A program made the translations under genes and the position numbers. This document shows positions 1 to 60,671 of a stretch of 60,671 nucleotides of DNA, one piece after another; position 1 is the stretch's first letter; each line of letters starts with the position of its first letter. Location of the stretch: positions 4,128 to 64,798 of the forward strand of contig VXTR01000039.1 in the NCBI GenBank assembly GCA_009837355.1, written 5' to 3'. Below the pieces are notes generated by a model. That model worked only from the letters and a program-made list of their open reading frames with translations, ran no database searches and was not told the origin of the DNA. The DNA comes from Chloroflexota bacterium (GTDB taxonomy: Bacteria; Chloroflexota; Dehalococcoidia; Lucifugimonadales; UBA3495).

Positions 1-513
1 GAGGGCATCTGGGTGGACTACCTCTGGCCGCATCCGGTAACGCTGAAGCAGGCCCCGAAAGCGTCCTACGCGGTGCGCCGGGACGGGATGCTTTTCGCGT
101 CGGGCTACTACGTGCAAATCGAAGATCCGGTCGCACGCACCAAGTCATACGTGCAGAGGGCCATCAACCACTACGAGGAAAACGGACTGGAGGCGACGCT
201 CGAGCATTACAACAGCGAGGAGTCTTTTGAAGTTCAATGGCAGCTGCTGATGGCGGATGATGAGCTGACGCTGCTGCTGTCGCCGGTGGCGCAGCACCTG
301 GTGGGGACCAACCTGCACCTGCTTTTCCGAAACACCAATCGGCAGGCGGCCAATGAGCTGGCGGCGGCCACTGAGGAAGGAGCCTGGATCACCTACATAC
401 GGCCCAACGTGAGGTCGTCGGAGACGCTGTACGCGCACATGTGGGCGGTACGGCACGACGGACTGATTTTCATGTCGCGCTACTTTGACGACCAGCCGGA
501 GGACCCGGAGTAG
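1..513 (+). CDS. Cache-domain sensor protein, 3' fragment (5' end outside window)
   Basis: The reading frame is open from base 1 and ends with TAG at 511-513, so this is the C-terminal part of a longer protein. Two similar motifs, YAVRRDGMLFASGYY and WAVRHDGLIFMSRYF, bracket a segment of the type AINHYEENGLEATLEHYN...LVGTNL. That pattern is typical of repeated single-Cache extracellular sensing domains, which bind small ligands outside the cell. A GTG at base 13 could be read as a start, but the frame continues upstream without a stop, so it is more likely internal. No output domain (kinase, cyclase, chemotaxis) lies in the visible part, so its role beyond sensing is unknown. Confidence 0.75.
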   Translation, partial: EGIWVDYLWPHPVTLKQAPKASYAVRRDGMLFASGYYVQIEDPVARTKSYVQRAINHYEENGLEATLEHYNSEESFEVQWQLLMADDELTLLLSPVAQHLVGTNLHLLFRNTNRQAANELAAATEEGAWITYIRPNVRSSETLYAHMWAVRHDGLIFMSRYFDDQPEDPE

Positions 514-561
514 CCGTAGGGGGCGTTGGGTTCCGGTACGGGAGACGATTTCAGGGCGCGG

Positions 562-801
562 CTACGCGGGTGAAAGCAATTGGTTCGCCAGGTCGCGCCC
601 GGACGTGGGCGGGGGCAGGGGTTTGCAGTCGGCCAGATACAGTTCGATGGCTTCGTCAACAGCCTGACAAAGCTCGTCGAAAACCTGCCGTTCGCTGTCT
701 CCGTGACAACCGCCGTAAATCAGGCCCGGCGCGCTGCCCACGTAACACTGGTCCGCTTCGGACCATTCGACAATCTTGACGTAGCGGGCGCTATCGTTCA
801 T
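562..801 (-). CDS. HicB-family antitoxin-like protein (solitary)
   Basis: A 79-residue protein with the HicB half-fold pattern: an N-terminal strand (YVKIVEWSEADQCYVGSAPG), then GCHGDSERQVFDELCQAVDEAIELYL, the family's helix. HicB proteins usually neutralise the HicA mRNA interferase and autoregulate through a C-terminal DNA-binding domain. Here there is no obvious DNA-binding extension and no HicA gene on either side: a tRNA gene lies upstream and a Cache gene downstream. It is therefore an orphan or a stand-alone HicB-like protein. The ATG at 801 is preferred over one eight codons further upstream, which would run to within a few bases of the tRNA gene. Confidence 0.7.
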   Translation of the reverse strand: MNDSARYVKIVEWSEADQCYVGSAPGLIYGGCHGDSERQVFDELCQAVDEAIELYLADCKPLPPPTSGRDLANQLLSPA

Positions 802-829
802 TTTGCAGTTGGAGGGCAGGCACAAAAAA

Positions 830-903
830 TGGCTGGGGATACAGGATTCGAACCTGTGATACCTGATCCAGAGTCAGGCGTCTTACCACTAGACTAATCC
901 CCA
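830..903 (-). tRNA. tRNA-Gln (anticodon CTG)
   Basis: On the minus strand the gene folds into a full cloverleaf. The acceptor stem TGGGGAT pairs with ATCCCCA, and the D-arm contains AGTGGTAAG. The anticodon stem is CCTGA/TCAGG with loop CTCTGGA, giving anticodon CTG (reads CAG, Gln). The T-arm contains GGTTCGAATCC. The discriminator G is followed by a genomically encoded CCA at 830-832. Confidence 0.96.
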
Positions 904-996
904 GCGCGGATTTGATTTTAGCAGACGGTGGGCTGGAATTTCAACGCGATAGCGACGGAGGGCACGGGTGCGGAAAACAGGTAAAGGCCATGGCTT

Positions 997-1025
997 TTGA
1001 CGCCGATAATACGTCGGGCTAGAAT
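997..1025 (+). promoter_or_regulatory. sigma70-type promoter for the DUF6978-DUF1828 pair
   Basis: TTGACG (997-1002), a 17-base spacer and TAGAAT (1020-1025). A start near 1032 would give a short leader before the GTG at 1055, which has GAGG at 1046-1049. Confidence 0.6.
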
Positions 1026-1054
1026 GGAGAGTACGACACCCAAACGAGGCAATA

Positions 1055-1555
1055 GTGACCGATATTATTTCAGAGGCGCGCATTGCCGCGATGATAGCCG
1101 AGCGTAAAGAGATGTCTGAAGACTGGCGCCAGGAACTGGCCAATCTCAAGAACCGCGTCGGACGGCACGAAACTGAAGTTGACCTGACCGGAACAGGCGG
1201 GACTCCGTTTCGAATCCTCATATCCTTGCGGCACAGTTCCCCGGAGAATTTTACTGTCATCCTGATGCTCAACTCGCCGACACATCCGAATTTCCCGCTG
1301 CTGCGTTACGACGGCGGCAGCCACGACCACAGGAACAGGCTGGAAGGGAACCGCATTATTCGCAGACCCCACATCCACAGAGCGACGGAACGCTACCAAA
1401 TCGCAACGTATCAGCGACGACCCGACGGATACGCGGAGGAAACGAAGCGTTATCAAGACTTGGCCGGCGCCTGGGATTGCTTTCGCTCGGACGCGAATCT
1501 GGCGTTTCCTGACGATGACGCCAGCAGATTGCTTCCGCCGCCATTCACAAGGTGA
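1055..1555 (+). CDS. DUF6978-like protein, first gene of a two-gene module
   Basis: A 166-residue protein starting at GTG with GAGG five bases upstream. The N-terminal ~45 residues are helical and charged. They are followed by a beta-rich region (TPFRILISLRHSSPENFTV) and a conserved-looking histidine segment: RYDGGSHDHRN, RPHIHRATERYQ. This matches my recollection of the DUF6978 family, whose function is not known. Its stop overlaps the start of the next gene by four bases (GTGA), implying translational coupling. The clustered histidines could bind metal or support catalysis, which is inference. It sits behind its own promoter, separated from the tRNA, as expected for a mobile accessory module. 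Confidence 0.6.
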   Translation: MTDIISEARIAAMIAERKEMSEDWRQELANLKNRVGRHETEVDLTGTGGTPFRILISLRHSSPENFTVILMLNSPTHPNFPLLRYDGGSHDHRNRLEGNRIIRRPHIHRATERYQIATYQRRPDGYAEETKRYQDLAGAWDCFRSDANLAFPDDDASRLLPPPFTR

Positions 1556-2316
1556 TTGAGATGTCGCTCTCTGAAATCGCCCGCGACTTGCAGGCCCAAA
1601 TCTCCAAATCCATGTACGTCGAGGCCGGAGACGACGGGCGGCATTACGTTGCGACTCCGTTTGTCTTTGGGGACGGAGACCAGCCGGTGATTGCGCTGGC
1701 CCCCGATGGCGACGGGTGGATGCTATCCGACTTGGGGAGTACGCTGTTTCGGCTGGGCTTCCAAATGAGCGACAAGGCCATGGCAAGGCCGGAGAACAAA
1801 CGCCGGCTGAACAGCGCACTGCGCATGGCGGGAATCAGCCGGCGCGACGATGAGTTGACCAGGCCGTTGTTGGACGGGGACTATGCCGATGCGCTGTTTG
1901 ACTTCGTTCATGCCTTACTGAAAATTGACGAGTTGGGGGACTTTGGCGCACCGGTTACCAATCCTACGGGCGCAACGCCGATGCCAAACTATATGCACCC
2001 CAGAACTCCAGACGTGTTCGACTATCTCAAGCAGTGCGTCGCCCAAAGGCGCACCATTACTTACGGCGAGGTTGGTCAAAACGTTGGACTGGCTGCGCAG
2101 GGCACTGCAAAGCCGCTCTTCTACATAAGGGATAAATGCCTGGAGCGAAAGCTTCCGCCAATCACCGCCATTGTTTTCAACAAAAGCACCAGACTGCCCG
2201 GCAAAGGGTTGAAACCCGACGGCACACAGGTGACTTCAGCAGAATGGAAAGATATGCTGGGCCAAGTGTTTGCCACAGACTGGTCAAACGTTGACCTTGT
2301 AAATGACCGTAAATGA
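1552..2316 (+). CDS. DUF1828 protein with a C-terminal alkyltransferase-like (ATL/MGMT-type) domain
   Basis: A 254-residue protein with a GTG start inside the upstream stop. Residues ~1-70 contain the DUF1828 pattern: PFVFGDGDQPVIALAP, then GWMLSDLGSTLFRLGF. Residues ~155-250 look like the winged-helix DNA-binding core of O6-alkylguanine transferase-like proteins: TITYGEVGQNVGLA, a spacer, LPPITAIVFNKSTRLPGKGL, then QVFATDW. The alkyl-accepting Cys of the PCHR motif is absent (TAIVFN instead), which is the condition in non-catalytic ATL proteins. DUF1828 proteins are common in phage and mobile elements and their biochemistry is unclear. Coupling to the DUF6978-like gene suggests a two-protein complex. 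The ATL assignment is from pattern alone. Confidence 0.55.
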   Translation: MIEMSLSEIARDLQAQISKSMYVEAGDDGRHYVATPFVFGDGDQPVIALAPDGDGWMLSDLGSTLFRLGFQMSDKAMARPENKRRLNSALRMAGISRRDDELTRPLLDGDYADALFDFVHALLKIDELGDFGAPVTNPTGATPMPNYMHPRTPDVFDYLKQCVAQRRTITYGEVGQNVGLAAQGTAKPLFYIRDKCLERKLPPITAIVFNKSTRLPGKGLKPDGTQVTSAEWKDMLGQVFATDWSNVDLVNDRK

Positions 2317-2334
2317 ATGAGGAGCATTTTTGTG

Positions 2335-3201
2335 ATGCAACTGGGAGCCATTTTTCCGCAGACTGAGATCGGGGCCGACCCGGTGGCCGTGAAGGATTTT
2401 GCGCAGGCGGCCGAGGCGCTGGGCTACGAGCACCTGCTGGTGTTCGACCACGTGCTGGGCGCGGACCACACGCAGCGGGCCGAGTGGAATCGTCCCTACA
2501 ACAAGGACGATATGTTTCACGAACCGTTCGTGATGTTCGGATACCTGGCCGCGCTGACCGAGAAGATTGAGTTCTGCACGGGCATCATCATCCTGCCGCA
2601 GCGTCAGACGGCGCTGGTGGCGAAGCAGACGGCGGAGGTGGACGTGCTGACGGGCGGGCGGCTGCGGCTGGGCATCGGCGTGGGCTGGAACGAGGTGGAG
2701 TACGAGGCGCTGGGGGAGAACTGGGAGAACCGGGGACGCCGCTCCGCCGAGCAGATTGAAGTGCTGCGGATGCTGTGGACGCAGGAAGTGGTGAACTACG
2801 AGGGGCGATACCACAAGATTACCCACGCCGGCATCAATCCGCTGCCGGTGCAGCGTCCGATTCCGGTGTGGCTCGGCGGCGGCGCGCCCCAGGTGGTGCG
2901 GCGCATCGCGCGGATTGGGGACGGTTGGTTCCCGCAGTTCAAGCCGGACGGCGAGGGACGGGAACGGCTGGAGGAGATGCGGGAGATGGCCCGTGGCTAC
3001 GGACGGGACCCGTCGGCCATCGGCGTGGAGGGTCGCGTCGCGCTGATGGAGAGCAACAACCCGGACGACTGGAACAAGCTGGCGTCGGAATGGAACGACG
3101 CGGGGGCGTCGCACCTGTCGGTGAACACGATGCGGGCGGGACTCCAGGGGCCGGACCAGCATATTGAGGCGATACGGCGGTTCAAGGAAGCGGTGGGGTG
3201 A
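2335..3201 (+). CDS. LLM-class (luciferase-like) F420/FMN-dependent oxidoreductase
   Basis: A 288-residue bacterial-luciferase-fold TIM barrel. Diagnostic segments are MQLGAIFPQTEIGADP at the N-terminus, GYEHLLVFDHVLG, then the pair CTGIIILPQRQTALVAKQTAEVD and GGRLRLGIGVGWNEVEYEAL, split here by a short strand. The C-terminal half has PIPVWLGGGAPQVVRRIARIGDGWFP. Such enzymes use reduced F420 or FMN to oxidise or reduce small organic substrates in the cytoplasm; the substrate cannot be read from sequence. AGGAG at 2320-2324 supports a start at ATG 2335 (or GTG 2332) over the ATG at 2317, which abuts the previous stop. It is one of four paralogues in the window. Confidence 0.85.
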   Translation: MQLGAIFPQTEIGADPVAVKDFAQAAEALGYEHLLVFDHVLGADHTQRAEWNRPYNKDDMFHEPFVMFGYLAALTEKIEFCTGIIILPQRQTALVAKQTAEVDVLTGGRLRLGIGVGWNEVEYEALGENWENRGRRSAEQIEVLRMLWTQEVVNYEGRYHKITHAGINPLPVQRPIPVWLGGGAPQVVRRIARIGDGWFPQFKPDGEGRERLEEMREMARGYGRDPSAIGVEGRVALMESNNPDDWNKLASEWNDAGASHLSVNTMRAGLQGPDQHIEAIRRFKEAVG

Positions 3202-3315
3202 GAAGCATCTGCGCCAAGAAATCCGCCCAGCCTTGACACCTGGGGGGGTAGCGGTCAAAGTCATCCTCACAGGAATCTCACACAAATCCCATAGAATGAC
3301 CGGGAGGAATTCTCC

Positions 3316-3558
3316 ATGCCGTCAACAGAAGAACGTCTCAGGAAACTCATTGCCGACAACCTGGAAGTCGATGGGAAGGCCATCACCGACGTGGACATGA
3401 GCAACAGCCTGCGGGACATCGGGGTGTCCTCGGTGGACATCCTGGCCTTCGCCAGGGTGGTGCAACAGGAGTTCGGCATCCAGTTCGGCGTCGAACAGTG
3501 CACCGAGCTGAAGAATCTGAATGAGGTAATCGCGTACGTGGACGCTAACGCTGGGTGA
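3316..3558 (+). CDS. acyl carrier protein (stand-alone)
   Basis: An 80-residue four-helix carrier protein. The 4'-phosphopantetheine attachment site is in DIGVSSVDILAF; Ser39 is the likely modified residue (SSVD in place of the usual DSLD). A strong GGAGG lies about eight bases before the ATG. No fab genes, ketosynthase or acyl-CoA ligase adjoins it, so whether it serves fatty acid synthesis or a specialised route is open. The atypical SSVD motif argues for a specialised carrier rather than the primary AcpP. Confidence 0.85.
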   Translation: MPSTEERLRKLIADNLEVDGKAITDVDMSNSLRDIGVSSVDILAFARVVQQEFGIQFGVEQCTELKNLNEVIAYVDANAG

Positions 3559-3573
3559 CGCCGGCGGATGACG

Positions 3574-4137
3574 CTATGCTCCACGGGTGGATTCCCGCCT
3601 GCTCCGGGCGAGGATAATGAACCTGGTTGTATTGTCGGGTCGGTCCTGGATGCGGCGGGCGATAATCTCGGCCCTTCCCTCTGCGGCCCGTTGCGAGCAG
3701 ATGGCCGCGGCCGGCTCCGCGCAGCGCTCCATGTCGTCCAGGGCCGCGGCGGTGCTAGCGGAAGCTGACTGCCTGGCCTGTGGCAAACGGCGCTCCAAGT
3801 AGGCCCGGCACTCGGCGATCGCCTGTGGGTGGGAGAACACCACCCGCACCTCTGACGCGCTCACGCCGCACCGGGTCGCCAGGCAATGGTCAGTCGGCAG
3901 GTCTATCTGGTCGCGCGCGACTGCTCCGGTTTGCTGGGCGAGCAGCTCCGCCGTGGCGGCAACCGGCCCGCCCAGGGTGCTTTCGAACGGGACGACGCCC
4001 CGTTCGGCAAGGCCGGACGATACCGCCTCGAACACCTCCGCGATGGTGGTTAGCGGCAGCAGTTCGGCGTTGCCGTCGTAACGCGTGGCGGCTTCTTCGC
4101 TGAACGTCCCCGGCGGTCCCAAGTACGCAATTCGCAT
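3574..4137 (-). CDS. pheA: prephenate dehydratase catalytic domain, no ACT domain
   Basis: A 187-residue protein beginning MRIAYLGPPGTFSEEAA, the canonical prephenate dehydratase start. It continues with GVVPFESTLGGPV (usually VPxENSxxG), SHPQAIAEC and the catalytic motif NTTRF with Thr171. The enzyme converts prephenate to phenylpyruvate in phenylalanine synthesis. Typical bacterial enzymes run to ~270-300 residues with a C-terminal ACT domain that senses Phe. This one stops right after the catalytic domain, and no ACT-encoding frame follows before the ACP gene at 3558. It is therefore probably insensitive to Phe, or is regulated by a separate protein. The Asn-to-Ser change in the VPFEN motif is unusual. 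Confidence 0.8.
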   Translation of the reverse strand: MRIAYLGPPGTFSEEAATRYDGNAELLPLTTIAEVFEAVSSGLAERGVVPFESTLGGPVAATAELLAQQTGAVARDQIDLPTDHCLATRCGVSASEVRVVFSHPQAIAECRAYLERRLPQARQSASASTAAALDDMERCAEPAAAICSQRAAEGRAEIIARRIQDRPDNTTRFIILARSRRESTRGA

Positions 4138-4234
4138 ATTCTTCGCTCCAATCGTGCTTGAGGATGGAGTTCAAGATAGTTGGCAGCATGCGCCGGAATG
4201 AGCAGTTGGCGGATGGGCTGTGGGAACACGGGGG

Positions 4235-5581
4235 CTAGGCGTCACTTTCGTTCCAATTCAGCACGTACTGCACCTGTTCGCCCGTTTCCGGCGAACGACG
4301 TGAGCGCGACTTGGGGTTTTGCTGCCACAGTTCCGTGAGCCGGTCCAGCGCGGCTTGACCTGGTTCATGGTGTCGGGCGAGCCAGCAGCCGATGACGGTG
4401 CCGGTGCGTCCGACGCCGCCCCAGCAGTGGACGTACACCGTCTCGCCGGCCGCGATGTGGGCGTCGATGGCGTCCAGGGTTGCTTTGGTCAACTCCGGGG
4501 ACGACGGGACAGATAAATCCCGGATGGGAAACCGCTGGTGGGAGTGGCCGTTGAGCAGGTCGGCATAGGGTTTCAAATGGTGGTCGGTGGCAGACGGGTC
4601 GGTAAGGTCGATGAAGGCCGACACGCCGGCGTCGGTGAGTTTACGCAGCTTTTCCCGCGATGATGGTTCATCAATGTTGCGAGGGTATTCGCCGGCGAGG
4701 AGTTTGCCGGGGAGCACCCAGTAGCAGTGGTCGATGGGGCGTGGAGGGTTTTCCATCTCTTGGTCGTCGGATTGTTGGGTGAGCTGGTAGTTGATCGACA
4801 TGGAGTTGGGGATGGCCGCTGTCTCGTTCTTTGAGCGGGCTTCGCGCAGGCCGAAGTTTTGAATCCAGCGCATGGTGCGAACGTGTTCCTCGTAATGGCG
4901 ATCGGCGGCCTCCTTGCCGATGAATCCCATGGGGTCGGTCATCCGGGCGGCGGCCCCCAAGGTTCCATGAGCTTGCTGCAACAGTTCGTCGGAATCGGTT
5001 TCGTATCCGGTGATAATCTTGGCGCGCACTGCGCTTGGGCCAGAATCTCCCTCATCCGGGTCCTGATGCCGGAACATCAAGCCGACTGTGAAGCCTATCA
5101 TCAGGCAGTAACGTCCCACATCCCCATCTTCCTGCGCTCGCAACGCTTCGCCTAGTGCGGCACCATATTCGAGAGCGAAGATTTCGGGATCCCGGGTGCG
5201 GGCGTAATGCTCGTTGTTGCTGTCGGGACGTTCCGACGCTTCATTGAGGATATAGCGCATGAAGTTCAAATCTGCGTCTTCGTAGGCGTCGGAAATGTCA
5301 TCACACATTTCCAGGGCCTTGACACCGAACACACCGGCAGTAGTGGCGATTCCGGCGGCTTCGCCGCAGTGATAGGCGTAGTTCAATCCATCCAGTTCAA
5401 AATCATCTTCGTCAAAGTCTCCATACAGGATAAAGGCATGTTGCAAGGCGGTTACGATTAGGTCAATCATATCGTCGTCTCCATTATGTTCGTAATTGCG
5501 TTCCATTTCTTCGAGGTTGGCTGTGCTGGCTGCTTGGGTAATGGCCGGCAATGTATCGGAGTTAGCTAGGCTCCAGGACAA
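4235..5581 (-). CDS. helical-domain protein with C-terminal dual-specificity phosphatase domain
   Basis: A 448-residue protein. Residues ~1-260 form an acidic, helix-rich domain I do not recognise. Residues ~280-448 are a cysteine-based protein phosphatase: an N-terminal CYWVLPGKLLAGEYPRN motif like that of CDKN3/PTP-type bacterial phosphatases, an IDLTDP strand, and the P-loop HCWGGVGRTG (Cys386, Arg392). It would remove phosphate from Tyr/Ser/Thr or from small molecules. Its start overlaps the end of the nuclease-like gene upstream by 20 bases, so the two are probably co-transcribed. ATGs at 5506 and 5470 are alternative starts. The block is less GC-rich than its surroundings, suggesting acquisition. 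Confidence 0.75.
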   Translation of the reverse strand: MSWSLANSDTLPAITQAASTANLEEMERNYEHNGDDDMIDLIVTALQHAFILYGDFDEDDFELDGLNYAYHCGEAAGIATTAGVFGVKALEMCDDISDAYEDADLNFMRYILNEASERPDSNNEHYARTRDPEIFALEYGAALGEALRAQEDGDVGRYCLMIGFTVGLMFRHQDPDEGDSGPSAVRAKIITGYETDSDELLQQAHGTLGAAARMTDPMGFIGKEAADRHYEEHVRTMRWIQNFGLREARSKNETAAIPNSMSINYQLTQQSDDQEMENPPRPIDHCYWVLPGKLLAGEYPRNIDEPSSREKLRKLTDAGVSAFIDLTDPSATDHHLKPYADLLNGHSHQRFPIRDLSVPSSPELTKATLDAIDAHIAAGETVYVHCWGGVGRTGTVIGCWLARHHEPGQAALDRLTELWQQNPKSRSRRSPETGEQVQYVLNWNESDA

Positions 5582-6422
5582 GACGGATTAGCTCTGCCAA
5601 CAACGCTTCATGAGCATCCAGATCGCCTTTGCGAATTCTCAAGTCGTATACCTCCTGATTGCTTGATGGGATATACAATCCGGCTTCATCCAATCGGTCG
5701 GTTAGTGCTTGGTCCTGAGATGTTTTGAACCATGCTTTAAGGCTATGCTTTTGGGGGTAAAATCCTATTGCCGTGCTGACTTTGCCCTGTTTCCTCAAGC
5801 TGATATGCGCTTTGCGATAATTCGGTTCGACTTCAGGGTCAACGCCTTTGACCATTTGAAGCAACTTGTGGAAGATGGGCATAGTTTCCGGGCACTTTGC
5901 ATCCCAAGAATTTTCATCCGCTTGCTCCCCTCCGTCCTCTTCCTCGATGGCTGGCGGAACCCAGTCAAGGACCCGTGTTGCAATTAGCGCGTATTTCCCA
6001 TCAACTTGAACGCATTGCATCTTGATCGCAATCAACGGGATGGATTCATTAAACAATCGCATCACGTTCAAAAAACGCGTGGTGACATCCTCCGCCACAA
6101 TCACGGCAATGTGTTTATGTAGTGGATACCGGGCATTTTCAACGTCCCAATATTCGATGGTCCGGATAATATGAGAAGGGTCGGTGGCACCCAACTGAAG
6201 CTCCACCTCGTACCTTGTGGGCGGTGTCGTGTTCACATTCTCCAAGAGGAGATCAAGACGTCCACCTGTAGGCTGCGACTTTTGCCTTTGAATAACTTCC
6301 AATTCACCCAAACCGAGCAAGGACGGATCTTCAACAATCATATCCTCAAGCCATTGCTCGCTAAACGGCGGGTGGTTCTTCATATTCACAGGTGTTGCAC
6401 TGGTCAAATTTGGCAAGGTCAT
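5562..6422 (-). CDS. predicted PD-(D/E)XK-fold nuclease-like protein
   Basis: A 286-residue protein. The N-terminal half reads FSEQWLEDMIVEDPSLLG, GGRLDLLLEN, YEVELQLG, then IIRTIEYWDVEN. This is the order and spacing of PD-(D/E)XK nuclease-like proteins, with Asp57 and Glu72-x-Glu74 as candidate metal ligands. The usual lysine of ExK is not seen at the expected place (Gln76 follows), so activity is uncertain. The C-terminal third contains KAWFKTSQDQALTDRLDEAG and resembles the DUF-type tail of such proteins. It overlaps the phosphatase gene downstream. A role in defence or in processing of foreign DNA is plausible but not shown. Confidence 0.6.
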   Translation of the reverse strand: MTLPNLTSATPVNMKNHPPFSEQWLEDMIVEDPSLLGLGELEVIQRQKSQPTGGRLDLLLENVNTTPPTRYEVELQLGATDPSHIIRTIEYWDVENARYPLHKHIAVIVAEDVTTRFLNVMRLFNESIPLIAIKMQCVQVDGKYALIATRVLDWVPPAIEEEDGGEQADENSWDAKCPETMPIFHKLLQMVKGVDPEVEPNYRKAHISLRKQGKVSTAIGFYPQKHSLKAWFKTSQDQALTDRLDEAGLYIPSSNQEVYDLRIRKGDLDAHEALLAELIRLVLEPS

Positions 6423-6525
6423 TTCTCCACCTCTTCGTTGGTCAAGTTGCAGATATTATATGTTTTCTTTGAATATCTGTCAATCATTTTCACACAGAGA
6501 CGCTTGCAAAACTCCGAGATCCCCG

Positions 6526-6560
6526 AAGTGCCCCTTTTCCGCACGAAAACGGGGGCACTT
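6526..6560. repeat. long inverted repeat between the small orphan and the nuclease-like gene
   Basis: AAGTGCCCC (6526-6534) and GGGGCACTT (6552-6560) pair perfectly. Inside them TTTTC (6535-6539) pairs with GAAAA (6545-6549) around a CGCAC loop, with one bulged C. The hairpin is flanked by two copies of CTTGCAAAAC (about 6503 and 6559). There is no U-tract directly after it on either strand, so it is not a classic intrinsic terminator. Confidence 0.7.
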
Positions 6561-6595
6561 GCAAAACACAGGACGGGCCGGTGCAAGGTTGTACG

Positions 6596-6853
6596 CTATG
6601 GTTCCAGAGGAAACTCAGCAACCGTTATCTCCACTCTTTCTCCGTCAACTATGAGGAAGACACGCTTTGCCAAGGCGAAATCACCGGCCCGCAGCCTCAA
6701 ATACTTCAGGGTATCCGACTCCTCAACTTCGATACCGTCCGCAGGTGTCACCTCGACTGTGATGCTCACCGTTGGAGGCCCCGAATTTACCTGAAAACTT
6801 GCGTCAACAGTCGAAGGCTGGGCGTCTTTATTGGATGGATTTACCTCTGCCAT
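6596..6853 (-). CDS. small hypothetical protein (85 aa)
   Basis: An 85-residue acidic protein that I do not recognise. After a polar N-terminus it shows alternating beta-type segments: TVSITVEVTP, TLKYLRLRAGDFALAKRVFLIV, ERVEITVAEF. There is no signal peptide or membrane segment. Codon composition is consistent with coding and the antisense reading frames are poor. It is the first gene of a minus-strand series leading to the nuclease-like and phosphatase genes, separated from the former by a 173-base gap that contains the long hairpin. It may be part of the same accessory unit. Confidence 0.5.
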   Translation of the reverse strand: MAEVNPSNKDAQPSTVDASFQVNSGPPTVSITVEVTPADGIEVEESDTLKYLRLRAGDFALAKRVFLIVDGERVEITVAEFPLEP

Positions 6854-7047
6854 GAAGAACCTCTGGTTTCCCCCAATTGGGCGTGCGACCCACCGCCGCC
6901 CTACACGAACTGACCCAGCGTGCTACCCCCGGGTTGGTTCGTTTCTATCCGAATGTGGTTTTCATTTTAACCAACCGGCCGTGTCGGGGCAAATCACGAC
7001 CCGTGTGGACACTTTTGTCGGTTCTGTCAACCTGTTTTGCAAGCGTC

Positions 7048-7980
7048 TCACACCCTCCCCACCAAATTCCTCAACGCGGCGTAGGTTCGGGCGGCTGATT
7101 CGTCGCTATCGTTGGTGGTGAAGATGTTGGCGATGAAGTCGGTGGCGCCGGCGGCGGCGAATTGTTGGAGCTGGGTTTGTAGGGAGGCTTCGTTGCCGAC
7201 TACGGCCACTTGGGAGGGGCCTTCCACGTCTTCAACGTCCAGGATGCGACGGTAGTTGACCAGTCGGCCATAGCGTTCGTAGGACTCGGCGGCGGCGCGG
7301 CGTCCGGCGGTTTCATCGTCGCAGACGGTGGCGGGCAGCCCGACGCAGATGCGCGGTTCGGGTCGGCCGGCGGATTCGGCGGCGGCGTTGATGCGGGGGC
7401 GGACGTGGTCGCGGATAGCGCGAGGGCCGGCCATCCAGGTGATGGTGCCGTCGGCCTGTTGGCCGGCCAGACGGAGCATCCGCGGGGCTAACGCGGAAAT
7501 GAGCACCGGGCAGTTGGGGCGGTCGAGGACGTCCAGCTCGGCGTTGACGTTGTAGAAGCGGCCGGAGAATTGGACGCGGCCCTGGTCGATGAGCGGGCGC
7601 AGGACGGACAGGTATTCCCGGGTGTGCTGGGCCGGGCTGTCGTAGGAGAGTCCGAAACTCTCCTCGATACCTGGGCGATGGGACGGGCCGATGCCGAGGA
7701 GGAAGCGTCCCCCGGCGGCGGTGGCGGTGGTCAACGCCTGCTGGGCCAATGCCATCGGGTGGCGCGGGTAGGTGGGGACGACGCCGACGCCCAGCTCGAT
7801 GCGGGAGGTCTGGGTTCCGGCGAGGGCGAGGACGGTAAGGGCGTCGTAGCCACGGGCGGAGATGTGAGGCACCCAGAAGCTGTCGAACCCGTCGGCTTCG
7901 GCCTGCTTGATGCGGGCGATGAGGTCGTCCAGGGTGATGAGGTCGGCGGCGGACGCGCCGACGAAAACTCCGATACGCAT
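7048..7980 (-). CDS. LLM-class flavin/F420-dependent oxidoreductase
   Basis: A 310-residue luciferase-like barrel. It starts MRIGVFVGASAADLITLDDL and carries GFDSFWVPHISARGYDALTVLALAG, ELGVGVVPTYPRHP and GGRFLLGIGPSHRPGIE. This is the arrangement of the TIGR03564-type F420-dependent subfamily. The ATG shares one base with the stop of the SulP gene (TAATG), so it is translationally coupled to the transporter and probably part of the coaX-coaBC-sulP transcript. The substrate is unknown. One could speculate that the coupled anion transporter imports or exports a related compound, but nothing in the sequence proves it. Confidence 0.85.
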   Translation of the reverse strand: MRIGVFVGASAADLITLDDLIARIKQAEADGFDSFWVPHISARGYDALTVLALAGTQTSRIELGVGVVPTYPRHPMALAQQALTTATAAGGRFLLGIGPSHRPGIEESFGLSYDSPAQHTREYLSVLRPLIDQGRVQFSGRFYNVNAELDVLDRPNCPVLISALAPRMLRLAGQQADGTITWMAGPRAIRDHVRPRINAAAESAGRPEPRICVGLPATVCDDETAGRRAAAESYERYGRLVNYRRILDVEDVEGPSQVAVVGNEASLQTQLQQFAAAGATDFIANIFTTNDSDESAARTYAALRNLVGRV

Positions 7981-9644
7981 TATGCTGTCTCCGCGGGTTC
8001 GGGTGTGATGTTCAGGATGTTGCGGGCTACTGCGCGGGCGCCGTCGAGGTCGGCGACGAAGCGGTCCTCCGGCACTTTCGCGAGGATGTTGAGGGCGGTG
8101 AGGTTACGCTCGACGGGGGAGCCGGAGAGGCCCATTATGATGGACTCGGTGTCTTCCTCGTGGGCGATGTCAATCATCTGCTCGACGACCATGGCGGCGC
8201 TGTCGTCCATGTGCAGGGTTTCGGAGAAGTCGAAGATGACGACGTCGTGGTCGCGGATGTCGCCGCCGATGGTGTTGACGAGCTTGCTGGAAGAGGCGAC
8301 GGAGAAGCGGCCGCGCATACCGACCACGCCGACGCGGGCGGCGAACTCGTCGCCATCGTTGGCGGCGGCGGCGGCCTCGGGCGAGTCGTAGAGGAAAGAC
8401 TGGTCGAGGAGGGGAGTGGAGACGACGCTGTCGAGTTCCTGGCGTTCGACCTGGCGGGCGGCGACCATGCCGGCGGCGATGAGGCCGATGGCAATGGCGG
8501 TTACAAGGTCGAGGAACACGGTGAGGGCCAGGGTGATGAGCATGACGATGAGATGGTCGCGCTGGATGCGATGGGCGCGCTTGAGCAGCCGCCAGTCGAT
8601 GATGTCCCAGCCGACTTTCATCAGGATGCCGGCGAGGACGGCATGGGGGATTTCGGTGGCGTAGCGGCCGAGGCCGAGGACGAGGGCCAGGAGGACGCCG
8701 GCACGGACGACGCCGGAGAACGGGGTGCGTCCGCCGGAGCGTATGTTGATGACGGTGCCCAAGGTTGCGCCGGCGCCGGGCAAGCCGCCAATGAATCCGG
8801 CGACGGTGTTGCCGATGCCCTGGCCGACCAGTTCGCGGTTGGCGTTGTGGCTGGTGCGGGTAAGGGAGTCGGCGATGAGGGAGGTGAGCAGGCTGTCGAT
8901 GGAGCCGAGGAGGGCAAGCACCAGGGCGGGGGTCAGGGAGCTAAGCAGGAAGCCGAGGTCGAAGACGGGAATCCACAGCTCGGGCAGGCCGGTGGGAACG
9001 TCGCCGATGACGGAGAGGTTGTTGAGCCAGAAGATGCCGATGATGGAGCCGACAATCATGGCAGCCAACGGAGCGGGCAGGTAGCGTCGGGCCTGGGACG
9101 GCCACAGTACGCCGACCAAGAGGGTGATGGAGGCGACAATGAGAGCGTGGACTTCGGCGTTTGAGATTGCGTCGGGGAGGGCGCGGAACTTGTCGAGCAC
9201 ACCGCCGGGTTCGACCTGGGCGCCGACGAAGGGAGCGACCTGAACGAGCATTACGATGACGCCGATGCCGGTCATGAAGCCGGAGATGACGGAGTGGGGA
9301 GTGTAGGCGACGAACCGTCCGATCCTGATTGCGCCGAGGACAATCTGGATTATGCCGGCCAGCACGACGACGGTGAAGGCCTTAGCGAAGTCGCCGTCGG
9401 AGTGGACGGTTACGATGACCGCCATGGCGACGCTCATGGGGCCGGTGGGACCGGAAATCTGGGAGCGGGTGCCGCCAAACACAGCGGCGAAGAAACCGAC
9501 GGCAATGGCGCCGTACATACCGGCGATGGGACCCAATCCGGAGGCGACGCCGAAGGCCAGGGCGACCGGCAAGCCCACCACCGACGCCGTGAGACCGCCG
9601 AAGAGGTCGCCGCGCAGCGTGGCCAGCGTGTATCGCGGTCTCAT
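7980..9644 (-). CDS. SulP-family anion transporter with STAS domain
   Basis: A 554-residue protein: an N-terminal SulP membrane domain of ~400 residues, then a cytoplasmic STAS domain from about residue 430. The membrane part opens with DLFGGLTASVVGLPVALAFG and contains GPTGPMSVAMAVIV, both SulP signatures. The STAS part has FSVASSSKLVNTIGG and VVIFDFSETLHMDDSAAMVV, the anti-sigma-factor-antagonist fold. SulP proteins move sulfate, bicarbonate or dicarboxylates in symport or exchange, and the substrate cannot be assigned here. It starts 15 bases after coaBC ends and is coupled to the LLM gene, so all four genes probably share a transcript. Confidence 0.9.
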   Translation of the reverse strand: MRPRYTLATLRGDLFGGLTASVVGLPVALAFGVASGLGPIAGMYGAIAVGFFAAVFGGTRSQISGPTGPMSVAMAVIVTVHSDGDFAKAFTVVVLAGIIQIVLGAIRIGRFVAYTPHSVISGFMTGIGVIVMLVQVAPFVGAQVEPGGVLDKFRALPDAISNAEVHALIVASITLLVGVLWPSQARRYLPAPLAAMIVGSIIGIFWLNNLSVIGDVPTGLPELWIPVFDLGFLLSSLTPALVLALLGSIDSLLTSLIADSLTRTSHNANRELVGQGIGNTVAGFIGGLPGAGATLGTVINIRSGGRTPFSGVVRAGVLLALVLGLGRYATEIPHAVLAGILMKVGWDIIDWRLLKRAHRIQRDHLIVMLITLALTVFLDLVTAIAIGLIAAGMVAARQVERQELDSVVSTPLLDQSFLYDSPEAAAAANDGDEFAARVGVVGMRGRFSVASSSKLVNTIGGDIRDHDVVIFDFSETLHMDDSAAMVVEQMIDIAHEEDTESIIMGLSGSPVERNLTALNILAKVPEDRFVADLDGARAVARNILNITPEPAETA

Positions 9645-9659
9645 CGGGTTTAGATACCC

Positions 9660-10859
9660 TTATGCTCGGAGCTGCGCGGCTACGCGGTCGAGGATGCGAT
9701 GGCCGACCTCGTACTTGGTGAGGAGGGGCAGGCGTTCCACCTGGAGCTCGCGGTCGATGAGGACGACGCGGTTGGTATCCGCGCCGAAGCCGCTGCCCTC
9801 CTCGGTGATGTCGTTGGCGACGATGAGGTCGAGGGACTTGCGGCGGACCTTGTCGGCGGCGTTGGCTTCGAGGTTTTCGCTCTCGGCGGAGAAGCCGACG
9901 CGGACGAAATCGCCGGTGGCGGTGGCGAGAATGTCGGTGGTTTTCTCCAGGTCGATGGACATTTCATCGGCGGCGGTTTTCTTGATTTTCTGCTCGGCGG
10001 CGACGGCGGGGCGGTAGTCGGCGACGGCGGCGGCCATGATGAGGGCGTCGGCGGTGGGGGTTTCGGCGAGGACGGCGTCGCACATTTCCTGGGCGGAGCG
10101 CACCGGGGCCATCCTGACGAGCGGCGGGTCGGGCAGCGCGGTGGGAGCGGCGACCAGGACTACCTCGGCGCCGCGGTCGCGGGCGGCTTCGGCGAGGGCG
10201 TAGCCCATGCGTCCGGAGGAGTGGTTGGTAATGACGCGCACGGGGTCGATAGGTTCCTGGGTGCCGCCGGCGCTGACGATAACCTTGCGGCCGGCGAGGT
10301 CGCCGTGCTTGCCGAGGGCGGCGGCGACGTGGCCGAGGAGGTCGGCCGGCTCGACCAGGCGGCCCATGCCGATGAGGCCGGAGGCGAGGCGTCCGGGCGC
10401 GGGGCCGGCAAAGAAGACGCCGCGGGTTTGGAGACGGGCGACGTTCTCCCGAGTGGCGGGATGGTCGTACATATTGGCGTCCATGGCCGGGGCGATGAGC
10501 AGGGGAGCGTCGGTGGCAATGACGGTGGTGGTGAGCGGGTCGTCGGCGAGGCCGGCGGCCAGCTTGGCGATGCAGTGGACGGTGGCGGGGGCAATGACGA
10601 CGATATCGGCCCAGCGGGCCAGGGCGACGTGTTCGACGCTCTGCTCGGAGTTGGGGTCGAAGGTGTCGGTTACGACGGGACGATGGGTGAGGCTGCGGAA
10701 GGCCAGCGGGGTGACGAACTGGGTGGCTCCGTAGCTGAGGATGGTCTCGACATTGGCGCCGGCCTGGACCAGCTTGCTGGCGAGGTCAAGGGCCTTGTAG
10801 CAGGCGATGCTGCCGGTAACTCCGAGGACGACGTTCTTTCCGGCCAGTGCAGATTGCAT
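9660..10859 (-). CDS. coaBC: bifunctional phosphopantothenoylcysteine decarboxylase / phosphopantothenate-cysteine ligase
   Basis: A 399-residue protein with CoaC (flavin decarboxylase, residues ~1-180) followed by CoaB (ligase). CoaC signatures are VVLGVTGSIACYKALDL near the N-terminus, the active-site region VVIAPATVHCIAKLAAGLAD, and APAMDANMY. CoaB signatures are SAGGTQEPIDPVRVITNHSS, ALIMAAAVADYRP, KIKKT and ANDITEEGSGFG. It makes 4'-phosphopantetheine from 4'-phosphopantothenate, Cys and CTP for CoA. ATG 10859 with AGGG eight bases upstream is chosen over the GTG three codons earlier. It lies 12 bases after coaX, so two CoA steps are grouped. Confidence 0.95.
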   Translation of the reverse strand: MQSALAGKNVVLGVTGSIACYKALDLASKLVQAGANVETILSYGATQFVTPLAFRSLTHRPVVTDTFDPNSEQSVEHVALARWADIVVIAPATVHCIAKLAAGLADDPLTTTVIATDAPLLIAPAMDANMYDHPATRENVARLQTRGVFFAGPAPGRLASGLIGMGRLVEPADLLGHVAAALGKHGDLAGRKVIVSAGGTQEPIDPVRVITNHSSGRMGYALAEAARDRGAEVVLVAAPTALPDPPLVRMAPVRSAQEMCDAVLAETPTADALIMAAAVADYRPAVAAEQKIKKTAADEMSIDLEKTTDILATATGDFVRVGFSAESENLEANAADKVRRKSLDLIVANDITEEGSGFGADTNRVVLIDRELQVERLPLLTKYEVGHRILDRVAAQLRA

Positions 10860-10871
10860 AGTAATCACCCT

Positions 10872-11684
10872 CTATTCGGCGCCATTCATGCGGTAGATGA
10901 GGTCGAGGCCCACGAGAGTCAGTTCCTGGTTGATGTCGTCAAAGACGGGGGCGTGGTCGGCGATGACGGTAACGAGGCCGCCGGTGCCGACGACCTTGGC
11001 GTCGGTTCCGATTTCGGCTTTGAAGCGCTGGACCATGGTGGTAACCAGGCCGGCGTAGCCGAGGACGAGGCCGGACTGCAAGGCGGCGGTAGTGTTGCGT
11101 CCCACGGCTGCCGGCGGGGCGACCAACTCGACGCGACGGAGCAGGGAAGTGTTGTCATAGAGGGCGTCGGCGGAGAGGTTGATGCCGGGGGCGATGGCGC
11201 CGCCCAGGTATTCACCGTCGCGGGAAACGGCGTCGAACACGGTAGCGGTACCGAGGTCAACCACGACGACGGGAGCGCCGTAGAGTTTGACGGCGGCCAC
11301 GGCGTCCACGATGCGGTCGGGGCCGACGTCGCGGGGGTTGTCGTAGCGGACGGGCATACCGAGGTCAATTTGAGAGTTGACGAGCAGGGGCGGGACGCCG
11401 AAGAAGTTGCGGCAGACGTCCTCGAACAGGCCGGTGAGCGGGGGCACGACGGAGCAGATGCAGGCGGCGGTGATGTCGGCCGGGGCGATGCCGCGAAACT
11501 CGAGGAGGTTCCTGAGCAGGATGGCGTACTCGTCGGCCAGTCGGCGGGAGTCGGTGGCGATGCGAAGGGTGGTTACGAGCCGCTGGGCAGGGCTGAGGTC
11601 GTTGGGGTCGGGTTTGGTCGCCGGGGTGTCGCGGAACACGCCCAGGGTGACGGCGGTGTTGCCGATGTCGATGGTGAGGAGCAT
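10872..11684 (-). CDS. coaX: type III pantothenate kinase
   Basis: A 270-residue ASKHA-fold kinase beginning MLLTIDIGNTAVTLGVF, the phosphate-binding motif of CoaX. It continues with SVVPPLTG, YDNPRDVGPDRIVDAVAA and VVVDLGTATVFDAVS, the family's catalytic and K+-binding segments, then LGGAIAPGINLSADAL. It phosphorylates pantothenate, the first step of CoA synthesis, and unlike type I kinases is not feedback-inhibited by CoA. It is the first gene of the coaX-coaBC operon. The ribosome-binding site before the ATG is weak. Confidence 0.95.
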   Translation of the reverse strand: MLLTIDIGNTAVTLGVFRDTPATKPDPNDLSPAQRLVTTLRIATDSRRLADEYAILLRNLLEFRGIAPADITAACICSVVPPLTGLFEDVCRNFFGVPPLLVNSQIDLGMPVRYDNPRDVGPDRIVDAVAAVKLYGAPVVVVDLGTATVFDAVSRDGEYLGGAIAPGINLSADALYDNTSLLRRVELVAPPAAVGRNTTAALQSGLVLGYAGLVTTMVQRFKAEIGTDAKVVGTGGLVTVIADHAPVFDDINQELTLVGLDLIYRMNGAE

Positions 11685-11742
11685 GGTGAAAACCCGGTTA
11701 GTAGTATAACTTTCCCTGCTTGCCCACTGCCAGCATTCGGGG

Positions 11743-12231
11743 TTAGCGGCGGTCGAAGCCTACCTGGACGATGCGGGGTTGGTCGATGCCGGCGACGCCG
11801 ACGTACTGGAAGAGGGCGCCGTCGGCGGCGCGGGGTTGGGCGTTCTGGACGACGACGGTTTCGCCGCCCAGGAGGAGGTTGGCGAAGGGAGCGGCCTGAG
11901 ATGCTGAGTTGGGATCGGTGGGGAACTCAAAGACTACGCCGGGTACGTTGGTGAACTCGATGCGCCCGTTTTCGTCGCTGATCCAGAATTCGTCGATGGC
12001 GGTGGAGTCGGCGATGCGGCCCAGGGCGACGTCAATTTCCTGGGGGGTCATGCCGGCGCGGAGGGCGGCGTCGATGTAGTATGCGGTGAGGGTGGCTTGA
12101 GCGACCATGTGGTCGGCCTCGGGCGTTTCGGCGGCGGCAGGGGCATCGGAATCGTCGGCATTACCGCCGCAGGCGAGGGCAAGAACCATGATGATGGAGA
12201 GGAGGGCGGTCAAGAGTATGGTTTTGGGCAT
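11743..12231 (-). CDS. lipoprotein with Cache-like/sensor domain
   Basis: A 162-residue protein with a lipoprotein signal: MPKTILLTALLSIIMVLALA followed by the lipobox Cys at about residue 21 (LALACGG). The mature part has helical and beta segments (EIDVALGRIADSTAIDEFWI, DENGRIEFTN, VVVQNAQPRAADGALFQYVG) like extracytoplasmic sensor domains found in chemoreceptors. As a lipoprotein it would be a stand-alone ligand or redox sensor, or a binding partner, on the outer face of the membrane. It diverges from the pentapeptide-TIR gene and ends 58 bases before coaX. Confidence 0.7.
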   Translation of the reverse strand: MPKTILLTALLSIIMVLALACGGNADDSDAPAAAETPEADHMVAQATLTAYYIDAALRAGMTPQEIDVALGRIADSTAIDEFWISDENGRIEFTNVPGVVFEFPTDPNSASQAAPFANLLLGGETVVVQNAQPRAADGALFQYVGVAGIDQPRIVQVGFDRR

Positions 12232-12336
12232 GGTAAAGGTCTCCTTGGCTTATGTACGGCGGCTATTTTACACGATACGGTTACAGGCGTGATTTATGCT
12301 AAAATCGTGGCCGAAATCCCTTTTGGAGACATAGTG

Positions 12337-13620
12337 ATGGCCAACATGGAACTGGTCCAAATCGTGAAGCGGGGGCGCGACGCGGTGGCAGCGTGGCGGG
12401 AGGAGAACCCCAACCAACAGCTGGACCTGAACGCGTGCTACATGAGCCACGCGCGCATCCCGATGGTGAACCTGCGGGGCGCGGATATGCGGGACGGCGA
12501 CTTCATGGGGGCGATGGTGCGCCGGGCCGACCTGTCGAACAGCTATCTGAACGACGCGCACTTTTACCGCGCCGACCTGCGGGAAGTGAACCTGAGCCGG
12601 GCCATTGCGCCGGGGGCGAACCTGCGGGGGGCCGATTTGCGCAACGCCAACCTGGGGGGCATAAACCTGGACCGAGGCACGCTGTCGGAAGCCAACCTGT
12701 CCGGGGCGGATTTGACCAACGCCAACCTGGACCGGGCCAACCTGGACCGGACGAACCTGACCGGGGCGAACCTGACCGGGGCCAGCTTCAACGGGGCGAA
12801 TCTGTCGCGCACGAACCTGTCGGGGGCCATCCTGAACGAGGCCGACTTTTACGAGGCGGTGCTGAACGACACGGTTACCGGAGAGGCGGACTTCCACAAC
12901 TGCATCATCGGGTACACGGTGTTCCAGAACTGCGCCATGGACGCGGCGGTGGGCCTGGACAGCGTCCGGCACGACGCGCCGAGCACCATCGGGCTGGACA
13001 CGTTGATACGCTCCCGGGGAGCGCTGCCGGAGTCGTTCATCCTGGGTTCGGGCGTGCCCATTGCGGTGGCGGAGATACAGGACTCGGTGGTGGACGCGCC
13101 GGTTACCACGCTGGAGGTGCACATTTCCTGCGCGAATGGCGACGTTGAGTTTGCGCGGCAGCTGGAGGCGAACCTGAGGGCGCAGGGCGTGCGCAGCTGG
13201 GTGTTTGCCGAAGGGTTCCGGGGCAACCCGCTGGTGGACCGGCGGGCGACCTCCGGGGAAGAGGAAATCGAGCGGTGGATTCGGCACTACGACCGGCTGG
13301 TGGTGGTGTGCACGGCCGGCGGGCTGGACAGCGAGACGGTGCGCAACGACATCACAGCGGCGCAGGAATCGGAACGGAGCTCGGACCAGTGGACGATGTT
13401 CCTGGTGGACGCCGACGGCGTGATGGGAGCGGGCCGGAACCGGGCGGCGCGGCTGTTGACAGAGGAGCACCGGGTGTTTGACCTGACCGGGCAGGCCGGG
13501 GGGTCGGAGGAGTACCAGGCGGCGCTGGGGGACCTGATTGAGAATCTGCGGCAGGAGCAGCCGGCCAGCGCCGCGAAGCCGCCGCGGCAGGCGGTTGACC
13601 CGAGGACGCTGCAGTTGTAG
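12337..13620 (+). CDS. pentapeptide-repeat / TIR-domain fusion protein
   Basis: A 427-residue protein. Residues ~1-30 are a helical cap (MANMELVQIVKRGRDAVAAW). Residues ~45-200 are A(D/N)LxX pentapeptide repeats forming a right-handed beta-helix. Residues ~207-245 are the linker GLDSVRHDAPSTIGLDTLI...ALPESF, known from bacterial pentapeptide-TIR proteins. Residues ~257-400 are a TIR-like domain (VHISCANGDVEFARQLEANL, then GVRSWVF, DRLVVVC). TIR domains often hydrolyse NAD+ in antiphage defence. Here the position of the usual catalytic Glu (SxxVxxEI) reads SETVRNDITAA, with Asp, so activity may differ. GGAG lies eight bases before ATG 12337; longer in-frame starts would cross the divergent lipoprotein gene. 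A terminator follows at 13729. Confidence 0.85.
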   Translation: MANMELVQIVKRGRDAVAAWREENPNQQLDLNACYMSHARIPMVNLRGADMRDGDFMGAMVRRADLSNSYLNDAHFYRADLREVNLSRAIAPGANLRGADLRNANLGGINLDRGTLSEANLSGADLTNANLDRANLDRTNLTGANLTGASFNGANLSRTNLSGAILNEADFYEAVLNDTVTGEADFHNCIIGYTVFQNCAMDAAVGLDSVRHDAPSTIGLDTLIRSRGALPESFILGSGVPIAVAEIQDSVVDAPVTTLEVHISCANGDVEFARQLEANLRAQGVRSWVFAEGFRGNPLVDRRATSGEEEIERWIRHYDRLVVVCTAGGLDSETVRNDITAAQESERSSDQWTMFLVDADGVMGAGRNRAARLLTEEHRVFDLTGQAGGSEEYQAALGDLIENLRQEQPASAAKPPRQAVDPRTLQL

Positions 13621-13637
13621 GGCCACCCCTTACCCCT

Positions 13638-13662
13638 GGATTCCGGCTTTCGCCGGAATGAC
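13638..13662. repeat. dispersed palindromic repeat, family A (copy 1)
   Basis: GGATTCCGGCTTTCG runs into CCGGAATGAC: arms ATTCCGGC and GCCGGAAT pair around a short loop. Near-identical copies occur at 21353-21376 and 58301-58325, with a half copy at 45075-45090. All lie between genes, like REP elements. Confidence 0.8.
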
Positions 13663-13708
13663 GTAGGGCCGGTATGACGTAGGGCCGGCATGATTCAGGG
13701 CCGGTATG
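13661..13708. repeat. 16-base tandem repeat, three units
   Basis: Units ACGTAGGGCCGGTATG (13661-13676), ACGTAGGGCCGGCATG (13677-13692) and ATTCAGGGCCGGTATG (13693-13708), directly abutting the palindromic repeat. A fourth, decayed unit (GCGCAGGG) follows. Confidence 0.85.
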
Positions 13709-13728
13709 GCGCAGGGAGTGAACAAGTA

Positions 13729-13760
13729 CAGGGGCGGGAAAGTTCCCGCCCCTGCTTTTT
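13729..13760 (+). terminator. intrinsic terminator for the pentapeptide-TIR gene
   Basis: CAGGGGCGGG (13729-13738) pairs with CCCGCCCCTG (13745-13754) around AAAGTT, followed by CTTTTT on the plus strand. The stem belongs to the AGGGGCG...CGCCCCT palindrome family also seen at 22250 and 24689. Confidence 0.8.
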
Positions 13761-13801
13761 GTCCGTTCCGGAGAACCGACGGATTCGGTTGGCTACACCG
13801 T

Positions 13802-15076
13802 TTAGATGTAATCTTCCTCCTCGTACATCATGTCGACGTTGTCGGTGCTCTGGCCGAGGCCACGGGTTACGTCGGTGCGGAAGGCTTCGAGCATCTCGTC
13901 GGTGATCTCGTTGCCGTTGGCGCGGGCGGCGTCCTTGAGCTGGTCGAAAGCCCACTCGGAGGTGTCGCCGTGGGGCATGTCGAAGAAGCCGGGCTCGAAG
14001 ACGGGGAGTTCGCCGGGGCCGAAGTAGCCCTTGCCCTCGATGTTGTAACCTTCGAGGTCGTGGGTGCCCTTGCCGAGAACCTGACCGGTGGCAGCGTAGT
14101 GCTCCATGGTGGCCTTCATGCCGTACTTCTGGATGGGGCAGACCTTCATGCAGACGCCGCAACCGAGGTAGCGGGCCATGACGGGCCGGCAGCGCTTGAA
14201 GTAGAGCTTGTTCTTCTCGATGCCGCGCCACCAAATCTTGTCGCGCATGAGGGCGCGGCCGGGGCAGCGGTTGACGCAGACCTGGCAGACCTGACAGAAG
14301 GCGTGGATGCCGTAGTCCACCGGGCTGTCATAGGTGACGTTGGCGTCGGTGGTAATCATCATGATGCGGCAGCGGGAGCCGACGTGGGGGGTCAGCAGGT
14401 AGCCGCAAGCGCCGAGCTGTCCGAGGCCGGCGGCGACGAACATCGGGATGTAGGGGCCGGTGTTGTCGTTGGGGCTGTGGACCTGGGCGCGGTAGCCGAG
14501 GCTGCGGACGAAGTTGCCCAGTTCCAGGCCGGCCGCGCCTTCGGTGCGGTAGGTGCTGGAGTGGACGATTTCGGCGTCGATGCTGGGGATGGTCTGGGTG
14601 GGCTCGAAGTCCTGCTCGTAGGCGAGGCAGATGACGTGGGGGAAGCGGACCCAGTCCTTCTTACTCTGATAGACGTAGCGGATGTCAAAGGCGGTGATGC
14701 CGACTTCGACGAAGCCGAGTTCGCGGGCCTTCTGCTTGATGGCTTCGGTGACGTCGTCGCCGGTGGATTCGGCGGTGGGCTCGAGGTCGCCGGTCAAGCG
14801 GGCAGCCATGACGAGGTTGCGGTTGAGCTTGTCGTGTTCCTTACGGATTTCACGCATTTCGGCGTGCTGGTCGCGGAGGGTGTTGGCCCAGTCGCGGGAA
14901 GCGCGCTCGGTGATGTTCATGGTTTCGACGGGATACTCGCGGGAGTACCAGTCAACTTCGCGCTGGTTCATGGGGATGCCGGGAGTGGTTTCGAGCTCCT
15001 CGGGCACCGGGATGGTGACAGGCGCGTCGCCCAGATACTTGCCAGGACGCCGTACCTCATGACCGATGGTTAGCAT
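13802..15076 (-). CDS. reductive-dehalogenase-like 4Fe-4S protein, paralogue 1
   Basis: A 424-residue protein resembling the catalytic part of RdhA/QueG-type corrinoid Fe-S proteins. The C-terminal ferredoxin domain has CQVCQVCVNRCP (Cys261, 264, 267, 271) and a second cluster, Cys296, 306, 309 and 313 (ending CGVCMKVCP). The middle region (LGNFVRSLGYRAQ, VAAGLGQLGACGYLLTPHVG) is the B12-binding-type fold of this family. There is no twin-arginine signal and no RdhB anchor nearby, so it is cytoplasmic and may not be a respiratory dehalogenase. Marine Dehalococcoidia carry such proteins with unproven substrates. A GGAGGAGG precedes the ATG. A clear promoter with an overlapping palindrome lies upstream. 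A closely similar paralogue is at 16503-17780. Confidence 0.8.
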   Translation of the reverse strand: MLTIGHEVRRPGKYLGDAPVTIPVPEELETTPGIPMNQREVDWYSREYPVETMNITERASRDWANTLRDQHAEMREIRKEHDKLNRNLVMAARLTGDLEPTAESTGDDVTEAIKQKARELGFVEVGITAFDIRYVYQSKKDWVRFPHVICLAYEQDFEPTQTIPSIDAEIVHSSTYRTEGAAGLELGNFVRSLGYRAQVHSPNDNTGPYIPMFVAAGLGQLGACGYLLTPHVGSRCRIMMITTDANVTYDSPVDYGIHAFCQVCQVCVNRCPGRALMRDKIWWRGIEKNKLYFKRCRPVMARYLGCGVCMKVCPIQKYGMKATMEHYAATGQVLGKGTHDLEGYNIEGKGYFGPGELPVFEPGFFDMPHGDTSEWAFDQLKDAARANGNEITDEMLEAFRTDVTRGLGQSTDNVDMMYEEEDYI

Positions 15077-15123
15077 ATCCTCCTCCTTCAGATGGACTGC
15101 CTAAGTAGGCCGAATTTGCAGGA

Positions 15124-15152
15124 AAGATACTGCCGCCCCAAGTAATTGTCAA
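15124..15152 (-). promoter_or_regulatory. sigma70-type promoter of RdhA-like gene 1
   Basis: Reading the minus strand: TTGACA (15152-15147), a 17-base spacer and TATCTT (15129-15124). Transcription would start near 15117, about 40 bases before the ATG at 15076. Confidence 0.7.
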
Positions 15153-15160
15153 TACTTGGG
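15137..15160. promoter_or_regulatory. inverted repeat overlapping the -35 box (candidate operator)
   Basis: CCCAAGTA (15137-15144) and TACTTGGG (15153-15160) form a perfect 8-base inverted repeat with an 8-base centre that contains the -35 hexamer of the promoter. This placement suits a repressor or a metal/redox-responsive dimeric regulator. Confidence 0.6.
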
Positions 15161-15166
15161 CTATGG

Positions 15167-15194
15167 AATCATCATATTCTGTTACATGATGATT
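15167..15194. promoter_or_regulatory. second inverted repeat upstream of RdhA-like gene 1
   Basis: AATCATCAT (15167-15175) and ATGATGATT (15186-15194) are exact reverse complements with a 10-base centre. The element lies just upstream of the -35 region and just after the aminotransferase stop (15212). Without a following U-tract it suits an activator site better than a terminator. Confidence 0.55.
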
Positions 15195-15211
15195 GTTATT
15201 TGGAGAGTGGG

Positions 15212-16369
15212 TCAGGTGATGACACTGGCAAGGCGGCGGATGCCTTCGGCGAGTTGGTCGGTTTCGTAGAGGGAGAAGCTGACGCGGAGGGAGTCGGTGA
15301 ATGAGCCGGCGGAGGAGAAAGCGGTTCCGGGGCGGTAGGAAACCCCGGCCTCCCGGGCCAAGGGGAGCAGGGTGTCGGTGTTGATGCCGTGGCGCAGGGT
15401 GAGCCAGTAGAAGTAGCCGCCGCCGGGGGGAGTGAAGTCCACCGCGTCGTCGAGTTCGGAGCGCAGGATGCGGGCAAGGTCGTCGTGGCGTTGGCCATAG
15501 ACCCGGCGCAGTTGGGCGACGTTTTCCGGCAGCAGGTCCAGCTCCAGGGCGGCGTGGGCCAGCGTGGCCGCGAAGTGATTGAGTCCGCCGCCGCTGGCAG
15601 CGACCCCGGAATCAACGAAGCGGCGGATAACGTCGGGGACGGCGTGCACCCAGCCCAGACGCAGGCCGGGGGACAGTATCTTGGAGAAGGAACCGAGGGA
15701 TATGACGCAGCCGTTGGGCGAGTCATCGAGCATGGCCAGGGGAGGCGGTGGCGGTGGGCCGTAGTGGAGGAGCTGGTACACCTCGTCGGCGAGGACGATG
15801 AATCCGTATTGCCGGGCCAGTTCGATGAGACGCCGGCGCCGGGGCAGGGTCAGCACGGAGCCGTTGGGGTTCTGGTAAGTGGGGATGGTGTACAGCAGGC
15901 GGGGCCGGGGCACGTCGCCGGCGGCCAGCAGATCGGCCAGGGCGTCGGTGTCGAGGCCGTCGGCATCGGTGGGGACGCCGACGACGTTGAGTCCGTGGTC
16001 AACGAAGATTTGCTCAATGAGGTAGTAGGTGGGTTCCTCGACGAGGACGGTATCGCCGGGGCGGGCGAAGAGGGTTGTGGCGAGGTCGATGGCCTGGGAG
16101 GCGCCGGCGGTGAGAAAGAGGGAGGCAGGGCTGACCTGGCCGGCGTAGGCTTCCTGCCCGGACAGATAGGCGGCCAGAGATTCCAGCAGGGGGCCGAAGC
16201 CCTGGACGGCGCCGTATTGCAGAGGCACGACGGACTGTTGGGCCAGGGCCGATTGGGTCGCCGTGGCCAGTATTTCGGCGGGATGGAGGCGAGGGGAGGG
16301 GTGGCCCCAGCCGAGGTCGATAACGCCGTGGGGTATGGAGATGAGGAGTGAGGGAAGTGGGGAGGTCAT
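15212..16369 (-). CDS. PLP-dependent aminotransferase (fold type I, LysN/MocR-like)
   Basis: A 385-residue class I/II aminotransferase. Motifs: LQYGAVQGFGPLLESLAAYL (substrate-side), FLTAGASQAIDLA, EEPTYY, TIPTYQNPNGSVLTLPRRR, VLADEVYQLLHYG, and SLGSFSKILSPGLRLGW with the PLP-binding Lys. The TYQNPNG segment is typical of the 2-aminoadipate/aromatic aminotransferase group related to MocR regulators, but the N-terminal wHTH of MocR is missing, so it is an enzyme. Its substrate is unknown. It sits between the two RdhA-like genes, an arrangement best explained by insertion or by local duplication of the Fe-S gene. Confidence 0.85.
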   Translation of the reverse strand: MTSPLPSLLISIPHGVIDLGWGHPSPRLHPAEILATATQSALAQQSVVPLQYGAVQGFGPLLESLAAYLSGQEAYAGQVSPASLFLTAGASQAIDLATTLFARPGDTVLVEEPTYYLIEQIFVDHGLNVVGVPTDADGLDTDALADLLAAGDVPRPRLLYTIPTYQNPNGSVLTLPRRRRLIELARQYGFIVLADEVYQLLHYGPPPPPPLAMLDDSPNGCVISLGSFSKILSPGLRLGWVHAVPDVIRRFVDSGVAASGGGLNHFAATLAHAALELDLLPENVAQLRRVYGQRHDDLARILRSELDDAVDFTPPGGGYFYWLTLRHGINTDTLLPLAREAGVSYRPGTAFSSAGSFTDSLRVSFSLYETDQLAEGIRRLASVIT

Positions 16370-16435
16370 GGGAATCTCGCCGGCAGGAATCGGCGCCGAT
16401 TGTGTACCGGGCGATGGGCTTTGTCAATTTGGCAG

Positions 16436-16475
16436 AAAGAAAAAGCCGGCGGGATTGCTCCCGCCGGCCCTTTTT
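16436..16475. terminator. bidirectional intrinsic terminator
   Basis: GCCGGCGGG (16445-16453) pairs with CCCGCCGGC (16460-16468) around ATTGCT. A run rich in A precedes (16436-16444) and TTTTT follows (16471-16475). On the minus strand it ends the RdhA-like gene 2 transcript before the aminotransferase. Confidence 0.8.
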
Positions 16476-16502
16476 GCCGGTTGGCGAGGTGTGGACGGGC
16501 TA

Positions 16503-17780
16503 CTAGATGTAGTCCTGGTCCTCGGCCATCATTGCGAGAACGTCGCCGCTCTGCAGGGCAATGGAGCGCTGGATCTGGACCTTGAGGTCTTCGATCATCG
16601 CTTCGGGGATCTCGCCGTCGTTCTCGGCGGCGGCATCCTTCATGGACTCGAAGGCCCACTCGTCGGAGTTGCCGTGAGGCATGTCGAAGAAGCCACGCTC
16701 GAAGACGGGGAGTTCGCCGGGGCCGAAGTAGCCCTTGCCTTCCAGGTTGTAGCCTTCGAGGTCGTGGGTGCCCTTGCCGAGAACCTGGCCGGTGGCAGCG
16801 TAGTGCTCCATGACGTTCTTGAGGCCGTACTTCTGGATGGGGCAAACCTTCATGCAGACGCCGCAACCGAGGTAGCGGGCCATGACGGGCCGACAGCGCT
16901 TGAAGTAGAGCTTGTTCTTCTCGATTCCGCGCCACCAGATCTTGTCGCGCATGAGGGCGCGGCCGGGGCAGCGGTTGACGCAGACCTGGCAAACCTGGCA
17001 GAAGGCGTGGATGCCGTAGTCGACGGGCTCGTCGTGGGTGACGTTGGCGTCGGTGGTGACCATCATCAGCCGCATCCGGTTGCCGGTGTGCGGGGAGAGG
17101 AGGTATCCGCAGGCGCCCAGGGAGCCGAGGCCGGCGGCCACGAACATGGGGATGACGGGGCCGGTGGCGTCGCTGGAGTGCACGACGTGGGCCTTGTAGC
17201 CCAGGGAGCGGATGAAGTTGCCCAGTTCCAGGCCGGCTGCAGCCTGAGTGCGGTAGGTGCTGGAGTGGACGATTTCAGCGTCGATGCTGGGAATGGTCTG
17301 GGTGGGTTCGAAGTCCTGCTCGTAGGCCAAGCAGATGGCGTGGGGCAGAACGGTGAAGCCGCGCTTGCTCTTGTAGTCGTAGCGGGGGTCGTAGGAGGTG
17401 ATGCCCACTTCCAGGTAACCCAGCTGGCGGGCCTTGTCCTTGATGAGCTGCGAAACGTCCTCGCCGGAGGCCTCGCTAGTGGGCTCCATCTCGGCGGTGG
17501 CGCGGGCGGCCATAATCAAGTTGCTGTTGAGCTTGTCGTGCTCCTTGCGGATCTCACGCATTTCGGCGTGGAGGTCGCGCAGGGTGTTGGCCCAGTCCCG
17601 GGAAGCGCGCTCGGTGATGTTCATGGTTTCCAGCGGATACTCGCGGGCGTACCAGTCAACTTCGCGGCCGGTGGTCGGGATGCCGGGGACGGTTTCCAGT
17701 TCTTCGGGAACCGGAATCGTGATATCGGCGTCGCCCCAGTGGCGTCCGGGTCGGCGCACCTCGTGCCCAATGGTAAGCAT
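16503..17780 (-). CDS. reductive-dehalogenase-like 4Fe-4S protein, paralogue 2
   Basis: A 425-residue protein colinear with paralogue 1 (13802-15076). It has the same start MLTIGHEVRRPG, the same two ferredoxin clusters and the same C-terminal DYI; the region spanning both clusters is almost unchanged. Differences concentrate in residues ~90-150 and ~195-240, the part facing the corrinoid and substrate in this fold, as expected for substrate divergence after duplication. It also lacks a Tat signal and a membrane anchor partner. ATG 17780 is preferred: GGAGGAGG lies just upstream and it matches the paralogue start, whereas a longer frame would include promoter bases. It has its own strong promoter and terminator, so it is regulated separately. 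Confidence 0.8.
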   Translation of the reverse strand: MLTIGHEVRRPGRHWGDADITIPVPEELETVPGIPTTGREVDWYAREYPLETMNITERASRDWANTLRDLHAEMREIRKEHDKLNSNLIMAARATAEMEPTSEASGEDVSQLIKDKARQLGYLEVGITSYDPRYDYKSKRGFTVLPHAICLAYEQDFEPTQTIPSIDAEIVHSSTYRTQAAAGLELGNFIRSLGYKAHVVHSSDATGPVIPMFVAAGLGSLGACGYLLSPHTGNRMRLMMVTTDANVTHDEPVDYGIHAFCQVCQVCVNRCPGRALMRDKIWWRGIEKNKLYFKRCRPVMARYLGCGVCMKVCPIQKYGLKNVMEHYAATGQVLGKGTHDLEGYNLEGKGYFGPGELPVFERGFFDMPHGNSDEWAFESMKDAAAENDGEIPEAMIEDLKVQIQRSIALQSGDVLAMMAEDQDYI

Positions 17781-17835
17781 ATCAGCCTCCTCCGTGGTTG
17801 GCTTTGCCGCCGAGCAGCGGCGGTATTTGGGGCAA

Positions 17836-17863
17836 TTTATACCCAATGCGGAACCTTTGTCAA
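17836..17863 (-). promoter_or_regulatory. sigma70-type promoter of RdhA-like gene 2
   Basis: On the minus strand: TTGACA (17863-17858), a 16-base spacer and TATAAA (17841-17836), giving a ~50-base leader to ATG 17780. The palindrome seen at the other copy's promoter is absent here. Confidence 0.7.
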
Positions 17864-17972
17864 CAGCAATTTGCAAGTTCCCGGGGGAATTCCCGACGGA
17901 TTACGGTTTTCGTCGCCGTCAACGGGTGAATTGACGATTAGGTTCACTTCATGGGCGGCAATCGGAATTGGC

Positions 17973-18005
17973 GGGGTTGGCGGCAAAATGATGGCCGCCA
18001 ACCCC
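17973..18005 (-). terminator. strong hairpin after the TPP-enzyme gene
   Basis: GGGGTTGGCGGC (17973-17984) pairs perfectly with GCCGCCAACCCC (17994-18005) around AAAATGATG, 27 bases past the minus-strand stop at 18032. There is no U-tract, so it may act as a transcript-end stabiliser rather than a full terminator. Confidence 0.5.
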
Positions 18006-18031
18006 CGGAAACCTGGCCAAGCCGAAAGGGG

Positions 18032-19699
18032 TTATCCGCCGGTGCGGCGGGCGATCATGGCGTCGGCGAGGGGGCTGGCGCCGGACTTGACGGCGATGTT
18101 GACCAGGGAGGGCCGGCCGGAGTTGATGGCGCGTTCCACGGCCGGGGCCACGTCGTCGGGCTGTTCCACGAGCTCGGCATGGCCGCCGATGCCGGCCACC
18201 ACCTGGTCGTAGCGGACGCCGGGGCGGAGAGCGGTGCCAACGTCGCGTCCGAAGTAGGCCAGCTGGAAGGTGCGGTCGATGCCCCAGTTGCCGTCGTTGC
18301 CCATGATGCCGGTGATGTTGAGGTTGTGGCGGATGCAGGTGTCGTATTCCATGGAGTAGAAGCCGAAGGAGCCGTCGCCCATGAAGGCCAGCACCTTGCT
18401 GTCGGGGTAGGCCAGCTTGGCGGCCATGGCGTAGGGGATTGCGCCGCCCAGGTGGCTCAAGGGGCCGAGGCGCATGAAGTGGCCCGGGGAGCGGGCGGGC
18501 AGGTAGCAGCGTCCCCATTGCACGTAGTCGCCGCCGTCCAGCACGATGAAGGTGTCCTCGTCAACGAGATGCTCGATGCGGGTGTACACGTCCAGCGGGT
18601 GCATGGGGGCGTGGCCGGTGGCGTTGCTGCGGAGGCTGTCCAGCCAGGCGGTGTGTTCCTGCTTGAGTTCGTCGAGCCAGGGGCCGAGGTTGCGGTTGAG
18701 TTTGGCGGCGGCGGCGAGCTGGTCAACGATGGCTCCCAGGTCGCCCAGGAGGCCCACGGCGACGCCGCGGTTGCGTCCGATTTCGGCGGGCGACGGGTCG
18801 GCCTGGATGAGCTTGGCGTCGGCGTTGAAGATGCCGCCGTAGCGATAGCGGTGGTCGAGACGCTTGCCCAGGAGCAGGACCACGTCGGCCTCGCGGAACT
18901 TGCGGGCGGTGCGGTTCAGAGCGCCGTCGGCGTAGCCGAAGCAGAGGGGATGCAGGTCGTCGATGAGGCCGCGGGCCTGCTCGACGGTGAAGATGGGGGC
19001 GCCGGTGGACTCGGCCAGGGCTTCGAGCTGGGCCGGCTCGACGGAGTAGCGGGCCGGGTTGCCGACGATGATGACGGGGCGCTGGGCGTTGGCGAGGAGG
19101 TTGGCGGCCTGTTCGATGAGGGCCGGGTCGCCCTGGGACCGGCCCATGTTGCGGTATTCCTGCGGCAGGTAGGGAGGCAGGTCTTCCTCGCTGATGGGGG
19201 CTTCCTGCAGGTCGATGGGCAGGGTCAGGTGGACCGGGCCGGGGCGTCCGCTCATGGCGGTGCGGAAGGCGGTGGCGACGAATTCGGGGATGCGGTTTTT
19301 TTCGTGGATGAGCCACGATCCCTTGGAGACAGGGGCGGCCATGGCGACCTGGTCGATTTCCTGGAAGGTGGCCTGTCCCTTTTCGGGGAGTTCGGCGCAG
19401 CCGGCGACGAAGATGACGGGGCTTTCGGAGGTGTAGATGGCGGGCAGGCCGGAGATGGCGTTGGCGAAGCCGGGGCCGCCGGTGAACATGGCGACGGCGG
19501 GCTGGCCGGTGATGCGGGCGTAGCCGTCGGCCATGTGCATGGCGGCGCCCTCGTGTCGGGTGTCGATGAACTCGATGCCCTCATCGGCGGCGGCGTCCAC
19601 CAGTGGGAGGATGGTATCGCCCACGATGGTGAAGACCTTTTGCACACCTTCCTGTTTCAGGCAGCGGATAAAGAGATGTCCCCCGTTCAGCTCCGGCAT
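18032..19699 (-). CDS. thiamine pyrophosphate-dependent enzyme (acetolactate synthase / benzoylformate decarboxylase-like)
   Basis: A 555-residue three-domain TPP enzyme. The N-terminal PYR domain includes VQKVFTIVGDTILPLVDAA and RHEGAAMHMADGYARITG with the catalytic Glu. The central domain includes GNPARYSVEPAQLEALAEST. The C-terminal PP domain has LAFMGDGSFGFYSMEYDTC...IMGNDGNWG, the GDG-x(~25)-N ThDP/Mg2+ motif. It decarboxylates a 2-oxo acid or joins two of them; the exact reaction is not readable. There is no ilvN-type regulatory subunit nearby, which argues against branched-chain biosynthesis. AGGAG precedes the ATG. Confidence 0.85.
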   Translation of the reverse strand: MPELNGGHLFIRCLKQEGVQKVFTIVGDTILPLVDAAADEGIEFIDTRHEGAAMHMADGYARITGQPAVAMFTGGPGFANAISGLPAIYTSESPVIFVAGCAELPEKGQATFQEIDQVAMAAPVSKGSWLIHEKNRIPEFVATAFRTAMSGRPGPVHLTLPIDLQEAPISEEDLPPYLPQEYRNMGRSQGDPALIEQAANLLANAQRPVIIVGNPARYSVEPAQLEALAESTGAPIFTVEQARGLIDDLHPLCFGYADGALNRTARKFREADVVLLLGKRLDHRYRYGGIFNADAKLIQADPSPAEIGRNRGVAVGLLGDLGAIVDQLAAAAKLNRNLGPWLDELKQEHTAWLDSLRSNATGHAPMHPLDVYTRIEHLVDEDTFIVLDGGDYVQWGRCYLPARSPGHFMRLGPLSHLGGAIPYAMAAKLAYPDSKVLAFMGDGSFGFYSMEYDTCIRHNLNITGIMGNDGNWGIDRTFQLAYFGRDVGTALRPGVRYDQVVAGIGGHAELVEQPDDVAPAVERAINSGRPSLVNIAVKSGASPLADAMIARRTGG

Positions 19700-19770
19700 A
19701 GGTAAGACTCCTGGTATGGCGTGGATGGCCCGCTGGGAACGGGCCGGATAATGTTATCACAGGGGCGTGC

Positions 19771-19789
19771 TATAATTCGGACTATAGTC
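19771..19789 (+). promoter_or_regulatory. -10 element and overlapping palindrome before the toxin-antitoxin-like pair
   Basis: TATAAT at 19771-19776 is followed at the expected transcription start by the perfect palindrome GACTATAGTC (19780-19789). No good -35 hexamer is seen. The palindrome is well placed for autoregulation by the gene pair starting at 19813. Confidence 0.5.
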
Positions 19790-19812
19790 GCTCGGCGGCG
19801 AGGGTTACTACT

Positions 19813-20091
19813 ATGACTACTCCTGAAAAGAACGAAGACAAAGAGCCGCAGCCCGGCGACGATGCAGCTGTCGATAGTGAAAAGAAGCGGCCGGAGACGC
19901 TGGCTGACTTTATGCAGTTGGACACCTTCATCGGCATCGTGGACGGAAAAGACGACCCTAACTACGGCAAATACCGGGTATCGGCTTCCGAACATGGCGA
20001 AGAGTTCGCCGATATGCTGATGGAACAGTACCGCCGCCAGCAGGAAGAATTGGGCGAGTATCTGCGTGAAAAGAAACGGCAAACGGGATGA
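19813..20091 (+). CDS. small acidic antitoxin-like protein
   Basis: A 92-residue highly charged protein. Residues ~1-30 are Glu/Asp/Lys-rich and likely disordered. The C-terminal ~35 residues (GEEFADMLMEQYRRQQEELGEYLREKKRQ) form an amphipathic helix of the sort antitoxins use to wrap a PIN toxin. There is no recognisable RHH or AbrB DNA-binding motif, so it is not a standard VapB. The stop overlaps the start of the PIN gene (ATGA), the usual toxin-antitoxin coupling. The assignment rests on context more than on homology. Confidence 0.55.
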   Translation: MTTPEKNEDKEPQPGDDAAVDSEKKRPETLADFMQLDTFIGIVDGKDDPNYGKYRVSASEHGEEFADMLMEQYRRQQEELGEYLREKKRQTG

Positions 20092-20498
20092 CTCTGACCG
20101 ATACCGGGCCGTTGGTCGGCTTGGTTGATGCTACAGATCCGTACCATGACGTATGCGCTATTGTGTTTGCGGAGCTTCCGGCGGGCCCGCTGCTGACTAC
20201 CTGGCCTTGCCTGGTAGAGGCAATGCACCTGCTGGGGCAAAGAGGCGGCTACCGCTACCAGGCCGCGCTGTGGCGAATGTACTTCAGAGAGGAGCTTGTC
20301 CTGCACCCATTGACGGAGGCGGAAACGTCTCGCATGGCCGCGCTGATGGAGCAGTACCGGGACTTGCCGATGGATTTAGCGGACGCCTCGCTGGTGGCAG
20401 TGGCCGAGAGCCTGGGGTTGCGGCAGGTGTTCACGGTTGACCGGCAGTTTTTTGTGTATCGGCTGGGGGATGGCAGCGCGCTGTCAATTGTGCCGTAG
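20088..20498 (+). CDS. PIN-domain protein, VapC-like toxin candidate
   Basis: A 136-residue PIN-domain ribonuclease. The acidic active-site set is visible: Asp5 in TLTDTGPLVGL, Glu44 in PCLVEAMHLL, Asp96/Asp99 in PMDLADASLVA, and Asp118 in VFTVDRQF. Such proteins cut RNA (tRNA or rRNA in VapC) with Mg2+. Start ATG 20088 overlaps the upstream stop by four bases. It ends 15 bases before rsmI, so read-through into an rRNA modification gene is likely, though this does not prove a functional link. Confidence 0.85.
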   Translation: MTLTDTGPLVGLVDATDPYHDVCAIVFAELPAGPLLTTWPCLVEAMHLLGQRGGYRYQAALWRMYFREELVLHPLTEAETSRMAALMEQYRDLPMDLADASLVAVAESLGLRQVFTVDRQFFVYRLGDGSALSIVP

Positions 20499-20513
20499 GG
20501 TTATACTGCCCAC

Positions 20514-21353
20514 ATGGGGATTCTGTACGTGGTGGGGACTCCCATCGGGAACCTGGAGGATATTACGGTGCGGGCGGCGCGGGTGTTGGCGTCGGCGGCA
20601 CTGGTGGCGGCGGAGGATACGCGGGTTACGCGGCGGCTGCTGGCGCATCTGGAGGCCAAGCCGCGGGTGGTCAGTTGCAACGAGCACAACTGGCAACGGC
20701 GGCTGCCGTCGCTGCTGGAGGCGCTGGACATCGGCGACGTGGCACTGGTCACTGACGCGGGGTCGCCGGGAATCAGCGACCCCGGCGCGGGTCTGGTGGC
20801 GGCGGTCGCCGAGGCCGGGCATGAGGTGGTGAGCGTGCCGGGGGTTTCGGCGGTGGCGGCGGCGCTGTCGGTGTCAGGGCTTCCCGCCGACCGGTTCGTG
20901 TTCCTGGGATTTCTGCCCCGGCGTGGGACGGAGCGCAGGGCTGCGTTGGAAGATGCGGCGAGCCTGGGGCAGACGCTGGTATTGTTCGAAGCGCCGCATC
21001 GCCTGAAGGCGACGCTGGCGGACATCGCGGAGACGCTGGGCGACCCGCCGCTGGCGGTGTGCCGGGAGCTGTCCAAGCTGCATGAGGAGGTCTGGCGCGG
21101 CACGGCGTCAGGCGCGCTGGATTACTTTGCTGAGCCGAGAGGGGAGTTCACCATCGTGGTGGGGGCGGCGGCTGACGAGGGCGTGGATGCAGCGGCGACG
21201 GAGCCGGCCATCACAGTTGCGGCGGCGCGGGAGGCGTTGGCGCAGCGGCGGGCGGAGGGAGTGCGCGGGCGCGAGGCGGTGGCGGAAGTGGTGGCGGCCA
21301 CCGGGTTGTCGCGGCGGGTGGTCTATGGGTTGTGGGTAGAGACGGGGGGTTAG
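20514..21353 (+). CDS. rsmI: 16S rRNA (cytidine(1402)-2'-O)-methyltransferase
   Basis: A 279-residue tetrapyrrole-methylase-fold enzyme. It begins MGILYVVGTPIGNLEDITVRA in the way all RsmI do and contains AAEDTR, ALVTDAGSPGISDPG (SAM site), VSVPGVSAVAAALSVSGLP, FLGFLPR and LFEAPHRLKATL. It methylates the ribose of C1402 in the ribosomal P site with SAM. Length is normal. The stop codon lies inside a dispersed palindromic repeat (21353-21376), so the repeat abuts the gene end. Confidence 0.95.
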   Translation: MGILYVVGTPIGNLEDITVRAARVLASAALVAAEDTRVTRRLLAHLEAKPRVVSCNEHNWQRRLPSLLEALDIGDVALVTDAGSPGISDPGAGLVAAVAEAGHEVVSVPGVSAVAAALSVSGLPADRFVFLGFLPRRGTERRAALEDAASLGQTLVLFEAPHRLKATLADIAETLGDPPLAVCRELSKLHEEVWRGTASGALDYFAEPRGEFTIVVGAAADEGVDAAATEPAITVAAAREALAQRRAEGVRGREAVAEVVAATGLSRRVVYGLWVETGG

Positions 21354-21376
21354 ATTCCGGCCTTCGCCAGAATGAC
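21353..21376. repeat. dispersed palindromic repeat, family A (copy 2)
   Basis: GATTCCGGCCTTCG followed by CCAGAATGAC, a slightly diverged copy of the 13638 element, starting on the last base of the rsmI stop codon. Confidence 0.75.
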
Positions 21377-21407
21377 GGCGGGATGCGGGAGTTACGGTAC
21401 GGCGGGG

Positions 21408-22208
21408 CTAGGCGCAGACGACGACGGCTTCGCCGAGGCCCTCGATGGAGACGCGGCCCTCGGAGGCGAAGCCCAACGGGGTGGGCGGTATCAGGCTGCC
21501 GGTGATGACGGTGTCGCCGGCCTTGAGGGGATGGTTGCGGGCGGAGAGCTCGTTGGCCAGCCAGACCAGCGGCTCAAAGGGGTGGCCCATGACGTCGCGG
21601 CCGTAGCCCTCGCCCACCTGCTCGTGGTTGATTTTCATCACGCCGTGGCAGCCGACCAGGTCGAGGCTCTGCCAGTCGGTAACCGGGTCGCCGAGCACGA
21701 CGCCGGCGTTGAGGATGTTGACGGCGACGCTGAGCAGGGTGCGTTCTTCGGTGGTGAGGTCGTCGGGAGTGCGGATGTCCACAATCTCAAAGGCGGTGGC
21801 GACTTCGGCCACGGCGTCGGCGACGGTATCGCGGGTGTAGGGCGCGCCGGAGGCGGGCAGGTCCTTGCCCAGGGTAACGCCGACTTCCAGCTCGATGCCC
21901 AGGTTGACGTACTCGGTGAAGTTGAGGACGACCGGGGAGCGGAGGATGGTTTTCTCGAAGACGCCGCCCAGCACCGGATGGTCCAGGCCGGCGCGCTCCT
22001 GCATAACGGGCGTGGTGTAGGCGAGCTTGTAGCCGGCCAGCGGCCCCCACAGGCTGGACAACATGCAGTGGAGTTCCAGCTGGATGGCGTAGGCGTCGTC
22101 CAGGGTTTTGGGAAACAGGCGGTCGGGGAGCCGGTCGAAGGGTTGCACTGCCTGGTATTTTTCGAAAATCAGCTCGGCGGCTTCGCGGGCCGGAGTGGTG
22201 GTTACCAT
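21408..22208 (-). CDS. 2-keto-4-pentenoate hydratase-type enzyme (FAH superfamily)
   Basis: A 266-residue protein of the MhpD/HpcG group. It has KTLDDAYAIQLEL, GPLAGYKLAYTTPVMQ, ELEVGVTLGKDLP with the metal-binding Glu pair, AVAEVATAFEIVDIR, and GDTVITGSLIPPTPL. These enzymes hydrate 2-hydroxy-pentadienoates, or decarboxylate related oxo-acids, late in meta-cleavage pathways of aromatic compounds. No ring-cleavage dioxygenase lies next to it. The ATG follows AGGAGG. A perfect minus-strand TATAAT is present at 22244-22239. Confidence 0.85.
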   Translation of the reverse strand: MVTTTPAREAAELIFEKYQAVQPFDRLPDRLFPKTLDDAYAIQLELHCMLSSLWGPLAGYKLAYTTPVMQERAGLDHPVLGGVFEKTILRSPVVLNFTEYVNLGIELEVGVTLGKDLPASGAPYTRDTVADAVAEVATAFEIVDIRTPDDLTTEERTLLSVAVNILNAGVVLGDPVTDWQSLDLVGCHGVMKINHEQVGEGYGRDVMGHPFEPLVWLANELSARNHPLKAGDTVITGSLIPPTPLGFASEGRVSIEGLGEAVVVCA

Positions 22209-22238
22209 GGTGGCCTCCTGGAGTGCGGTTCGGCTGGG

Positions 22239-22244
22239 ATTATA
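22239..22244 (-). promoter_or_regulatory. -10 box for the hydratase gene
   Basis: On the minus strand TATAAT spans 22244-22239, about 30 bases before the ATG at 22208. The corresponding -35 (TTTCAC, 17 bases away) is poor, and the spacer is occupied by a palindromic repeat. Confidence 0.45.
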
Positions 22245-22249
22245 ACCAG

Positions 22250-22276
22250 AGGGGCGGGTGTGTGAAACCCGCCCCT
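22250..22276. repeat. dispersed palindrome, family B (copy 2)
   Basis: AGGGGCGGGT (22250-22259) and ACCCGCCCCT (22267-22276) pair perfectly around GTGTGAA. It is related to the stem at 13729 and to the element at 24689. Confidence 0.75.
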
Positions 22277-22307
22277 GGTTGATTGCCTTGCGGTCAGGAT
22301 CCGGTGG

Positions 22308-22514
22308 TTAGCGGGCCTGGCTGGGAGCCTCGAAGCCGCAGTCGCGGTGGGTGCCGTCGCAGAAGGGCTTGTTGTCGGACTGTCCGCAGCGGCAGAAGGA
22401 GACCCACTGTCCTTCGGGGACGTCGTAGTTGTTGCCGTCCTGGTCAACAATTTCGATATCTCCGATGACCCGCAGGGGGCCGTTGCCGCGAACTTCTACC
22501 TTGACGTCTGCCAT
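22308..22514 (-). CDS. CDGSH-type iron-sulfur protein
   Basis: A 68-residue protein with one complete CDGSH motif, CRCGQSDNKPFCDGTH. Cys41, Cys43, Cys52 and His56 would hold a pH-labile 2Fe-2S cluster. The N-terminal ~35 residues are beta-rich (VRGNGPLRVIGDIEIVDQDG), typical of soluble bacterial mitoNEET-like proteins. The role is likely electron or cluster transfer. The ATG follows GAGGAGG. It stands alone, in the same direction as the cupin gene upstream. Confidence 0.92.
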   Translation of the reverse strand: MADVKVEVRGNGPLRVIGDIEIVDQDGNNYDVPEGQWVSFCRCGQSDNKPFCDGTHRDCGFEAPSQAR

Positions 22515-22625
22515 TTGACGTTCCTCCTCAGGTTGGTTTGGTGAATGGCGGTTGCCCTGCCGCCGAGGTTAGCGGCGCCGGCGGCAAGGCAGGCTGATTA
22601 TTGACCAAAACGGGGCGTGGGTCAA

Positions 22626-23021
22626 TTACAGATTGACGACGAGGTTGTCGGGGGCGCGGCAGAGGATGCCCTCCTGCTCTTCGTCGTAGGGGTTTTCCTC
22701 GATGTGGGGGGTGTTGGCCGGGACGAAGATGAAGTCGCCGGGGCCGGCTTCAATCCACTCCTCGAAGTTCTCGCCGAAATAGACGCGGACGTAGCCGCGC
22801 AGGACGTAGGCGGCGGTTTCGGCCTCCAGGTGGGTGTGCGGCGGGCCCTTTTCGCGGGGGGCGGCGGTAACCTTGCCCATCCAAATCTTGGTGGTGTCGC
22901 CCTTGCCGGGGACGATGGCGGGCTGGCGGACCATGCCGGGGGTCTGGATGGTTTCGGAGGCGTCGCCGACGGTGTGGACGACGTAGGGTTTGAGGGAGGT
23001 TTGGGGTTGGGTGGTGGTCAT
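22626..23021 (-). CDS. cupin-domain protein
   Basis: A 131-residue single-domain cupin. Motif 1 is visible as PPHTHLEAETAAYVLRG (His-x-His, Glu) and motif 2 as EAGPGDFIFVPANTPHIEEN (Pro-Gly-Asp, terminal His). It is a metal-binding beta-barrel that may be an isomerase, dioxygenase or sensor. Its ATG overlaps the upstream stop (ATGA), with AAGGAG inside the upstream gene, so the two proteins are made together. Confidence 0.85.
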   Translation of the reverse strand: MTTTQPQTSLKPYVVHTVGDASETIQTPGMVRQPAIVPGKGDTTKIWMGKVTAAPREKGPPHTHLEAETAAYVLRGYVRVYFGENFEEWIEAGPGDFIFVPANTPHIEENPYDEEQEGILCRAPDNLVVNL

Positions 23022-23395
23022 GGTTGTTGCTCCTTGGGTTGATGGGGAGGGTTAGCGGGGTAGTGCTGGGGCATACCGCTGTCGCCGGGTTGGATGATAA
23101 AGTCGCGGCGGTCGCGATACAAGGGGGCGCGGTTGAGGACTTCTTCGTCATCCCAATCCACCTCGTCGTAGTGCGTCATCAGCCAGTATTTGTAATCGCC
23201 GATGAACAGGTACAGATTGTCCATGGCGAAAAAGCGGCAGGGGACGCCTTCGCCGTTGCGGAGGCGTTGGCACACCGTTTCCAGCAGCTCCCGTTGGTCG
23301 TCCTTTTGGAGCAGGACGTATTCATGGGGCCAGGTGTGGCGGAAGGTTTTGGCTTCGCGCCAGGGTGCGGCGGAGATGAGATCGGTAAGTTTCAA
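23018..23395 (-). CDS. hypothetical protein coupled to the cupin
   Basis: A 125-residue protein I do not recognise. It is rich in Trp, Tyr and Phe: APWREAKTFRHTWPHEYVLL, RFFAMDNLYLFIGDYKYWLM, DEVDWDDEEVLNRAPLYRDR. There are no membrane segments or metal motifs. The stop overlaps the cupin start, so it belongs to a two-gene unit. It lies 18 bases downstream of the nuclease-like gene, but composition differs from that gene, so the pair is probably older than the insertion. Confidence 0.65.
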   Translation of the reverse strand: MKLTDLISAAPWREAKTFRHTWPHEYVLLQKDDQRELLETVCQRLRNGEGVPCRFFAMDNLYLFIGDYKYWLMTHYDEVDWDDEEVLNRAPLYRDRRDFIIQPGDSGMPQHYPANPPHQPKEQQP

Positions 23396-23413
23396 TTTGA
23401 AGGCCGTTGCGTG

Positions 23414-24673
23414 TTAATCGGGTTGGTCATCTTCCAGGCATCGCTGTATGAGCGGATTCAATGTACTCACCAACTTATCGAGGTGTTGTCTCATCCATTC
23501 AACGGATTCAATGTACGCCGTTTGTTCTTCACTAAACAACAAAAAAGCCAAATTTTTTTCAGTACGGAAACCTAAACGAGGTTGTCCGTTAGCACTTTCC
23601 CACCGTTCCGGTTGTTCGTCGTTTGCCCAATCCAAATTGGGGACTTCGGGTACCAATCCCTCGAATATACGTTTCGCTCGTTCGTTTTTTCTATCTGGTA
23701 CGAGATAACAGTCAAATTCATTTTTCCTATCATTGAGGTGGCCATAAAAGTTCAAGCCTAAACCACCAGTCCCATCTCTTCTAACAGGCACGGCCAGCAT
23801 CCAATCTGCCTTAGGATTGGGAACTGAGACTGTGTTGTCTTGGAAACTAAAATCCCGAACTACTGCAGACCAGAATCTAAGTGTCCCTGTGTCATCTTGC
23901 GAATGTGGTTCTTGTCTTGCATCGGCATCGACAGATCTAACATCTTGAGCCACAGCACCGTCAGTTTCGATAACGAAGCGCTGCACAATCTCCGTGCGAG
24001 CCAGAATGCGGGGTTGCACCATCAGACTATCTGCGGCGTCGCGATACAATGCTGCCTCCACCAACCCTAAGTTGAAGTGCAGACCGCTGTACCGCTGAAC
24101 GAAGTCCACAATACTGGCGGCGCCTTCCTGTATCCCGTCACCGATGATCAACAGCAGGAATTCACCTCGCCGCAAATTGCGCGTCACATTGTCAACGAAT
24201 TCGGCCTCTCCAATATCTGGGTGATGTGCACGAACCAAATCATAAAGAGCGTTGCCGGTTTCGCCGAGCGCGAGTGAAACCTGCCGCTGCAAATCCTCGT
24301 AGTTCCAAGATGCCAGGTCCTTGGCGTAGTCTAGGATTTGACCGATGACCTCACGACGCGCTTGAGGATTGCGCCAGAGTTTGAATTCGGCCAGGGTAAT
24401 ACGGCCGAGTTGGTTGATGTACAACGCATCGGCATACCCGGCCGGCAGCACCAGTTCTTTGCAAACAGGGACCGCTCCAGAATATGACGGGTCGATTTCC
24501 GCGATGGGCAGCGTTTGTGGAAAACGGAACAGCAAGTCTTGCAGAGTTGGTTCGTCAATGCCACCGGACGATGTGTTGGCGCCGAGGGGCACGCGCCGGA
24601 GGACTTCCGGCGCTCCGCAGGAGCCAACTCGTATCAAATTCCCGTAGGTTGTGGTTTGACTGCTCACTCCCAT
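23414..24673 (-). CDS. PD-(D/E)XK nuclease-like protein (419 aa)
   Basis: The N-terminal third reads PTLQDLLFRFPQTLPIAEID, LPAGYADALYI, ITLAEFKLWRNPQARREVIG, QILDYAKDL. Asp82, Glu96-x-Lys98 and Gln112 match the PD-(D/E)XK core. The central part is a mixed alpha/beta region. The C-terminal ~80 residues (FYGHLNDRKNEFDCYLVP...AKRIFEGL) resemble the extra domain of uncharacterised nuclease-like proteins. DNA here is visibly less GC-rich than its neighbours, and the gene is followed upstream by a dispersed palindrome, suggesting horizontal arrival. A single-gene defence nuclease is possible. No methylase or helicase accompanies it. Confidence 0.65.
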   Translation of the reverse strand: MGVSSQTTTYGNLIRVGSCGAPEVLRRVPLGANTSSGGIDEPTLQDLLFRFPQTLPIAEIDPSYSGAVPVCKELVLPAGYADALYINQLGRITLAEFKLWRNPQARREVIGQILDYAKDLASWNYEDLQRQVSLALGETGNALYDLVRAHHPDIGEAEFVDNVTRNLRRGEFLLLIIGDGIQEGAASIVDFVQRYSGLHFNLGLVEAALYRDAADSLMVQPRILARTEIVQRFVIETDGAVAQDVRSVDADARQEPHSQDDTGTLRFWSAVVRDFSFQDNTVSVPNPKADWMLAVPVRRDGTGGLGLNFYGHLNDRKNEFDCYLVPDRKNERAKRIFEGLVPEVPNLDWANDEQPERWESANGQPRLGFRTEKNLAFLLFSEEQTAYIESVEWMRQHLDKLVSTLNPLIQRCLEDDQPD

Positions 24674-24688
24674 ATACCTCTTATCGAT

Positions 24689-24716
24689 GTAGGGGTGAAT
24701 GGTTGTTCGCCCCTAC
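24689..24716. repeat. dispersed palindrome, family B (copy 3)
   Basis: GTAGGGGTGAA (24689-24699) pairs with TTCGCCCCTAC (24706-24716) around TGGTTG, with one G-T pair. The core GTAGGGG/CCCCTAC is a repeat type I recall from many Chloroflexota genomes. Confidence 0.75.
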
Positions 24717-24745
24717 TATGGTATCACCGGAGTGCGGCGGGTTGG

Positions 24746-27079
24746 TTAGCTGCCGTTTTGGGCCCAGAGGGCCTCCAGGACGGCGCCGGGGTTCATGGGG
24801 AGGTTGGTCAGGCGGACGCCGGTGGCGTCGTGGATGGCGTTGGCGATGGCGGCCATGGGCGGGACGATGGGCACCTCGCCGACGCCGCGCACGCCGTAGG
24901 GATGGCCGGGGTTGGGGACCTCCACCACCACGGTATCGATCATGGGCAGGTCGAGGGCAGTGGGCATCCGGTAGTCCAGGAAGCTGGAGTTCTGCATCTG
25001 GGCGTCGTCGTTGAAGTAGTACTCCTCGTTGAGGGCCCAGCCGATGCCCTGGACGGCGCCGCCCTGGATTTGCCCCTCCACGTAGGACGGGTGGATGGCG
25101 GTGCCGGCGTCCTGGATGGCGGTGTAGCGCAGGATGTCCACCTTGCCGGTGTCTTCGTCCACGGCCACGTCGGCGATGTGGAGGGCGTAGGCGCCGCCGA
25201 CGCCGGTGGGCGACACGTTGGCGCGTCCGACGATGGGGCCGCCGGTGCCGTTAAGACGGGCGGCGAGTTGCTGGAAGGTGAAGCGCAGTTCTGGCTCGGA
25301 CTTGTGCTGGATGACGCCGGCGTCGTACTCGACGTTTTCGGGGTCGATGTCCCAGATGCGGGCGGCGCGTTCAATCATCTGGCGTTTCACGTCCTGGGCA
25401 GCTTCGTAGGAGGCCCAGCCGGTCTTGAAGGCGACGCCGCTGCCGCCGGTCATGGAGGTCCAGCCGATGGAGTTGGTGTCGCCGACGGCGGGGGAAACGT
25501 CCTCGGCGGCGATGCCCAGGACTTCGGCGACGTGCATGGCGGCGACGGCGCGGGAGCCTCCGATGTCGGGGGAACCCTCAACCAGGCTGACGGTGCCGTC
25601 GGCGAGGACGCTGGCGATGGCGCTGGCGGGGCCGGTGCCGTTGAACCAGAAGCCGCCGGCGACGCCGCGACCGACCTTCTTGCCCTGGGCTTCGGGCGAG
25701 CGGTCGATGGGGGCATTCCAGTGGTCGTGCTCGCGGCCGGCCTGGACGGTTTCCAGCCAGCCGATGCTGCCGAACTGGGGGCCGGTGACGCGGCGGTCGC
25801 CCTGCTTGGCGCCGTTGAGGGTGCGGAACTCCAGCTTGTCCATGCCGATGGCGTCGCAGATTTCGTCAACGACGGACTCGACGGCGAAGGCCGCGGCCGG
25901 CGAACCGGGGGCGCGGTAGGCGGCCGTCTTGGGGTGGTTGAGCACCACGTCCGCCGCCTCGACGCGGCCGTTTTCGATGTTGTAGCAGGAGAGGGCGCAC
26001 TGGGCGCCGGGGTTAACCGGGGAGCCGGGGAAGGCGCCGGCCTCATAGTAGAGGGACACGTCGGCGGCGGTGATTTTGCCGTCGTTGGTTACGCCCATCT
26101 TGACGCGGAGGTAGCCGCCGGAGGTGGGGCCGGTGCCTTCGAAGACCTCGGTGCGGGACATCTGGAGCTTGACGGGCCGGCCGGTCTTGCGGGACAGGGC
26201 CGCGGCCACGGGTTCGAGGTACACCAGGGTTTTGCCGCCGAAACCGCCGCCGATTTCCAGCTGGGTTACCAGGACCTTGGACACGGGGATGCCCAGGATG
26301 GTGGCCGTCTGGTCGCGGACGTTGAAGTGGCCCTGGCTGCTGCACCAGAGATGGAGCGAGCCGTCGGCGTTCCAGAGGGCGGTGGCGGCGTGGGGTTCGA
26401 TGTAGCCCTGGTGGACGGCCTTGGTGCGGAACTCGCGCTCGATGACCACGTCGGCGGCGGCAAAGCCGGCATCCAGGTCGCCGGTTTCGTAGAAGTAGCG
26501 GTTGGGGACGTTGCCGGTTTTGCCGGCGTCGCCTTCGGCCATGAGACCGCCGGGGCGCACGCTGGGGTCGTTGAGGTTGGCCAGGCGTTCGTGGACGAGG
26601 GGGGCGTCGTCGCGCATGGCTTCGAGGACGTCCTGCACCGGGGTGAGGACTTCGTACTCAACTTCGATGAGGGCGAGGGCCAGCTCGGCCTCGTGGGCGC
26701 TGTCGGCGGCGGCGGCGGCGATGGCGTGGCCCTTGTAGAGGGCTTTCTCGGCGGCCAGGCAGTTGTTGCTGAGGAACTTGGGGTTGACCATGGCGCCTTC
26801 GCCCAGGTCAATGACCCGGCCGGCCGGCTGGGGGAAATCGGCGGAGGTTACCACGGCGTGGACGCCGGGCATGGCCTCGGCGCGGCTGGTGTCGATGCGC
26901 TTGATGCGGGCGTGAGCGTGGGGGCTGCGGAGGACTTTGGCGTAGAGCATTCCGGGCAGGGTGATGTCGGCGCCGTACTGGGCGCGGCCGGTGACCTTGT
27001 CGGTACCGTCGTGACGGATGGGACGGCTGCCGATAACGCGGTAGCCATTGGTAGCGGCGGACTGCTGGGTGGTAGTCAT
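24746..27079 (-). CDS. xanthine dehydrogenase-family molybdopterin-binding subunit
   Basis: A 777-residue large subunit of the CoxL/XdhA type. It has the Ald_Xan_dh N-domain (IRHDGTDKVTGRAQYGADIT, LRSPHAHARIKRIDTSRAEA) and the Mo-pterin domain (GGGFGGKTLVYLEP, TAAYRAPGSPAAAFAVE, VEGSPDIGGSRAVAAMHVAE). The C-terminal GVRGVGEVPIVPP carries the catalytic Glu. It would hydroxylate an aldehyde or N-heterocycle with water. The usual FAD and 2Fe-2S subunits are not adjacent. The start at ATG 27079 follows GGGAG. It is divergent from the CaiB gene with a shared 172-base control region. Confidence 0.9.
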   Translation of the reverse strand: MTTTQQSAATNGYRVIGSRPIRHDGTDKVTGRAQYGADITLPGMLYAKVLRSPHAHARIKRIDTSRAEAMPGVHAVVTSADFPQPAGRVIDLGEGAMVNPKFLSNNCLAAEKALYKGHAIAAAAADSAHEAELALALIEVEYEVLTPVQDVLEAMRDDAPLVHERLANLNDPSVRPGGLMAEGDAGKTGNVPNRYFYETGDLDAGFAAADVVIEREFRTKAVHQGYIEPHAATALWNADGSLHLWCSSQGHFNVRDQTATILGIPVSKVLVTQLEIGGGFGGKTLVYLEPVAAALSRKTGRPVKLQMSRTEVFEGTGPTSGGYLRVKMGVTNDGKITAADVSLYYEAGAFPGSPVNPGAQCALSCYNIENGRVEAADVVLNHPKTAAYRAPGSPAAAFAVESVVDEICDAIGMDKLEFRTLNGAKQGDRRVTGPQFGSIGWLETVQAGREHDHWNAPIDRSPEAQGKKVGRGVAGGFWFNGTGPASAIASVLADGTVSLVEGSPDIGGSRAVAAMHVAEVLGIAAEDVSPAVGDTNSIGWTSMTGGSGVAFKTGWASYEAAQDVKRQMIERAARIWDIDPENVEYDAGVIQHKSEPELRFTFQQLAARLNGTGGPIVGRANVSPTGVGGAYALHIADVAVDEDTGKVDILRYTAIQDAGTAIHPSYVEGQIQGGAVQGIGWALNEEYYFNDDAQMQNSSFLDYRMPTALDLPMIDTVVVEVPNPGHPYGVRGVGEVPIVPPMAAIANAIHDATGVRLTNLPMNPGAVLEALWAQNGS

Positions 27080-27167
27080 GGTTCGTCTCCCAAAGGTGTC
27101 GGATGGTACGGAAGCGGGGTGATGGCGGCATATTACCATTTATGGCAGGTAATGACAGGGGGCTGCG

Positions 27168-27194
27168 TTGCATTATGCAAACCTGCGCTATAAT
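27168..27194 (+). promoter_or_regulatory. CaiB promoter with overlapping palindrome
   Basis: TTGCAT (27168-27173) and TATAAT (27189-27194) are separated by 15 bases, a little short. The 13-base perfect palindrome TTGCATTATGCAA (27168-27180) covers the -35 region. It lies between two divergent catabolic genes and could serve as an operator for both. Confidence 0.5.
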
Positions 27195-27251
27195 ATCGCC
27201 CGCAGCAGCGAGGCCGGGGCGAAAAACCGGCTCCGGCGGAGGTAACACTGC

Positions 27252-28451
27252 ATGGCGAAACCATTGGAAGGAATCAAGGTGCTGGACTTGACCCGCGCGC
27301 TGGCGGGGCCCTTCTGCGCGCTAATGCTGGGGGACTACGGCGCGGACGTGATCAAGATTGAGCGTCCCGGGGCCGGGGACGACACGCGGAAGTGGGGGCC
27401 GCCGTTCATCGGGGAAGAATCGGCCTACTTCCTGTCGGTGAACCGTAACAAGCGGAGCCTGACGCTGAACCTGCGGGACGAGAAGGCGCAGCAGGTGTTT
27501 TTGAAGCTGGCCGCCGACGCGGACGTGATCGTGGAGAACTTCACGCCGGACGTGATGTCCAACTTCAACCTGGGCTACGAAGACGTGAAGAAGGTGAACC
27601 CGGCAATCGTCTATTGCTCCATATCCGGGTTCGGGGCGACGGGGCCGTACCGGAATCGGCCGGCCTACGACCAGATCATGCAGGGGATCAGCGGGTTGAT
27701 GAGCATTACGGGCGACCTGGGGGGCGACCCGCAGAAGGTGGGCATCGCGGTTGCGGACATTGGCGCCGGGATGTGGGCGGCCTTCGCGGTGATGGCGGCG
27801 CTGTTCCACCGAGATTCGGCAAGCGGCGGCGGGAACGGGCAGCACATAGACCTGTCGATGCTGGACGCGCAGGTGGCCTGGATGACGTATCAGGCCGGGT
27901 ACTATTTTGCAACGGGCGAGGCTCCGAAACGGCTGGGCGCGGCGCATCCGACGCTGGTGCCGTACCAGGCTTTCATGGGTAAGGACGGCAAGTACTTCAA
28001 CGTGGCGGTGGGATCGGACGCGCTGTGGGATCGGTTCTGCGAGGGGATAGACCGGATGGATCTGCACGAGCACCCGGACTATGCGAGCAACGGCGTGCGG
28101 GTGAACAACCGGTCGAAGCTGGTGCCGATGCTGCAAGAGTACTTCCTGAAAAGGGACGCAGACGACTGGGTGGCGGACCTGCAGGCGGCGAGAGTGCCGG
28201 CCGGGCCAATCAATGACCTGGCGGACGTGTTTGGCGACGCGCAGGTGCTGCACCGGGAGATGCTGCTGGAGATGCCGCATCCGACGCTGGGCAGCATCAA
28301 GCAGACGGGGTTGCCAATCAAGTTTTCGGAGACCCCGGGCGGGCTGGACCAGCCTCCGCCGCTGCTGGGGGAGCACAATCATCAGATCCTGACCGGGCTG
28401 GGGTATTCGGACGCCGACGTGGAGCAGATGGCCGCGTCGGGGGTCATCTAA
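27252..28451 (+). CDS. CaiB/BaiF family (family III) CoA-transferase
   Basis: A 399-residue protein beginning MAKPLEGIKVLDLTRALAGP, the family hallmark, followed by GADVIKIERPGAGDDTR, VNRNKRSLTLNLR, VIVENFTPDV, SISGFGATGPYRNRPAYDQI and GISGLMSITG. Family III enzymes move CoA between an acyl-CoA donor and a carboxylic acid acceptor, activating acids for beta-oxidation-like degradation. GGAGG lies before the ATG. It heads a plus-strand unit with an SDR (31-base gap) and an M24 peptidase (40-base gap). Such genes are expanded in SAR202-type genomes. Confidence 0.93.
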   Translation: MAKPLEGIKVLDLTRALAGPFCALMLGDYGADVIKIERPGAGDDTRKWGPPFIGEESAYFLSVNRNKRSLTLNLRDEKAQQVFLKLAADADVIVENFTPDVMSNFNLGYEDVKKVNPAIVYCSISGFGATGPYRNRPAYDQIMQGISGLMSITGDLGGDPQKVGIAVADIGAGMWAAFAVMAALFHRDSASGGGNGQHIDLSMLDAQVAWMTYQAGYYFATGEAPKRLGAAHPTLVPYQAFMGKDGKYFNVAVGSDALWDRFCEGIDRMDLHEHPDYASNGVRVNNRSKLVPMLQEYFLKRDADDWVADLQAARVPAGPINDLADVFGDAQVLHREMLLEMPHPTLGSIKQTGLPIKFSETPGGLDQPPPLLGEHNHQILTGLGYSDADVEQMAASGVI

Positions 28452-28482
28452 CGCCGGCCGTCGGAATCTGGAGGTAGGCCAG

Positions 28483-29313
28483 ATGGACCTGGGATTGCAG
28501 GATACGGTGGCGCTGGTGGTGGACTCCCACCTGGAGCTGGCCACAGCGGCGGCGGCATCGCTGGCCAACGAAGGGGCGCTGCTATCCCTGACGGCCCCGG
28601 ACAGCTACAGCATGCGGCACGTGGAGATTGAACTGGCGCGGTCGAACATTCCGCAGGAGCGGTTCCGGGCGGTGATCGCCGACCTGAACCGGACGCGGGA
28701 CATACACCGGCTGGTGCGGGAGACGCTGCACCGTCAGAATGACATCGGGGTGCTGGTGAACACGGTCCAGGAGCTGGACCCGGCCTCGGCGGTGGAGCTT
28801 GAGGAAGAGAATATCGAGCCGGCGCTGTCACGCAACTTTTTCTCCGCCGTCCAGCTGACCAGGGAAGTGGTGCCCCACATGAAGCGCCTGGGCATGGGAC
28901 GGATTATCAACCTCATCCCGTACTCAGCCATCGAGGTGTCGTACGGGGGGACGCTGTCGTCGTTGAGCCTGGCTCCGCTGCTGGCATACTTCAAGGGCCT
29001 GGCCCTGGAGCTGGCTTCCAACCACATAACCGTGAACAACATCATCTACTTCGGGGTGGAGTGCCGCGAGATTGAGAACGGCAAGGCCGGGGCGGACGGC
29101 AATGGCAACTCGCATAACGGGGCAGATTCCGAAGACCTGGCGGAAAACGGGACGCACCGGCAAAAGCCCGTAGAAGAATCACCGATGCACCGTACGGCGG
29201 AGCCGCAGGAAATCGGAGACGTGGTTGCCATGGTGGCATCGTCGCGGGCGTCGTACCTGACGGGCGCCAACATCATCCTGGACGGCGGGCGGCACCGGCA
29301 GTACTACGCCTGA
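28483..29313 (+). CDS. degenerate short-chain dehydrogenase/reductase-like protein
   Basis: A 276-residue protein with the SDR outline: IGVLVNTVQELDPASAV in the NNAG position, GRIINLIPYSAIEVSYGG in the active-site Ser region, HITVNNIIYFGVE, and a C-terminal SYLTGANIILDGG. The key elements are missing. The N-terminal TGxxxGxG loop is replaced by VDSHLELATAAAASL, and the YxxxK catalytic pair is replaced by a Ser/Leu stretch before AYFKGLALELA. It also has a ~30-residue hydrophilic insert near residues 205-235. It is therefore unlikely to be a normal oxidoreductase and may be a regulatory or structural relative. GGAGG precedes the ATG. Co-directional with CaiB. Confidence 0.75.
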   Translation: MDLGLQDTVALVVDSHLELATAAAASLANEGALLSLTAPDSYSMRHVEIELARSNIPQERFRAVIADLNRTRDIHRLVRETLHRQNDIGVLVNTVQELDPASAVELEEENIEPALSRNFFSAVQLTREVVPHMKRLGMGRIINLIPYSAIEVSYGGTLSSLSLAPLLAYFKGLALELASNHITVNNIIYFGVECREIENGKAGADGNGNSHNGADSEDLAENGTHRQKPVEESPMHRTAEPQEIGDVVAMVASSRASYLTGANIILDGGRHRQYYA

Positions 29314-29353
29314 AGCAACTCGAACAGAACAGCGACACGGCGGGAGGAAGCTC

Positions 29354-30532
29354 ATGTCCAGCCGGCAGATGATTGAGGACGCGCAGGAATTCCTGGTCAG
29401 CGAGAACGTACCCGCCTGGCTAATCTACGATTACCTGGGCTGCAATCCGATATTGGCGCAGGTGGCGCAGCCGTCGGGCCACGTTACGCGTCCGGTTTTC
29501 CTGTACGTGCCGGCAGTGGGGGCGCCGCGGCTGCTGACGCATCACGTGGACGCGGGCAAGTTCGCGGACGGCGGGGTTGAAAGCGTGGTGTACCGCAATC
29601 GCGACAGCCTGGAGTCGGCGCTGGCGGATCTGCTGGCCGGCGTGTCGAAAGTAGCCATGGAGTATTCGCCGCGGAACGGTCTGCCCCGGGTTTCCCGGGT
29701 GGACGCGGGCACGGTGGAGCTGGTGGAGAGCATGGGGCCGGAGGTGGTATCGTCGGCGGACCTGATGCAGTACGCCACGCAGCGGTGGTCGGCGGAGCAG
29801 CTGGCCAGCCACCAACGGGCCGGCGAGGCGTTGGGCCGCATTGTGAACGAGGCATTCGTCCGCATCGGGCAGCGCCTGGCGGACGGCGTGACGGAGTTTG
29901 AAATCGCCGAGTTCATACGGAGGCGTTTCGGGGAAGAGGGGCTGACCACGGCGGACGGGCCGATCGTGTCAGCCAACGCGCACTGCTCGGATCCGCACTA
30001 CGAGCCGGCGGCCGAGGGCAGCAGCGTCATCGGGGCCGGAGACTGGGTACTGATAGACCTGTGGGCACGGGAGGATACGCCGGGGAGCGTGTACGCCGAC
30101 ATCACGTGGACGGCCTACGTGGGGGACGAGCCGCCGGAACGGCACCGGCAGGTTTTCGACATCGTGCTGGGGGCGCGGGACGCCGCCCTGGGGTTCCTGC
30201 AGGATACTCACGCCGCCGGCGAGGCGGTGCAGGGCTGGCAGGTTGACGACGTGGCCCGCCGCTACATCGCCGAGCGGGGGTACGGAGACTACTTCACGCA
30301 CCGACTGGGGCACAGCATCTACCACACGGTGCACGGCGAGGGGGTCAACCTGGACAACTTCGAGACGCACGACACGCGCCGCGTCATTCCCGGCGTGGGC
30401 TTTTCCATCGAGCCGGGCATCTACCTGCCGGAGTTCGGCGTGCGCTCGGAAATTGACGCCTACATGGGCGAGGACGGCCCCTACGCATCGTCGCCGGTGC
30501 AGCGGGAGATAGTGCTGATTACTGGGACGTAA
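29354..30532 (+). CDS. M24-family metallopeptidase (Xaa-Pro aminopeptidase-like)
   Basis: A 392-residue pita-bread-fold protein: an N-terminal creatinase-like domain (residues ~1-155), then the catalytic M24 domain. Metal ligands are visible in order: Asp in VLIDLWARE, Asp in YADITW, His in THRLGHSIYH, Glu in FSIEPGIYLP, and Glu in VRSEIDAYMG. All five are intact, so it should be an active hydrolase of Xaa-Pro peptides or of a creatine-like substrate. GGGAGGA precedes the ATG. The 3' end overlaps the convergent YceI gene by 14 bases. Confidence 0.9.
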   Translation: MSSRQMIEDAQEFLVSENVPAWLIYDYLGCNPILAQVAQPSGHVTRPVFLYVPAVGAPRLLTHHVDAGKFADGGVESVVYRNRDSLESALADLLAGVSKVAMEYSPRNGLPRVSRVDAGTVELVESMGPEVVSSADLMQYATQRWSAEQLASHQRAGEALGRIVNEAFVRIGQRLADGVTEFEIAEFIRRRFGEEGLTTADGPIVSANAHCSDPHYEPAAEGSSVIGAGDWVLIDLWAREDTPGSVYADITWTAYVGDEPPERHRQVFDIVLGARDAALGFLQDTHAAGEAVQGWQVDDVARRYIAERGYGDYFTHRLGHSIYHTVHGEGVNLDNFETHDTRRVIPGVGFSIEPGIYLPEFGVRSEIDAYMGEDGPYASSPVQREIVLITGT

Positions 30533-31370
30533 GCGTACCCGTCAGGTTGAGTTCCAGACGGATGGTGTCATCGACGCTGAGGACGACGGCGACGCGGGGT
30601 TTGTCCATGCCGAAGTCGTCGAAGGTGAACTCCACGGTGGCCAGGCCCTTCATTGTGCCGCCCTCGGCGAATACCGCCTGAACGTCCCAGACCACCTGCT
30701 CGGTGCGGTCCTTGATGGTCAGGTCGCCGGTGAGGGTGAAGGCCACCGGGAAGTTGGTGGTGGGCGGCCACTCCAAGTTGTCAACCGACGTAGGTTGAAA
30801 CACCACTTCGGGATAGGTGTCGGTTTCCAACGTGCGGTTGCGGACGTAGCCGTCGCGGCGGTTGCTGTCGGTGCGCAGGGTGGCGGCCTGCACGGCGAGG
30901 CGGCTTTGGTCGGCAATCACTGCGCCGTCGGCGTCGAAGGCGATGCTGCCGGCCACGTCGGTGGTTTCGCCTACCGCTACGAAGAAGCCGGTGCTGGCCA
31001 GCTCTTCCTCGACCCGGTAGCGGGCGACGGTTCCCTCGCCCAGGGTGAAGAGGGTGGCCGCCCCGGATGGCGCTGCCTCAACGGTGGGAGGCTCCGCCGG
31101 GAGCACCGTTGGCGTCGCTGTCGCTTGTGCTACCTGGGTTGCCGCCGGGGCAGCGGTGGCGGCGACGGTAGCCGTTGCCGGCGGCGGGTTGGTGGCGGCG
31201 GCCGGGGGTGGCGCTTCCGTGGCCGCAGCGGTGGCCGCGGGCTGCGGGGCCTGGGTGGCGGCCGGTATTGAGGTGGGTTCGGTTGGCGAGCCGCTGCAAG
31301 CGATGGCGAAGATGGCAAGGGCCAGAACAGCGAAAATGACGGCGGGGGCGGCGCGGTGATGGACGGACAT
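30519..31370 (-). CDS. YceI-family lipoprotein
   Basis: A 283-residue protein. The signal peptide ends in the lipobox IACSG at about residue 25. Residues ~27-100 are a Thr/Ala/Pro-rich linker of low complexity. The C-terminal ~180 residues are a YceI lipocalin-like barrel: TVARYRVEEELASTGFFVAV, GSIAFDADGAVIADQSRLAV, ATLRTDSNRRDGYVRN, DTYPEVVFQP, LTGDLTIKDRTEQVVWDVQA, FTFDDFGMDKP. YceI proteins bind polyisoprenoids or amphiphiles outside the cytoplasm. The ATG at 31370 is chosen because the signal peptide starts there; upstream in-frame codons do not encode one. Confidence 0.85.
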   Translation of the reverse strand: MSVHHRAAPAVIFAVLALAIFAIACSGSPTEPTSIPAATQAPQPAATAAATEAPPPAAATNPPPATATVAATAAPAATQVAQATATPTVLPAEPPTVEAAPSGAATLFTLGEGTVARYRVEEELASTGFFVAVGETTDVAGSIAFDADGAVIADQSRLAVQAATLRTDSNRRDGYVRNRTLETDTYPEVVFQPTSVDNLEWPPTTNFPVAFTLTGDLTIKDRTEQVVWDVQAVFAEGGTMKGLATVEFTFDDFGMDKPRVAVVLSVDDTIRLELNLTGTLTSQ

Positions 31371-31478
31371 ACAAGGTCTCCGTGTGGAAGGGTTTGCGGG
31401 GTTCAATTCTAACATTGCCCCGGCCCGGGCGCGGCGGTACAATCCAGCCAACAGCCTAATACCTGGGAGCGGTTCACC

Positions 31479-32627
31479 ATGAAATTCGGCCTGGCCTATG
31501 AAATGCAGCGTCCCGAGCTGGACGACCACGCGGTGATTGAGGAAACCATCGAGCAGGTCTGCCTGGCGGACGAGATGGGGTTTGATTACGTGTGGTTTGT
31601 GGAGCACCACTTTCTGACGACCTTCAGCATGTCGCCGTGCCCGGAGGTCATCTTCGGGGCGCTGAGCAAGCTGACCAAGCGCATCCGGCTGGGGTTCGGC
31701 GTAATCATTCTGCCCTACCATCACCCGGTGCGGGTGGCCGAGCGGGTGGCGATGGTGGACCACCTGACCAATGGGCGGGTGGACATGGGCACGGGGCGGA
31801 GCGCGGCCTACGAGCAGACGGGGATGGGCATCGATCCCCGGGACACCCGGGAGATGTGGGAGGAGTCGCTGAAGATGATTCCCCAAATCTGGGAGTCCGA
31901 CTACTTCGAGTGGGAAGGCAGGTTCTGGAACGTACCGCCTCGACAGGTACTGCCCAAGCCGTACCAGCAACCGCACCCGCCCATCTGGGTGGCGGCGCTG
32001 CAGCCGGCCACCTACGAGTTGGCGGCGGAACGGGGAATCGGCGTGATGGCGCTGGGGGTCAGCGCGCCGTCGGTGCTGGAGCCGCACATCGCGGCGTACC
32101 GGGAGAACATCAAGAAGGCGAAGCCGGTGGGTCAGTTCGCCAACAACCAGTGGCTCAGTTCCATCTTCGGGCTATGCGGGGCGGACAACGGGGCTACTCG
32201 CCAGCTGTGCGCCGACTCGCTGAAGACGTTTTTTGGGCCGGGGCGTCCCTACGTGCAGGACCAGAAGGACGTGTACGCGCGCCTGCTGGACCAGTGGGGC
32301 GGCATTCCGGAGCACCTGCAGCAGAACTTCTCACGCTACATCGACGTGGCGGAGGAGGGCGCGGATGCCGAAGCCGGCGGCGTCGACCTGTCGGGCGGCA
32401 CGGCGCTGGCGCAGAAGATCTGGGAGGAGTTCGACGCGGACACGCTGGCCGAGCGGGGCGTAATCGTGGCCGGCGACCCGGACAGTTGCATCAGGGCGGC
32501 CAAGCTGCACGAGGCAACCGGCGTTGACCAGCTACAGTTCCTGATGGCGACGGAAACGGTGGCTCACGACAAGGTGATGGAATCCATAGAACTGTTCGGC
32601 AAGCACGTGTTCCCGGCGTTTAAGTAG
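31479..32627 (+). CDS. LLM-class flavin-dependent oxidoreductase
   Basis: A 382-residue luciferase-like monooxygenase-fold protein: MKFGLAYEMQRPELDDHAVI, LADEMGFDYVWFVEHHF, RIRLGFGVIILPYHHPVRVA, HLTNGRVDMGTGRSAAYEQ, KPYQQPHPPIWVAALQPAT. The EHHF motif and the HPPIWVAA strand are typical of the flavin-dependent (FMNH2/O2) group rather than of the F420 group. The substrate is unknown. It converges with another LLM gene at 32632 with only four bases between the stops. Confidence 0.88.
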   Translation: MKFGLAYEMQRPELDDHAVIEETIEQVCLADEMGFDYVWFVEHHFLTTFSMSPCPEVIFGALSKLTKRIRLGFGVIILPYHHPVRVAERVAMVDHLTNGRVDMGTGRSAAYEQTGMGIDPRDTREMWEESLKMIPQIWESDYFEWEGRFWNVPPRQVLPKPYQQPHPPIWVAALQPATYELAAERGIGVMALGVSAPSVLEPHIAAYRENIKKAKPVGQFANNQWLSSIFGLCGADNGATRQLCADSLKTFFGPGRPYVQDQKDVYARLLDQWGGIPEHLQQNFSRYIDVAEEGADAEAGGVDLSGGTALAQKIWEEFDADTLAERGVIVAGDPDSCIRAAKLHEATGVDQLQFLMATETVAHDKVMESIELFGKHVFPAFK

Positions 32628-32631
32628 GGGG

Positions 32632-33726
32632 CTACGCTGGGTCTCCCGTCAGGTCGCTGACGCGGGGGGCGACCTCCTCGGCGATGAGGCGGAGGCAGTC
32701 CAGCTCCCACTGGTGGTCGTCCGGGTCCTGGGTGATGCAGAGCAGGTGGCCGAAGCCGCCGACCTCGTCGTAGAGTTGGCGGATGCGCTGGGCGCACTCG
32801 TCGGGGTCGCCCACAATCCAAATGTTTTCCATCATGTAGTCAACGGTGAGTTCGTCGTCGGCCATGTTGGGGTCAATCTTGGTGGCCTGAATCAGCCCTG
32901 AGCCGAGGCGGTTGGGCAGCTGGTGCTGCAGGTAGTTGCGGCCCAGCACGGCGTAGGCGCGTTCGCGAGCCTCTTCGGGAGTTTCGGCCACGAACACGTC
33001 CCGGCCGATGCGCCAGTCGGAGCGACGGGCCTCCCGGCCCGCTTCGGCGGCGGCGTCCTCAACGGTGGTCCAGTGGTCGCCCAAGTAATGGGGGGCCAGG
33101 TTGCTGCTGCTCATGGGGATGTAGCCTTCGCGTCCGGCGACGCGGATGCTGCTGCTGCCGATGGAGGTGGCGGCCACGCCGATGGGGGGATGGGGCTGCT
33201 GCAAGGGCTTCATGTGGAGGCCGCGCTCCAGCACCGGGTCCAGCTCCGGGGCCTCGATGTCGAAGAACTCGCCGTGATATTCGAACTTGCCGTCGGAGGC
33301 CCAGAGGCTGAGGACGACGTCCAGCACCTCGGCGGCGCGGCGGCGGACGTCGTCGCCCTGGCCGGGATCCATGCCGAAGAGCTGCAGGTCAGTGGGAATG
33401 GCCCGGTGTCCGATGCCCCAGTAGAGGCGGCCGCGGGTGAGGTGGTCGAGCATGGCGATGCGGTGGGCCAGCTCGATGGGGTTGTGAATGGGCAGGAGGG
33501 TAACGCCGGTGGCGAGGCGGATGTTCTCGGTAAGGGCCGAGGCCTTGGCGATCAGCAGGTCGGGGAAGGGGGCGTTTTCCCAGCGCTCGGTGAGGTGCTC
33601 GCCAATCCAGGCTTCGTGAAAGCCCAGGCGGTCGGCGGCCTGGAGGAGGTCAAGGTCGCGGTCGTAGGAGTCGGCGTAGGAACGGTGGGGTGGATGCAAG
33701 GGCATCATGAACAGGCCGAATTGCAT
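32632..33726 (-). CDS. LLM-class flavin-dependent oxidoreductase
   Basis: A 364-residue protein: MQFGLFMMPLHPPHRSYADS, LGFHEAWIGEHLTERWENAP, NIRLATGVTLLPIHNPIELA, HLTRGRLYWGIGHRAIPTDL, LQQPHPPIGVAAT. The GEHLTERWEN element resembles alkanal/limonene-type flavin monooxygenases. The ATG at 33726 encodes the family N-terminus; a longer frame adds 87 unrelated residues. It is tail-to-tail with the 31479 paralogue but the two are clearly diverged, so this is not a recent tandem inversion. Confidence 0.88.
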   Translation of the reverse strand: MQFGLFMMPLHPPHRSYADSYDRDLDLLQAADRLGFHEAWIGEHLTERWENAPFPDLLIAKASALTENIRLATGVTLLPIHNPIELAHRIAMLDHLTRGRLYWGIGHRAIPTDLQLFGMDPGQGDDVRRRAAEVLDVVLSLWASDGKFEYHGEFFDIEAPELDPVLERGLHMKPLQQPHPPIGVAATSIGSSSIRVAGREGYIPMSSSNLAPHYLGDHWTTVEDAAAEAGREARRSDWRIGRDVFVAETPEEARERAYAVLGRNYLQHQLPNRLGSGLIQATKIDPNMADDELTVDYMMENIWIVGDPDECAQRIRQLYDEVGGFGHLLCITQDPDDHQWELDCLRLIAEEVAPRVSDLTGDPA

Positions 33727-33868
33727 GGCGATACTCCATCTTGAGGCGGTGGGACCGGGGGTTTCGGTGATGGGGGCAAGGGTAGGCTGGGCAAGCGTCG
33801 GTGTCAACGGCGGGCTAGTCCCGGGCCCAAGTGAGCGGTGATATACTCTCACTCGGAGGGAAATCGGC

Positions 33869-34576
33869 ATGAGTAAGGACGGCATTGCTGCGGCGTTGAC
33901 TGCTGCAGGACTGGAAGCAAAGTGGAAAAGCAGCCCCTGTTCAGAGGAACGGGAAAACCCTTTTAACCTTCGGATGCGCCGCGCCATCAGCTGGCTGGCC
34001 CGTGCCGAGCAAGAACGGGATGACCCTGATGCCGCATTTATTTTCTACTGGATCTCCTTCAACGCCTTGTACTCAATTGACCGTCCGGCGAGCTACAAGT
34101 ATGTGGAAAGGAGTGCCATCCGAGACTACTTCCAAAAGATTGTCAGCATAGACATTGACGATGTGCTCTACGATTCCGTGTGGGAGAAATTTACCGGACC
34201 GATCCGGGTGCTCTTGGATAATCAGTATGTGTTCAACCCATTTTGGTTGTCGTCAGACCGGGAGAGGGCAGACGCTGATTGGAGGCGTCAGTTCAACAAC
34301 AAACTGAGTTCGATCCATCGCGCTTTGGGCAATCGCAGTCGCAACACGACGGTTATACTCAACGAGTTGTTTGACCGCCTGTATGTGCTCCGCAGCCAGT
34401 TAATCCATGGCGGAGCTACCTGGCAAGGTCGAGTGAATCGCAGCCAAGTACAGGACGGTGCAGCGATCATGGCTTTCCTAGTCCCTCACTTCATCAACTT
34501 GATGCTGGATAAACCAGATGATAACTGGGGCATTCCGGCGTATGCTCTTGGTACCAAGATACTGCCATCCGTGTAA
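33869..34576 (+). CDS. HEPN-domain protein (Apea-like)
   Basis: A 235-residue helical protein. FNLRMRRAISWLARAEQERD and FIFYWISFNALYS match the first HEPN helices. The C-terminal FDRLYVLRSQLIHGGATWQG contains Arg175-x4-His180, the Rx4-6H motif of HEPN ribonucleases, followed by DGAAIMAFLVPHFINLML. Apea/HEPN proteins are often RNases in defence or stress systems. GGAGGG lies before the ATG. The gene is less GC-rich than its neighbours and has no recognisable partner antitoxin; sppA follows after 23 bases in the same direction. Confidence 0.75.
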   Translation: MSKDGIAAALTAAGLEAKWKSSPCSEERENPFNLRMRRAISWLARAEQERDDPDAAFIFYWISFNALYSIDRPASYKYVERSAIRDYFQKIVSIDIDDVLYDSVWEKFTGPIRVLLDNQYVFNPFWLSSDRERADADWRRQFNNKLSSIHRALGNRSRNTTVILNELFDRLYVLRSQLIHGGATWQGRVNRSQVQDGAAIMAFLVPHFINLMLDKPDDNWGIPAYALGTKILPSV

Positions 34577-34599
34577 CCACCGTTGAGGTTTCGCTCTCT

Positions 34600-35430
34600 A
34601 TGTTCTTTTTCAAACGTAAGGCTGGCATTGCCGTTGTTGAGATGCACGGCACGATTGGCACGGCGATTCGGGAACCGGACTATACTCGCTTGTTTGAGCG
34701 GGTGCGGGACAACCGCAAGGTGGGAGCGCTGGTTCTGGACATCGACTCGCCCGGCGGGTCGGCTACGGCCAGCGACATCCTCTACGAGAACGTGCGGCGC
34801 GTTGCCGAGCGCAAGCCGGTGGTGGCCTACGTGCGTGGGCTGGGGGCGTCGGGCGGTTACTACATCGCCTGCGGAGCCAGCCAGATCATGGCGTCCCGGG
34901 CCGCGCTAGTGGGTTCCATCGGCGTGATTTACCTGCGGCCCATCCTGCAGCAGCTCTTCGGGAAGATGGGCGTTGAGTTTTCGGTGTTCAAGGGCGGGCG
35001 GCTCAAGGATATGTCGGCCTTCTGGCGGATGCCCACGGACGAAGAGGCGGACAAGTTCCAGGGTCTAATCAGCGAGATGTACGACCTGTTCGTGTCGGTG
35101 GTGTCGGAAAGCCGCAAGCTGACGGACGAGCAGACGCGGGAGCTGGCAACGGGCGAGCTGTACACGGCGGCGCAGGCCCGGGAGCTGGGCCTGATTGACC
35201 GCACCGGAGGGTTCGACGACGCCATCGCAGAGGCCATGCGGCTCAGCGGGGCGCGGCGCAGGATACGGCACTACCATCCCAAGCGTCCGTTCATGGCGCG
35301 GCTGGGGATGCCCGGGCGCGCTGGGGGTTCCTATCTGCCGGCGCTGGAAGGGCTGGCCGGGATGATGGGCGGCGGCGTTTACTTCATTGAGCCGGGGATG
35401 ATGGGCAATTTCCTGACGAGGGATCGTTAG
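34600..35430 (+). CDS. sppA: signal peptide peptidase SppA-type serine protease, short form
   Basis: A 276-residue S49 peptidase. It has VVEMHGTIG, LVLDIDSPGGSATAS, and YVRGLGASGGYYIACGA with nucleophile Ser84. VGSIGVI is followed by FSVFKGGRLKD with general-base Lys136. ELATGELYTAAQARELGLID closes the domain. It degrades leftover signal peptides or membrane peptides. Usual SppA proteins carry an N-terminal membrane anchor; this one begins directly with the catalytic domain (MFFFKRKAGIAVVEMHG), so membrane attachment must come from oligomer surfaces or from the hydrophobic C-terminal stretch near residues 240-265. Confidence 0.9.
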   Translation: MFFFKRKAGIAVVEMHGTIGTAIREPDYTRLFERVRDNRKVGALVLDIDSPGGSATASDILYENVRRVAERKPVVAYVRGLGASGGYYIACGASQIMASRAALVGSIGVIYLRPILQQLFGKMGVEFSVFKGGRLKDMSAFWRMPTDEEADKFQGLISEMYDLFVSVVSESRKLTDEQTRELATGELYTAAQARELGLIDRTGGFDDAIAEAMRLSGARRRIRHYHPKRPFMARLGMPGRAGGSYLPALEGLAGMMGGGVYFIEPGMMGNFLTRDR

Positions 35431-35439
35431 CGATAATCG

Positions 35440-36249
35440 CTAGTTGGCGGACTTGGCTTCCTGCCAGAGGGCTTCCTTGTCGTCCAGCGGAAGGGCGGTG
35501 AAATCCTGGCCTCGTTGTGAGGCGAGGCGTTCCATTATGCGGTAGCGGGTGCGGAACTTGGCGTTGGCCTGGCGCAGGGCGTCCTCGGCCTGGATGCCGG
35601 ACCAGCGTGCGACGTTGACTAGGGCGAAGAGCACGTCGCCGAATTCGTCCAGACGCTCCTCGTCGGAGGCGGCGGCGCGAAACTCGGCGATTTCCTCCGC
35701 CAGCTTGTCCAGCACGCCGTCGATGTTGTCCCAGTCGAAGCCGAAGCGGGCGGCGCGGTCCTGAATCAGCTGGGCGGCTGAGAGGGCGGGCAGGGCGGCC
35801 GGGACGCTGTCCATGGCCGAGGGTTCGGGTTTGCCGGCCTGACGGCGTTCCTCGGCCTTGAGTTGCTCCCAGTTGCGTTCGACCTGCCTGGCGTCGGAGG
35901 CATTGGCGTCGCCGAACACGTGGGGATGGCGTCGGATGAGCTTGCGGTTGATGGCGGTGAGCACATCGGCGATGTCGAAGTGGCCGGCGGCCTGGGCGAT
36001 GTCGGCGTGAAAGGCGATCTGGACCAGGATGTCGCCCAGCTCTTCGGCCAGCTCGGCGGGATGGCCGGCGTCGATGGCCTCCAGGGTCTCGTAGCATTCT
36101 TCCAGGAGGTTGCGCTTGAGGGATTGGTGGGTCTGCTCGGCGTCCCAGGGGCATCCGCCGGGGCCGCGCAGCCGGGCGACGATGTCGATGAGGGATTGGA
36201 AATCGCCGATGCGCGCTTCGGGTATGGGAGAATGATGGTTGGTACTCAT
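35440..36249 (-). CDS. mazG: nucleoside triphosphate pyrophosphohydrolase MazG
   Basis: A 269-residue protein with two MazG-type domains. The N-terminal one has LRGPGGCPWDAEQTHQSLKR, LLEECYETLEAI and ELAEELGDILVQIAFHA (EExxE...ExxD metal site). The C-terminal one has LDKLAEEIAEFRAA and RLDEFGDVLFALVNVARW. It hydrolyses NTPs and dNTPs to NMP and PPi, cleaning the pool of non-canonical nucleotides. Length and architecture match standard bacterial MazG. It converges with sppA (nine bases between stops) and diverges from the membrane gene at 36328. Confidence 0.93.
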   Translation of the reverse strand: MSTNHHSPIPEARIGDFQSLIDIVARLRGPGGCPWDAEQTHQSLKRNLLEECYETLEAIDAGHPAELAEELGDILVQIAFHADIAQAAGHFDIADVLTAINRKLIRRHPHVFGDANASDARQVERNWEQLKAEERRQAGKPEPSAMDSVPAALPALSAAQLIQDRAARFGFDWDNIDGVLDKLAEEIAEFRAAASDEERLDEFGDVLFALVNVARWSGIQAEDALRQANAKFRTRYRIMERLASQRGQDFTALPLDDKEALWQEAKSAN

Positions 36250-36327
36250 AGCGCGGGCAATATACCATAGTGAACCGCGAGGCGATTTTGCTGCGCCAAA
36301 CCCTGCCTGGATTGGAATTACAGCCTG

Positions 36328-37065
36328 ATGATTTCCCGAACCAACCTTGCCAAAGCGGCGGCCATCAAATACCGGGTCGCCGCGATCCTGACCGTGCCCG
36401 CGGTGCTGCTGTTCCTCGTCGCCGGCTCAGTGGCGTGGGCAGTGAACGACGCCGGGCTGTACCGCAACGGATTCCAGCGGTACAACACAGCGGCGCGCTC
36501 CGGCATCACCGACGCCGACCTCATCGCCATCGGCGCCGAGCTGCGCCGGTACTTCAACACCAGCGACGAGCCGTTGGCCGTCCGCGCGCCGATTTACGGC
36601 ATTGAGCAGGACGTGTTCAACGCCCGAGAGGTGGCGCACATGTACGACGTGAAGCGGCTGGTGCGCGGGACGTACTGGGTAGCCGTCGGGTCGGCACTGT
36701 GGATTGCGGCGACGCTGGCGGGCGGGTTTGCGTTGCGGCGGCGGGAGTACGTGGAGCCGGCGGCGAGGCTGGCGTTGTGGGGCGGCGGCGTAACGCTGGC
36801 GGCGGTGGTTGGCGTCGGGCTGGCGTCGGTGGCGGCCTTTGAGGAGCTGTTTTTGCTGTTCCATCAGCTGAGTTTCGCCAACGACCTGTGGATACTGGAC
36901 CCGCGCACCGACTACCTGCTGATACTGTTTCCCGGGCCGTTCTGGTTCGACGCTACGATGCGGGTAGCGCTGACGGCGGTGCTGGGGGCGGTGTTGCTGC
37001 TGTCTATTGGGGGGGCCGTGTTATGCTATGAACGTTGGCAATCCAAAAGGCGAATCAGAGATTGA
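36328..37065 (+). CDS. TIGR01906-family integral membrane protein
   Basis: A 245-residue protein with about four membrane segments: residues ~17-40, ~112-130, ~145-170 and ~208-232. The conserved features of the family are present: FNAREVAHMYDVKRLV in the first extracytoplasmic region and LFHQLSFANDLWILDP, then LFPGPFWFDATMRV near the C-terminus. The family has no known function. The DNA glycosylase gene starts one base after its stop, so the two are probably co-transcribed. Confidence 0.85.
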   Translation: MISRTNLAKAAAIKYRVAAILTVPAVLLFLVAGSVAWAVNDAGLYRNGFQRYNTAARSGITDADLIAIGAELRRYFNTSDEPLAVRAPIYGIEQDVFNAREVAHMYDVKRLVRGTYWVAVGSALWIAATLAGGFALRRREYVEPAARLALWGGGVTLAAVVGVGLASVAAFEELFLLFHQLSFANDLWILDPRTDYLLILFPGPFWFDATMRVALTAVLGAVLLLSIGGAVLCYERWQSKRRIRD

Positions 37066-37066
37066 G

Positions 37067-38116
37067 ATGACGCGGCAGCTGGAAATTAAGCAGCCTTTCA
37101 ACCTGGAACTCAGCCTGATGATGGGGCAGGCGTTTCGGTGGCGTGAGTTGGGCGACGGCTGGTTTTCGGGTGTGCTGGGGGAGAACCTGGTTCACGTTCG
37201 GCAGAATGATGGCGGGATTGAGTACCGGGTTGGGGGGCCGGAGGGGGAGCGGCGGACTACTGATGCTGACGACGCAATGTTGCGCAGGTACTTTCGGGAG
37301 GATGACGACGTTGCGGCGATTTACGCTGATATCAGCCGCGACCCCAAGGTGGCTACGATAATCGAGGAGTTCCCGGGGTTGCGTATCCTGCGGCAAGACC
37401 CGTGGGAGTGCACAGTAGCCTACTTGTGCTCGGCGAATAACAATGTCAAGCGTATCGGCACGATTGTAGAAACGATAGCCGGTGAGTTCGGTCACCCGTT
37501 AGAGTTGGCTGGCGACGCCAGCGCCGTGTTCCCGACGCCGGATCAAATTCTTGCCGACCCTGACCGTGTTACGAAACTCAAGAAGATGCAATTGGGGTTG
37601 AACCGGGACAAGAACATCGTAAAGGCAGCACACCGATTTGTGAACGGTGGGTTGGTTGCGGACGTACTCAGGAATTCGTCGTATCAGGATGTGATGCCGG
37701 CGCTGATGGAAGGGACGCGTCATAAGAGCAAGCCGAATGGCATCGGCCCTAAAGTCGCGGATTGCATCGCGTTGTTTTCGCTGGACCAACTGGATGCATT
37801 CCCGGTGGACCTGTGGGTTTGGCGCGCCATCACCGAGGCATATCCGGAATGGGGATTCCCGGAAAATACCAAGCCCAGCGATCTGAACCTCCGCGAAGCG
37901 TCGGAACAAGCCCGGCAGGTGTTCGGCAAATACGCCGGTTACGCCAATCAGTACCTGTTCTACTGGCGGCGTCGGCTTGGCGAGGAGCCTCTTCCATTCG
38001 GTACGCGGTGGAGGGGCAAGCTACGGATCACGCCACCAGGTGGCCGGCAACTTGATGACCGGTATCTTGACGAACTACGTTACGAATACCTAAAAGCCAA
38101 ATACTTATCATGCTGA
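37067..38116 (+). CDS. OGG1-type 8-oxoguanine DNA glycosylase/AP lyase
   Basis: A 349-residue protein. The N-terminal OGG domain reads FNLELSLMMGQAFRWRELGD and GWFSGVLGENLVHVRQ. The HhH-GPD domain includes LRILRQDPWECTVAYLCSAN, NVKRIGTIVETI, NGIGPKVADCIALFSLDQLD with the Schiff-base Lys, and AFPVDLWVWRAI with the catalytic Asp. It excises oxidised guanine and nicks the abasic site. ATG 37067 is chosen; ATG 37028 would add 13 residues and overlap the upstream gene. OGG1-type enzymes are common in eukaryotes and archaea and patchy in bacteria. The gene is less GC-rich than average and overlaps a PIN gene. Confidence 0.9.
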   Translation: MTRQLEIKQPFNLELSLMMGQAFRWRELGDGWFSGVLGENLVHVRQNDGGIEYRVGGPEGERRTTDADDAMLRRYFREDDDVAAIYADISRDPKVATIIEEFPGLRILRQDPWECTVAYLCSANNNVKRIGTIVETIAGEFGHPLELAGDASAVFPTPDQILADPDRVTKLKKMQLGLNRDKNIVKAAHRFVNGGLVADVLRNSSYQDVMPALMEGTRHKSKPNGIGPKVADCIALFSLDQLDAFPVDLWVWRAITEAYPEWGFPENTKPSDLNLREASEQARQVFGKYAGYANQYLFYWRRRLGEEPLPFGTRWRGKLRITPPGGRQLDDRYLDELRYEYLKAKYLSC

Positions 38117-38514
38117 TCGATAACAATGTACTGCTCGATCTTGGTCTTGACCGGAAACCGGACTCCTTGATAACGGAGGAATTACTCAATCGCATTGTAC
38201 GGTCCGCAACAGCCGCGTTTATATCCTGGCACTCCATAGCTACGTGCCACTACATCATGGAGCGCGACATAGACCGAGCAACCGCCCGCGCTTTCGTTGA
38301 CCAACTAACCGCCTTCCTAACTGTTGCGCCAGTCGGCCACCAATCGCTTCTCTATGCGCTCTCCCTGCCCATGACAGATTTTGAAGACGCGATGCAGGTC
38401 GCCGCGGCCCGCGCCTGCGGTGCAGAGTACATCGTAACCCGCGACCTCGGAGATTTCACCAACTCACCAATCCCCGCAATCACGCCGGAACAGGCGTTGC
38501 GAGAGCTGTTTTAG
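38110..38514 (+). CDS. PIN-domain protein without visible antitoxin
   Basis: A 134-residue PIN protein: MLIDNNVLLDLGLDR (Asp4, Asp10), SWHSIATCHYIME, MTDFEDAMQVAAARACGAEY (Asp90, Asp93) and IVTRDLGDF (Asp112). These are the acids that hold Mg2+ in PIN ribonucleases. The start overlaps the glycosylase gene by seven bases, and no small antitoxin-like frame precedes it. Either the antitoxin is elsewhere or the protein works with the glycosylase. It converges with pduX, overlapping by four bases. Confidence 0.85.
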   Translation: MLIDNNVLLDLGLDRKPDSLITEELLNRIVRSATAAFISWHSIATCHYIMERDIDRATARAFVDQLTAFLTVAPVGHQSLLYALSLPMTDFEDAMQVAAARACGAEYIVTRDLGDFTNSPIPAITPEQALRELF

Positions 38515-39452
38515 GCGGCTGATTCCCGGACGCCGCCGCTGATGATGCGGTAGTGGGCGACGGTTTCGGCGTCGGGGAAGGTTTGTTGGGCCTGGCGGTA
38601 GATGGGCTTGCTGCGGCGTTGCTGGGCGTCGAGGAGGATGCCGACCACGGTGCCGCTGTGGGCTACGTTGATGCCGGCGGCGCTGTGCTCTGTGGCGAAA
38701 GCGGCGGCGCGGGCTACCCATTGGGCCGAGGCCGGCGGGTGGCCGGCCAGGGCGCTGATGGTCGCGCCTCGACCCACCAGGTTGGCGTCGCCGCGGCGGA
38801 TGCCATCGCGGACGAGGGCCAGGGCTTCGGCGGTGCGGTCGGCAATCTCCTGCCACTGTTGTGTGCGGTCGATGCGGTTGAACTCCAGGGTGTCCACGAC
38901 GCCGCCCGGGTCGATGACGATTATTTCCATAGCCGGCGGCGGCCCCAGGGGTTCGACAACGCTGCCCCGGCGGTGGTCGAACAGCGTTATGCCGGGAAAC
39001 ATCACGCCGTCCGTGGGCTCGACGGACAGGGCGATGCGGGCGATTGACTCCGGCGGAAAGGGATGGCCGGCGGCGTTGCCCAAGGCGCCGATGGCCGCCG
39101 TGATGTCCGCGCTGCTGCTGCCCATGCCCTTGCCGGGCGGAATGGGGTTGGCGATGGACACCTCGGCGGACAGGTGGTCGGTGCCGAGCGGGGCCGTTAG
39201 CTCATCCAGGGCGATGGTAACGGCCTGTTGGGTCTTGGGCAGGTGGTCGAGGCCGCGCACCGTGTGTCCGGAGGCGTCGCCGGCCCGGAGGGTAACGGTG
39301 GCGCGGGAAAACTGGTTGATGGGACAGGTAACGAGAAAATCGGCGCCGTCGGCGATGCCCTGGACCAGTTCGCCGCAGGTCCCGGGAGCGAGGGCGGTGG
39401 CAGCGCCGATGAGTTCAGGCAAGGGGGCCACCCTCACCCAACCCTTTCCCAT
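38511..39452 (-). CDS. pduX: L-threonine kinase (PduX-type GHMP kinase)
   Basis: A 313-residue GHMP kinase. The PduX hallmark APGTCGELVQGIADG stands at residues ~17-31, and the ATP loop IPPGKGMGSSSADITAAIGA follows. EPTDGVMFPGITLFDHRRG and IDPGGVVDTLEFNR match the family further on. It makes L-threonine-O-3-phosphate for the aminopropanol arm of cobalamin. The start is uncertain: ATG 39452, GTG 39431 and TTG 39422 are all in frame. The first ~10 codons lie in a repeat shared with the cobU 3' end, so the shorter starts may be the original ones. Confidence 0.85.
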   Translation of the reverse strand: MGKGWVRVAPLPELIGAATALAPGTCGELVQGIADGADFLVTCPINQFSRATVTLRAGDASGHTVRGLDHLPKTQQAVTIALDELTAPLGTDHLSAEVSIANPIPPGKGMGSSSADITAAIGALGNAAGHPFPPESIARIALSVEPTDGVMFPGITLFDHRRGSVVEPLGPPPAMEIIVIDPGGVVDTLEFNRIDRTQQWQEIADRTAEALALVRDGIRRGDANLVGRGATISALAGHPPASAQWVARAAAFATEHSAAGINVAHSGTVVGILLDAQQRRSKPIYRQAQQTFPDAETVAHYRIISGGVRESAA

Positions 39453-40020
39453 CAAGGGAAGGGGCTTTGATTGGGACGGAGATGCCGGCCACTACCAGGG
39501 TTACGGCCTCGGCGTCGGCGGCGATGGTTTGGTTTACCGTGCCCAGCAGGTCCTGGAATTGGCGGCCCAGCGGTGACGTGGCGACCAGCGAGTGGCCCAC
39601 CTCGCTGCTGACGATTACGGTGTCGGCGTCCAGCTCGGCGACGAAGGATGCGAAGCGCCGCACTGCGCCGACGACGCGCGCCTCCAGCTCAGGCGGGGGC
39701 GCGTTTTCGTGTTCAAAAAGCAGGTTGGATACCCAGCCGTCTAGGGAGTCCAGCAGCAGGACGGGCGGACGAGATGCATCCAGCGGCAACCCCTGCAACG
39801 CGCCGACCGGGTTCAGCGGCGCTTCCACGGTTTGCCATTCTGCCGGCCGCCGTTCCTGATGGCGGCGGATGCGTTCCGACATTTCGGCGTCAACGGCCAG
39901 GCCGGTGGCCAGGTAAAGCACCGGATTGCCGATGGATGAGGCGAGTTGCGCCGTGAGCTTTTCGGCGTGGGCGCTCTTGCCGGAACGGATGCCGCCCAAT
40001 ACCAGGTGGATAGTGCTCAT
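39415..40020 (-). CDS. cobU: adenosylcobinamide kinase / adenosylcobinamide-phosphate guanylyltransferase
   Basis: A 201-residue protein starting with the Walker A LVLGGIRSGKSAHAEKL, then YLATGLAVDAEMSERIRRHQ, LLLDSLDGWVSNLLF, and DTVIVSSEVGHSLVATSPLG. It phosphorylates adenosylcobinamide and then adds GMP, in nucleotide-loop assembly of B12. Its ATG overlaps the cobQ stop by four bases. The last ~17 residues (APSLDGKGLGEGGPLA) do not look like CobU; they are translated from an intergenic-type repeat that has extended the gene and now overlaps pduX. Confidence 0.93.
   Translation of the reverse strand: MSTIHLVLGGIRSGKSAHAEKLTAQLASSIGNPVLYLATGLAVDAEMSERIRRHQERRPAEWQTVEAPLNPVGALQGLPLDASRPPVLLLDSLDGWVSNLLFEHENAPPPELEARVVGAVRRFASFVAELDADTVIVSSEVGHSLVATSPLGRQFQDLLGTVNQTIAADAEAVTLVVAGISVPIKAPSLDGKGLGEGGPLA
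39431..39466. repeat. dispersed repeat embedded in the cobU-pduX junction
   Basis: CCCTCACCCAACCCTTTCCC (39431-39450) continues as ATCAAGGGAAGGGGCT. This is the CCCTCACCC-type palindromic intergenic repeat common in many bacteria. Here it encodes the CobU tail and the possible N-terminus of PduX. Confidence 0.6.
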
Positions 40021-41591
40021 AGCGCCGGGGAGAGGCCCGTCATGTCGTACACCAAGTCCATGCGCAGGCTGTGGCGGACCCAGTCGGCGAGGCGGTCGTA
40101 CTCGCGGTCGCGGGCCACGTCAACACCCTCAGGCAGGGTAACGCCCCTGCGGCGGGCCAGTTCGCCGAGGACGGCGCGGCGCACGCCGGCGTTGTGGAAC
40201 AGGCCGTGGATGTAGGTTCCGAGCACGCGGCCGGAGGCGTCCAGCGCGCCGTCCAGGGACGTGGCCGGCGTTATGGGGGCGTCGGCCCGGTCGTTGACGG
40301 CGAAGGGCGGGATGAATCCCTCGCCGACGGTGCGGCCCATGTGAATCTCGTAGCCGACTACGTTCTCGCCGGCCGCGCCGGAGAGCAGGCCGCCGGCCTT
40401 GCCGGCCTCGGCGCGCACGGTGGCCTGCACGCGGTGGGTCTCCTTGCTGCCCTCAAACGTGGTTGACAGGGGCAGCAGGCCCAAACCGTCCGCCTGACCG
40501 ATGGTCGATTCGATGCCGTCGGGGTCGTATAGGGTTTCGCCGAGCATCTGGTAGCCGCCGCAGATGCCGATGACGGAGGAGCCGCCGGCGACGGAGTCGG
40601 CCAACGCGCGGGACAGGCCCTGCTGTTCCATCCAGAGCAGGTCGGGGATGGTGGTTTTGCTGCCGGGCAGGATTACCAGGTCGGGGCGGCCCAGGCGGTC
40701 GCCGTGCTGCACGTAGCGCAAGGCGACGCCGGGCTCACGGGCGAGGGGGTCGAAGTCGTCGAAGTTGGAGATGTGGGGCACCTGGACCACGGCGACGTCA
40801 AGCACGGCGGCGGCGGACGATGACGGAGGAGTGATTTCCAGGGCTACGGAGTCCTCTTCGGGGATGTGGATGTCGCGGAAGTGGTGAACGACGCCGACGA
40901 CGGGCTTGCCGGTGTAGTCTTCCAGCCAGGTGAGGCCGTCGGTGAGCAGGGAGGCGTCGCCGCGGAACTTGTTGATGAGCATACCCTTGACGGCGGCGCG
41001 TTCGGCGTCGTCGAGGAGTTGCAGGGTGCCCACCAGGGAGGCGAAGACGCCGCCGCGGTCGATGTCGCCGCAGAGCAGCACGGGGGCGTCGGCGTGGAGG
41101 GCGACGCGCATATTGACGATTTCGGTGGCCTTGAGGTTGATTTCGGCGGGGCTGCCGGCGCCTTCAATGACCACCACGTCGTGCTCGCGGCGCAGGGTGT
41201 CCAGCGACTGGGCAACCGAGTCCCACAGGGTGGCCTTGAGGTCGAAGTAGTCGCGGGCGCGGGCCGAGGTCAGGGGACGGCCCATGAGGACGACCTGGGC
41301 GTGGCTGTCGGCTTCGGGCTTGAGCAGGACGGGGTTCATCTCGGCGCGGGCCTCTACGCCGGCGGCTTCGGCCTGCACGGCCTGGGCGCGGCCGATTTCG
41401 GCGCCGTCGGGCGTTACGTAGGAGTTGTTGGACATATTCTGCGCTTTGAAGGGGGCAACACGCAGGCCGTCCTGGCGCAGGATGCGGCACAAGGCCGACA
41501 CCAGCACGCTCTTGCCCACGTGGGACGCGGTGCCCTGGACCATCAGGACGCGGCCCAGGGGGGCGGGCAATTCATTACCGACAACTGGCAT
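40017..41591 (-). CDS. cobQ: cobyric acid synthase
   Basis: A 524-residue two-domain amidotransferase. The N-terminal dethiobiotin-synthetase-like domain has LMVQGTASHVGKSVLVSALC, VAPFKAQNMSNNSYVTPDG, EMNPVLLKPEADSHAQVVL and VIEGAGSPAEINLK. The C-terminal class I glutaminase has VIGICGGYQMLGETLYDP (nucleophile Cys), then NVVGYEIHMGRT and GTYIHGLFHN with the catalytic His. It amidates four side chains of adenosylcobyrinic acid a,c-diamide. GGAGG precedes the ATG. It is first in the cobQ-cobU-pduX operon. No cobalamin riboswitch was recognised in the short leader. Confidence 0.95.
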   Translation of the reverse strand: MPVVGNELPAPLGRVLMVQGTASHVGKSVLVSALCRILRQDGLRVAPFKAQNMSNNSYVTPDGAEIGRAQAVQAEAAGVEARAEMNPVLLKPEADSHAQVVLMGRPLTSARARDYFDLKATLWDSVAQSLDTLRREHDVVVIEGAGSPAEINLKATEIVNMRVALHADAPVLLCGDIDRGGVFASLVGTLQLLDDAERAAVKGMLINKFRGDASLLTDGLTWLEDYTGKPVVGVVHHFRDIHIPEEDSVALEITPPSSSAAAVLDVAVVQVPHISNFDDFDPLAREPGVALRYVQHGDRLGRPDLVILPGSKTTIPDLLWMEQQGLSRALADSVAGGSSVIGICGGYQMLGETLYDPDGIESTIGQADGLGLLPLSTTFEGSKETHRVQATVRAEAGKAGGLLSGAAGENVVGYEIHMGRTVGEGFIPPFAVNDRADAPITPATSLDGALDASGRVLGTYIHGLFHNAGVRRAVLGELARRRGVTLPEGVDVARDREYDRLADWVRHSLRMDLVYDMTGLSPAL

Positions 41592-41622
41592 AAGGACCTC
41601 CGCGGTAATGATACCCTATTCA

Positions 41623-41651
41623 TTGACTGCCGGCCCGGCCTGGGGTATGGT
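41623..41651 (+). promoter_or_regulatory. sigma70-type promoter of the MaoC-SelW operon
   Basis: TTGACT (41623-41628), a 17-base spacer and TATGGT (41646-41651), about 50 bases before ATG 41702. It probably drives the plus-strand genes from 41702 to 45006. Confidence 0.6.
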
Positions 41652-41701
41652 AAATGCCGCTATGCACTTACCTTAGAATCACTGCCAGGGAGTGTGCCAA
41701 G

Positions 41702-42127
41702 ATGGCCGAACAAGACCTGCCCGTGTTCGTGTACGACGAAGTCGAAATCGGCGAAGAACTCGGCTCCTACGAATACCTGCTGACGCAGGAGATGGTTGAC
41801 CTGTACCGCAAGGCGGTGGACGACCCGGACGCGGTTTTCCCAACCATCGCGGTCAAGCACGACGCCACGTCGCTGGCCCTGGCCTACGACGACCAGACCG
41901 GCGGCATCAACGCGGGCAACGAAATCGACCTGCACAATCCGCCGGTGCCCGGCAAGAAAATCCGCGTTACCGGAAGGGTTCACGACAAGTACGTGCGGCG
42001 GGAGAAGCCCTACCTGGTCATCGAGGCTACCGCCACGGACGAGGATGGCCGGCTCATTGAGAAGATGCGCACCTACCAAATCAAGAAACCCGAGGAGTTG
42101 GGCAAAAAATGGCATCCGCAAGGCTAG
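41702..42127 (+). CDS. MaoC-like hotdog-fold protein, partner 1
   Basis: A 141-residue protein with the hotdog-fold pattern: FVYDEVEIGEELGSYEYLLT, DLYRKAVDDPDAVFPTIAVK, NEIDLHNPPVPGKKIRVTGR, YLVIEATATDEDGRLIEKMR. It resembles the FAS1-like dehydratase half of MaoC enzymes. AGGGAG precedes ATG 41702; a longer frame adds 16 residues without a good ribosome site. It overlaps partner 2 by 19 bases. The pair probably forms a heterodimer acting as an enoyl-CoA or hydroxyacyl-CoA hydratase, with substrate unknown. Confidence 0.75.
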   Translation: MAEQDLPVFVYDEVEIGEELGSYEYLLTQEMVDLYRKAVDDPDAVFPTIAVKHDATSLALAYDDQTGGINAGNEIDLHNPPVPGKKIRVTGRVHDKYVRREKPYLVIEATATDEDGRLIEKMRTYQIKKPEELGKKWHPQG

Positions 42128-42531
42128 ACAGCGAAACGCTGCCGGTAATTTCCAAGCACATCACGCAGGACGTCATCAACCAGTTTGAGTCGTGCGGCAT
42201 CCTGAACCGGGCGAACATCCACAACGACCCGGAGCTGGCCGCCAAGCGGCTGGGCACCACCTACGCTATCGCGTCGGGCCGCATGAGCATCGCCTTCTGC
42301 ACGGAGGCCATGCGCAAGTTCGTGGGGGCGGAGGACTTCCACCGCAGCGGCAACGTGAGCCTGAAGTTCCTGCGTCCGGTGAAGCACGGCGACACGGTAT
42401 CAGTGCACGGGCAGGTGAACAGCCGGCAGCCGCAGGACGACGGCAGCACGATGGTCGTGGTTGACGTGTACTGCGAAAACCAGAACGGTGACAAGACGGC
42501 CGTTGGGCAAGCGAGCGCGGTGGTTCGCTAG
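42109..42531 (+). CDS. MaoC-like hotdog-fold protein, partner 2
   Basis: A 140-residue hotdog-fold protein: ISKHITQDVINQFESCGILN, RANIHNDPELAAKRLGTTYA, GRMSIAFCTEAMRKFVGAED, SGNVSLKFLRPVKHGDTVSV. The NIHNDPELAAKRLGT segment takes the place of the MaoC D-x4-H dehydratase motif (here N-x-H-N-D-P), so a hydratase role is reasonable. The shared overlap with partner 1 implies equal production. Confidence 0.75.
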   Translation: MASARLDSETLPVISKHITQDVINQFESCGILNRANIHNDPELAAKRLGTTYAIASGRMSIAFCTEAMRKFVGAEDFHRSGNVSLKFLRPVKHGDTVSVHGQVNSRQPQDDGSTMVVVDVYCENQNGDKTAVGQASAVVR

Positions 42532-42572
42532 ACGGCTACGCCGGCGGGTATTCGATCAGGTTTGAGCGTGCG

Positions 42573-42929
42573 ATGACTACCGTAGTTGAATACCACGCCG
42601 AAAGGAGTTGGCACTTCCTCGACCTGGTGGACGATGAAGTTGAACGGGGCGAGTTGGAGGAGGCCAGCAACAAGTTGTGGGGCGCGGCCGCTCATGCCAT
42701 CAAGGCAGTGGCTGAGCGCAGGGAGTGGTCCCACGGCTCTCACCGAGATCTAGAGGAAACTGTGCTCCGCTTAGTTGATGACGAGGGCGCCACGCCGGAT
42801 CTATACACATATTACGCGTTGGCAAGCTGGCACCATTCACGCTTTTACGGCGGGCCGCCCAACGCTAACCAAATTCGGCACGGCAAGGGGAAAATGGCCG
42901 AATTCATCCGTATGCTGGAAAATTTGTGA
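42573..42929 (+). CDS. PaREP1-like (HEPN-superfamily) protein
   Basis: A 118-residue helical protein. EEASNKLWGAAAHAIKAVAE followed by RREWSHGSHRDLEETVLRLV and YYALASWHHSRFYGG corresponds to the PaREP1/PaREP8 domain, first known from archaeal repeated families and thought to be HEPN-related. Function is unknown; the family may bind nucleic acid or nucleotides. It stands between the MaoC pair and the selenoprotein gene on the same strand, with 41 bases before it and 69 after it. Confidence 0.7.
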   Translation: MTTVVEYHAERSWHFLDLVDDEVERGELEEASNKLWGAAAHAIKAVAERREWSHGSHRDLEETVLRLVDDEGATPDLYTYYALASWHHSRFYGGPPNANQIRHGKGKMAEFIRMLENL

Positions 42930-42998
42930 GCGAGGGGCCGTCTCTTGCCACCGAAGCGCATTGACCTGTTGAACGACCGCATTACAGGAGCAACCCGA

Positions 42999-43313
42999 AT
43001 GACCATGACCCGTTCCGAGTTCGGCAAAGTTGAAGTGGACATCGTCTATTGCGTGCCTTGAGGCTACCATGGCCTCGCCACGTGGCTGGCGACCGAGTTC
43101 TGGCGTTCGCAAAACGCCGGCGACATTGCGATCAAGCTGACTCCCGCCGACAAGGGCCGTTTGGAGATTTACCTGGACGGCGCGAAGATATTTGACCGCT
43201 ACGACGAGGAAGGGGACGAATATCCCGGCTACAGCAAGGTCAACGAACTGAAGATGGTCATCGCCGAGCGCGTCTTCGACGTGGAAGACGAGATGATGGC
43301 CGCCAACAACTGA
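42999..43313 (+). CDS. SelW/Rdx-family selenoprotein, Sec encoded by in-frame TGA
   Basis: Standard translation hides this gene because codon 21 (43059-43061) is TGA. Read through, it gives a 104-residue Rdx (SelW/SelT/SelH) protein. The N-terminal strand GKVEVDIVYCVP leads to the redox motif Cys18-Val-Pro-Sec21, then GYHGLATWLATEFW, matching the family YCVPCGYxxxATWLAxE with Sec in place of the second Cys. The strand RLEIYLDGAKIFDRYDEEG and a C-terminal helix (VNELKMVIAERVFDVEDEMM) follow. The frame stays open for 83 sense codons after the TGA and ends at TGA 43311-43313. AGGAG (42986-42990) stands eight bases before ATG 42999. A SECIS-like hairpin follows the TGA. The likely role is thiol redox protection in the cytoplasm. 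A pentapeptide gene starts six bases later. Confidence 0.85.
43059..43092 (+). promoter_or_regulatory. UGA-Sec codon and bacterial SECIS-like hairpin
   Basis: After TGA (43059-43061), TCGCCA (43075-43080) pairs with TGGCGA (43087-43092) around the loop CGTGGC. The loop starts 19 bases after the TGA and has G at its second position. This fits the bacterial SECIS rule of a small hairpin 16-37 bases downstream with an early loop G, recognised by SelB. It is read by eye, not computed. Confidence 0.65.
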
Positions 43314-43318
43314 ATGAA

Positions 43319-44020
43319 ATGGCAAACAACGAACACGTAGAAATCATCCGGGCCGGCAAGGGAGCGCTGGAATCCTGGCGGGCGGACAACCCCGAGGGGC
43401 AGCTGGACCTGCGGGCCGCCGACCTGAGCGGGCTGGACCTGGCAGGCGCCGACCTGCGGGGGAGCGACCTGCGCGGCGCGACGCTGGCCGGCGCCAAGCT
43501 CACCAAAGCGAACCTGTCGCGCTGCGACTTGCGGGCGGCCGACTTCACCGGGGCCGACCTTTACGGAGCTACGCTGGCGTCGGCGGAGATGGCCACGGCC
43601 ATCCTGCGCAACGTCAACCTGTTCTGGGCCGACCTGAAGCAGTCCAAGATGCAGGAATGCGTCCTGCAATGGTCTCGCCTGAACCGGGCGTCGTTCCTGA
43701 ACACCGACCTGACCGCCGCCGATTGCAGCCAGACCACGGCCATCGAGGTTGACCTGCGCTCCGCCAACCTGACCGACTCCAACTGGCAGGGAGCGAACAT
43801 GAACGGGGCCGACGTGAGCCGGGCCGTGATGCAGGGAGCGGATTTCACCAACGCCAAAATCCGCGATTCCATGTGGATTATGACCGACCTGCGGGGCGCG
43901 AACTTCAACCGGGCCAGCCTGCACCGCTGCGACATGACCATGGGCAAGTGGGACGATACGACCCAGTTCCCGCCCGGCTTCGACCCGAACCACATCGAAA
44001 ACCGGGTGGACGATTACTAA
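43319..44020 (+). CDS. pentapeptide-repeat protein
   Basis: A 233-residue protein. Residues ~1-30 (MANNEHVEIIRAGKGALESW) form a helical cap similar to that of the pentapeptide-TIR protein at 12337. Residues ~30-220 are repeats of the A(D/N)LxX type: ADLSGLDLAGADLRGSDLRG, then ANLSRCDLRAADFTGADLYG, and so on. They fold as a right-handed quadrilateral beta-helix. No effector domain is attached; the C-terminal WDDTTQFPPGFDPNHIENRV closes the helix. Function is unknown; known relatives mimic DNA, bind gyrase or act as scaffolds. It starts six bases after the selenoprotein stop. Confidence 0.88.
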   Translation: MANNEHVEIIRAGKGALESWRADNPEGQLDLRAADLSGLDLAGADLRGSDLRGATLAGAKLTKANLSRCDLRAADFTGADLYGATLASAEMATAILRNVNLFWADLKQSKMQECVLQWSRLNRASFLNTDLTAADCSQTTAIEVDLRSANLTDSNWQGANMNGADVSRAVMQGADFTNAKIRDSMWIMTDLRGANFNRASLHRCDMTMGKWDDTTQFPPGFDPNHIENRVDDY

Positions 44021-44028
44021 CCGGCGCC

Positions 44029-45006
44029 ATGGCTACCCTGCTGATAGCATCCCATGCGCCCGGCGCGGGCAAAACGGCAATCGCCGCCGGGCTCGCCAGA
44101 CTCTTTGAACGGAGCGGCGCATCGGTTTCCGTGTGCAAACCGTTGTCCCCGGCCGGCAGCGCCGATCCTGACGCCGGGTACTTTGCCGACGGGTTCGGCG
44201 GCAGCGCAGCGGTGGCGGAAGGCGACGACGCTGCGGCTTTGGACAACGCCGCCGACGCCGTGCGCTCCTTGTCAGGCAACAGCGATCACACCCTAGTGGA
44301 AGTCGCCAATCCGGTGAGCGGCTCGGGCTTAGCGTCGCCGTTGACGGCGGGGTTGGTGGAGCGGCTCTCGGCGCGGGTTATCGCCGTTTTTAGATACGAT
44401 GCACAGCTGTCGGCCGTGGCGGTATCCGGCGCGGTGGCCCCCCTAGGCGACGCCCTGGCCGGCGTGATAGTCAACCAGACCCCGCGCTACCGGGTCGCCG
44501 AAGTTGGGGCGATGCTGACGGAAGCGGCTACCGTCGGGATTACGGCAATGGCTGCACTGCCGGAAGACCGTGCGATGCTCTCGCTGACAATGAAGCAGTT
44601 GGCGCAGCAACTGGGCGGACAATGGGAGCTGGAACCCTCGGACGGGGAGGACTGGATTGACCGCTTCCTCATCGGCGGGAACATCATGGACTCCGGCACC
44701 GGCTACTTCGGGCGCTACCCTCACCAAGCGGTCATCACGCGGGCGGAACGGCCCGACATCCAGATGGCGAGCCTGATGCAGGACACGCGCTGCCTGGTGC
44801 TGACCGGCGGGGGGCGGCCCACCGAGTACATCCGCGTGGAGGCGGCGAAGCGGGACGTGCCGGTGCTGCTGGTGGACGGCGGGACGGTGGCGACTGCCGA
44901 CGCGGTGGGCAACCTGCTGGGCGCAGTGGTTCCCTACCACGCGCACAAGGCCGAGCGGATGGCCGACCTGCTGGCGGAGCGGATTGACCTAGCGGCAGTG
45001 TTGTAG
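44029..45006 (+). CDS. P-loop (BioD/CobQ-like) NTPase with DRTGG domain
   Basis: A 325-residue protein like the N-terminal half of long phosphotransacetylases. The P-loop ASHAPGAGKTAIAAGL opens it, and ARVIAVFRYDAQLSA and LAGVIVNQTPRYR lie in the BioD-like domain. The DRTGG domain is at the C-terminus: LIGGNIMDSGTGYFGRYPHQ, ITRAERPDIQMASL, LVLTGGGRPTEYIRVEAAKR. Such stand-alone proteins are thought to sense nucleotides or acyl phosphates. ATG 44029 is at the P-loop start; a longer frame would run into the pentapeptide gene. It probably ends the plus-strand operon; a composite repeat follows. Confidence 0.8.
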   Translation: MATLLIASHAPGAGKTAIAAGLARLFERSGASVSVCKPLSPAGSADPDAGYFADGFGGSAAVAEGDDAAALDNAADAVRSLSGNSDHTLVEVANPVSGSGLASPLTAGLVERLSARVIAVFRYDAQLSAVAVSGAVAPLGDALAGVIVNQTPRYRVAEVGAMLTEAATVGITAMAALPEDRAMLSLTMKQLAQQLGGQWELEPSDGEDWIDRFLIGGNIMDSGTGYFGRYPHQAVITRAERPDIQMASLMQDTRCLVLTGGGRPTEYIRVEAAKRDVPVLLVDGGTVATADAVGNLLGAVVPYHAHKAERMADLLAERIDLAAVL

Positions 45007-45044
45007 CCGCGGTGGTTTCCGGCCCCGTATCAAGTAAGGGGTGA

Positions 45045-45090
45045 CCCCGCATCGCAGTGCGGGGCAGGCTGTTCTTTCGCCGGAATGACG
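45045..45090. repeat. composite dispersed repeat: hairpin plus half of family A
   Basis: CCCCGCA (45045-45051) pairs with TGCGGGG (45058-45064) around TCGCAG. It is followed by TTTCGCCGGAATGACG (45075-45090), the right half of the 13638 and 58301 elements. It lies between convergent genes and may double as a transcription end. Confidence 0.65.
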
Positions 45091-45104
45091 GCAGGAGAGG
45101 TCGT

Positions 45105-45398
45105 TTAGTCCTGCATTTGGAAGCGCTCGGATTCGGGGGGACGGGCCCACAGTTCGTCGGCGCCGGCCATGGCCACGGCACGTTCCGGGCTGGCGCGCCA
45201 GGCGTCGTAAATCTCGTTGCTGTCCCAGGTTACCAGGGTGGAGATTTTGGTGGGGTCGGACAGGGAGATAAAGGTCTGCCGCGCGCCGAAGCCGGGGGCC
45301 CGGCTCTGGGCCTGGCCGTTGCCTTCGAGCAGGGCTTTGGCCTCGGCAATCTTGTCCGCCTTGGCCCAGTGGTGAGTGAGTACGCCAACCATTGCCAT
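45105..45398 (-). CDS. small dimeric alpha/beta-barrel (ABM-like) protein
   Basis: A 97-residue protein of the antibiotic-biosynthesis-monooxygenase/dimeric ferredoxin-like fold outline: MAMVGVLTHHWAKADKIAEA, GARQTFISLSDPTKISTLVT, WDSNEIYDAWRASPERAVAM. Such proteins act as small monooxygenases or as binding proteins. ATG 45398 is chosen because GGAG stands nine bases upstream; the ATG five codons earlier lacks a site. It follows nhaA on the same strand (58 bases). Confidence 0.6.
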   Translation of the reverse strand: MAMVGVLTHHWAKADKIAEAKALLEGNGQAQSRAPGFGARQTFISLSDPTKISTLVTWDSNEIYDAWRASPERAVAMAGADELWARPPESERFQMQD

Positions 45399-45456
45399 GT
45401 TCAAGGTCTCCATGGGTCATTGTGGGTGAGTGTGGTCATGGGTGGATTCGTCCGCG

Positions 45457-46773
45457 TCAGTGGTGGCGGGTCCACGGGAGGTCGAGGCGAAACGTAAGGC
45501 CTTCCTGCCGCACGTGCAGCAGTTTGCCGAGAATGTAGGCGACCAGGGCGGCGACGATGCTGAACACCGCGCCCATTTTGCCGGGTTCCTGGAAGGGTGA
45601 ATCTCCGGGGAAGGCTTTGCCGGCCACGAACAGGGCGACGGTCAAGCCCAAGCCGGCGATGACGCCGGTAACGACCAGATGCCGGACATCCATGCCATCG
45701 GGCAGGGGGAATCCGACCCGGGCGGCCAGCCACGAGAAAATCGTGACGCCGATGCCCTTGCCCACGATGAGCGATACCAGCACCATCATCGTGACCAGGC
45801 CGATGCTGGAAAAGGCCACGCCGGCGTTGGCGAAAGCGAAGAAGAAGAGGCCGAAGTCCACGAAGAGTTTGAGATGGTGCTCGAACTGCTCCAGCACGCT
45901 GTGTCCTGCGTGTTCGGCGTCGGTGGCGTGGGGATGGGGCGCGGATATGCCCTCGTGGGAGTGAGCATGTTCCGCTTGGGTTACGTTGCCGTGGCCGTTG
46001 GTGTGGGGCATGAAGGGCACGATGGGAGCCAGAGCCAGGGCCGGCTCCACGCCGGCGCCGGCCAGGCCAACCCAGGAAAGCCCGCCTCCGGTCAGGATGT
46101 ACACGGGCCACCAGCGGACGCGCAGCTTGCGCAGAAGGTACACGACAGCCATGCCGCCCACTACGAACAGCAGCCAGAGGGGTTCCACCGGATGGACCGG
46201 GTCGGGGTAAAAGACGGCGATGATGACGAGGCCGATGGCATCGTCAACCACGGCGAGGAGGAGGAGGAAGTTCACCGCCGGATGCAGGGGGCCGAAGACG
46301 ACCCTTGCCACCAGCCAGGCCAGGGCGATGTCGGTGGCGGTGGGAATGGCCCAGCCGTTGGCGACGGCGCCGAAGTCGTCGGTGCCGCCGTAGAAGATCC
46401 AGGTCATGGCGAAATACATCGCCACCGGCCCGACCACGCCGCCCAGGGTGCCAACCAGGGGGTTGATGGCGCGGCGCAGGGGGTTGAGCACGCCTCCCGG
46501 CAGCGTGGATTCGGCAATCTCCTTGGCCGCGATGCCAAAGAAGAGGCACATGAACATCCCGTTGATGATGAAGTGGATGGTCAGGTCGTGGCCAAAGACG
46601 GCGGCGGATTTGCCGAGAGGATGGAAGTCCACCACCTGGTGGTACCAGTGTGGGTTGACGTTGGCGGCGACCAAGCCGAGCACGACGCCGGCGATGAGCG
46701 GCAGGGAGAACTCCTGCAGCAGGTTGACGACCCGCACTAGCGGGTGAACGTCTGGAACGTGGGCGTGGTGCAT
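45457..46773 (-). CDS. nhaA: NhaA-type Na+/H+ antiporter with His-rich insert
   Basis: A 438-residue membrane protein with about 12 hydrophobic segments. NhaA signatures are present: FIINGMFMCLFFGIAAKEIA, WAIPTATDIALAWLVARVVF, and LLLAVVDDAIGLVIIAVFY, with the ion-binding Asp177-Asp178. GLTVALFVAGKAF is in the C-terminal half. It exchanges Na+ or Li+ for H+ to hold pH and salt balance, as expected in a marine cell. Residues ~257-300 form an unusual cytoplasmic-type loop with many His (for example HAHSHEGISAPHPHATDAEH), longer than in E. coli NhaA. This could sense pH or bind metal. Confidence 0.92.
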   Translation of the reverse strand: MHHAHVPDVHPLVRVVNLLQEFSLPLIAGVVLGLVAANVNPHWYHQVVDFHPLGKSAAVFGHDLTIHFIINGMFMCLFFGIAAKEIAESTLPGGVLNPLRRAINPLVGTLGGVVGPVAMYFAMTWIFYGGTDDFGAVANGWAIPTATDIALAWLVARVVFGPLHPAVNFLLLLAVVDDAIGLVIIAVFYPDPVHPVEPLWLLFVVGGMAVVYLLRKLRVRWWPVYILTGGGLSWVGLAGAGVEPALALAPIVPFMPHTNGHGNVTQAEHAHSHEGISAPHPHATDAEHAGHSVLEQFEHHLKLFVDFGLFFFAFANAGVAFSSIGLVTMMVLVSLIVGKGIGVTIFSWLAARVGFPLPDGMDVRHLVVTGVIAGLGLTVALFVAGKAFPGDSPFQEPGKMGAVFSIVAALVAYILGKLLHVRQEGLTFRLDLPWTRHH

Positions 46774-46838
46774 AAACGGTATGGAGAACTGGCCTGGGCC
46801 GAATTGCCAGCGGACATTTTACCACGCAACACTAAGGG

Positions 46839-47657
46839 CTAGACCGGCTGCTGCCAGCAATCCGCGGCCACGGACACCGGGCCGTCGTACACCGAGCGCG
46901 CTTCTGTTTCCAGCGGCCCGGTGTCCAGGTGGTAGGCGTTGTCGATGTGGGTCAGCGTCAAGGATCCGACGCCGGCCAGTTGTGCGATGCGAGCAGCCTC
47001 GGCGGCGGTGGAGTGTGCCGTCGCTTCCGCGCGGCTGCGCTCCGCCTCGACGCACAGGGCCTCATGGATGAGCAGGGTTGCACCCTGGGCCAGCTCGGCC
47101 AGGGAGGGACACCAGCGGGTATCGCCGGAAAACACGATGGACTGTCCGCCGGATTCCACGCGCCAGGCCATTGCGCCACCGATGTGGTCAACCGGGGCGC
47201 ACTTGGCGCGCACGGTGGGGGTCAGCTGCACCCATTGGCCGGGGTCGGCGGGCCGGAGATTGAACACCAGCCGTCCGTCCCGCCGGCGCACGCCGTCCGC
47301 AGCCACGGACAGGCCCCGCGTCGGGTAGGCCAGCAGCGTGGCGATGTCGGCCATGGCCCGCTCGGAGCCGTGTACCTGCATGGGCCGTTCTTCGGGGTTG
47401 CGGCGGCTGCGTATCATCTCGATGTGGGGCAGCCCCTCGCAGTGGTCGGGATGGCTGTGGCTGAGCAGGCAGTGATCATAGTCGGTGGGGGATATGCCGA
47501 GTTGCTCGCCGTGGCGCAGCACGGTGTTGCCCGAGGCTGCGTCGAGCAGTATCCGTTCGCCATCGGGACAGTGCAGGACCATCGCCGTATGACCGCGCAG
47601 GGTACTCCCGCCGGAGCCGGTGCCGAGGTAACTAACCGTAAATCCTGCTGCGCTCAA
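46839..47657 (-). CDS. metallo-beta-lactamase-fold hydrolase (RNase Z-like group)
   Basis: A 272-residue MBL protein. VSYLGTGSGGSTLRGHTAMV at the N-terminus, then HCLLSHSHPDHCEGLPHIE with the HxHxDH zinc motif, SIVFSGDTRWCPSLAELAQG with the bridging Asp, and LTLTHIDNAY with the last His. The overall layout is that of ElaC-type phosphodiesterases, but the RNase Z exosite is not evident, so the substrate is open. It starts with TTG at 47657, with AGGAGG a few bases upstream. Confidence 0.85.
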   Translation of the reverse strand: MSAAGFTVSYLGTGSGGSTLRGHTAMVLHCPDGERILLDAASGNTVLRHGEQLGISPTDYDHCLLSHSHPDHCEGLPHIEMIRSRRNPEERPMQVHGSERAMADIATLLAYPTRGLSVAADGVRRRDGRLVFNLRPADPGQWVQLTPTVRAKCAPVDHIGGAMAWRVESGGQSIVFSGDTRWCPSLAELAQGATLLIHEALCVEAERSRAEATAHSTAAEAARIAQLAGVGSLTLTHIDNAYHLDTGPLETEARSVYDGPVSVAADCWQQPV

Positions 47658-47694
47658 TCCATCCTCCTGTCAAACAATGTCCCGTTTATCCGGT

Positions 47695-48717
47695 TCATCC
47701 CCGTAAATCAACCCGCGAGTGGGGCAATACCGCCGGGTTCACGAGGAACTCCGGCATCCGGCCCTGGAGCACGTCCACCGTGGCCCGCGCCGTACGCACT
47801 TCCAACTCCAGCACCGACTGCTGGGAGAGAAAGGCGACGTGGGGGGTGATGATGACGTTGTCCAGCCCGAACATGGGGTGGTCGGCCGGCGGCGCTGAGG
47901 ACTCCATCACGTCCAGGCCGGCGCCGGCGATGCTGCCGGTTTGGAGGGCGTGCAGCAGGGCCGGCTCGTCCACGATGGGGCCGCGGGCGCAGTTGATCAG
48001 GTAGGCCGACGGCTTCATCAGGTCAAAGGCTCGCCCGTCAACCAGCCCGCGCGTTTCGTCGTTCAGCGGGGTGTGCACGGTAACGTAGTCGGCGGCGGCC
48101 AGCAGGTCGTCCAGCGTCGCCGCGCTTACGCCGTCCGGCAGGTTGGCGTCGGCCGGCAGGTAGGGGTCGAAGGCCAGCACCGACAGTCCGAAGGCGCGGG
48201 CCTTGTCCGCCACAGAGCGGCCGATGCGTCCGAATCCGACGATGCCAATGGTCTGGCCCCGCAAGCGGGTCAGCGGATGGGGAGAGGGAGTGCCCTCCCA
48301 GCGGCCGGCCTTGGCGACGCCGTCGTAGAAATTCACCTGGCGGTTCCAGGTGAGGAGCAGGGCCATGACGTGGTCGCTGACCTCGTCAACGCAGTAGTCG
48401 GGGACGTAGGTTACGGGGATGCCCAGCTCGGTGGCGACGTCCACGGCGATGTTGTCCACGCCGACGCCGTAGCGGCTGATGCAGCGGCAGCGTTGGGCGG
48501 CTTGCACGACCGCCGGGGTAACCTGGGCGAAGCAGGTCATAATGGCGTCGCAGTCGGCGGCGAGGGCGGCCAGGGTGGCCTCCGTACCGTCGGGGGCTTC
48601 AATGACCTGCACGTCGTTGCCGAGGCCGGCCGCGAGTACGTCGCGCTCGGGGGCGGTGGAAGGCCAGACGAAATCGGTGATGAGGATGCGGGTGGGCATA
48701 CTATCGGCGTTTGGCAT
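47695..48717 (-). CDS. D-2-hydroxyacid dehydrogenase (CtBP-like)
   Basis: A 340-residue NAD-dependent dehydrogenase. The substrate domain has CISRYGVGVDNIAVDVATEL. The NAD-binding domain has TIGIVGFGRIGRSVADKARA, then HTPLNDETRGLVDGRAFDLM, LINCARGPIVDEPALLHALQ with the catalytic Arg, a downstream Glu region, and VIITPHVAFLSQQSV with the catalytic His. It reduces 2-oxo acids to D-2-hydroxy acids or the reverse. An alternative start at ATG 48699 removes six residues. It lies 37 bases upstream of the MBL gene on the same strand. Confidence 0.9.
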   Translation of the reverse strand: MPNADSMPTRILITDFVWPSTAPERDVLAAGLGNDVQVIEAPDGTEATLAALAADCDAIMTCFAQVTPAVVQAAQRCRCISRYGVGVDNIAVDVATELGIPVTYVPDYCVDEVSDHVMALLLTWNRQVNFYDGVAKAGRWEGTPSPHPLTRLRGQTIGIVGFGRIGRSVADKARAFGLSVLAFDPYLPADANLPDGVSAATLDDLLAAADYVTVHTPLNDETRGLVDGRAFDLMKPSAYLINCARGPIVDEPALLHALQTGSIAGAGLDVMESSAPPADHPMFGLDNVIITPHVAFLSQQSVLELEVRTARATVDVLQGRMPEFLVNPAVLPHSRVDLRG

Positions 48718-48800
48718 TGATCATTTCCAACAACCACGCTGGGCTGAGGAAGTATAACGTATAGGTCAACTACGAAAAACCAATCGCCGTGCGCGCTTGT

Positions 48801-48829
48801 TTGCATAGCGTCGTCTTGTCTGTTATGCT
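48801..48829 (+). promoter_or_regulatory. sigma70-type promoter of the three-Cys-motif unit
   Basis: TTGCAT (48801-48806), a 17-base spacer and TATGCT (48824-48829), about 40 bases before the TTG start at 48871. Confidence 0.6.
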
Positions 48830-48870
48830 GACCGGCAGTTCATACGTTCTAAGACGGGAGGGCTATAACG

Positions 48871-49785
48871 TTGTCAGAGATCCGGGCAAACCGATTCGGT
48901 AGTATTACATGGACCGAGCAAAAGCTGACGATCCTTGAAGAGTACCTAAAACAATACACGACGGCACTGAAAAACCAAGATTTTCATTTGACATACCTCG
49001 ACGCATTTGCCGGGACTGGGTACGTCAATCCAAACTTGGCTGAAGAGCAGCGTACTCGGTCGGGATGGGGAGACGCTCTAGACGACCCAGCGAGGGAAGT
49101 CTTGATTGGTTCTACTAGGCGCGCTATTGCAGTTACTGACAAGCCGTTCGATACGTTCATATTTATCGAGCAAAATGCGAGCCACGCTGCAGAGCTCCGA
49201 CGGGTTAGGACTGAATTTTCGAGCCGAGACATTCGTATCGAACAATCAGACGCCAACGCGTTCTTGCAAATGTGGTGTGACGGTCAAAACCAATCCCTGG
49301 GTGTACCCTGGAACCGATCAGGACTCCGCCAACGTGCTGTTGTTTTCCTTGACCCGTTTGCGACGCAGGTCCGTTGGCGTACAGTCGCAGCAGTAGCATC
49401 GACTCAGTCCATCGATTTGTGGATATTGTTCCCACTTTCGGCGCTAACACGTATTATGCCGCGTGACCGAGAGCCGGAAGAGTCGTGGGCAGATAGATTG
49501 GACGAAGTTTACGGCGGGGATGAATGGCGCACTTTGTACCAAACGCGGATACGCCGAACTTTGTTCGGAGATGAGGCGGAGACGGTACGAGCTGGGCAGG
49601 AAGCGATCGTGCAAGTGTACTTAGAAAAGCTGAGCACGGTTTTCCCGCACGTTTCTGCGTCCCCAAAGTGGTTTCACAATTCTCGCCACTCACCGCTGTT
49701 TGCATTCATGTTTGCAGCGGCTAATCCCGGAAGAGGCGGGCGGATTGCTCTCAATATCGCCAATCACCTACTGGACCGGTGGTGA
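48871..49785 (+). CDS. tcmP: three-Cys-motif partner protein TcmP
   Basis: A 304-residue protein: TWTEQKLTILEEYLKQYTTA, then LTYLDAFAGTGYVN, FDTFIFIEQNASHAAELRRV, QRAVVFLDPFATQVRWRTVA and WILFPLSALTRIMPRD. The DAFAGTG and FLDPFATQVRW motifs give it a Rossmann methyltransferase-like look. It is defined by genomic pairing with three-Cys-motif (DUF5131) proteins, exactly as here with a three-base gap. Function is unproven. It starts with TTG, with GGGAGG ten bases upstream. The gene is clearly less GC-rich than its neighbours, so it is likely acquired. Confidence 0.85.
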   Translation: MSEIRANRFGSITWTEQKLTILEEYLKQYTTALKNQDFHLTYLDAFAGTGYVNPNLAEEQRTRSGWGDALDDPAREVLIGSTRRAIAVTDKPFDTFIFIEQNASHAAELRRVRTEFSSRDIRIEQSDANAFLQMWCDGQNQSLGVPWNRSGLRQRAVVFLDPFATQVRWRTVAAVASTQSIDLWILFPLSALTRIMPRDREPEESWADRLDEVYGGDEWRTLYQTRIRRTLFGDEAETVRAGQEAIVQVYLEKLSTVFPHVSASPKWFHNSRHSPLFAFMFAAANPGRGGRIALNIANHLLDRW

Positions 49786-49788
49786 ATC

Positions 49789-50520
49789 ATGGCCGCTTCT
49801 AAAATTGAATGGACGGATGCTACCTGGAATCCGGTTACGGGGTGCAACAAGGTCAGCCCCGGATGCAAGCGGTGTTACGCTGAGCGGATGGCCAAACGGC
49901 TGAAGGCTACCGGGATGGCGAAGTACCGCAACGGGTTTAAGGTTACGCTGCATCCGGATACGCTGGACATCCCGCTGGGTTGGCGCAAACCCCGTTCCAT
50001 TTTCGTCAACTCGATGAGCGACTTGTTTCACGTTGACGTGCCGGACGAATTCGTGCGGCAGGTTTTTGCAGTGATGGAGCGCGCCCATTGGCATCGCTAC
50101 CAAGTGCTGACCAAGCGGCCGGAGCGGGTGGCGGCGCTGAATGGGGAACTGCCCTGGCCGTCGCAGGTGTGGCTGGGCGTGAGCGTTGAGTCCGCTGATT
50201 ACGTTCACCGCATTGACCTGCTGCGGGAAACGGGCGCCGCGGTGAAGTTCCTGTCGCTGGAACCCCTGCTTGGGCCGCTGCCGGAATTGAACCTGCAAGG
50301 CATCGATTGGGTTATAGTAGGGGGCGAGTCCGGCCCCGGCGCGCGCCCGATGGAAGGCGATTGGGTACGCGAAATTCGCAACCAGTGCCTTGCCGCTGAC
50401 GTGGCCTTTCACTTCAAGCAGTGGGGCGGCGTTTTCAAAAAGCGCAACGGTCGGGAGCTGGACGGCAGAACCTGGGACGAAATGCCCGCTATCGCTACGA
50501 CTCCGGCAGGAGCTTCCTGA
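49789..50520 (+). CDS. three-Cys-motif protein (DUF5131 / phage Gp37-Gp68 family)
   Basis: A 243-residue protein. [20 protein letters not shown] is followed by [11 protein letters not shown], giving Cys19-x6-Cys26-x2-Cys29, the defining motif, which probably binds an Fe-S cluster as in radical SAM enzymes. [43 protein letters not shown] and [20 protein letters not shown] are the other conserved blocks. It is found in phages and in many bacteria next to TcmP. It may be an SAM-using enzyme acting on nucleic acid or nucleotide. The next gene starts directly after its stop. Confidence 0.9.
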
Positions 50521-51168
50521 ATGTCTATTCGTTACGCAGTCAGCCTGCTTACCGACCCTGACTTTACCGCTCGGGCCTACCGCTCCCGGCAGCTTATCTG
50601 CGGGCAGTACGCTTGCTGGGCCGCCGAGATGCACATGGTGCATATGCCGCTGTCCGACTATTTTTCGCTGGACACCGACGCTCACCCCGACGCCGAGGCG
50701 CAGCTGGCCCTGGAGCTGGAGCGGCTGGCGGAACGCTACCGCAGGGTGTCGCCGCGCTTCCCGCTGTTCAACCGGGGCATATCGGTTACCCGGCCGTCGG
50801 AGGCCGACGGCAACATCTGGCTGGATTTTTCGCCGGAGGTGGTCAACGAATCGCTGTACCGGCTGCAATCCATGGCGGCCGACCTGCTGGAGCGCAGTCC
50901 GGCGGTGGGCGGGCAGCGACGGGCGTTCAGCGCCGACTTTCCGCCGCAGATTACGCTGCTGTCCCACGCCAGCCTGCCGGACTCGGTGTTCGACGGCGCG
51001 CTGGAGTTTGCCCGCTCGGTAACCGACGAGCTGAAGGTGTCGCAGATTACCCGCGCCTGGCGGCTGGCCCTGACCCGCTTTGAGTCCAACGCCGCCGGCG
51101 ACGACTGGTCTGGAGGGCGCTGGGCCGCCGACCTGCAATGGCGGGCCATTGGGAGCTACAGCCTCTAA
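50521..51168 (+). CDS. hypothetical protein, possible degenerate 2H-phosphoesterase
   Basis: A 215-residue protein with no family I can name. Two similar halves are suggested: ACWAAEMHMVHMPLSDYF near residues 31-48 and FPPQITLLSHASLPDSVF near 140-157, each followed by a helix and strands. The second resembles the P-x-x-TLL region of 2H (LigT-like) phosphoesterases, with Gln in place of His. If that is right it would be inactive, or active on a cyclic phosphate with one His only. It starts immediately after the three-Cys-motif gene and is probably a third member of that unit. It overlaps the convergent aldo/keto reductase by four bases. Confidence 0.6.
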   Translation: MSIRYAVSLLTDPDFTARAYRSRQLICGQYACWAAEMHMVHMPLSDYFSLDTDAHPDAEAQLALELERLAERYRRVSPRFPLFNRGISVTRPSEADGNIWLDFSPEVVNESLYRLQSMAADLLERSPAVGGQRRAFSADFPPQITLLSHASLPDSVFDGALEFARSVTDELKVSQITRAWRLALTRFESNAAGDDWSGGRWAADLQWRAIGSYSL

Positions 51169-51998
51169 ACCGGGAAAACCGCATCCAAGCGTTGCCGTTG
51201 ATCCGGGGTGAGGCTCCAGCCCGACGCCGCGCAGTTCTCCTCGGTGCGGGCCACGCTGTTGGACTTGGGGATGGCGATGACGCCGGGCTGGTCGGCAACC
51301 CAGTTGAGGGCGACCTGGACGGGGGTTTTCCCCGTTTCGCCGGCGAGGTCGGCCAACACCTGCCGGTCGCGGTTCATGCCCAAGGCCCGGCGGACACCCG
51401 AGGCGACTCCGCCGCCGTTGCCGGTCAGCGCGCCCTCGTGCAGGGGTGAATAGGCGATGACGGCGATATCGTGCTGGCGGCAGTAGGGTATGACGTCCCG
51501 CTCGGCGCGGCGACGGCGCAGGTTGTAGAGAATCTGGTTGGACACGATGGGATGGTGCGGCATGGCCGCCTGCGCCTCCGCCATGTCCTCCACGGAAAAG
51601 TTGCTGACGCCGACGTAGTCCACCAGGCCGTCGTCAACGAGGCGCGCCATAGCCCGCATGGTTTCGGCGATGGGGACGCGGGGGTTGGGCCAGTGGACCT
51701 GGTAGAGGTCAATCTTATCCACGGCGAGCAGGCGGAGGCTGCGGTCCGCTGCGCGGAGCACGGCGTCGTAACGAAGGTTGCTGCCCAGCACCTTGGTGGC
51801 GACAAAGACCTGGTCGCGGATGCCGGCGATGGCCTCGCCCACGGCGTCCTCGGTGCGGTACATTTCGGCGGTGTCGATGAGATTCGCGCCCAGTTCAATG
51901 CCGCGCCGCAGGGGTTCCGGCCCTCCGGTGTAACGCCAGGTGCCCAGGCCAATTTCCGGAACCATCACTCCGGACGAACCCAGCGGTTTGCGTTCCAT
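51165..51998 (-). CDS. aldo/keto reductase
   Basis: A 277-residue AKR barrel. MVPEIGLGTWRYTGGP, LGANLIDTAEMYRTEDAVGE (Asp and Tyr of the tetrad), VFVATKVLGSNLRYD (Lys), KIDLYQVHWPNPRVPI (His), YVGVSNFSVEDM and VIAIPKSNSVART (NADPH site) are all present. It reduces aldehydes or ketones with NADPH. GGGAG stands before the ATG. It is the last gene of the minus-strand run, 24 bases after the MFS transporter. Confidence 0.92.
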   Translation of the reverse strand: MERKPLGSSGVMVPEIGLGTWRYTGGPEPLRRGIELGANLIDTAEMYRTEDAVGEAIAGIRDQVFVATKVLGSNLRYDAVLRAADRSLRLLAVDKIDLYQVHWPNPRVPIAETMRAMARLVDDGLVDYVGVSNFSVEDMAEAQAAMPHHPIVSNQILYNLRRRRAERDVIPYCRQHDIAVIAYSPLHEGALTGNGGGVASGVRRALGMNRDRQVLADLAGETGKTPVQVALNWVADQPGVIAIPKSNSVARTEENCAASGWSLTPDQRQRLDAVFPV

Positions 51999-52022
51999 GG
52001 GGACTGCTCCCGATATGCCCGG

Positions 52023-53567
52023 CTACGAGGCGTCGCCGCCGCCGGCCGTCTGGGCCGCCGCTTCCGCCATTTCCGCCTGCTCGATAGGGCTGGCACGCAT
52101 CAGGGAGGCGGGCACGATGGCCAGGATGGCGATGATGCCGGCGGCGCGGAAGAAGCTCTGGAACAGCTCCAGGCTGGCCGTGCTGATGACTTCCTGGCGT
52201 TGGGCGGCAGGCAGGGTAATGGTATCGTCGAATATGGCGAGGAACTCGTTGACGCCCCACGCCGAGAGGGCGGCCATGCCCAGGGTCATGCCCAACATTC
52301 GGGCGACGACAATCATGGAGGCCGACACGGCGCGGTAGTCGAGGGGGGCCGAGAGTATCGCCCGGTGCATCAGAGGCGCGATGACGAGTCCGAAGCCGAC
52401 GCCGGCGATGACCATGTCCAGGGTGAGCCGGGGTTCGCCAATGTCAACCTGCCAGCCGCTGACCCGGAACATCCCGATGGCGATGAAGGCCAGGCCGGGC
52501 ACGGTAACCCAGCGGGCATCCACCCACCGCAGCAGGAGGCCGCCAATCACCGAGAAGACGGGGATGGTGCCGGTCATTCGCAGGAGCCAGAGCGCCGCCG
52601 TGAAGGAGTCCACCGGACGCTCGGGTATGTCCATCACCGTATTGGCCATAATGACCATTGAGGCCATGGCCACAATGAGGGATATTCCCACCAGCAGCTG
52701 GGATGCGTTGGCCATCACGAAGGCCCAGGCCCGGAACAGCGTGCCGGACAACAGGGGCTGCACGGTGCGGCGCTGCAGCAGCACCAGCGCGCCAGTGGTA
52801 ACCAGGAATCCCACCAGCAGCCAGTAGGGCGTCCAGGATGAGAACCGGAACAGCCCCTCGTGGGCTACGGCGAGGGAGAGCATCACCAGGGCCAGGGTCA
52901 GGACGATGGCGCCGCGGTAGTCCATCCTGGCCTCGGCGTAGCGATGGTTGGGCAGGAACAGCAGGGCGATGGCGATGATGGCGGCCTGGGGCACGTTGAG
53001 CCAGAAGATGCCGCGCCAGCTCCAGAATTCGATGATGGCCCCACCGTAGGCTGGCCCGAGCATACTGCCGGCCTCGGCGGCGCCGGCGACGATGCCAAGG
53101 GCGAGGCCGCGCTTCTCCGGCGAGACCAGGGCGGCGGCGATAGCGAGGCTGATGGGCACGGTGCCGCCGCCGCCGATGGCCTGGACCACGCGGGCGACGA
53201 CAATCTGGTCCAGGGTGTCGATATGGCCGTTGAGCCACTGCCATTCTCCGGACAGGGCTACCAGGACCGTGCCTACGCAGAAAACCAGCAGGGAGCACTG
53301 GTACAGGCGGGTGTAGCCGTAGACGTCGGCCAACCGTCCGATGAGAGGCATGGCCACGGTGTAGCCCAGGAGGTAGGCGGTTACGACCCAGATGACGGCT
53401 TCCAGGCGGGCAATCTGGATTTTGAGGTCGGCCATGACGGCCGGCAGGGCGGTTACGACCACCGTCTGGTCCAGGGCGGTGATGAAGGTGCCCGTGGCGA
53501 TGGCGGCCACCATCACCCAGGGGGGCAGGGTGTGCCTTTGCAGGCGTTCCAGCAGGTAAAAGCCCAT
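52023..53567 (-). CDS. 14-TM MFS transporter (DHA2/EmrB-QacA family)
   Basis: A 514-residue protein with about 14 hydrophobic segments. The DHA2 signatures are ATGTFITALDQTVVVTALPA (motif D region), TAYLLGYTVAMPLIGRLADV with motif A, RVVQAIGGGGTVPISLAIAA, and GIVAGAAEAGSMLGPAYGGA (antiporter motif C). It lies 29 bases downstream of an LppX/LprG-family lipoprotein. In mycobacteria the equivalent pair, LprG with the MFS pump P55, forms an operon exporting triacylglycerides and lipoglycans. A lipid or amphiphile export function is inferred here from that context; drug efflux is the alternative. Confidence 0.9.
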   Translation of the reverse strand: MGFYLLERLQRHTLPPWVMVAAIATGTFITALDQTVVVTALPAVMADLKIQIARLEAVIWVVTAYLLGYTVAMPLIGRLADVYGYTRLYQCSLLVFCVGTVLVALSGEWQWLNGHIDTLDQIVVARVVQAIGGGGTVPISLAIAAALVSPEKRGLALGIVAGAAEAGSMLGPAYGGAIIEFWSWRGIFWLNVPQAAIIAIALLFLPNHRYAEARMDYRGAIVLTLALVMLSLAVAHEGLFRFSSWTPYWLLVGFLVTTGALVLLQRRTVQPLLSGTLFRAWAFVMANASQLLVGISLIVAMASMVIMANTVMDIPERPVDSFTAALWLLRMTGTIPVFSVIGGLLLRWVDARWVTVPGLAFIAIGMFRVSGWQVDIGEPRLTLDMVIAGVGFGLVIAPLMHRAILSAPLDYRAVSASMIVVARMLGMTLGMAALSAWGVNEFLAIFDDTITLPAAQRQEVISTASLELFQSFFRAAGIIAILAIVPASLMRASPIEQAEMAEAAAQTAGGGDAS

Positions 53568-53596
53568 TAGATTTATCCGGCGGCGTGCCCGCCGCG

Positions 53597-54451
53597 CTAC
53601 TGAAGGTTGCTCAGGTCGATGAAATCGGCGGGGGGCTCAACGCTGACCGAGCCGTTGACGTCGGAGAGGGTTATGACCCGCACCGTGTCGGGGTCGTCGA
53701 ACTCGCCGACCGGCCCGGTGAGTCGCAGTTTCTGAATCAGTTTCTCCTGGGTATCGGTCCAAATTTCGATGTCAACGAACTGTCCGGGCACGCCCTTGAG
53801 CAGGAGCCATTCCATGACGGTGGCCGGAGCGCGGCCGGTAATGCGGTAGGTTGCCACGCCGTCCAACGATTCCTGCCCGGCGAGTTGCGGATCCTCAACA
53901 GTCTCCAGCATATCGCCCACGATGTTGGCAATCTGGTCGATGGGGACGGGCACGCTACTGAGCGGGCGCTTCGTCCAGACGCCGGACAGCGGGTCGGTGA
54001 TGAAATAGCTGTCGGGAGTAAGCAGCATATTCAGCTGGATGTAGGTTCCCGATTCCAGGTCGGCGTCGGGGCCGGCAACGAGGTAGGCGTCGATGGCGAT
54101 GTCGGCGCCCTGGGTCGCGTTCCAGGCGCCGTTGGCCTCGGTGGCCTTGGCGTTGGCCGCGCTGACAAAGATGCTGCCGGTTTCGTGGGTAACGGCAAAG
54201 CGCATTGACGCCAACGCTCGGGTGGTGGCCGCGGTTTCCGCCAAGAGGGCTTTCGGGTCCGGCGGCGGCGTGGGCGTGGGCGTCGCCTGTGCGGCCGGCT
54301 GAGCAGCAGGTGAAGCGGATTCCACGGCGGCATCAGGCTCTTCCGAACCTCCGCAGGCCAGGCCGGCGACCAGCGTGGCAATGGCCGCAATGGCGATAAT
54401 CACCGGCAGGAAGCGCCGGGGAGCAACGACGAAGCGTAAAGATTGGGTCAT
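53597..54451 (-). CDS. LppX/LprA/LprF/LprG-family lipid-binding lipoprotein
   Basis: A 284-residue lipoprotein. The signal peptide spans residues ~1-33 and ends at the lipobox LVAGLACGG. A short Ala/Pro/Thr linker follows. The ~210-residue folded domain (ETAATTRALASMRFAVTHET, then YLVAGPDADLESGTYIQLNM, GVWTKRPLSSVPVPIDQIAN, WTDTQEKLIQKLRLTGPVGE) matches the LppX_LprAFG U-shaped beta-sheet that holds lipids. AGGAGG precedes ATG 54451. It is directly upstream of the MFS gene on the same strand, as in the LprG-P55 operon. Confidence 0.8.
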   Translation of the reverse strand: MTQSLRFVVAPRRFLPVIIAIAAIATLVAGLACGGSEEPDAAVESASPAAQPAAQATPTPTPPPDPKALLAETAATTRALASMRFAVTHETGSIFVSAANAKATEANGAWNATQGADIAIDAYLVAGPDADLESGTYIQLNMLLTPDSYFITDPLSGVWTKRPLSSVPVPIDQIANIVGDMLETVEDPQLAGQESLDGVATYRITGRAPATVMEWLLLKGVPGQFVDIEIWTDTQEKLIQKLRLTGPVGEFDDPDTVRVITLSDVNGSVSVEPPADFIDLSNLQ

Positions 54452-54524
54452 CACGTATCCTCCTGACCGGCTCGCTATTGCCGCATTGGCGGGAATCCAG
54501 GGCAAGGATATGACGCAGTATAGT

Positions 54525-55907
54525 CTATCGGGGCGACCAGACGGCGATGCCGCCGTCTGCGATGTCGAGGGGCTCTGCGCCGTCCGCCAACGGGGCGACG
54601 TACACCCGCGGGCCGGCTGCGCCGCTGCCGTTGCGCCTTTCGGAAAGGTATTGCTGGTTGCCGGCGACGACCAGGGCGGAGCCGTCGGGAGACCAGGGCG
54701 AATGGCTGCGGGCGTACTGGTCGAAGAAAGCCAGCATCAGGAAGGTCTCGCCGCTGGGGGAGAAGCGCAGGCCGGCGACGGGTTGACTGCCGTAGTCTTC
54801 GGCGCCTTCGGCCAGGCCAGTGGCCCGGACGACGCGCCATTCCATGCTCCTTTCCTCGGGGTTGAGGGCGACCCAGGAGAGGCGGGCGCCGTCGGGGGCC
54901 CAGAAGAAACCGAGCACCCAGTCATCCTCGCGCACAGTTTGCTCCGCGCTGCCGTCGGCGGCTACGATTCGCAATCGGCGGTAGGCTGGCGAGCGGTCGT
55001 CCTGACGGTCGGCGACGGCGATGGCGCTGCCGTCGGAAGACCAGAGAAAGGCGCAGGCTCCTTCCACTTCGGCCAGGCGCAGGGGAGGATAGTCAGCATC
55101 ATGGGGCCGGCCGAGCCAGATGGCTTCGCTGTCGCCGCCGGGGGCAGACCAGGCGAGTTGGGTTCCGTCAGGCGACCAGGCGGGGGTGCGAAAGGAGCGG
55201 GAACGGGTGAGTGACTGGGTTTGGAATTGGGTTCCGTCCCGGTTCAGCCGGAGCACGGCGACTTCTTCGCCACTGTGGACGGCCAACGATTGGCTGTCCG
55301 GGGCCCAGTCAAAGTAGAGCGGCGCGCCACGCACCACCGGCAGGGGCTCCGCCGGCGCGGCGTTACCGTCGGAAGGGTTGGCGTCCACCACGAACAGGGT
55401 CAATCCCTCCGGGGTAGCGGCGGTGACGCCGAGGCGTCGCCCGTCGGGAGACCATTGGACGTAATGGGGGGTGCCGTCGGCGATGGTCAGGGGGGCGGAG
55501 TTGACGAAGACGGCGCCGCCGACTCCGGTGGATGATTCCAGGGACTGCACGCTCATTTCGGCGTTGCCGGGAGACGAGCCGCTGATGAGGGAAACGGCGA
55601 TGCGGTCGCCGTCGGGAGACCAGGCGGGCCAGCCGTAGAGGCGGGTTTCCGGCAAGGGTTGGGCCAGGATGCCGCCGAGGCGACCGCCGGAATCGGCGAC
55701 GGCGCCGCCGGTGAGCGTGTTGCGGTCGCTGCCATCGGGATTGACGGTGGCCAGCTGGCCGTCGGCGTTGATGTAGGCGATACGATTGATGACCATGTCA
55801 GCGGGTATGGCGCCGTTTCCGCCGTCAGGTCTGCATGCCAGCGTAACCGCCAGGATAAGGACAGCAGCGGCGAGCGCCGCCGGCAAGGGAAAGTTCGGCG
55901 TGGGCAT
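54525..55907 (-). CDS. lipoprotein with TolB/WD40-like beta-propeller
   Basis: A 460-residue protein. ATG 55907 gives a good lipoprotein signal (FPLPAALAAAVLILAVTLAC); the TTG 12 codons earlier does not improve it. The rest is a six-bladed PD40 propeller with repeats of the type PAWSPDGDRIAVSLISG, VQWSPDGRRLGVTAATPEGL, FDWAPDSQSLAVHSG, PAWSPDGTQLAWSAPGGDSE, LWSSDGSAIAVADRQDDRS and FFWAPDGARLSWVALNPE. It is likely a periplasmic-face scaffold or binding protein. It comes between tmk and the LppX-like gene in the same run. Confidence 0.85.
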   Translation of the reverse strand: MPTPNFPLPAALAAAVLILAVTLACRPDGGNGAIPADMVINRIAYINADGQLATVNPDGSDRNTLTGGAVADSGGRLGGILAQPLPETRLYGWPAWSPDGDRIAVSLISGSSPGNAEMSVQSLESSTGVGGAVFVNSAPLTIADGTPHYVQWSPDGRRLGVTAATPEGLTLFVVDANPSDGNAAPAEPLPVVRGAPLYFDWAPDSQSLAVHSGEEVAVLRLNRDGTQFQTQSLTRSRSFRTPAWSPDGTQLAWSAPGGDSEAIWLGRPHDADYPPLRLAEVEGACAFLWSSDGSAIAVADRQDDRSPAYRRLRIVAADGSAEQTVREDDWVLGFFWAPDGARLSWVALNPEERSMEWRVVRATGLAEGAEDYGSQPVAGLRFSPSGETFLMLAFFDQYARSHSPWSPDGSALVVAGNQQYLSERRNGSGAAGPRVYVAPLADGAEPLDIADGGIAVWSPR

Positions 55908-55951
55908 TTCGGCTACGGTAACACCCGCCGAGGGGTTTGGCAATGCGGCGG

Positions 55952-56617
55952 CTAAACGCTCTCCCGGCGGAGGTTGCGACCGGCGAGCAGCGGGGAGACG
56001 GAGCGCCAGACGGCGGTGGCGACATCGGGTATTGCGTGGTTGCCTTGGATTACCTGCCAGCCTGCGGGGTCGGCGGCGGCCTGTTCCTGGAAGCCGCGGC
56101 GCACGGCGCTATGAAAGGCGATGTCGGCGTCTTCAAAACGGTCGGCGTCGGCGTCAAGAAGGCCAAAGGAAAGCTGGCGGCTCTGGACGCGGTTCAGGCC
56201 GATGGCGGGGTCGATGTCGAGCAGGAGGGTCAAGTCGGGATAGCGGCCTCGGGTGGCGAAGTCGTTGAGCCACTTGATACGCTCCAGGTCAAGGCCGCGG
56301 CCGTGGCCCTGGTAGGCGACGGTGGAACCGGCAAAGCGGTCGACGATAACCACGGCGCCGTCGGCCAAGTCGGGGGCGATTCGCCGGGCCATGAGCTCGG
56401 CGCGGGCGGCTTCGAACAGGAGCAGTTCCGCAGGCGGCGTGATGGGTTGACCGGCGACGAGGTATTCGCGCAGATGCTCGCCCAGGGGGGTGGAACCGGG
56501 TTCGCGCACGAGTACGGGGTAGTAGCCGCGCTGCCGGAGAGCCTCATCCAGCAGGCCGGCTTGGGTGGATTTGCCGGCGCCCTCGCCACCCTCAAAGGCG
56601 ATGAACAGACCGGACAT
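55952..56617 (-). CDS. tmk: thymidylate kinase
   Basis: A 221-residue kinase beginning MSGLFIAFEGGEGAGKSTQA (Walker A), then VLVREPGSTPLGEHLREYLV, where the usual REPGGT reads REPGST. ELLLFEAARAELMARRIAPD, VVIVDRFAGSTVAYQGHGRG (DR motif) and LTLLLDIDPAIGLNRVQSRQ follow. It converts dTMP to dTDP and is essential for DNA synthesis. Its ATG shares a base with the Ycf45-like gene stop (TGATG), so the two are translated together. Confidence 0.95.
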   Translation of the reverse strand: MSGLFIAFEGGEGAGKSTQAGLLDEALRQRGYYPVLVREPGSTPLGEHLREYLVAGQPITPPAELLLFEAARAELMARRIAPDLADGAVVIVDRFAGSTVAYQGHGRGLDLERIKWLNDFATRGRYPDLTLLLDIDPAIGLNRVQSRQLSFGLLDADADRFEDADIAFHSAVRRGFQEQAAADPAGWQVIQGNHAIPDVATAVWRSVSPLLAGRNLRRESV

Positions 56618-58281
56618 CAGGGACGGTAGATGAGCACGCCGCGCTGGGGGTCGCGTCCCCGGCTGGTGGAGGCGAGGTTGAACTGTTCGGCCAGCATATG
56701 CTGCAGGCGGCGGATGTAGGGGCGCTGGGGCTCCAGTTGGACGCTGAACTCGCCGGAGAGGACGCGTTGGGCGGCTTCTTCGGCCTCGGCGCGGGCGGCG
56801 GCTTCGGTTTCGGCGTTGGGTTCTTCACCGAAGCGGCCCATGGGCGGCGGCAGCTCGATGCCCTGGTCGCGGGCCAGGGTGGTGAGAAACTCGCTGACCT
56901 GGGGAACGGTGTTCTTGCGCAGGACGTACACGGGGACGCTGTTGTTCTCGGCGACGCGCACCAGCTGACTGCCCCGGCGGTAATGGTTCTTGGTGGTAAG
57001 CAGCACGTTGGAGCGACGGAGTTCGCTGACGATTTCGGCGGTGGCGCCGCGCTCGGCCAGGGCCGCTTCGAGCTTGTCGCGGCTGACGCCGAAGAGGAAG
57101 ATGCGAGCGTCCAGGCGGGGGCCGGCGGCGCCGGCGGCGTCGGGTTCGTCCTGGAAGCGTTCCGGCGGGTACTGCTCGTAGGCGTCGGGTTCCCGGCCGC
57201 GGCGGGCCTTGCCGCGGCGGTTGCGGATTTCGCTGGCGGCCCAGGGCGGTGGAGCCGACTCGTTCTGCCGGGTAGCGGCGGTTCGGGTAATGTTACCGTC
57301 CTCGTTCATGCGGCGGACTTCGGGAGCGACGGGATAGCCGCGGAGCCACTGGTCAACGACCTGGGCCACGTCGTCGTGGACGGCGACCTCGTTGCGGTCC
57401 TGGATTTCCACGACCACGTCGAAGGTGGGGGGAGCCTTGCGCTCCAGGACGGTTTTCTGAGTGCCCCGGAAGCGGGCTTCCTGGTCGCCCAGGGTAACGG
57501 TCTGCACGCCGCCGATGAGGTCGGACAGGGTTGGGTTCATAATGAGGTTGTCGAGGGTGTTGCCGTGGGCGGTGGCGACGAGCTGGACGCCGCGCTCGGC
57601 GATGGTGCGGGCGGCGGCGGCTTCCTGGGTGGTGCCCATTTCGTCGATGATGATGACCTGGGGCATATGGTTTTCCACGGCTTCAATCATGACGCCGTGC
57701 TGTTCGGTGGGCGTGGGCACCTGCATCCGACGGGCGTGGCCGATGGCGGGATGGGGGATGTCGCCGTCGCCGGCGATTTCGTTGGAGGTGTCAACGATGA
57801 TGACGCGCTTGCGGGCTTCGTCGGCCAGGGTGCGGGCAACCTCGCGCAGCATGGTGGTTTTGCCCACGCCGGGGCGGCCGAGGAGGAGGATGTTCTTGCC
57901 GTCGTAGGCGAGGTCTTCAATCATCTTGATGGTGCCGAAGACGGCGCGTCCCACCCGGCAGGTGATGCCCACGACGCTGCCGTTGCGGTTGCGGATGGCG
58001 GAGATGCGATGGAGGGTTCGCTCCATGCCGGCGCGATTGTCGGCGCCGAAGTCGCCGATGCGGGAGACGACGTACTCCAGGTCTTCCCGTCCGATGGGTT
58101 CATCATTGAGCAGGACGTCGCCAAAGGCGAAGCGCGCTTCGGGAGCGCGGCCGAGGTCAAGGACGACCTCCAGCAGATCGTCCAGGTTTTCCTGCTGGCG
58201 CAGGACGTCCAGGACACGGGCAGGAAGCACTTGAAGAAGCTGCTGCAGTTCATCCTGGGGCAGTTGTTCAACGGTTACCAA
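56617..58281 (-). CDS. Ycf45/SpoIIIAA-like AAA ATPase with R3H domain
   Basis: A 554-residue protein. The N-terminal region (VEQLPQDELQQLLQVLPARV) precedes an AAA-type ATPase (NILLLGRPGVGKTTMLREVA Walker A, RVIIVDTSNEIAGDGDIPHP, PQVIIIDEMGTTQEAAAART Walker B, VQLVATAHGNTLDNLIMNPT), the pattern of cyanobacterial and chloroplast Ycf45. The C-terminal R3H domain (RPYIRRLQHMLAEQFNLAST) carries the RxxxH motif for single-stranded nucleic acid. The middle ~100 residues are charged and poorly conserved. The start is TTG 58281, with AAGGA upstream. Function is unknown; a role in RNA or ssDNA transactions is likely. Confidence 0.88.
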   Translation of the reverse strand: MVTVEQLPQDELQQLLQVLPARVLDVLRQQENLDDLLEVVLDLGRAPEARFAFGDVLLNDEPIGREDLEYVVSRIGDFGADNRAGMERTLHRISAIRNRNGSVVGITCRVGRAVFGTIKMIEDLAYDGKNILLLGRPGVGKTTMLREVARTLADEARKRVIIVDTSNEIAGDGDIPHPAIGHARRMQVPTPTEQHGVMIEAVENHMPQVIIIDEMGTTQEAAAARTIAERGVQLVATAHGNTLDNLIMNPTLSDLIGGVQTVTLGDQEARFRGTQKTVLERKAPPTFDVVVEIQDRNEVAVHDDVAQVVDQWLRGYPVAPEVRRMNEDGNITRTAATRQNESAPPPWAASEIRNRRGKARRGREPDAYEQYPPERFQDEPDAAGAAGPRLDARIFLFGVSRDKLEAALAERGATAEIVSELRRSNVLLTTKNHYRRGSQLVRVAENNSVPVYVLRKNTVPQVSEFLTTLARDQGIELPPPMGRFGEEPNAETEAAARAEAEEAAQRVLSGEFSVQLEPQRPYIRRLQHMLAEQFNLASTSRGRDPQRGVLIYRP

Positions 58282-58300
58282 TGGTGTTGTTCCTTGCGGT

Positions 58301-58325
58301 GGATTCCGGCTTTCGCCGGAATGAC
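58301..58325. repeat. dispersed palindromic repeat, family A (copy 3)
   Basis: GGATTCCGGCTTTCG followed by CCGGAATGAC, identical to the 13638 element, between pdxT and the Ycf45-like gene. Confidence 0.85.
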
Positions 58326-58339
58326 GGGGGCAGTCAGGG

Positions 58340-58960
58340 TCAACGCACGCGGGGCGTTTCGATAAGCGGGGCGTCGGCGTCGAAGGGGGGGCCGCCGGCC
58401 ATGGCGAGGAAGTAGCGATGGATGCGGGCGTCGGCGGTGAGTTCGGGATGGAAGGAGGTGGCCAGGAGGCTATCCTGGCGCACGGCCACGGGCCGGCCGT
58501 CGGAGAGGGCCGCGAGGACTTCCACGCTCTTGCCGACGCGGATGATGACGGGCGCGCGGATGAAGATGGCGTGATACGGGTCGGGGCCGAGGCCGGCGAC
58601 GGTCAAGTCTTGCTCGAAGGAATCGACCTGCCGACCGAAGGCGTTGCGCTGGACGCCCACGTCCATGACCGCCAGGGGTATGGGGTCGGCCTCGGTGATT
58701 TCGGAGGCCAGCATAATCATGCCGGCGCAGGTGCCCCAGACGGCTCGGCCGGCGGCGGCCATGTCGGCGACGGGCTGGCGCAAGTCGTAGAGGGACATCA
58801 GGCGGCTGAGCGTGGTGCTCTCGCCGCCGGGGATGATGAGGCCGTCCAGCCCGTCCAAGTGGCCGGGCAGCCGCACTTCCGTAGCGACAGCTCCGATGCT
58901 GCGGAGCACGTGACAGTGTTCCGCAAAGTCTCCTTGAACTGCGAGAACGCCGATATTCAA
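58340..58960 (-). CDS. pdxT: pyridoxal 5'-phosphate synthase glutaminase subunit
   Basis: A 206-residue class I glutamine amidotransferase: MNIGVLAVQGDFAEHCHVLR, GLIIPGGESTTLSRLM, AVWGTCAGMIMLASEI with nucleophile Cys78, and LLATSFHPELTADARIHRYF with the catalytic His and Glu. It supplies ammonia to PdxS. It appears to start with TTG at 58960, which is where the family N-terminus begins; no ATG is nearby. It lies 17 bases after pdxS, and a palindromic repeat separates it from the next gene. Confidence 0.94.
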   Translation of the reverse strand: MNIGVLAVQGDFAEHCHVLRSIGAVATEVRLPGHLDGLDGLIIPGGESTTLSRLMSLYDLRQPVADMAAAGRAVWGTCAGMIMLASEITEADPIPLAVMDVGVQRNAFGRQVDSFEQDLTVAGLGPDPYHAIFIRAPVIIRVGKSVEVLAALSDGRPVAVRQDSLLATSFHPELTADARIHRYFLAMAGGPPFDADAPLIETPRVR

Positions 58961-58977
58961 CTAGATGACCAGCGGGG

Positions 58978-59871
58978 CTAGATGCTGCGGGTGGCGAGGA
59001 GTTCCTCGGGGCTGAGTTCCCGAACGCTGCGCCCAACCATGGGCTCGCCCAGGTCCCGGGAAACCTCGGCCAGGATATGGGGGTCGTTGTAGTGGGTAAC
59101 GGCCTGGACGATGGCGTGGCCACGGCTGGCCGGGTCGCCGGACTTGAAGATACCGGAGCCGACGAAAACGCCGTCTGCGCCGAGTTGCATCATCAGCGCG
59201 GCGTCGGCCGGGGTGGCGACGCCGCCGGCGGCGAAGTTGACCACAGGGAGGCGGCCTTCCTCGCGGGTCTGCTGGAGCAGGTCGAGGCTGACGCGCAGGT
59301 CGCGGGCTTCAACAACCAGCTCGTCGTCGGGCATGGTCTTGAGTTTGCGGATGGCGTCCTGAACGGCGCGCATGTGGCGGACGGCTTCGACCACGTCGCC
59401 GGTGCCGGCTTCGCCCTTGGTGCGAATCATGGCGGCGCCTTCGGAGATGCGGCGCAGGGCTTCGCCCAGGTCGCGGCAGCCGCAGACGAAGGGGACAGTG
59501 AAGTCGTGCTTCCAGACGTGGTGCATCTCGTCGGCGGGGGTGAGCACTTCGGACTCGTCCACGTAGTCCACGCCCATGGCCTGAAGAATCTGCGCTTCGA
59601 CGAAGTGTCCGATGCGGCACTTGGCCATAACGGGGATGGAGACGGCGTCGATGATTTCGGCAATCATGGAGGGGTCGCTCATGCGGGCGACGCCGCCGTC
59701 GGCGCGGATGTCGGCCGGGACGCGCTCAAGAGCCATGACGGCAACGGCGCCGGCTTCCTGGGCGATGCTGGCCTGTTCTGGGGTGACCACGTCCATAATT
59801 ACGCCGCCCTTGAGCATCTGGGCGTGGCCGGATTTAACGGTAAAAGTGCCGGTCAGGATCTCTGCAACCAT
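58978..59871 (-). CDS. pdxS: pyridoxal 5'-phosphate synthase lyase subunit
   Basis: A 297-residue TIM barrel. It has [20 protein letters not shown], then [60 protein letters not shown] and [20 protein letters not shown], close to the highly conserved family. It makes PLP from ribose 5-phosphate, glyceraldehyde 3-phosphate and ammonia. GGAGG stands before ATG 59871, and a strong promoter is upstream. It leads the long minus-strand run to 51165. Confidence 0.97.
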
Positions 59872-59912
59872 TGCAAGCGCCTCCTAAGTTTTGGCGGGGA
59901 TGCCGTGATTCC

Positions 59913-59941
59913 ATTATAGCCATCGTTGCCGGGGTAATCAA
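59913..59941 (-). promoter_or_regulatory. sigma70-type promoter of pdxS-pdxT
   Basis: On the minus strand: TTGATT (59941-59936), a 17-base spacer and a perfect TATAAT (59918-59913). Transcription would start near 59906, about 35 bases before the pdxS ATG. Confidence 0.7.
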
Positions 59942-59959
59942 TCAAGGGCCGGCGGGTGA

Positions 59960-60671
59960 TCAGGGACGGTGGATAACGACGATGGAGGTGGTAACGGTTT
60001 TGCCTTCGTGAACGGCGGTGGCCTCGATGCGGTTGGAGCCGGGCTGCAGGAGGATGACCGCCTGCCACAAGCCCCGGTCATCGGACTGGGCCGGGATGAT
60101 GCCATTGAGGGATACCCGGGATTCCGGCAGAGCGGCGCCGCTGACGGACAGCACCGGGTCGGCAATGACGGTCCGGTCCCTGGGCCGGCTAATGGTGACG
60201 AAAAGATCGGGCGGTTCCTGGGCGTAGGTCAGCTGCAGCAGCCGGCGGGCCTCGCGGTCGGATGCGCTGTCGTAGCTGGTTATTTCGACGATGTTGGCGC
60301 CTTCGGCCAGGGGTATAGTGGCGCTGAAGAGTCCGTCGCTGTCGGCGCGCAGGTCAAGGCTTCGCTCCGGGTTCTCGAAGCTGTCATAGGCGATTTTCAA
60401 AACCGACCAGGGCAGGGTGGCTCCGTGAATCTCCACCTCAGGGGGGCCGTGAATGACATCCAGGTTGGCGGGCTGGTCAACTCTGAGGAAGAGACCCGTC
60501 GGCGTGGGCGCGGGGGTTGGCGCCGGCGTGGGCGGCGGCTGTGTGGGAACAGGCGTGGGCGTCAACGTGGGCGGCGGGGTGGGCGTCGGGGGGGTCGGGG
60601 GCGGCCGCTTCGTCGGAGCCGGGGGAGGCGGGAGCGAGGGGGCGATGGTCGGCGGCGGGGCGGGCGGCGGC
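59960..60671 (-). CDS. Pro-rich linker plus Ig-like domains, C-terminal part (5' end outside window)
   Basis: The frame is open to the right edge of the window, so the N-terminus is missing. The first visible ~60 residues are a Pro/Thr-rich low-complexity linker (PTPVPTQPPPTPAPTPAPTP). They are followed by two Ig-like beta-sandwich modules: FLRVDQPANLDVIHGPPEVE, then EGANIVEITSYDSASDREAR, and LFVTISRPRDRTVIADPVLS, then PGSNRIEATAVHEGKTVTTS. This is a typical exported adhesion or scaffold protein of Chloroflexota. A TTG at 60565 is an unlikely start within the linker. It ends 18 bases before the pdxS promoter. Confidence 0.7.
   Translation of the reverse strand, partial: PPPAPPPTIAPSLPPPPAPTKRPPPTPPTPTPPPTLTPTPVPTQPPPTPAPTPAPTPTGLFLRVDQPANLDVIHGPPEVEIHGATLPWSVLKIAYDSFENPERSLDLRADSDGLFSATIPLAEGANIVEITSYDSASDREARRLLQLTYAQEPPDLFVTISRPRDRTVIADPVLSVSGAALPESRVSLNGIIPAQSDDRGLWQAVILLQPGSNRIEATAVHEGKTVTTSIVVIHRP

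Follow-up and report, generated by a model that had tools for sequence, protein, structure and literature searches.

Gene content of the locus

In the window, a stretch of 60,671 nucleotides from a Chloroflexota (SAR202-type Dehalococcoidia) MAG, a predicted selW-like (Rdx) selenoprotein gene of 104 aa was located on the forward strand at 42999–43313. It lies in a region, 42930–43318, for which the ORF listing gives no ordinary forward-strand ORF of at least 80 aa and which separates the ORFs 42573–42929 and 43319–44020. The frame starting at ATG 42999 meets an in-frame TGA at codon 21 (43059–43061), continues through 83 open codons and ends at a terminal TGA at 43311–43313. Translated through the internal TGA, it yields a product of 104 residues, MTMTRSEFGKVEVDIVYCVP-U-GYHGLATWLATEFW..., with the redox motif YCVPUGY (C18-V-P-U21). 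An AGGAG ribosome-binding site can be read in the sequence at 42986–42990 (forward strand), 8 nt before the ATG. The first-pass annotation, made from the sequence without database searches, had described this region as a gene gap hiding an Rdx protein with YCVP-Sec-GY at its redox site; the gap, the coordinates, the length of the product, the 83 open codons past the TGA and the ribosome site were all borne out.

The codon at 42999 encodes Met within the genus. Sister genera begin at the position corresponding to Met3 (43005), a residue that does not vary across an alignment of 19 sequences, and the true start of the gene could be either ATG 42999 or ATG 43005.

The read-through product matched Pfam Rdx (PF10262) with 44.2 bits (E = 2.2e-11, cut-off 22.6) and NCBIfam TIGR02174 (CXXU_selWTH) with 35.3 bits, narrowly above the cut-off of 34.2. 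Against the NCBIfam equivalog NF041051 (SelTWH_Campy) it scored 35.7 bits, below the cut-off of 88. The TGA at 43059–43061 sits exactly on the redox (CxxU) column of the Rdx family. Going by base composition, chance would leave 83 codons in a row open in about 5% of cases, which is not significant by itself; it is the homology, the position of the TGA on the redox Sec/Cys column and the conservation of this TGA, not the run length, that exclude chance. A scan of the window for other read-through frames of the CxxU/UxxC type returned numerous TGA contexts that resemble chance readings out of frame.

An AlphaFold2 model, built on a shallow alignment (pLDDT 66), places a strand (10–16) and then a helix (24–36) on either side of the motif. 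A Foldseek search with this weak model gave no match at E ≤ 0.001. At the profile level, significant matches over the Rdx domain were obtained with the Cys-form Rdx structures 2p0g (E = 1.2e-7), 2obk, 2fa8 and 2oka. In the alignments, 2p0g and 2obk have CxxC, with Cys where the gene described here has Sec.

Genomic neighbourhood

Downstream, a pentapeptide-repeat protein gene (43319–44020, forward strand; Pfam Pentapeptide) begins 5 nt past the selW stop and is found in 22/22 loci; a gene for a DRTGG-domain protein also lies downstream of selW. Upstream lie a gene for a hypothetical protein and a MaoC-like dehydratase gene (42109–42531, forward strand; Pfam MaoC_dehydratas), which together with 41654–42127 forms a conserved pair. 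Most loci whose sequence reaches far enough upstream have this pair next to selW, the distant L071, L076 and L077 among them; near L072–L075 it was not found. The conservation of these neighbours hints at a pathway shared with selW.

Just upstream of selW, at 42573–42929, lies a gene of the PaREP1 family, which is named for archaeal repeats. Some orthologous loci have it at this position and others lack it, a pattern resembling insertion or loss.

It is conceivable, though rather doubtful, that this lineage runs two or three dedicated Sec-dependent SelW paralogues of which the present one has a specific job tied to the MaoC-type pair and the pentapeptide-repeat neighbours, and would represent a functionally distinct SelW branch instead of a generic redox protein.

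Conservation of the in-frame TGA in relatives

The 22 closest genes, from assemblies named as SAR202 cluster, Dehalococcoidia or Chloroflexota MAGs, read YCVPUGY without exception, and the aligned frame contains no further stop in any of them. Further stops breaking the frame in close relatives, which the first-pass annotation had named as a sign of a pseudogene, were absent from this set, and the single TGA is kept in 22/22. Rdx was present in 53 of 60 relatives, and nearly every hit carried exactly one internal TGA. Among 133 Rdx hits from the window and the relatives, a count that includes some genes twice where two loci cover them, 127 were CxxU, two CxxC and one UxxU, and three were without the motif pattern. 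Two or three Rdx paralogues with Sec occur per genome in this Chloroflexota family.

In the phylum as a whole, homologues occur both with the TGA and free of stops. Among order-level relatives, Cys takes the place of Sec in YCTQC and YCVPC forms, and tandem pairs join a YCVPC copy to a YCVPU copy. At L171, L173, L174 and L176–L179, Rdx genes standing in tandem, some 350 bp from each other, combine a YCVPCGY copy with a YCVPU or YCVTU copy. Such pairs represent the Cys/Sec exchange expected for a true selenoprotein, and the question whether homologues carry Cys or Sec at this column, raised with the original prediction, can be answered with both.

In 21 comparisons, pN/pS was 0.085 before the TGA and 0.176 after it. 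The low value past the TGA implies that the downstream part is translated and selected, and purifying selection acts on the protein on both sides of this codon.

A predicted SECIS hairpin

A bacterial SECIS hairpin (UCGCCA-CGUGGC-UGGCGA) was predicted on the forward strand at 43075–43092, 14–31 nt past the TGA, based on bSECIS constraints, covariation and synonymous conservation. It has a stem of 6 bp, a loop of 6 nt (43081–43086) and an energy of −7.9 kcal/mol. The apical loop CGUGGC carries a G at position 2 followed by a U, and lies 19 nt from the UGA. The bSECIS check proposed in the first-pass annotation thus returned a downstream hairpin that satisfies the published bacterial SECIS constraints and has comparative support. 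No bacterial SECIS family of Rfam matched at the site.

The stability of the hairpin is not unusual against expectation (z = −0.77). Without folding constraints, the hairpin has two competitors, a UGA-proximal stem and an alternative pairing, and masking the first 12 nt past the UGA still left it a predicted pairing probability of only about 0.16. Because thermodynamics alone fails to single out the hairpin, the case for a SECIS element rests on comparison.

Over 14 genus-level genes, the degenerate codons 4–7 and 9–11 past the TGA showed zero synonymous change (permutation p = 0.0004). This is the longest synonymously unchanged run in the gene, the remainder of which varies, and a comparison of codons 4–10 past the TGA with that remainder gave p = 0.0003 for the same 14 genes. 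Between genera, the outer stem pairs differ on both sides (TCGCCA/TGGCGA, TAGCCA/TGGCTA and TTGCCA/TGGCAA). This gene's register contained 12 double-change cells, and a second register, found in other paralogues, contained 24. In both, 0/500 shuffles reached the observed pairing, in a test that is biased towards structure since the shuffles ignore relatedness and each sequence was assigned to its register according to how it paired. A bSECIS-type hairpin of at least 4 bp was present in 86/88 Sec forms versus 5/19 Cys forms, the latter coming from few clades, and in this control comparison none was found in the YCVPC forms.

Paralogues with YCWDUGHAGRAAW (e.g. L046, L047 and L094) have their hairpin in a different register, with a UGGAU loop 21 nt past the UGA, whereas the class found in the window has CGUGGC at 19 nt.

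Selenocysteine machinery of the genome

The assembly amounts to 3.25 Mb and is 96.6% complete and 3.1% contaminated. From the presence of a selenoprotein, selA, selB, selC and selD had been expected elsewhere in the genome, and all four were found in the assembly: SelA (556 bits), SelB (354.8 bits, a 690-aa open frame) and SelD (382 bits) all scored over their cut-offs, and a tRNA-Sec (selC) with the anticodon UCA was identified, likewise above its cut-off. SelA was also over the cut-off in 55 of 60 relatives, which indicates that the Sec trait is established throughout the group and does not stem from contamination of one bin. A second Rdx gene, on another contig of this genome, carries a TGA at the same column. 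The selD gene (L023, C39:7224-8144 of the same genome) is likewise predicted to encode a selenoprotein, its in-frame TGA lying at the active site, within HCAGUAAK.

Interpretation and alternative explanations

SelW-like proteins are small thiol/selenol oxidoreductases with a thioredoxin-like fold. The gene at 42999–43313 almost certainly encodes a bacterial protein of this (Rdx) kind, in which the UGA at 43059–43061 would be read as Sec via SelB and the hairpin to give a CxxU site. At this UGA, SelB carrying Sec-tRNA(UCA) would bind the mRNA hairpin at 43075–43092 and deliver selenocysteine in place of termination, producing an active site composed of Cys18 and Sec21. The Sec21 selenol would most likely attack a disulfide, a peroxide or a glutathionylated substrate, and would then be resolved by Cys18.

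A standard gene caller finds only a short ORF here and the region resembles a gap, as would be the case if an Rdx gene had become a pseudogene through a nonsense mutation or had been sequenced wrongly. Either is extremely unlikely given that the identical TGA codon recurs in 22 independent assemblies and in 127 of the 133 hits, that pN/pS stays low past it and that the genome holds the full Sec machinery. The first-pass annotation had judged read-through as Sec far more likely than a pseudogene, a judgement that the Sec machinery, the conserved TGA, the hairpin and the low pN/pS support. Reassignment of TGA throughout the genome to a standard amino acid, for instance Trp (as in code 4), would likewise account for the one TGA read through here, but its probability is close to nil: both the selW gene itself and the upstream gene that ends at 42929 terminate in TGA, the column is Cys and not Trp in stop-free homologues, and the genome has SelB and a tRNA-Sec with a UCA anticodon, with the SECIS-type hairpin conserved downstream. 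To the extent that sequence permits, a pseudogene, a sequencing error and an altered genetic code are all excluded.

The stop could also be leaky independently of Sec, with a truncated peptide of 20 residues as the main product and occasional read-through by a near-cognate tRNA. The competition of the hairpin with other folds leaves room for this. It is nevertheless very improbable, as selection acts on a redox-active residue (the Cys/Sec column), the genome has its Sec machinery intact, and the hairpin, conserved and covarying among the Sec forms, is largely missing from the Cys forms.

Relation to known SelW-like selenoproteins

Read as a Sec-containing protein, the product belongs to an established prokaryotic selenoprotein family, the SelW-like CxxU proteins (PMC1794560, PMC2398784, PMC9312934, PMC13188914), which are textbook and abundant bacterial selenoproteins (PMC1088965, PMC2398784, PMC9312934, PMC13188914). 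An interaction of SelW with glutathione has been reported (PMC1088965). With the described bacterial SelW-like proteins (PF10262, CxxU; PMC1088965, PMC2398784, PMC9312934) the present one shares the family, the size, a single Sec near the N-terminus, the downstream bSECIS and the marine bacterial setting; the differences are at the lineage level only, with two or three Sec paralogues per genome here. Among the selenoproteins of marine bacteria, the SelW family is already known to be the commonest. The family, its motif and its mechanism have been described before, and the gene is an unannotated addition to a known family. Vertebrate selenoprotein W also belongs to the Rdx family and has the CxxU redox motif, as the gene described here does, but it relies on a eukaryotic SECIS in the 3′ UTR, whereas here a short hairpin lies right past the UGA, inside the coding region.

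No paper naming SAR202 and selenoprotein together was found among the open-licence papers searched, and the lineage-level annotation of a SelW-like selenoprotein in SAR202 may be new. In every genome of the group, the selW-like gene will probably be overlooked or cut short by standard annotation. The gene indicates selenium use by these uncultured Chloroflexota and, with Sec and Cys forms side by side and SECIS covariation, provides a clean comparative set for studies of Sec/Cys exchange.

Unusual Rdx genes

At L155/L169 (G055:C10), a Sec Rdx gene precedes another Rdx gene whose motif (RYSLSDGY) contains neither Cys nor Sec. The Rdx homologue L035/L156 (G017:C38:6415-6636) has two in-frame TGA codons, reading YUQQUNY (UxxU), and a good ribosome site upstream; its nearest relative, L157, reads YCAQUNY. 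Since the double TGA was found in one genome only, an error or a recent mutation is possible. Two reviews list SelW-like proteins solely as CxxU. One 6-bp hairpin is present in L035/L156, with its loop 22 nt past the second TGA and 34 nt past the first.
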